Source: a virus
IMG/VR virus record: IMGVR_UViG_3300047369_000361
Span: 1-22,291 of that record
Direction: 5' to 3' (one strand)
DNA: 22,291 nucleotides
Position 1 is the stretch's first letter; each line of letters starts with the position of its first letter. A program made the position numbers and the translations under genes. The notes under the pieces are model-generated. The model was not told the origin of the DNA, made no database searches, and was given only the letters and a program-made list of their open reading frames with translations. Of the stretch, positions 1 to 22,291 are shown piece by piece.

Positions 1-2
1 CA

Positions 3-551
3 GATGGTAGTGGAAAGGTATATTCAGTATACGGTTTATATGATTTAGCTTCGGGTTGGAATGGAGTAGGTTCAGGATTAGATGTTAGATTTCAAAGTGG
101 AGGTGACTTTGCTATTGAAAAGATGTTATTTAGAGGCATGTACGAAGGTGGTGGCATGGCAGAAACAGCAGAAGAATTACAATATTATGTACTAAACGCT
201 TCAATGGCTGATATGTCTAGAATGATTTTAGAAAATCCTATTTCTTTTAGTTATTCTCAATTAACAGGAGACCTTAAATTTATGGGTGACACACCAAAGG
301 GTGATGTTATTTTAGAGGTCTACGAAACTATTCCGGATTGTGCACTTTATTCAGATGAAATTTTCTTCAGATATGTTAGTGCAAAAATAAAACAATCACT
401 TGGTTCTAAGCTAGCTATTTTTAAATTTGCTTTACCTGGTAATGTTGATTTTGATTATGATGCAATTAAATCTATGGGTGATGACGAGCTCTCAGAGATA
501 ATTGAAGAAATAAATGGAGACGAAGGTGTTGATTGGATGATGCACTCTTAA
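3..551 (+). CDS. Virion structural protein, C-terminal part (5' end outside window)
   Basis: The frame is open from base 3 to the TAA at 549-551, giving 182 visible residues. The ATG at 123 is therefore probably an internal methionine, because the upstream codons read as ordinary protein (DGSGKVYSVYGLYDLASG...) with no stop. The visible part is acidic, has no membrane segment, and ends in an acidic helix (DDELSEIIEEINGDEG). The pattern of a hydrophobic receptor-like beta segment (GDVILEVYE), then an amphipathic helix (FRYVSAKIKQSLGSKLAIF), then LPG and an acidic tail recalls a family of neck-type virion proteins in T4-like phages. That resemblance is from memory and is weak. Its position directly before the gp25-like gene in a co-directional block supports a structural role in the tail or neck. 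The exact function is not recognised. Confidence 0.6.
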   Translation, partial: DGSGKVYSVYGLYDLASGWNGVGSGLDVRFQSGGDFAIEKMLFRGMYEGGGMAETAEELQYYVLNASMADMSRMILENPISFSYSQLTGDLKFMGDTPKGDVILEVYETIPDCALYSDEIFFRYVSAKIKQSLGSKLAIFKFALPGNVDFDYDAIKSMGDDELSEIIEEINGDEGVDWMMHS

Positions 552-572
552 ATAATTTAGATAAATAAAAAG

Positions 573-929
573 ATGGATTTTTATATTAAGTATATAGGTG
601 ACCCTAACTATGAGCCAACACAGGTGCAAACCAATGGTGAAATAGAAGAATTGATTCAACAGATCGAGACTATTCTTTTTACAGACAAAAGAGAGGTTTT
701 AGGTGAACCTAATTTTGGATGTAGTTTAGAAGACTTAATATATTCGTTCAATGTAAATGAATTTGAACTACAAACAAGAATAAATGAACAAATAAACATA
801 TATTGTCCACTAGCTACTAAGTACAGTGTTTCAACAGAAGTTAGCTTCTTGAAAGGCACGGTTAGAGACATAGCATATATTGATATTACAGTTGATAGTA
901 AATATTTGGTATCACTTAATATAAGATAA
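573..929 (+). CDS. Baseplate wedge protein, gp25/GpW family
   Basis: This 118-residue protein is close in size to T4 gp25 (132 residues) and P2 GpW. The family forms the inner ring of the contractile-tail baseplate, where it joins the wedge to the sheath start. The hallmark is seen at residues 40-52: a conserved Arg (R40), then E45-P46-N47-F48-G49-C50 and L52. This matches the R..x-P-x-x-G-x-x-L core of the family, which also includes TssE of type VI secretion. A helix (about 23-35) precedes it, and a beta-rich C-terminal half (about 78-118) ends in alternating hydrophobic residues. The ATG at 573 follows an A-rich stretch (ataaataaaaag) with no Shine-Dalgarno sequence. The gene leads directly into the gp6-like gene, the usual gp25/W then gp6/J order. 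The older label 'lysozyme' for this family is not supported by any catalytic motif here. Confidence 0.87.
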   Translation: MDFYIKYIGDPNYEPTQVQTNGEIEELIQQIETILFTDKREVLGEPNFGCSLEDLIYSFNVNEFELQTRINEQINIYCPLATKYSVSTEVSFLKGTVRDIAYIDITVDSKYLVSLNIR

Positions 930-945
930 AAAGTAAACCTTAAAA

Positions 946-2778
946 ATGGCAGAACTAAATTTTTTAAATACAATTAGAGTAAAATCTACACAGATTAAAG
1001 AGGACGCTAGGACTTATATTTCTAGGGTTTATGGTAGGTCAAAAACTCTTTTTACTGAAGCTTCACCCTTTGCACAGATAATGAAAGTGCTTTCTGAAAT
1101 TGGTGAACTTATCATGTTCTATGTTGAAGATGCTACAGTAGAACAAAACATATATACAGCTCAGCAACCTGAATCTATATATGGCTTAGCTAGATTAACA
1201 GGGCATGATGCAACAAGAGGTTTTGCGGCTGTTGGTGAATTAGAATTTAGATGGAAAATAGGTGCAGATTTATCTAAGATTGCTGGTACGGGAATCAACA
1301 TCGATCCACGAGCTGAATTCAAAATAGACTTAAATGGATTAACATATAGTTGTTTAAACTCTAAAGATAGATTTAGACTAGAGAAGGACAATAAATTTGC
1401 TATTAAAACCGCATTTATTCAAGGTAAATTTGAAAAACAAACTGTAACTGGAACCGGAGAAAATCTACAATCTTACAATATTAAAACAGGTGGAATTACA
1501 GACCATTCAAACGTTAGCGTTTCTGTTAATGGTGAAAAATGGACAAAACACGAATCATTATATGATTTATTGGCAGACGAAAAAGGTTATTTATTAAAAA
1601 CAGGTATCGGAGGCGGTATAGACGTTTACTTTGGCAACTCTTCATTTGGAGCTGTTCCAGCTTTAGGTACTATTATTGAAATAGAATATGTTAAACATGA
1701 GGGTTTAACGGGTAATATTGACGATTCTCCAGATTTAACTATAAAATGGGATGCAGGTGGTTTAGATTCTAATGGGACAGAACATGACTTAAACGAATTC
1801 TTAGATGTTACTATTACTTCTGCACCTAAAATGGGTTCAGACGCAGAAAGTACAGCGTTTACAAAAGTTATGGCTCCTTTAGCTAGTAAATCATTTGTAT
1901 TAGCCACACCCGATAATTATGAATATTTCTTATCAAGGTATAACATGTTCTCGTACGTTGATGCATATAACACAACTGATGACCAGTATTTAGACGATGA
2001 CAATGTAATTTATATTTTCGCTGTGCCAGATGCAAAAAAGAAATTAACTGGTAAACAAGATTATTTCTCAATGCCAGAAGAAGAAATGTTTTTAGACCAA
2101 ACAGAATATGATGCTATTCAAAAAGTATTACAAGATAGTGGACAACAAATGGTAACTACCGAGGTTGTATTTGTAAAACCACAGATTAGAAAATATAGCA
2201 TGGACATTAATATTAGATTTTTTGAAGGTTTTACAAAACAAGAAATTTACACTGCGGTTAGAGAAAAAGTGAGCAACTATTTATTAAATGTAACTAGAAG
2301 AGACAAATTACCTAAATCTGATATAGTTTATATTCTAGAAGAAATAGAGGGTATCGATGCCGTTAATGTTAGGTTTATTTCTGAAACTGAAGAAACTGCA
2401 AGAAGATTAGGTTATTATGAGTCTGTCAATGTTTCTGTTGTTCCTCAAGAACCTGTAGTTTTAGAAAATGTACAAAATGGAAAACAAAAATATGTTTTCT
2501 TTAAAAGAGTTGAAGACGTTAAAATAATAGACGTTGACGAAACTACAGAAATTCCAGAAGATATCGTAGGTTTAGATAGATGGGGTGATATTATTATGGA
2601 AAAAGAAGAGGTTGCTGTATTTAGAGGTGGTTGGCAAGATAGAGATGGCGATGAAATTGTTGACGATGTTTTAATTAATGCAGAAGCTGCAGTAAGTATA
2701 AACTTTGAAGCTGAACCTGTGCCTAGAACTATTTACACTAGAGTGCAAGCTGGAAATAGAAGAGCTGTTAGAAAGTAA
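946..2778 (+). CDS. Baseplate wedge protein, gp6 / baseplate J-like
   Basis: The protein has 610 residues; T4 gp6 has 660. gp6-type proteins form dimers that join neighbouring wedges around the baseplate. Residues 1-100 are largely helical and match the wedge-protein N-terminus. Residues 406-480 look like the Baseplate_J core: a beta strand (YSMDINIRFF), a helix (TKQEIYTAVREKVSNYLL), then SDIVYILEEIEGIDAVNV, which corresponds to the family's 'I...I..v.GV..V' ending. The region after about 490 is an acidic C-terminal extension with an Asp-rich loop, D565-R-D-G-D-E-I-V-D-D574, resembling a calcium-binding loop of the thrombospondin type 3 or EF-hand kind. The start at 946 (ATGGCA) follows A-rich DNA. 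The stop overlaps the next ATG by one base (TAATG), suggesting coupled translation. The gene order gp25, gp6, gp7 supports the call. Confidence 0.85.
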   Translation: MAELNFLNTIRVKSTQIKEDARTYISRVYGRSKTLFTEASPFAQIMKVLSEIGELIMFYVEDATVEQNIYTAQQPESIYGLARLTGHDATRGFAAVGELEFRWKIGADLSKIAGTGINIDPRAEFKIDLNGLTYSCLNSKDRFRLEKDNKFAIKTAFIQGKFEKQTVTGTGENLQSYNIKTGGITDHSNVSVSVNGEKWTKHESLYDLLADEKGYLLKTGIGGGIDVYFGNSSFGAVPALGTIIEIEYVKHEGLTGNIDDSPDLTIKWDAGGLDSNGTEHDLNEFLDVTITSAPKMGSDAESTAFTKVMAPLASKSFVLATPDNYEYFLSRYNMFSYVDAYNTTDDQYLDDDNVIYIFAVPDAKKKLTGKQDYFSMPEEEMFLDQTEYDAIQKVLQDSGQQMVTTEVVFVKPQIRKYSMDINIRFFEGFTKQEIYTAVREKVSNYLLNVTRRDKLPKSDIVYILEEIEGIDAVNVRFISETEETARRLGYYESVNVSVVPQEPVVLENVQNGKQKYVFFKRVEDVKIIDVDETTEIPEDIVGLDRWGDIIMEKEEVAVFRGGWQDRDGDEIVDDVLINAEAAVSINFEAEPVPRTIYTRVQAGNRRAVRK

Positions 2779-3050
2779 TGAATATTTTTAAAGACATATT
2801 AAATTACAAAAGAGAAAAACTCTATGATAAAACAAAGACTAGAAAAACTAGTCTTAAAAATCAAGGGTTTGACTACAAGGATGTTAGCTTTATAGCTAAG
2901 ACAACGTCTGGTCACATTCAAAGAAATGAAATCATGTATAATTTTATGATGTTCATTGATGATACTATTAAAAATTGGTTAAAAGGTACAAGATACTTAA
3001 GAAGATATAAAAACTATACTGTCAAAAAAGACGACAATACAACTAGATAA
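2778..3050 (+). CDS. Small basic protein between the gp6- and gp7-like genes
   Basis: This encodes 90 residues, rich in Lys and Arg, with no Cys and no signal peptide or membrane segment. The middle (about 50-70, EIMYNFMMFIDDTIKNWLKG) looks helical and hydrophobic on one face, flanked by very basic ends. The start codon overlaps the gp6-like stop (TAATG at 2776-2780) and its own stop overlaps the next start in the same way (TAATG at 3048-3052). Such tight coupling on both sides argues for a real gene made in fixed proportion to the wedge proteins, possibly a small wedge or assembly partner. T4 has no gene at this position and no family is recognised. T4 gp53 is unlikely to be the match, since no LysM-like motif is seen and the protein is half its size. 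Confidence 0.75.
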   Translation: MNIFKDILNYKREKLYDKTKTRKTSLKNQGFDYKDVSFIAKTTSGHIQRNEIMYNFMMFIDDTIKNWLKGTRYLRRYKNYTVKKDDNTTR

Positions 3051-5836
3051 TGTATAATAATTTAAGATTTTTTAAAGGTTTAGATTATGATTTGAATCTG
3101 GAGCAAGATTCTAATGGCATCTGGAATGGTGTTGTATATTTAGATGAAGTTTCTGTTGGTCTTTATGAAACGATCAACATGTTTATTGTTGAAGAGTGTT
3201 TATTCAACGGTGACCCTGCCATTAACACTCCTATTGCAGAATCAACTAGCGCTAGTGGTTTTTACTTTAAATGGGAAGATGTTGATAAATCTCACTCAGA
3301 AGATATTATCATGTTCGGTATTGATGACAATGGAAATCAACCTGTAATTATTGAACATAAAACACAAACATTAGATTTAGTGTCTAATACAAATATAGAT
3401 TTTGTTGACTCAAATGGAATCAAAAATATTTTAACTAAAAATAATGTTGCGTTTCAAATTAATATAGCCCTTAATTCAAAAACAGACGCGCACCACAAGA
3501 GGACTCTAGGAATATACGAAAAAAATGGCACAACCCAAAATAAAGTTGCGAACATTGTATTTTATGGGGAAACAGTTGGTGAAGATGAAAGATTAAAGGT
3601 TTTATTAAGAAACTTTGGTGCAGCTTTAGAAGACAGTGATTTTATGTTGTTTAAAGACCATGACATTAGTGAAATGTCGCCGGACTTTCAATTACTTAAT
3701 GCTAAAAGAAAAGAATTACTTTTAGAATTACATAATATTAAGCCATTTGTTGGAACATATAAAGCAGTATTAAATGCTATTGATTTTTATGGCTATAATA
3801 AATTAACATTAAAAGAATACTGGTTAAACGTAGACGGTAATAATAAAAACTTTGGTAAATTATTTGCTGTACCGGTTGCTAACGCATCTAAAAGAGGAGA
3901 AGCAATTAGAAAAAGACTTAAGTTTAAGTTGCCTTCAAACACAATGAAGAAAACTAGTAAGTTTAGTCTTGTTTATACACTTAATGAACCAAATGGAACT
4001 TTCGATCAATGGGATATTCCAAATGTTACTGAAACTTTTGATTATACACCTGAAGAAATTCTAATAAAATTATATGGTCTTAAGAATAAGTTACAAAGAG
4101 AATACATGCCTCTTAAGGCTAAAATCATCGATATTACAGCTGAAGGTGATTACTTTACGCAAAGAAATTTAAATGTTTGGAATAATCAAAATCCAGTTAG
4201 TTTCTTTAGTGAAGGACATGACATTAGATTTAAAGTTTTACCTGAAAATAGAAATCTTTATATAGAAGACACTTCGATGGTTTTAAAATCGGTTTTAGAC
4301 CAAAACAATTTAACTAGTAATTATACTACTTTTTTAAATATGAAGTTTGGAGAAGAAGGTAATTTAAATCCACAGCAAAGGTTAGAATTAAAAAAGATTT
4401 ACAATAAGTTTTACGAAACATATTACAATAGAGAATTAAATTCATATAACCCTGGGATTCCTATTGGGTGTCCAGTTATATTAGATGGTAGAGATAGTTT
4501 TGATGATGTTTGGGATGAAGCTGAATTTTCATGGGAAGATACTAAAGGATTTGGTCAAGGGCCAGATCCAATTCCAAATGGAACAGAGCAAATACATGCT
4601 GGTATTTCTTGGGAAAATTGGTGGAAAGCATGGGTATATGAAATAGAATGGATAATTACATCTAAAGAAAGAGGTTACAATCAAACTTTTAGAGGACCTA
4701 TTGATGACTATATTTCTATTCCATTAACTTTACCATACGCTGATTCTTACGACGTAGAAATGAGAACATATGATTTATTTGGTCACAGGTCTCACTATAA
4801 AATTAAGAATATGTTTGATGTAAAGCTAAAAGAGTTAGAGCTTTATGGTATTTACAAATGGAAAGAAAACGATACTTGGAACGAAAAGAAAAACGCATGG
4901 TCAAAATCAGGTGGATATTGGGATGTACCTCAGGATAATCTTACAAAAATTGAAGACGACATTGCTACATATTATTTAACGCTTGATAGAGCAAACTACG
5001 TTCATTTTGAAGAAGACCAAGGTTTAAGGTTTTCTACTGTTAGAAGATATGTTGATATTTATTCTGAAACTGGTTTTTCAGAAACAACGGGACCATATCA
5101 ATGGGATGCATGTGAGTTCAGGTGGAAAGATACAGAGCACAACTGGTGGGATGCGATGAGAGTTGGACCAGATTTAACATCTAGTTTTAAAATAAATCAC
5201 ATTGAACAGGGTGATATATTAACTATTACTCATAAAAATCCAACTACACAAGCTTTTGAAACAGGTGTACATACCATATCTTCTTCTGACCCAACAGGTG
5301 TCTTAGATTTAAATGGTTGGAATGCAATTGCTGATGAATTAAATAACAGTGATGACCCTATAATTAGTAAATTTAATTACAATCCTGTTTTTGAAGATGT
5401 TGATGGTGTACCAGTACAAAACGATGTATTTAGATTTTTATTAGCAACTGGTAAAGAATATTCTAAAACATATGATTTTGAAAGTGTGACTATTACACCT
5501 GAAAATACAGGTTCTAATTCAGAAGTTGTAGGAGATGTGCACGTACAGCATTACAACCCAACTTGGGATGACACAAGAGTATTTAAAGATTATGCAGAAG
5601 TAGAAAGATCGACACATTTGACCATTTCTACAGACATTTCTAAATTCCCAGGATCGCAAAATCCAATTTGGAGAATAAAAAATATAAGTAATCCAGAAAT
5701 AACGGATATATACTATAATAATATGTGGCTTACGTACATATTCCAACAACCAGGGTATTACTCAATTGAGTTGGAAACGGAAGATACATATGGTAATAAA
5801 AACGTTGCAAAACGTAACATGTTAAAAGTAAAATAA
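3050..5836 (+). CDS. Putative baseplate wedge protein, gp7 / P2 GpI-like, with added PKD-like modules
   Basis: This 928-residue protein follows the gp25- and gp6-like genes, as gp7 (1032 residues in T4) or P2 GpI does. Residues 212-260 carry a P2-gpI-like segment: a helix, then PFVGTYKAVLNAIDFYGYN, then a Trp-containing strand (LKEYW), matching the 'GT..A...al..lG......eWW' pattern of the tail protein I family. The rest is beta-rich. A Trp-rich motif occurs twice, VWDEAEFSWEDTKG at 487 and QWDACEFRWKDTEH at 684. PKD- or Ig-like strands end in YDVEMRTYDLFGHRSH (567-582) and YYSIELETEDTYGNKN (903-918). A further Trp cluster, WENWWKAWVYEIEW, lies at 521-534. T4 gp7 is not built in this way as far as I recall, so the C-terminal two thirds may be an add-on. 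The start ATG overlaps the preceding stop. The gp7 role is an inference; a structural role is firm. Confidence 0.65.
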   Translation: MYNNLRFFKGLDYDLNLEQDSNGIWNGVVYLDEVSVGLYETINMFIVEECLFNGDPAINTPIAESTSASGFYFKWEDVDKSHSEDIIMFGIDDNGNQPVIIEHKTQTLDLVSNTNIDFVDSNGIKNILTKNNVAFQINIALNSKTDAHHKRTLGIYEKNGTTQNKVANIVFYGETVGEDERLKVLLRNFGAALEDSDFMLFKDHDISEMSPDFQLLNAKRKELLLELHNIKPFVGTYKAVLNAIDFYGYNKLTLKEYWLNVDGNNKNFGKLFAVPVANASKRGEAIRKRLKFKLPSNTMKKTSKFSLVYTLNEPNGTFDQWDIPNVTETFDYTPEEILIKLYGLKNKLQREYMPLKAKIIDITAEGDYFTQRNLNVWNNQNPVSFFSEGHDIRFKVLPENRNLYIEDTSMVLKSVLDQNNLTSNYTTFLNMKFGEEGNLNPQQRLELKKIYNKFYETYYNRELNSYNPGIPIGCPVILDGRDSFDDVWDEAEFSWEDTKGFGQGPDPIPNGTEQIHAGISWENWWKAWVYEIEWIITSKERGYNQTFRGPIDDYISIPLTLPYADSYDVEMRTYDLFGHRSHYKIKNMFDVKLKELELYGIYKWKENDTWNEKKNAWSKSGGYWDVPQDNLTKIEDDIATYYLTLDRANYVHFEEDQGLRFSTVRRYVDIYSETGFSETTGPYQWDACEFRWKDTEHNWWDAMRVGPDLTSSFKINHIEQGDILTITHKNPTTQAFETGVHTISSSDPTGVLDLNGWNAIADELNNSDDPIISKFNYNPVFEDVDGVPVQNDVFRFLLATGKEYSKTYDFESVTITPENTGSNSEVVGDVHVQHYNPTWDDTRVFKDYAEVERSTHLTISTDISKFPGSQNPIWRIKNISNPEITDIYYNNMWLTYIFQQPGYYSIELETEDTYGNKNVAKRNMLKVK
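4508..5170 (+). repeat. Trp-rich protein repeat inside the gp7-like gene
   Basis: Two copies of a motif with consensus [VQ]WD-x-[AC]-E-F-x-W-x-D-T, followed by GPD, lie at residues 487-507 and 684-707 (bases 4508-4570 and 5099-5170). They are 197 residues apart. Each comes before a beta-rich segment, so they probably mark the starts of two duplicated, diverged domains. The DNA itself has diverged, so the repeat is visible only in the protein. Confidence 0.6.
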
Positions 5837-5846
5837 AGAAATAAAA

Positions 5847-6416
5847 ATGGCAAACATTATTGAAATTTTAGGAACTGATTCAGTTTCAGCGTCTAGACCA
5901 ACTATTAATACTAACTTTGAGTTGCTAAATGATGAACTAGCTTCGGTTATGGCTCTTTTAAATCCAACGACATTGGCTTTATCTGGAGTTTCTAGCGTTA
6001 CTACAACATCGTTAACGGTTTCTAGCGGAACAACCAATCTGTTAAGCGTAGCAAATGCAGGTGGAATTCAAGCACTAACTGACGCTTCATTTTCTAATGC
6101 TATCACACTTGGTGGTACATTAGTTAAAAGTGGAGTTGTAGGTTCTATGGCTATTCCAACTACAGTTACAGCGCCAACAGCTTTAACTGCAATCACTTAT
6201 TTTGTAGAAAGCTCATTTAATTTACCTACAGCCACTGATGGACAAGAAATAACTTTAATCAGTACAAGTGCATCTGAGATAGATGTTCTACCACAGGCTG
6301 GAGCTGCAATTGGAGCAACTTCTATTAAATTAGATGCAGCTAATTCCACTATAACCTTAAGATGTTTTAACGACGTGTGGTATATTATTAGCTCACACGC
6401 TTGTACAATCGCTTAA
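5847..6416 (+). CDS. Short fibre- or spike-like virion protein
   Basis: This encodes 189 residues rich in Ser, Thr, Ala and Val. Residues 1-31 (IIEILGTDSVSAS...INTNFELLNDEL) match a pattern common at the N-termini of phage fibres and baseplate-attached proteins, and a similar segment begins the collagen-like gene at 20392. Residues 38-95 are short alternating hydrophobic and Ser/Thr strands, typical of a trimeric beta-helix shaft. Residues 115-187 (DGQEITLISTSASEIDVLPQ..., then TITLRCFNDVWYIIS) resemble the small beta domains that end many fibre proteins. The start is ATGGCA after aaagaaataaaa, ten bases past the preceding stop. There is one Cys near the end of the chain and one two residues before the C-terminus region (RCF, HACTIA). 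A role as a small fibre or spike attached to the wedge is inferred; no receptor specificity can be read. Confidence 0.6.
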   Translation: MANIIEILGTDSVSASRPTINTNFELLNDELASVMALLNPTTLALSGVSSVTTTSLTVSSGTTNLLSVANAGGIQALTDASFSNAITLGGTLVKSGVVGSMAIPTTVTAPTALTAITYFVESSFNLPTATDGQEITLISTSASEIDVLPQAGAAIGATSIKLDAANSTITLRCFNDVWYIISSHACTIA

Positions 6417-6434
6417 ACAAATAAAAATTAACAA

Positions 6435-8372
6435 ATGGCAACACCTCTAGTTAGAATACCTCAGCCACAAGGTGGCACTATGTATGCATTCGCTTCTTCA
6501 GCGAAAGATATGACTAGAGCCTTTAATAGTTCTGATTTAAATTTTGAATTTAGTAAATTCGCTTTATTGGATTTACCTGATTTTACTCAGTCTGTAAACG
6601 GCTCTAATACTATCGACTTTGAACTTAATCTTAAGCAAACTTCTGGTCAAGATTATGTCGCAGGCATGCCTAATGTTGATTTCGCACAAACTTTTCAAAA
6701 TTATGCTCTTAATTTAGAAGAGCTTTTATTGAATGATGATGACTACGATCCGATTATCTTGCAATCTGATGCTGAGAAGATTTTCTTTAAATGGTTATCG
6801 TCTTTAGGTGCTATAGATTTCAGACCAACGGATTCAAACGAGAGTACGTTGGGTAATTATGCCGAAAATAATAACGGTGTTTTAAGTGGAACTAATTATG
6901 ATAGAGTTGTTAAGTATTTAGGTAGCATAGATGCAGAGAACGATGTAAACTATCAGGGCAACACTTATCATGAGGTGTATATTAACGTACCAACTTCGGT
7001 TGGTTTCACTCCGACTGTTCTATTTAAACCCACAGAGTATAATTGTGCTGCTACAAAGATTTATGCAGACGACCACGTTGAGGGAAGAGCTGGACAATCT
7101 CATCCAGACCCAAATATTAATTTAAATGCAGTTGTTGATGCATATACTTTAGACAGTGGAGCATACTACGATGTTCAAACAAATGCTACAAACTCTGTCC
7201 AAATTGATTTTGACTCAGCTGCATATGAAGAAATTAATAATGACTCTAAAACAAAAACACTATTAGATTTTGCTAAAAAAGGTCAACAATTTAGATTTAA
7301 TGCAGTTTTAGTTTATTATGATATTTATAGTCAATCTGTACCTGCAAATAGAGCTACAAACTTATATGGTATTTTAATATTAGATGACATTGTAGATTCA
7401 TATGGTCCAGGAACCAAAATACATGAACAAATTAAATTTAAACCAAACGAAGTAACAGGTTTAAATGGTAATGCTTTCTCTTTAAAATTAAATCTTAAAT
7501 TTAATTCATCTTTAGATAACGTTGGCGTAGAAACAAGTGTAAATGATTTTACAACATTCTCAATGGACTTGTTTATGGACACTACGACTGCATTAGAGAA
7601 CGCTGCTGATTTAATGCTACAGGCAAATAATAGATATGGTAAAGTAGTAGAAAGATTAGACGGAATTGAAAACATAGTTTTTTCCTCAAAACAACTAACA
7701 GAATTATCTGATAAAATTACAAACTTAGAAGAAGAATTTGAAGCTGCATCTATTCAACTTGCTGATTCAAATGCACTTTTAGCATTAATTACTAAGGCAC
7801 ATAATAAAATTAATCAATTAATAGATGGAACTATTCCTGTTGAATTGCAATATAACACTGATGTTATTTTTAATGGCAAGGGAACTAGCGTTGATAAATC
7901 GATTCCTAATAAAATAAAAATTAACAACGATGTAGAAGGTTATTCTATAAACGATGTTTATTTATGGAATATTGCTGGTGAAGCGATCGCTGCTAAACTA
8001 TCTAACATTTTACAATTTGATGCTGGTTCAACTGGAGAAGGCTCAGATAAGTACGCTATCTGGTCTAGTTTATTATCCTACTCTAATAGATTAAGTTTAA
8101 AGGGATTAATTTCAACTGCGCCTAATAGTGACTTGAATATATACATAGATGACAAAGTAAATTCATGGGAAGCTGGTCAAGTTTTAAAGGTAGCATTCGA
8201 TCAAATCGATATGGCTGGAAATAATATTAAAATTTGGACTGGATCGACCTCTGGATTTACACAAATTATAGCTGACATTGACACAACACAACTGATTACA
8301 ACTAAACCGTATATTGAAATTGTCTGTATTGACCCTGTTTCATATACGTTTGAATATGACATTTTAAGATAA
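6435..8372 (+). CDS. Large virion structural protein with central coiled coil, probably baseplate
   Basis: The protein has 645 residues. Residues 1-110 form an N-terminal domain starting MATPLVRIPQPQGGTMYAF, not assigned to a family. About 110-380 is mixed alpha/beta. Residues 385-465 are helical with coiled-coil spacing (QLTELSDKITNLEEEFEAAS and following), and 470-645 is beta-rich, resembling a jelly-roll or fibre-head domain. A long helical bundle between globular parts is typical of trimeric baseplate or fibre-connector proteins. It lies after the inner-wedge genes, where T4 carries gp8-gp12, but no sequence signature ties it to any of them. The start ATGGCA follows aaataaaaattaacaa. The next gene starts after one spacer base (TAAGATG). 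Confidence 0.6.
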   Translation: MATPLVRIPQPQGGTMYAFASSAKDMTRAFNSSDLNFEFSKFALLDLPDFTQSVNGSNTIDFELNLKQTSGQDYVAGMPNVDFAQTFQNYALNLEELLLNDDDYDPIILQSDAEKIFFKWLSSLGAIDFRPTDSNESTLGNYAENNNGVLSGTNYDRVVKYLGSIDAENDVNYQGNTYHEVYINVPTSVGFTPTVLFKPTEYNCAATKIYADDHVEGRAGQSHPDPNINLNAVVDAYTLDSGAYYDVQTNATNSVQIDFDSAAYEEINNDSKTKTLLDFAKKGQQFRFNAVLVYYDIYSQSVPANRATNLYGILILDDIVDSYGPGTKIHEQIKFKPNEVTGLNGNAFSLKLNLKFNSSLDNVGVETSVNDFTTFSMDLFMDTTTALENAADLMLQANNRYGKVVERLDGIENIVFSSKQLTELSDKITNLEEEFEAASIQLADSNALLALITKAHNKINQLIDGTIPVELQYNTDVIFNGKGTSVDKSIPNKIKINNDVEGYSINDVYLWNIAGEAIAAKLSNILQFDAGSTGEGSDKYAIWSSLLSYSNRLSLKGLISTAPNSDLNIYIDDKVNSWEAGQVLKVAFDQIDMAGNNIKIWTGSTSGFTQIIADIDTTQLITTKPYIEIVCIDPVSYTFEYDILR

Positions 8373-8373
8373 G

Positions 8374-11300
8374 ATGAATACAAACAACTCGATTTCAAAT
8401 ACGTTAACTAGACTTCTAGAGATTAATACAAATGCACTTAGAACATTTGAAAGAATTAATGAAGCTGTAACTACTAATGAGAAAAACATTCCATTAGAAA
8501 TTTTGACTGAAGAAGGAGGCACAAAAACAGTGACTGTACCTTCTTTCGGCTACATGCACTCAGAGTTAGAAAGATTAAGTAATAACCTTAAGGCGCTTTC
8601 AGGTCTAGGTCAAGGTAGTACTAAAATTAAATTACCTGACGGAACTTTTCAAAAAGTAATTACTTCTAGCTTAAAAACGCCAGCTGATGATATTACGAAT
8701 GTGGTTAGACCAACTTCATTTGGTACTAAATCTAACTATTTCTTTGAGGATTTCTTAAATCCTTTATTAACAACATCTATTAATGTAGGTGGTCAAATTC
8801 CAAATGAGACCGAAAGAGTTTTAGTTAAAAGAATTATTTTTAATTCTACTAACGAACCAACTGTAGAATATTTTAATAATAACTTTAAGAACAAAGAAAG
8901 TGTAAATTATTTTCAAGCGCTTAGAGATATTGTAAATAATAATTTAACTTACATCATTGACGAAGAGGTAAGAGATATGCCTTATAGAAGTCAACAATTT
9001 GTTGGTAAATTTGATGTCTTAAAAATATCTACAGCAAAAAGAGATGTTTTAAAAGAAGGTGTTACAGTTAAAAGATCGATCAAAAGATTTGCACTAGATA
9101 AACTAACATATAGTGACTCTAAGAAAGAACTTAACGACACAGAATTATTAAAAATTGGAGATGAACTTACGATAAACGGTGGTTCTAAAAACACAAGATA
9201 TAAAATTGTAAAACTAGACGGTTCAACAAATGAGGTTGAATTAGAATTAGTTGAAGGTTATGAATCTATAAAAATAGGGGTAAATCAACTTTCAGTTTAC
9301 AAACCAAATGCTAAAAATTTAAACATTGATATTAATGTTGGGTTTAACGAAAGAATTTTAGTGTTCTTTAAAGCAATTGACCCTGATTCTAAAATACTTG
9401 CAGAAAACTGGTCACCTGGTTTTGGTTTATATACAAACGAATTAACTCTTTTACAAGAAGATGGTGCTTCTATTAGATTAGATGATTATTACAAAGAAGA
9501 AGTGGCTGATTTCGGTCAGTTTATTCAGGCGTTAAAAGAAGATTCTATTCCACCAGCTACAGTTGGTGTAACACCCGATGCACCTACATTAGATACTTCT
9601 AATTTTAAAGTAGTACAAATTAATAGACATGTTAGTGCTAACAACGTTAAAGATAAAATAACTAAATTATCTTCTGATAAAACAGCGGTTGACGAAAACA
9701 TTAAAAAGTTAGACGAAACTATTTCTAAAAAAAGGTCAGAAATTTCAACTAAGAAATATGAGTCTAATGTACAAAGAGATAAGGACAAAAACGAACTAGC
9801 ATCTTTAATTGAAGAGAGAACAAATGAAACTAATTTATATAATAGTGTTGTAAATCAAGTTCAAAGCCTTTCTGCTTCAACCGATGCTTCAAAAGTTAAA
9901 CCTAAATATAGAGTTAGAGGATTTTGGACTGTGCCAACACCAAAAAAAGTGGCTGACACAGCAGACCAAAAAATAGTTAAATTTAAAATTCAATATAGAT
10001 ATCTTTCTACAAGTGGTGAGGCTGCCGATGCAGTTCAATTGCCATTCACTGAAGGTACTAGAGAAAAAACAGCAGTCTTCTCAAACTGGAATGAAAAAAC
10101 AACTAAAGTTAGAGATAGAAAAAGAAATTCTATTACTGGTAAATTTGAGTGGAAAGATAGTAAAGTCGAAGACGGTCAAGAAGTTAATTTTAATCAATTA
10201 GATATTGCTATTAGAGAAGGTGAATTAGTTGAAATTAGAGTTAAATCTATTTCTGAAGCTGGATATCCTTCAAACGCAATAGAATCAGATTGGTCAGAAC
10301 CTATCACTATTGATTTTCCTGAGGCTGAAATCGATACTACTGATTTAGAAAATCTTGTACAACAAAATACTGCTGAATTAGCTAAAGTAAAAATAGCTGA
10401 AGAATTAGCTTCAAAGGGTGTTTACAGTCACATCAACGACTCATTTAGTGCAAATGAAAAATATTGGGCACACTCAGCAACTGGTATTGCGTCTGGATTC
10501 TTATCGCCAGAACAAAAACCTATTTCAGTTTATGACAAGATTGCTCAATTAGAAGCACAAATTGCAGAACTAAAAGGTACAGTTGAGGTTGAAGTTGGTG
10601 AACTTATTGTTAAACTACAAGACGAAGACGGTACAGTTACTGTTATTAAGAAAGACACAACTAATCAAATATTTGCGGGTTATTATGTAAATGAAGTTGC
10701 AGAACTTTCTATTAAAAAAGGTCATATTGTAACTAAGACATATAAATTAATCTTAGAAAATACAAAAGCTACTAAACTAGAATTAATTTCTAGATTAACT
10801 GGTGATAGAACTTCACCAGCACATAGATCGTCAGCTTCTGGTGATACTGTATCTACAAACTTCTTTGGTATACAAAAGAACGACCAAGGCGTTGGTAACA
10901 CAGATAACAAGATTAGCTCAGATTCATATTATACCTCTGAAGGTAGATATGACGTTGCTCCTGTTCAGTATCAAAGTCTTAGCGGAAATCAAATTTCTAG
11001 CTTAGATAACTTGGACGAAGCACCTTATCAAAGTGCACAAAGAAGAGGTCAATTTGTTTACTCTAGATATATGGACGTTGCCAATAGATATCCACTATAT
11101 TGTACTGAACCATTAATTGGTAATGACAATCTAAATTTAGAATCATATGAGTTTAATTTAGATTATGCTAAATTTAATGAAGATAATTTTGAAAGTGGAA
11201 TAGATGGAAGTTCTAATTTATTACAAGTAGACGGAAATGCTACATCAACAAATTTTATTTGGGCAGGAACATTTGGAAGAAACGCAGCAGGTGGTAGTGG

Positions 11301-12147
11301 AAATGCTAATCTCTCTGCAACTGAACTTGAACCTGCATTAATTGATGTCTGTTCAATCAGTAGAATTGGTGCCATTAAATATAACAATGGTATATTCTTA
11401 CATAAAGACCACCCAGATCTAGCTAACTTATATAACGATGTACAAGAAAATGCAAGTAATCCGAGCGCTGTTACAGAAGCCGAGCAAAAAACTAACCTGC
11501 AAGAAACGGTAAACAACGCTATATATACGATGCCTATTTCTGCAACATATGCGACTGGAACTTCATTCTGGTTTACAGGAACATCACTTTATACAAATCC
11601 TTTATTTAACCCTATCGGTTCGAGTTTCTTTACTACAGCAACTACTTCTATTCAAGCTAAAAAACAATTAGGCTATAGAGTACTTGACCATGACGAAATT
11701 CAAAACGGAGAGGTGGAAAGATCGTTTAAAATGTCATTTGATGTTAATGACCAGTTTTTATTAGGTGGTAAATCTGTTGGTGCATTTTTATACCTTTCTC
11801 CTATTAACTTAAATACTCTTTCTGTCGATGGTGATACTAAGCAAAGTAGAAAACAAATAAAAGGTAGAGTTGCTTCACAGGACACATCTAATGGCCTTTC
11901 AGTTGATATCGTTTTCCAATATAGAATGACTGATTATTATGGAAATAATGCAACACAAGATAGAGGTAGAATCGGTGGTCAAGCTAAATTAACTTTCCCT
12001 AACCTAACTTATACTAAGAAAATTGGATTAGACATTTTTGACAAGTACGACGAACAATTCTCATTTGATTTAGAAGTGTTTGCAAAATACAGATCGAAAG
12101 GAAAAAGCTTAAATTCAATTAGAGCTGCAAGATTGATTAGACGTTAA
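8374..12147 (+). CDS. Large virion structural protein with coiled coils and an FN3-like domain
   Basis: The protein has 1257 residues. An N-terminal helical part (1-80) leads into mixed domains. Residues about 426-499 are highly charged and coiled-coil-like (LSSDKTAVDENIKKLDETIS...). Residues 510-649 look like a fibronectin type III domain with a long inserted loop: PKYRVRGFW at its start, VEIRVKSISEAGYPS as the F-strand, and SDWSEPITIDF as the ending. A second helical stretch (657-682) and a coiled coil (718-735, IAQLEAQIAELKG) follow. The C-terminal 150 residues contain GAFLYLSP, FQYRMTDYYG, RIGGQ and LTYTKKIGLDIFD, which look like one conserved terminal domain. No enzyme motif was found. 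It probably forms part of the outer baseplate or a fibre hub. It begins one base after the previous stop and ends before the only sizeable gap in the window. Confidence 0.6.
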   Translation: MNTNNSISNTLTRLLEINTNALRTFERINEAVTTNEKNIPLEILTEEGGTKTVTVPSFGYMHSELERLSNNLKALSGLGQGSTKIKLPDGTFQKVITSSLKTPADDITNVVRPTSFGTKSNYFFEDFLNPLLTTSINVGGQIPNETERVLVKRIIFNSTNEPTVEYFNNNFKNKESVNYFQALRDIVNNNLTYIIDEEVRDMPYRSQQFVGKFDVLKISTAKRDVLKEGVTVKRSIKRFALDKLTYSDSKKELNDTELLKIGDELTINGGSKNTRYKIVKLDGSTNEVELELVEGYESIKIGVNQLSVYKPNAKNLNIDINVGFNERILVFFKAIDPDSKILAENWSPGFGLYTNELTLLQEDGASIRLDDYYKEEVADFGQFIQALKEDSIPPATVGVTPDAPTLDTSNFKVVQINRHVSANNVKDKITKLSSDKTAVDENIKKLDETISKKRSEISTKKYESNVQRDKDKNELASLIEERTNETNLYNSVVNQVQSLSASTDASKVKPKYRVRGFWTVPTPKKVADTADQKIVKFKIQYRYLSTSGEAADAVQLPFTEGTREKTAVFSNWNEKTTKVRDRKRNSITGKFEWKDSKVEDGQEVNFNQLDIAIREGELVEIRVKSISEAGYPSNAIESDWSEPITIDFPEAEIDTTDLENLVQQNTAELAKVKIAEELASKGVYSHINDSFSANEKYWAHSATGIASGFLSPEQKPISVYDKIAQLEAQIAELKGTVEVEVGELIVKLQDEDGTVTVIKKDTTNQIFAGYYVNEVAELSIKKGHIVTKTYKLILENTKATKLELISRLTGDRTSPAHRSSASGDTVSTNFFGIQKNDQGVGNTDNKISSDSYYTSEGRYDVAPVQYQSLSGNQISSLDNLDEAPYQSAQRRGQFVYSRYMDVANRYPLYCTEPLIGNDNLNLESYEFNLDYAKFNEDNFESGIDGSSNLLQVDGNATSTNFIWAGTFGRNAAGGSGNANLSATELEPALIDVCSISRIGAIKYNNGIFLHKDHPDLANLYNDVQENASNPSAVTEAEQKTNLQETVNNAIYTMPISATYATGTSFWFTGTSLYTNPLFNPIGSSFFTTATTSIQAKKQLGYRVLDHDEIQNGEVERSFKMSFDVNDQFLLGGKSVGAFLYLSPINLNTLSVDGDTKQSRKQIKGRVASQDTSNGLSVDIVFQYRMTDYYGNNATQDRGRIGGQAKLTFPNLTYTKKIGLDIFDKYDEQFSFDLEVFAKYRSKGKSLNSIRAARLIRR

Positions 12148-12215
12148 TCAGATATCAGCAAAGAATCTTAGATATATAATCAGAGAATTTCTCTGTATAA
12201 TAAGATTTTGATTGA
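12148..12215 (+). promoter_or_regulatory. Intergenic gap with palindrome and two TATAAT boxes (possible late promoter or operator)
   Basis: This 68-base gap is the longest in the window. It contains a perfect 15-base palindrome (12181-12195, cagagaatttctctg) flanked by TATAAT at 12175-12180 and TATAAT at 12196-12201. The second box sits 14 bases before the ATG, so any transcript starting from it would have almost no leader. The first box gives a more usual distance. No T-run follows the palindrome, so it is not a typical Rho-independent terminator. A promoter, a protein-binding site or an RNA hairpin near the start of the 2724-residue gene are all possible. Confidence 0.35.
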
Positions 12216-15200
12216 ATGGCACAAATTACATTAATTAATACTGGGTATGGCACAGCAAATGCTGCTCTACTTTCAGGTAACGTAGCAACGGTTGTAAAGC
12301 ATTACACTGATTCTGTAGTAGGAGTTGGTACTATTTTGTATAACGACGACGGCACTGGAGGTAATAGTAATGTTCCATTCGATGGTGGGGATTCTTGGTG
12401 GGCTACCAGTGACCTTTTATATGCATATAGAATTGGTGCTGCAGGAGAGGTTTTAGAACTTGAGCAAAATCAACCGCCAACTATAGTTAATTCAATTGCA
12501 ACGGAAACCGTTGAAGTTAACACTTCGTACGATCCCCTTGCTAATGGTATAACTACAACTGACCCAGAAGGTGGCACAGTAGGGGTCACATTTGCTCCAG
12601 CTCTTGATATTACCACAATCGGTACTTACACCCTTACATTTACTGCAACAGATACTGCTGGACAAACAACAGATGCAACACAAACTAGAGTGGTTACCGT
12701 TGAACCTGCACCAGATACTGATGCACCTGTTATTACATTAGTTGCACCAGGCTTAGACTCGGCTAATCCATATATTATATTACAAGGACAATCATATGTT
12801 GAACCTGGATATGCGGCTGTAGATGACGTAGACGGAGATTTAACCAGCAATGTGAATGTTAATAATTTAGTTAATATTAATACACCTGGTAATTATGAGG
12901 TTAAATATAATGTTGATGATGCTGCGGGAAATGCAGCAGTTGAGCAAATAAGATATGTTACTGTAGGTGCTTTAACATGGAATGTTACGTTTCCAAGTGG
13001 CACAGTTAATGAAGGTGGCACTGCTACAGCAACTTTTACTAGTAATACATTAAATACTAATTTAACTTATGAAATTTCAGGCATAGATGCTGCTGATATT
13101 ACTGGACCATTAAGTGGAAATGTCACACTTAGCTCTGGTTCATTTACGTTAAATATTCCTATCGTTGCAGATTCTTCAGTTAGTGAAGGTGACGAAACTC
13201 TTACTATAAAGTTTTTAGAAGATGGCGTAGAAAAAGACAATGCTTCTATTACTATTTCTGATACGAGTGTAGATGGTCCACCAGTGGCTAACAATAATCA
13301 ACAAATTTCTGTTGCATATCAAACTGACACTCCATTTACATTTGACGTTTCGGATAATGGTACAGTAACAATAAACATTACAAGTGGAGCTAGTCTTGGA
13401 AATATAATAAATCAAAGTGGTCTCAGTGCAACTTATCAACCAAACGTCGGTGTTGCAAATCAATCTGATGTGGTTCAATATACAGCAACAGATGATAGTA
13501 ACCAATCTGACACTGGTCAAATTACTTTTAACATAGGCGCTATACCTAACGTTCCACCTGTAATTTCAAACGGATCGAGTTTTGAAAGTGGAATATGTAA
13601 TCAAAGTACGACATATTCTTTTACAGTAGATGCTTCTGACCCTGACAACAACGCAAACAGTGGCCCGAGTACGCTTAGTTATACGTCTACTACGCCAGCC
13701 AACGGTACAGTTTCTATTAATGGCGCATCATATGCGTATACACCAGCATTAAACTTTAGCGGCATAGACACATTTGATGTTATAGTCTCTGATGGTGAAG
13801 ATTCTGTTTCTCAGCTGGTTACAGTTGAAGTCTTAGAATTAGCCTACGTAGCTTTAGAAGGAAGTGCATTTGATGGGTCGACAAACACTGTTTGTGAATT
13901 ACCAAGGTCACAAACATACTATATGAGTTCTCTCTTGGTTTCATCGCTAAATGACATATCGCAAGATATGCAAATTTACAATGACCAAGAACTAACTGAT
14001 TTAGCTACAACAAATACTCAAAATCCATTAATATCTGTTGTAATAAACCCAACTGATAACCCAATCATATTAGGTGTGTCTCCAGCTGGTAGTATTAATA
14101 GTGTTGCACCTTGTGCTGCACCACCAAATCAAAGTTCAAATTCACAATTAATATATGCTTCGGGTAATACACAATACTGTGACGGTTTGGTAGAATCTGT
14201 GGTTGTTTATTATCCTAATGTAGATAATGGAGGCTTAAGCGATAATGCCACTGTAGAAGATTTAGTAAATCTTGCAACAATAGATGCTTCATTTAAATTA
14301 TTTACATCAGATACAGATGTCGATGAATATGTTGCAGGCTTAAATAACGAATTAGTTGGATTAATCCCTGCAGGTATTTATGCAAATTCTATCAATTCAA
14401 TATATGTTAAAACAGGAACTACTAATAATTGGCAATATAATGCTTCTGCTGGAAACTATTTGTTTGAGTGTCCAACTCCAATAAATTATGTAGCAAGGCA
14501 AGTTGATAATACTACACCGTCTACATTATCAGTTAACAACATTGAAACTCCATGGGAATTTTGTAATAGCACTAAAAATCCAGTTGATATTTGGTATAGA
14601 GCAAATCAAGAGGACGTAGATAATGGTCTACCCGCTTTTACATTATTAGAAATAGCTCAACATAATATTGCTATCTATAAATCTGAAGAAGGCGCTAATC
14701 AAGAAGAAATAGATGATTTATACGAAAGTAATATTGTTGGCCACGGTGAAACTGCATATTTAGTTTGGCAAAATGAGGGCGATGGTTCAAATTACCAATG
14801 GTATGGGTTTACAGGTCAAGGCAATTTGTGTTTAGGTCAAGCTGCAACTAATTATGGTGAATGTGTTAACTTAGAGCCTAGTGAAACTATTGGAGATGGA
14901 AAAATGTTTGTTAACATGCCTCCTAATAATTCAATACTAGAGAAAAATGTTTATTATGCATTCTTAGCATGTGAACCTCTTTTAGATGATACTGATTACT
15001 ATTGGCCAGTTTATGTTGTAGATGGTTTACATGAATATGATAATGACACTACTTCACATATTAAAGAGTTTGTAGATGCAATCGCGATTGATGGATCTGG
15101 AAACAAATCTACACCTGAAAATGGTGCGTTTAGATTTTCTTTCGATAGTGGCTCTACTTCTTGCTTACAATTTAAACATAAAATAGTTGCAGAGAATTCT

Positions 15201-18200
15201 ACAGACGCTGTAAATAAATTAATCAATGGCATAGAGCCATATGGCATAGATGGCGAATATAGAGTTTTAGAAGTTAATGGAGTTGACTTGGGATTTTCAA
15301 GCGAAAATACAATTAACACATATAATCCTCTTTTAATAGAAGGCGATCTCGATCAATGTGAAATGTGTGTAGACGGTAATACAACTGGAGAATATAACTT
15401 TCCTATTTTACCAGATTATATTTTAAACTCAAATGGTCCTAATTTTGATATAGAGAAAAACTATAATTTAGACGATGTTTCTAAACCGCTATTAAGAACT
15501 AATCCTAAATTATCTACTAACGTTAAATTAGTTGTGAATTCTAGAGATTCATTATACTTAGAGAGTATCAATGCCGATAGAACACTTTCAGATGTTAGAT
15601 ATAAAAAATTCCCGGTTTCACCAGAAGGTGATTATGCATTTGATGTTGCATCTTTCTTTAAAAAGAATCCAACAACTAATGAAATCATGTACAATACTAA
15701 AAGGTCAGATTCTGATGTTGCTGTTTTAGATTCATATAATAAGCAAATCGAAGAAGATTATCATTACGGTACTACATACAACTATTCAAAATTACACGGA
15801 GAAAATTTAAGAATGTTTGCTCCTATTTGGATAGACAATAATGTGCCAAAGAAATTTGTCATCTTTAGAACAACTAGCCCAAGTGGCTCCATAGATTTTA
15901 AAGACGATGCAAGTGGTAAATTAGGAATGATAAATGAGATTATTAAAAATTCTGAAATAATCAAAACGTTTGATTTAACAAGCAATTCTAATATTGGTAA
16001 ATACATAAGAAATCACGTTCAACAAGAAACATTCCCTAAAAGTCCATTAACATTCTCATTTGAAAAAGGAGAACAGTCTTTCTTCAATGGAATAGATGTT
16101 AAAAAAGGAGGATTTACAAGTAAAGGTGAATTCTTACACAAAGACTTTGTTTTACAAGATAAACCATTAATAGAGGCAAATGATTTAGTTACAGATGGTT
16201 TTAAAAGAAACAATATTGCATGCGCTAATTTAATTAATTTAGAGTTTTTATTCGATGATGATAATGCTAGTGATTATGGTATTAATAGATATTTTGGTTT
16301 ATATGTAGACGATATTGATTCTGGAGATGGTGAAATTAATAGAATTACAAATAATATTGTAAGATTTTCTACATTAAATTCGTACATCGACACTAATAAT
16401 CCTTCATCAGCAATTCCATCTAATAAACAAATGACTCAGACACCTACGTTGGGTTATATTAACATAAACGATACATATTACAAAATAAGTAATAAAAGTT
16501 TTTACGATACTAATTTAAAAGAGGTATTAATAGACAACACAAGTCAAGTCGTTTCTGAAAAAATAGGTATTAAAAAAACAAATAGAGTCGTAGAACTAGA
16601 ATCTAATGAAGATGCTGGGTGTGATTTTATTAAATTAGACATAGTTGAAAATCCGTTTACAAATGATTCTTTTGCAATAGTAGATTCTAGAGAAGAGGCA
16701 TACAAATTTACATTTATTAAATTTGTGCCCAATGAAAATATTACACTTTCAATGACAGATGGTGGAAAATCATATGCAATATCGTTTACAACTCAACCTA
16801 CTTGGGAAGATACTATGAATGAGATTTCGCTTAAAATTGCAAGTGATTATTTAAAAGATGTTTTAGAATTAGGTTTTGAAGAGGGTAAAAAATCATTTTA
16901 TTTAACTGAAAAGAAGGCTAATTTAGGTGAATTAGATATTCAAGTGTCTGGAACTGTAGGTAATATATTAAAAGTCGATCAAATACAATCTAATGTAAAT
17001 CTAGCAAATAACACATTTACCGCAACATATAGTCTAGACCCAGGAAAAATAGATGGTAAAAAATTCTCAAATCAAGGGACTTTAAGCGAGGTTGCAGCCG
17101 CTATTGCTAATGTTATTAACAACTATGAAGAAAATAAATTTGAAGCATGGAGTGTAGGCTCGCAGGTTTATATAAAAAATGACATTCCCGGTTACAAACT
17201 ATTACAACAAACTTTATTAATTAAAAGAAGTAACGTTTCTAATTTTATCTCTTCAGATAATTTAGATGTAGATGGAAAATTATTAGCGTTAAGAAAAAGA
17301 GAGTTATGGACTCAATCTGATAATCTAACTGTTTTAGATATCTGGGTTCCATATTTCTTAAATGGTGGCAATTCTCCTGGAAAATCAGTGTTTGTTACCA
17401 ACGAAACTGTTAGTGAAATACAGGTAGATGATTATATAGAGACCAACTATAATGGTATTTACAATAAGGTGATCGATATTGTAGAAGATATTGAAACACC
17501 TTCTTCTGAATATTCTAAAATTATTTTAGAAGATAGAAATACTATTAGTAATGGAGATGCTATTGTTTTTAATGAACAAAATGTTAAAATAGGATTGTTC
17601 TCTGCATATAACATATATGATATGAATTTTGATTTCTATGATACTTCAAATTCTGAATTAAAAGAATTAAACTTAGAAACCAGAGATAGAATTTTATATG
17701 AACCGTATGAAAATGCTGTTAATTCTATAGATGCTATTACTGGACAACCAACTACAGAATTAGATGCTTCGACTATTATGAATGATGCATTTGGATTAAA
17801 CCCGGATGATTATTTTACAAACTTATCTCCTATATTAGAAGATGAAAAATCTGAAGATGAAATTCCTACTAAAATTAAATCAGAGTTTGATAGATTACAA
17901 GAAAATTATTTAAAAGAATTTGCAATAAATTCTAGAATAGTTCCTAATATTAACAAATGGGTTTTAAAGGATGCGTTAACTGTTAGAGAAAACCCATATT
18001 ATTTAAATGCTAACGAAGCATTTGGTGTAACTAATTTTTCTCCAGATCTAACTGCAGAAGACAGAGATAGAGATAACATGACGCACGAATGGTTTTATTT
18101 AGATAAGATGCCTAAGTATGTTAAATATAATGAATTAAATGATACTTTTAGCTATGTAAACTTTGTTGAAGGGTTTGAATTAACACCTGAACTATTTAAA

Positions 18201-20390
18201 TCTACGCAGTTTGATTATTTTGATAGATTTATGATTTCAGATGGTTTTGAAAAAACTTTGACAAGAGAAGATTACTTAGAACTTTATGGAACAGAAGGTG
18301 TTAGTGAAAGTGATTTACTTAGATTAGAAGGTGAAATCAATACATTCTTTAAAACTGAATTAAGAAAGAAATACTCTATTGTTAATGATGGTAATGACGT
18401 TTCTTTTGCAAACACTATTTTTAAAGGTATAAATGTAGAATTTAAAAAGAGAAAGTCAGATGAAAATACTTCAGATTTTGTAAAAGATTCTGAGTTTAAC
18501 GGATATAAATTTAGTGTTTTGTTAAAACACAATACTGACGTTGAGTTAAATAGTGTAGAATATGAAATTATTCAAAACAAAAAATTTGGTTTTGTTCTCG
18601 TATTTATTAATTTAAATATTAGTGATTTCTGGATAGAAGATAATTTTAATAGAAAACTTTTATATGAATTAAAGCATAAAATAGTATATGATTCTAACCA
18701 ACAAGATTATATTTATGCAAACACATCTTTTGGCGGGGCGTTTGATTTTAATTCAGCGGATTGGAGTGCAAATACTGGACCATATACACTAGATGGTTTA
18801 ACACATGTAAGTGGTACTGTGCCTAATTACGAAACACAAATTGCAGTAAATGACGAAGGTTTATACGGTGATATATTAATAGACTTATATCCTAACACAC
18901 CTGGTAATACTATTTACAAAATGTCTGTTGTTGAAGTAGAAAGCCCAACTCAAATAAAAGTTGCTGGAAAGCCAGTAAACGTAAATGACCCTAACGATAT
19001 ATTAGATGTTGAATTTTTACCAAATAGTTTACAACTTACCGCATCTTATGAATATGTAGACGGTGGTTCAAATATGCACGAGGTGTTATTGAATAAGCTT
19101 TCTATAGGTAATTTTACTGAATTACTGAATAGTGATAGTGAAGAGATTAAATATGTTACAATTGAAGAAGATGGTCAAGTCTTAGAAAATAAATTTGTAT
19201 TAAGGTTTTCAGATGGAAAAGAATTTGCTAAGTTTGCAAATATTAAGATTGAAGAAGATGATGATAAACCAAAATCCTTTAAATTATCTAAAGGTAATAT
19301 TGGATTTAATTTAGTAGAATCAAATGAAGTAGATTACTATCCATTCTTAGTGAGACACAATGGTAATTACACTGTTGATTTAAAACCAGTTGTTACATTT
19401 ACAGACATGTATACTCACTTTAAAACTAATAGAATTCAAAGCACAATTGATTCAAGAGAATTGAATTTAGAAGAGTCTCTTTACAAACATAGTCTTACAG
19501 ATGTAGAGGAACTTAACTTAGCCAAGTTTTACTATAAAAAATATAATAGATGTGGAACCACATTTAATTTAGGATTCATTCAAGATAAAAATCAATATGA
19601 TTCTGATTGGGGAATGATTAAAAATCATTTCTATCATAAAGTAAACGAAATTAATCCATTGGGTGTAACTAAACTTTCTGTATCTACCGAAAAATTACCA
19701 CTTTATCCATTAATAGGTGAAATAGCAATTGATAAAAAAGATGTTAATGTGTTTAGGTCCTCTTGGGATGCTAATTATTATACTAGGTCTTTAAAGGGTA
19801 ATAATTTTGAAAATTTACCTGGAACAATAGATACAAATGAAGAAAGGTCATATATGGCTTCGACAATTATGAAGCCTAAAGATGGTTATACATTAACGTC
19901 GTATACAACTTCTTATGTAAAAACTCAGAAAGAATTAGATGATATTCTAAAAAACAATACTAATAAAACTGAAACGGTTATTTATGAAGGTGAAAGATTT
20001 ATTATTATTGACTTTTACACATTAGACGTTTTAAAAAGAGTTATTAGTGAAGATGGTGTATTAAACGCTATTTCAAAATATGTTACTCCTCAAAACTCAG
20101 CTGGTGATAAGACTACTTTAGATGATGATGCATTACTTTATGTTAAAAATAATTTATTAGGACAATATATTATTGATGCTATACAGTTGTTTATTAAGAA
20201 GAAAAAAGGTAGTAACTCTGAATTAATAAATGCTGAAAGTGTCGATCAACTTACTGTTGGAGGTTTTAACAAAGATAATTCGTTTAGATATAAACAACAC
20301 AAGCAGAAGCCTATGAATTTTAGGTTGATATATAATAAAAGAAGAGGATATTCATATGATATCAAAACTATGTTAAAAATAAAGTCATAA
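12216..20390 (+). CDS. Giant mosaic virion protein: Ig-like array, cysteine-bearing repeats, long structural body
   Basis: This encodes 2724 residues without interruption. Residues 1-83 are a small N-terminal domain. Residues 87-165 and 170-250 are Ig-like (the second ends GNYEVKYNVDDAAGNAA, like DUF5011 or bacterial Ig domains). Residues 255-351 look like a Calx-beta domain (GTVNEGGTATATF ... SEGDETLTIKF). Residues 355-443 and 447-541 look like cadherin/VCBS-type or Big_9-like domains (YTPALNFSGIDTFDVIVSDGED). Residues 545-1055 hold diverged repeats bracketed by cysteines. The body, about 1060-2724, contains LLRTNPKLSTNVKLVV near 1092 and is a long mix of beta strands and acidic helices with only three Cys. 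That segment recalls large virion proteins of other jumbo-type phages, from memory only. The N-terminal half looks like an accessory surface module joined to a conserved structural body. The start ATGGCA is favoured over internal ATGs because it is the first after the gap. Confidence 0.7.
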   Translation: MAQITLINTGYGTANAALLSGNVATVVKHYTDSVVGVGTILYNDDGTGGNSNVPFDGGDSWWATSDLLYAYRIGAAGEVLELEQNQPPTIVNSIATETVEVNTSYDPLANGITTTDPEGGTVGVTFAPALDITTIGTYTLTFTATDTAGQTTDATQTRVVTVEPAPDTDAPVITLVAPGLDSANPYIILQGQSYVEPGYAAVDDVDGDLTSNVNVNNLVNINTPGNYEVKYNVDDAAGNAAVEQIRYVTVGALTWNVTFPSGTVNEGGTATATFTSNTLNTNLTYEISGIDAADITGPLSGNVTLSSGSFTLNIPIVADSSVSEGDETLTIKFLEDGVEKDNASITISDTSVDGPPVANNNQQISVAYQTDTPFTFDVSDNGTVTINITSGASLGNIINQSGLSATYQPNVGVANQSDVVQYTATDDSNQSDTGQITFNIGAIPNVPPVISNGSSFESGICNQSTTYSFTVDASDPDNNANSGPSTLSYTSTTPANGTVSINGASYAYTPALNFSGIDTFDVIVSDGEDSVSQLVTVEVLELAYVALEGSAFDGSTNTVCELPRSQTYYMSSLLVSSLNDISQDMQIYNDQELTDLATTNTQNPLISVVINPTDNPIILGVSPAGSINSVAPCAAPPNQSSNSQLIYASGNTQYCDGLVESVVVYYPNVDNGGLSDNATVEDLVNLATIDASFKLFTSDTDVDEYVAGLNNELVGLIPAGIYANSINSIYVKTGTTNNWQYNASAGNYLFECPTPINYVARQVDNTTPSTLSVNNIETPWEFCNSTKNPVDIWYRANQEDVDNGLPAFTLLEIAQHNIAIYKSEEGANQEEIDDLYESNIVGHGETAYLVWQNEGDGSNYQWYGFTGQGNLCLGQAATNYGECVNLEPSETIGDGKMFVNMPPNNSILEKNVYYAFLACEPLLDDTDYYWPVYVVDGLHEYDNDTTSHIKEFVDAIAIDGSGNKSTPENGAFRFSFDSGSTSCLQFKHKIVAENSTDAVNKLINGIEPYGIDGEYRVLEVNGVDLGFSSENTINTYNPLLIEGDLDQCEMCVDGNTTGEYNFPILPDYILNSNGPNFDIEKNYNLDDVSKPLLRTNPKLSTNVKLVVNSRDSLYLESINADRTLSDVRYKKFPVSPEGDYAFDVASFFKKNPTTNEIMYNTKRSDSDVAVLDSYNKQIEEDYHYGTTYNYSKLHGENLRMFAPIWIDNNVPKKFVIFRTTSPSGSIDFKDDASGKLGMINEIIKNSEIIKTFDLTSNSNIGKYIRNHVQQETFPKSPLTFSFEKGEQSFFNGIDVKKGGFTSKGEFLHKDFVLQDKPLIEANDLVTDGFKRNNIACANLINLEFLFDDDNASDYGINRYFGLYVDDIDSGDGEINRITNNIVRFSTLNSYIDTNNPSSAIPSNKQMTQTPTLGYININDTYYKISNKSFYDTNLKEVLIDNTSQVVSEKIGIKKTNRVVELESNEDAGCDFIKLDIVENPFTNDSFAIVDSREEAYKFTFIKFVPNENITLSMTDGGKSYAISFTTQPTWEDTMNEISLKIASDYLKDVLELGFEEGKKSFYLTEKKANLGELDIQVSGTVGNILKVDQIQSNVNLANNTFTATYSLDPGKIDGKKFSNQGTLSEVAAAIANVINNYEENKFEAWSVGSQVYIKNDIPGYKLLQQTLLIKRSNVSNFISSDNLDVDGKLLALRKRELWTQSDNLTVLDIWVPYFLNGGNSPGKSVFVTNETVSEIQVDDYIETNYNGIYNKVIDIVEDIETPSSEYSKIILEDRNTISNGDAIVFNEQNVKIGLFSAYNIYDMNFDFYDTSNSELKELNLETRDRILYEPYENAVNSIDAITGQPTTELDASTIMNDAFGLNPDDYFTNLSPILEDEKSEDEIPTKIKSEFDRLQENYLKEFAINSRIVPNINKWVLKDALTVRENPYYLNANEAFGVTNFSPDLTAEDRDRDNMTHEWFYLDKMPKYVKYNELNDTFSYVNFVEGFELTPELFKSTQFDYFDRFMISDGFEKTLTREDYLELYGTEGVSESDLLRLEGEINTFFKTELRKKYSIVNDGNDVSFANTIFKGINVEFKKRKSDENTSDFVKDSEFNGYKFSVLLKHNTDVELNSVEYEIIQNKKFGFVLVFINLNISDFWIEDNFNRKLLYELKHKIVYDSNQQDYIYANTSFGGAFDFNSADWSANTGPYTLDGLTHVSGTVPNYETQIAVNDEGLYGDILIDLYPNTPGNTIYKMSVVEVESPTQIKVAGKPVNVNDPNDILDVEFLPNSLQLTASYEYVDGGSNMHEVLLNKLSIGNFTELLNSDSEEIKYVTIEEDGQVLENKFVLRFSDGKEFAKFANIKIEEDDDKPKSFKLSKGNIGFNLVESNEVDYYPFLVRHNGNYTVDLKPVVTFTDMYTHFKTNRIQSTIDSRELNLEESLYKHSLTDVEELNLAKFYYKKYNRCGTTFNLGFIQDKNQYDSDWGMIKNHFYHKVNEINPLGVTKLSVSTEKLPLYPLIGEIAIDKKDVNVFRSSWDANYYTRSLKGNNFENLPGTIDTNEERSYMASTIMKPKDGYTLTSYTTSYVKTQKELDDILKNNTNKTETVIYEGERFIIIDFYTLDVLKRVISEDGVLNAISKYVTPQNSAGDKTTLDDDALLYVKNNLLGQYIIDAIQLFIKKKKGSNSELINAESVDQLTVGGFNKDNSFRYKQHKQKPMNFRLIYNKRRGYSYDIKTMLKIKS
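12474..13838 (+). other. Array of five Ig-like/Calx-beta-type domains (residues 87-541 of the giant protein)
   Basis: Five consecutive beta-sandwich domains of about 80-97 residues are delimited by PP or AP boundaries: QPPTIV (86), DAPVITL (169), LTWNVTF (253), PPVANN (355) and PPVISN (447). They belong to at least three different sequence types, so this is a mosaic rather than a simple tandem duplication. Such domains on phage virions are generally thought to bind surface carbohydrate weakly. That role is general knowledge of the families and is not shown here. Confidence 0.7.
13893..15164 (+). repeat. Cysteine-bracketed diverged repeats (residues 560-983 of the giant protein)
   Basis: Units open with a Cys at 560, 655, 783 and 883, giving spacings of 95, 128 and 100 residues. 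The first three close with a Cys at 633, 752 and 872. Units two and three share an aromatic strand (VVVYYPN / VDIWYRA), a DNG turn, an L..A helix, and a Trp strand (NNWQY / NYQWY) before the closing Cys. The first and fourth units are more diverged. I do not recognise the family. Confidence 0.45.
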
Positions 20391-20391
20391 G

Positions 20392-22291
20392 ATGGCAATT
20401 AATATTCAAGAAATACTACATCCAAGTGATTCAGATTCTATCAAGTTTGAAAAAATTAACTATAACTTCGATCAAATTTTGGCACATGGCGGTGGACCTC
20501 AAGGGCCCAGAGGATTTAAAGGTGCACAAGGTTTACCTGGAGAAACTGGTCAAAAAGGTGAAAAGGGTGATTTAGGACCTCAAGGTCTTAAAGGAGCTGC
20601 AGGCGCAACAGACAGTCCATGGTATTCTATTAATGTAGATATAGACGGCGATAGTTCTACAACTATAGATTCTTACAATATATTAAAACCCAAGGTTTTA
20701 GGTGCAGGATATAGTCCTATTGTTTGGTTGGGGGATGATTCTTTTACAGAAGAATCTACTGAAGGTGATATAACAACTAACGCTAAATTAACTATTTCTA
20801 AAAGCGGTATATTTGATAATTATATTAAACTTTGGCACAATGAATTAAATAACGGTAATGTGGTAGTCACATCTACTGATGATGGTATTTTTTCAGAATT
20901 TGCTATTCAAAATGATTTCGGTAGTCAAAACATTGCGCTTAAACTAAATGTAGATAAAGTTTATTTACAAGCTAATTCATCTACATTTGATATTAGAGGT
21001 AATGCTATTACACTCGAATCATTAAACGATACAAATATTAAATTTAAAACATTAGGTTCTGGAGTTTTAGATGTTGATATAAATTCAGAATTTAAAGGAT
21101 ATGTTTTATTACCTAATGGCACCACTGGTCAAAGACCTTCAAACCCAACTCCAGGTATGATATATTTTAATACACAATTAGATATTACTGAAGTTTATTA
21201 TGCTAACGCTGGTGTTGGAGAATGGAGAGAATTATGTACAACATGTGGAGAATCTGTTCCTAATACTATTGGTTTTGGTTTTGATATAATAGATGCTGAT
21301 ATAGATGGTTCTCCAGTAAACAATACATTAGATATAGAAGATGGTGATATTGATGCAAACGCAGATGGAACTCCGGTTGCTGACGCAGTGACAACTGTAT
21401 ACTTGTTAGACCCATATTATACTCTAACGAGCATAGAAGAAGCCGATGATGGTGGAGCTACTGTTATGGGCTTTGCTCCATTTGACACACCCTATGATGA
21501 TAGTTGGGATAATGATAGTGCAGATGGTTTAAACGACAACACAAATCGAGAAGACGTATTCATTGGTGACGGCGACGTGGGTGGTGGCAATACACCAAAC
21601 CCAACACCTAGCAATAGCCCTTATAGTTATATTGGTGATGTTGATGACACAAGAGGACCAGATGTTGGTTTTGTTCCTAGTGTACCTTCTAACCCATGGA
21701 CCATTAATGCAGCTGGATTAGCGGGAGCTACACCTACATTAGGTGCTACATCTATTTCTAGTGATGCACAACCAGGTTCAGTAGTTAATTTAACTATTGT
21801 AGCTGCAATTAGTACTGGATATGATTTTGGTTCTAGCTTATCCGTTGTTTTAGGAAATGGAACAGATGATAGATTTCAATTAGTAGGTACACCTACGCTG
21901 GCCGTTGATGGAAGTCAATTGACATTTACAGTTAGAGATACAAATACACCTAGCGTCGGAGGTTCTTCAACTATTTCATTCTTTATAGTAACTGAAGCTG
22001 AGGCGACTGGTAGTCTTAATGTTACTAGCGATCCTCCAGCATTAAATTGGAGTAGATTCCAAAACAATCAATCAATATATTATACAGCTACAACTGATGG
22101 CAGTGGAATGACAGGTTCACCAATTATTACTGGTCTACCTAGTTGGCTAACTGTGGCATCCAACACTGGGGTTACAGGGTCAAGTAATACTGGATATGTA
22201 GAGCTTGCCTTTTTATTTTCTCCAACAGATGCAACATCTTCTATGGTAACAATAGAACATGCTGAAGTAGATGGTGAAGAAGATGGGTTCA
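20392..22291 (+). CDS. Collagen-like tail fibre protein, 3' end outside window
   Basis: The frame is open from the ATG at 20392 to the window end (633 full codons). Residues 1-31 carry an N-terminal docking-like motif (INIQEILHPSDSDS ... INYNFDQIL) shared with the gene at 5847. Residues 35-73 are 13 uninterrupted Gly-X-Y triplets, a collagen-like triple helix. About 75-235 is beta-rich. Residues 242-281 match a widespread fibre motif (NGTTGQRPSNPTPGMIYFN, then GEWREL). A CTTC pair (282-285) follows, then an Asp-rich stretch with two DGxPV units (301-329) and a Pro/Asn linker (NTPNPTPSNSP). Two Ig-like regions come next; the last (from about 552) has SWLTVASNTG, resembling the BACON domain. 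The protein is probably a receptor-binding or adhesive fibre on the baseplate. It starts one base after the preceding stop (TAAGATG). The full length and tip are unknown. Confidence 0.72.
   Translation, partial: MAINIQEILHPSDSDSIKFEKINYNFDQILAHGGGPQGPRGFKGAQGLPGETGQKGEKGDLGPQGLKGAAGATDSPWYSINVDIDGDSSTTIDSYNILKPKVLGAGYSPIVWLGDDSFTEESTEGDITTNAKLTISKSGIFDNYIKLWHNELNNGNVVVTSTDDGIFSEFAIQNDFGSQNIALKLNVDKVYLQANSSTFDIRGNAITLESLNDTNIKFKTLGSGVLDVDINSEFKGYVLLPNGTTGQRPSNPTPGMIYFNTQLDITEVYYANAGVGEWRELCTTCGESVPNTIGFGFDIIDADIDGSPVNNTLDIEDGDIDANADGTPVADAVTTVYLLDPYYTLTSIEEADDGGATVMGFAPFDTPYDDSWDNDSADGLNDNTNREDVFIGDGDVGGGNTPNPTPSNSPYSYIGDVDDTRGPDVGFVPSVPSNPWTINAAGLAGATPTLGATSISSDAQPGSVVNLTIVAAISTGYDFGSSLSVVLGNGTDDRFQLVGTPTLAVDGSQLTFTVRDTNTPSVGGSSTISFFIVTEAEATGSLNVTSDPPALNWSRFQNNQSIYYTATTDGSGMTGSPIITGLPSWLTVASNTGVTGSSNTGYVELAFLFSPTDATSSMVTIEHAEVDGEEDGF
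20494..20610 (+). repeat. Collagen-like Gly-X-Y repeat
   Basis: Thirteen perfect Gly-X-Y triplets (residues 35-73) start GPQ-GPR-GFK-GAQ and end GLK-GAA-GAT. Lys/Glu-rich triplets (GQK-GEK-GDL) could form inter-chain salt bridges. Collagen-like shafts of this kind are known in phage fibres and imply a trimer. Confidence 0.9.

Follow-up and report, generated by a model that had tools for sequence, protein, structure and literature searches.

The host-recognition proteins of large Bacteroidota phages are mostly unannotated. The closest described counterparts of the protein considered here are the members of the phrog_31887 / PAU gp265 family (PTm1 ORF-295, pT24 BPT24_145 and MA9V1_015), which have a homologous core, lack an annotated function and, unlike our protein, begin with this conserved body at the start codon and carry no N-terminal domain block. 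Ig-like domains, on the other side, are known from several classes of phage structural proteins, where they are thought to aid adsorption and are often dispensable (PMC9022992). As summarised in that article, citing Fraser et al. 2006, the C-terminal Ig domain of lambda gpV and T4 Hoc resemble our case in that Ig-like domains are swapped as modules on a virion-type protein; in contrast to this summary of the two, our protein has several Ig domains near its N-terminus, bracketed by cysteine modules, within about 2.7 thousand residues. Because Ig-like domains are already known in phage structural proteins, we regard an N-terminal multi-domain cassette between cysteine modules as a variant of a known theme. 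The cassette domains belong to the same Pfam families as those of bacterial surface Ig, Big_9, cadherin and BACON proteins but, unlike in these, they are joined to a phage body, and their coding sequence lies in a cluster of phage structural genes.

Here, we describe a 22,291-base viral fragment of metagenomic origin from IMG/VR (the window), in which a single open frame at positions 12216-20390, with an ATG start, encodes 2724 residues; all features listed below are on this same (+) strand. The protein has a two-part origin, with a front part of about 1055 residues (the N-block, or arm), composed of a fixed root and a variable cassette, and a conserved rear part (the body) that changes more slowly than the arm.

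The preliminary description had placed the gene in a baseplate region, a setting supported by two upstream neighbours, a gp25-like baseplate wedge or sheath initiator protein (573..929; PF04965 at 1.7e-4, below cut-off; phrog_43/261) and a baseplate J or gp6-like wedge protein (946..2778; PF04865 at 3.8e-5, above cut-off; phrog_219 at 8e-27). These are followed by ORFs of 90, 928, 189, 645 and 1257 aa, the last being the immediate upstream neighbour (8374..12147), a conserved protein matching phrog_29329 (4e-163) with counterparts in PAU (gp264) and LR756500 (a 1236-aa protein). Directly after the body, a collagen-type tail fibre gene (20392..22291; PF01391 at 1.6e-4, below cut-off; tail and tail-fibre phrog matches) continues past the contig end. 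The gene order phrog_29329, body and fibre-type gene is common to the window, LR756500 and PAU, and a phrog_8763 tail protein directly follows the body gene in MA9V-1 and PAU; both of these phages resemble the window in the tail-fibre-type gene after the body, and PAU also in its upstream partner. Since a sheath profile had no match in 12 contigs, we infer a contractile tail from the gp25-like and J-like proteins and from the myovirus relatives (MaF61 and MA9V-1). Additionally, the products of 5847-6416 and 20392-22291 have a common N-terminal motif (EIL..DS.S...IN.NF..L), which may be a shared virion docking peptide.

The genomic setting also bears on whether the N-block is, instead of a tail adhesin, a head or neck whisker, that is, a decorating or assembly fibre projecting from the body at the head-tail vertex. 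Portal and DNA end protector genes, and not baseplate genes, are found near the body gene of PTm1 and pT24, the first ORF of the window has a weak match to the head-tail adaptor Ad2, and PTm1 and PTm5 are described as bearing head appendages (PMC7824862). However, as the bodies of PTm1 and pT24 lack the N-block, any appendages of these two phages are not this arm, and the collagen-type fibre gene directly after the body in the window, LR756500, PAU and Lak-A1, together with the gp6/J-like gene upstream in the window, argues for a tail location, so that we consider a whisker distinctly unlikely.

The body (residues 1056-2724 and the stop codon; 15381..20390) was detected in 202 IMG/VR relatives and could be aligned over its full length. 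Its core domain (residues 1091-1371; 15486..16328), recovered by profile, tblastn and Foldseek search of BFVD, is common to PAU gp265, PTm1, pT24, MA9V-1, Lak and huge phages of 462-735 kb. The front part yielded Ig-like Pfam families and cysteine modules, and the sole family match of residues 1056-2724 was phrog_31887, of unannotated function, which aligned in three stretches (E 2.9e-46) and is also matched by the PAU and PTm1 proteins. Neither the body nor its profile matched PDB sequences, and the predicted model of residues 1525-2724 was poor (pLDDT 49). A Foldseek search of the PDB with the model of residues 540-1395 returned nothing at E<=0.001, and hhalign comparison of the protein with T4 baseplate gp6-gp12 and wac gave no match, in a setting of single-sequence profiles in which the positive control, gp6 against J, failed too.

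The front part had first been described as an array of Ig-like, Calx-beta-like and cysteine-bearing repeats. With HMMs built here, nearly all N-blocks follow one grammar, CysS - variable insert - CysS - CysL - CysL - ModD - body. In the window, the first CysS is a cap module (residues 1-98; 12216..12509) that has lost both cysteines and aligns to the second CysS by hhalign (P 95.6%). The insert that follows contains PF16403 and Big_9 domains and weaker Ig-like segments. Ig-like domain 1 (residues 85-165; 12468..12710) overlaps the end of the CysS match, has weak InlK_D3, Big_3_2 and Big_13 matches and matches the PDB sequence 2kpn, a Bacillolysin domain, at residues 97-173 (E 3.4e-5), while Ig-like domain 2 (residues 166-252; 12711..12971) is a PF16403 domain (E 5.8e-22; PDB match BT_2262). 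Two further Ig-like domains are of Big_9 type, one at residues 357-445 (13284..13550), which is one of the two Big_9 stretches of the protein and has homologous segments, and the other at residues 446-546 (13551..13853; Big_9 1.8e-12; tandem-95 profile NF012211 at 9.8e-10, below its cut-off). PF16403 likewise matched in two stretches, and both PF16403 (78 against a cut-off of 27 bits) and PF17963 (48.4 against 23.6 bits) exceeded their curated cut-offs, confirming Ig-like repeats in the front part, where all Ig-type matches, including the weaker ones, are confined to residues ~85-546. The Calx-beta reading of the intervening segment (residues 253-356; 12972..13283) is without Pfam support: the segment looks right by eye (NEGG...SEGDETLTI...SDTS) but has no PF03160 match even at E<=10, and occurs only in the three closest relatives (L002-L004).

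The root of the arm begins with the second CysS (residues 547-643, Cys 560/633; 13854..14144) and continues with CysL module 1 (residues 640-753, Cys 655/752; 14133..14474), both recognised by their own HMM, hhalign and conserved cysteines, and with CysL module 2 (residues 762-886, Cys 783/883; 14499..14873), identified by the same HMM and by hhalign against the first (P 97%). The last module, ModD (residues 903-1054, Cys 983/1051; 14922..15377), is a unique junction domain with its own HMM and conserved cysteines; it is unlike all other modules in hhalign and was found in every N-block scanned with our HMMs except the reduced one of L076. Across 48 aligned N-blocks, Cys 560, 633, 655, 752, 883, 983 and 1051 are invariant and Cys 783 nearly so. 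The cysteine-bearing repeats are thus real as two CysS, two CysL and ModD, but they are distinct from the Ig array, which holds a single cysteine, 11 of the 12 cysteines of the N-block being in residues 547-1055. Similarly, the domain array is part of the same protein as the body, as originally stated, but the Ig array sits within the cysteine-module arm and is not joined directly to the body.

The insert varies in content. Among the 48 members, Big_9 was found in 28 and PF16403 in 9, and others carry cadherin-like, BACON or HYR domains; PF16403 matches four stretches of L009, L021, L022 and L039 have no insert and a single CysS, L050 and L074 have an extra CysS, and Ig-like arrays are found elsewhere. 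This variable domain number, the low-complexity linkers of some arms (TPTPTP in L005, TSGTSG in L045) and the reduction to one module in L076 would fit an arm serving as a stalk for length or spacing, or one that sticks to extracellular polysaccharide with low specificity, in place of a specific receptor binder. We regard this as unlikely, as the cysteine root with its invariant cysteines is kept in 48/48 aligned N-blocks, which suggests more than a spacer.

The boundary between the two halves is sharp. With 26 relatives aligned, the mean identity per column is 0.26 before residue 1074 and 0.61 after it, a step matched in strength by 0/500 block shuffles, and conservation is thus not uniform along the protein. 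The change point lies in a junction linker (residues 1056-1095; 15381..15500), and in the AlphaFold prediction for residues 540-1395 (mean pLDDT 72) the pLDDT falls below 50 at residues 1066-1095, giving a low-confidence stretch across the junction where a continuous fold might have been predicted. Composition also differs, with Lys+Arg at 2.2% in the N-block and 10.7% in the body of the window, and family means of 1.41 and 0.15 Cys per 100 aa, respectively; the nearly Cys-free character given to the rear part is borne out by 3 Cys in 1669 aa. The conservation step, the model break and the existence of arm-less relatives strongly support the proposal that the two parts have separate histories.

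Among the best 80 of the 202 relatives, the N-block is in the same frame as the body in at least 69 five-prime-complete ORFs, including the window, with lengths of ~84-96 aa in L076 and 458-1518 aa in all others. Another 11 relatives have the body but no N-block (PTm1, pT24, PAU, MA9V-1, the 462-kb LR756500, L099, L100 and four phages of 635-735 kb); in these, 0-18 residues separate the first Met from the core. LR756500 encodes proteins of 999, 206, 706 and 1236 aa, then a 1530-aa body and a collagen-type protein; it thus has the neighbours of the window and represents the same locus without an arm. An additional ORF at L054:3734-4978, between the 206- and 706-aa genes, begins MIIYKTTNLINNKIYIGQSYK and by eye has the look of a GIY-YIG homing endonuclease. 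Lak-A1 differs in its front part: a 2507-aa frame read in code 15 (L055:11529-19049) has ~811 residues ahead of the same body core, unlike the N-block of the window and without detectable similarity to it by blastp, and this extension is possibly a second, independent addition at the same site. In L102 (LR756504, 636 kb), the extension is C-terminal instead, the body occupying residues up to ~1350 of 2460.

The window being a 22-kb metagenomic fragment, and frames being broken in a few relatives (L057, L066 and L012), the fusion might be ascribed to a chimeric contig or to an annotation joining two genes. This is refuted by at least 69 ORFs complete at the 5' end, most of them independently assembled, that show the same order within one frame, and we hold such an artefact to be vanishingly improbable. 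The frameshifts, at L057:8001-8011 (right at the arm/body junction), L066:6336-6391 and L066:12517-12548, are taken as assembly errors, and the separate body ORFs of L057 and L066 were accordingly rejected as gene splits. In 12 long phage contigs, Big_9 and PF16403 exceeded cut-off only within the arm-bearing gene (the frame being broken in L066), and each contig has a single Cys block, always in that gene. No host or prophage copy was found in the genome contigs scanned. Searches with a portion of the Cys block, as one sequence, against viral contigs, with the L022 N-block against named phages by tblastn and with the L050 N-block against plasmids gave no match either.

In the body-core tree, all 51 rows with an N-block, including the window, fall on one side of one branch, and presence of the N-block requires one change compared with 11.2 in shuffles. 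The arm thus appears to have been gained once, in this clade, at a support of 90/96, which is below the starred level, in a tree where several outgroup branches are long. Arms that are Cys-only or nearly so (the L046/L048, L045, L033, L050 and L022 groups) belong to branches that lie outside the Ig-rich lineages. Because these basal lineages carry Cys-only arms, the Ig cassette is probably later than the Cys arm, although the root and the exact order are inferred, given the long outgroup branches. The arm of L076, sister of L074, is down to one CysS and is, judging from this placement, a secondary reduction. The identity of the N-block is below that of the body in 23/23 close pairs (for example, 49 vs 74%, 80 vs 95% and 57 vs 91%), and its divergence is similar to that of the distal portion of the collagen-type fibre encoded next downstream; the fast divergence could also reflect relaxed constraint.

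Taken as a whole, the protein is probably a virion-anchored conserved body with a swappable host-contact arm, a reading in which its presence in virions, its adhesive role and its precise position are presumed. Judging from gene neighbours and conservation, the C-terminal ~1650 residues would dock in the tail or baseplate region beside the collagen-type fibre, with the N-terminal ~1055 residues forming an arm on the low-confidence, probably flexible linker. The CysS-CysL-CysL-ModD root would act as a fixed adapter, and the outer arm between the two CysS modules as an exchangeable Ig-like cassette, presumably reaching glycans or proteins of the host surface. The arm was probably first gained as Cys modules only, with the Ig cassette later added and then swapped, extended or lost. 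Relatives of the body found by tblastn infect Tenacibaculum, Chryseobacterium, Flavobacterium and Prevotella, and the host of PAU has been reassigned to Sphingobacterium (White and Suttle 2013, cited in PMC10537231); because relatives of the body infect Bacteroidota, a host in this phylum is likely for the window phage as well, and its marine origin is an assumption.

More tentatively, and with some doubt, the CysS, CysL and ModD modules may form a private adapter that serves as docking root for bacterial-type adhesion domains, giving large phages of probably marine Bacteroidota a second host-contact organ besides their fibres. The junction at residue ~1074 and the Cys adapter are aids to annotating related contigs. 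What role Ig-like domains play when phages adsorb is a long-standing question, and the relatives offer a natural series on one conserved body, from no arm through one module and a Cys-only arm to Cys modules with an Ig cassette, so that this role can be tested by comparing them.
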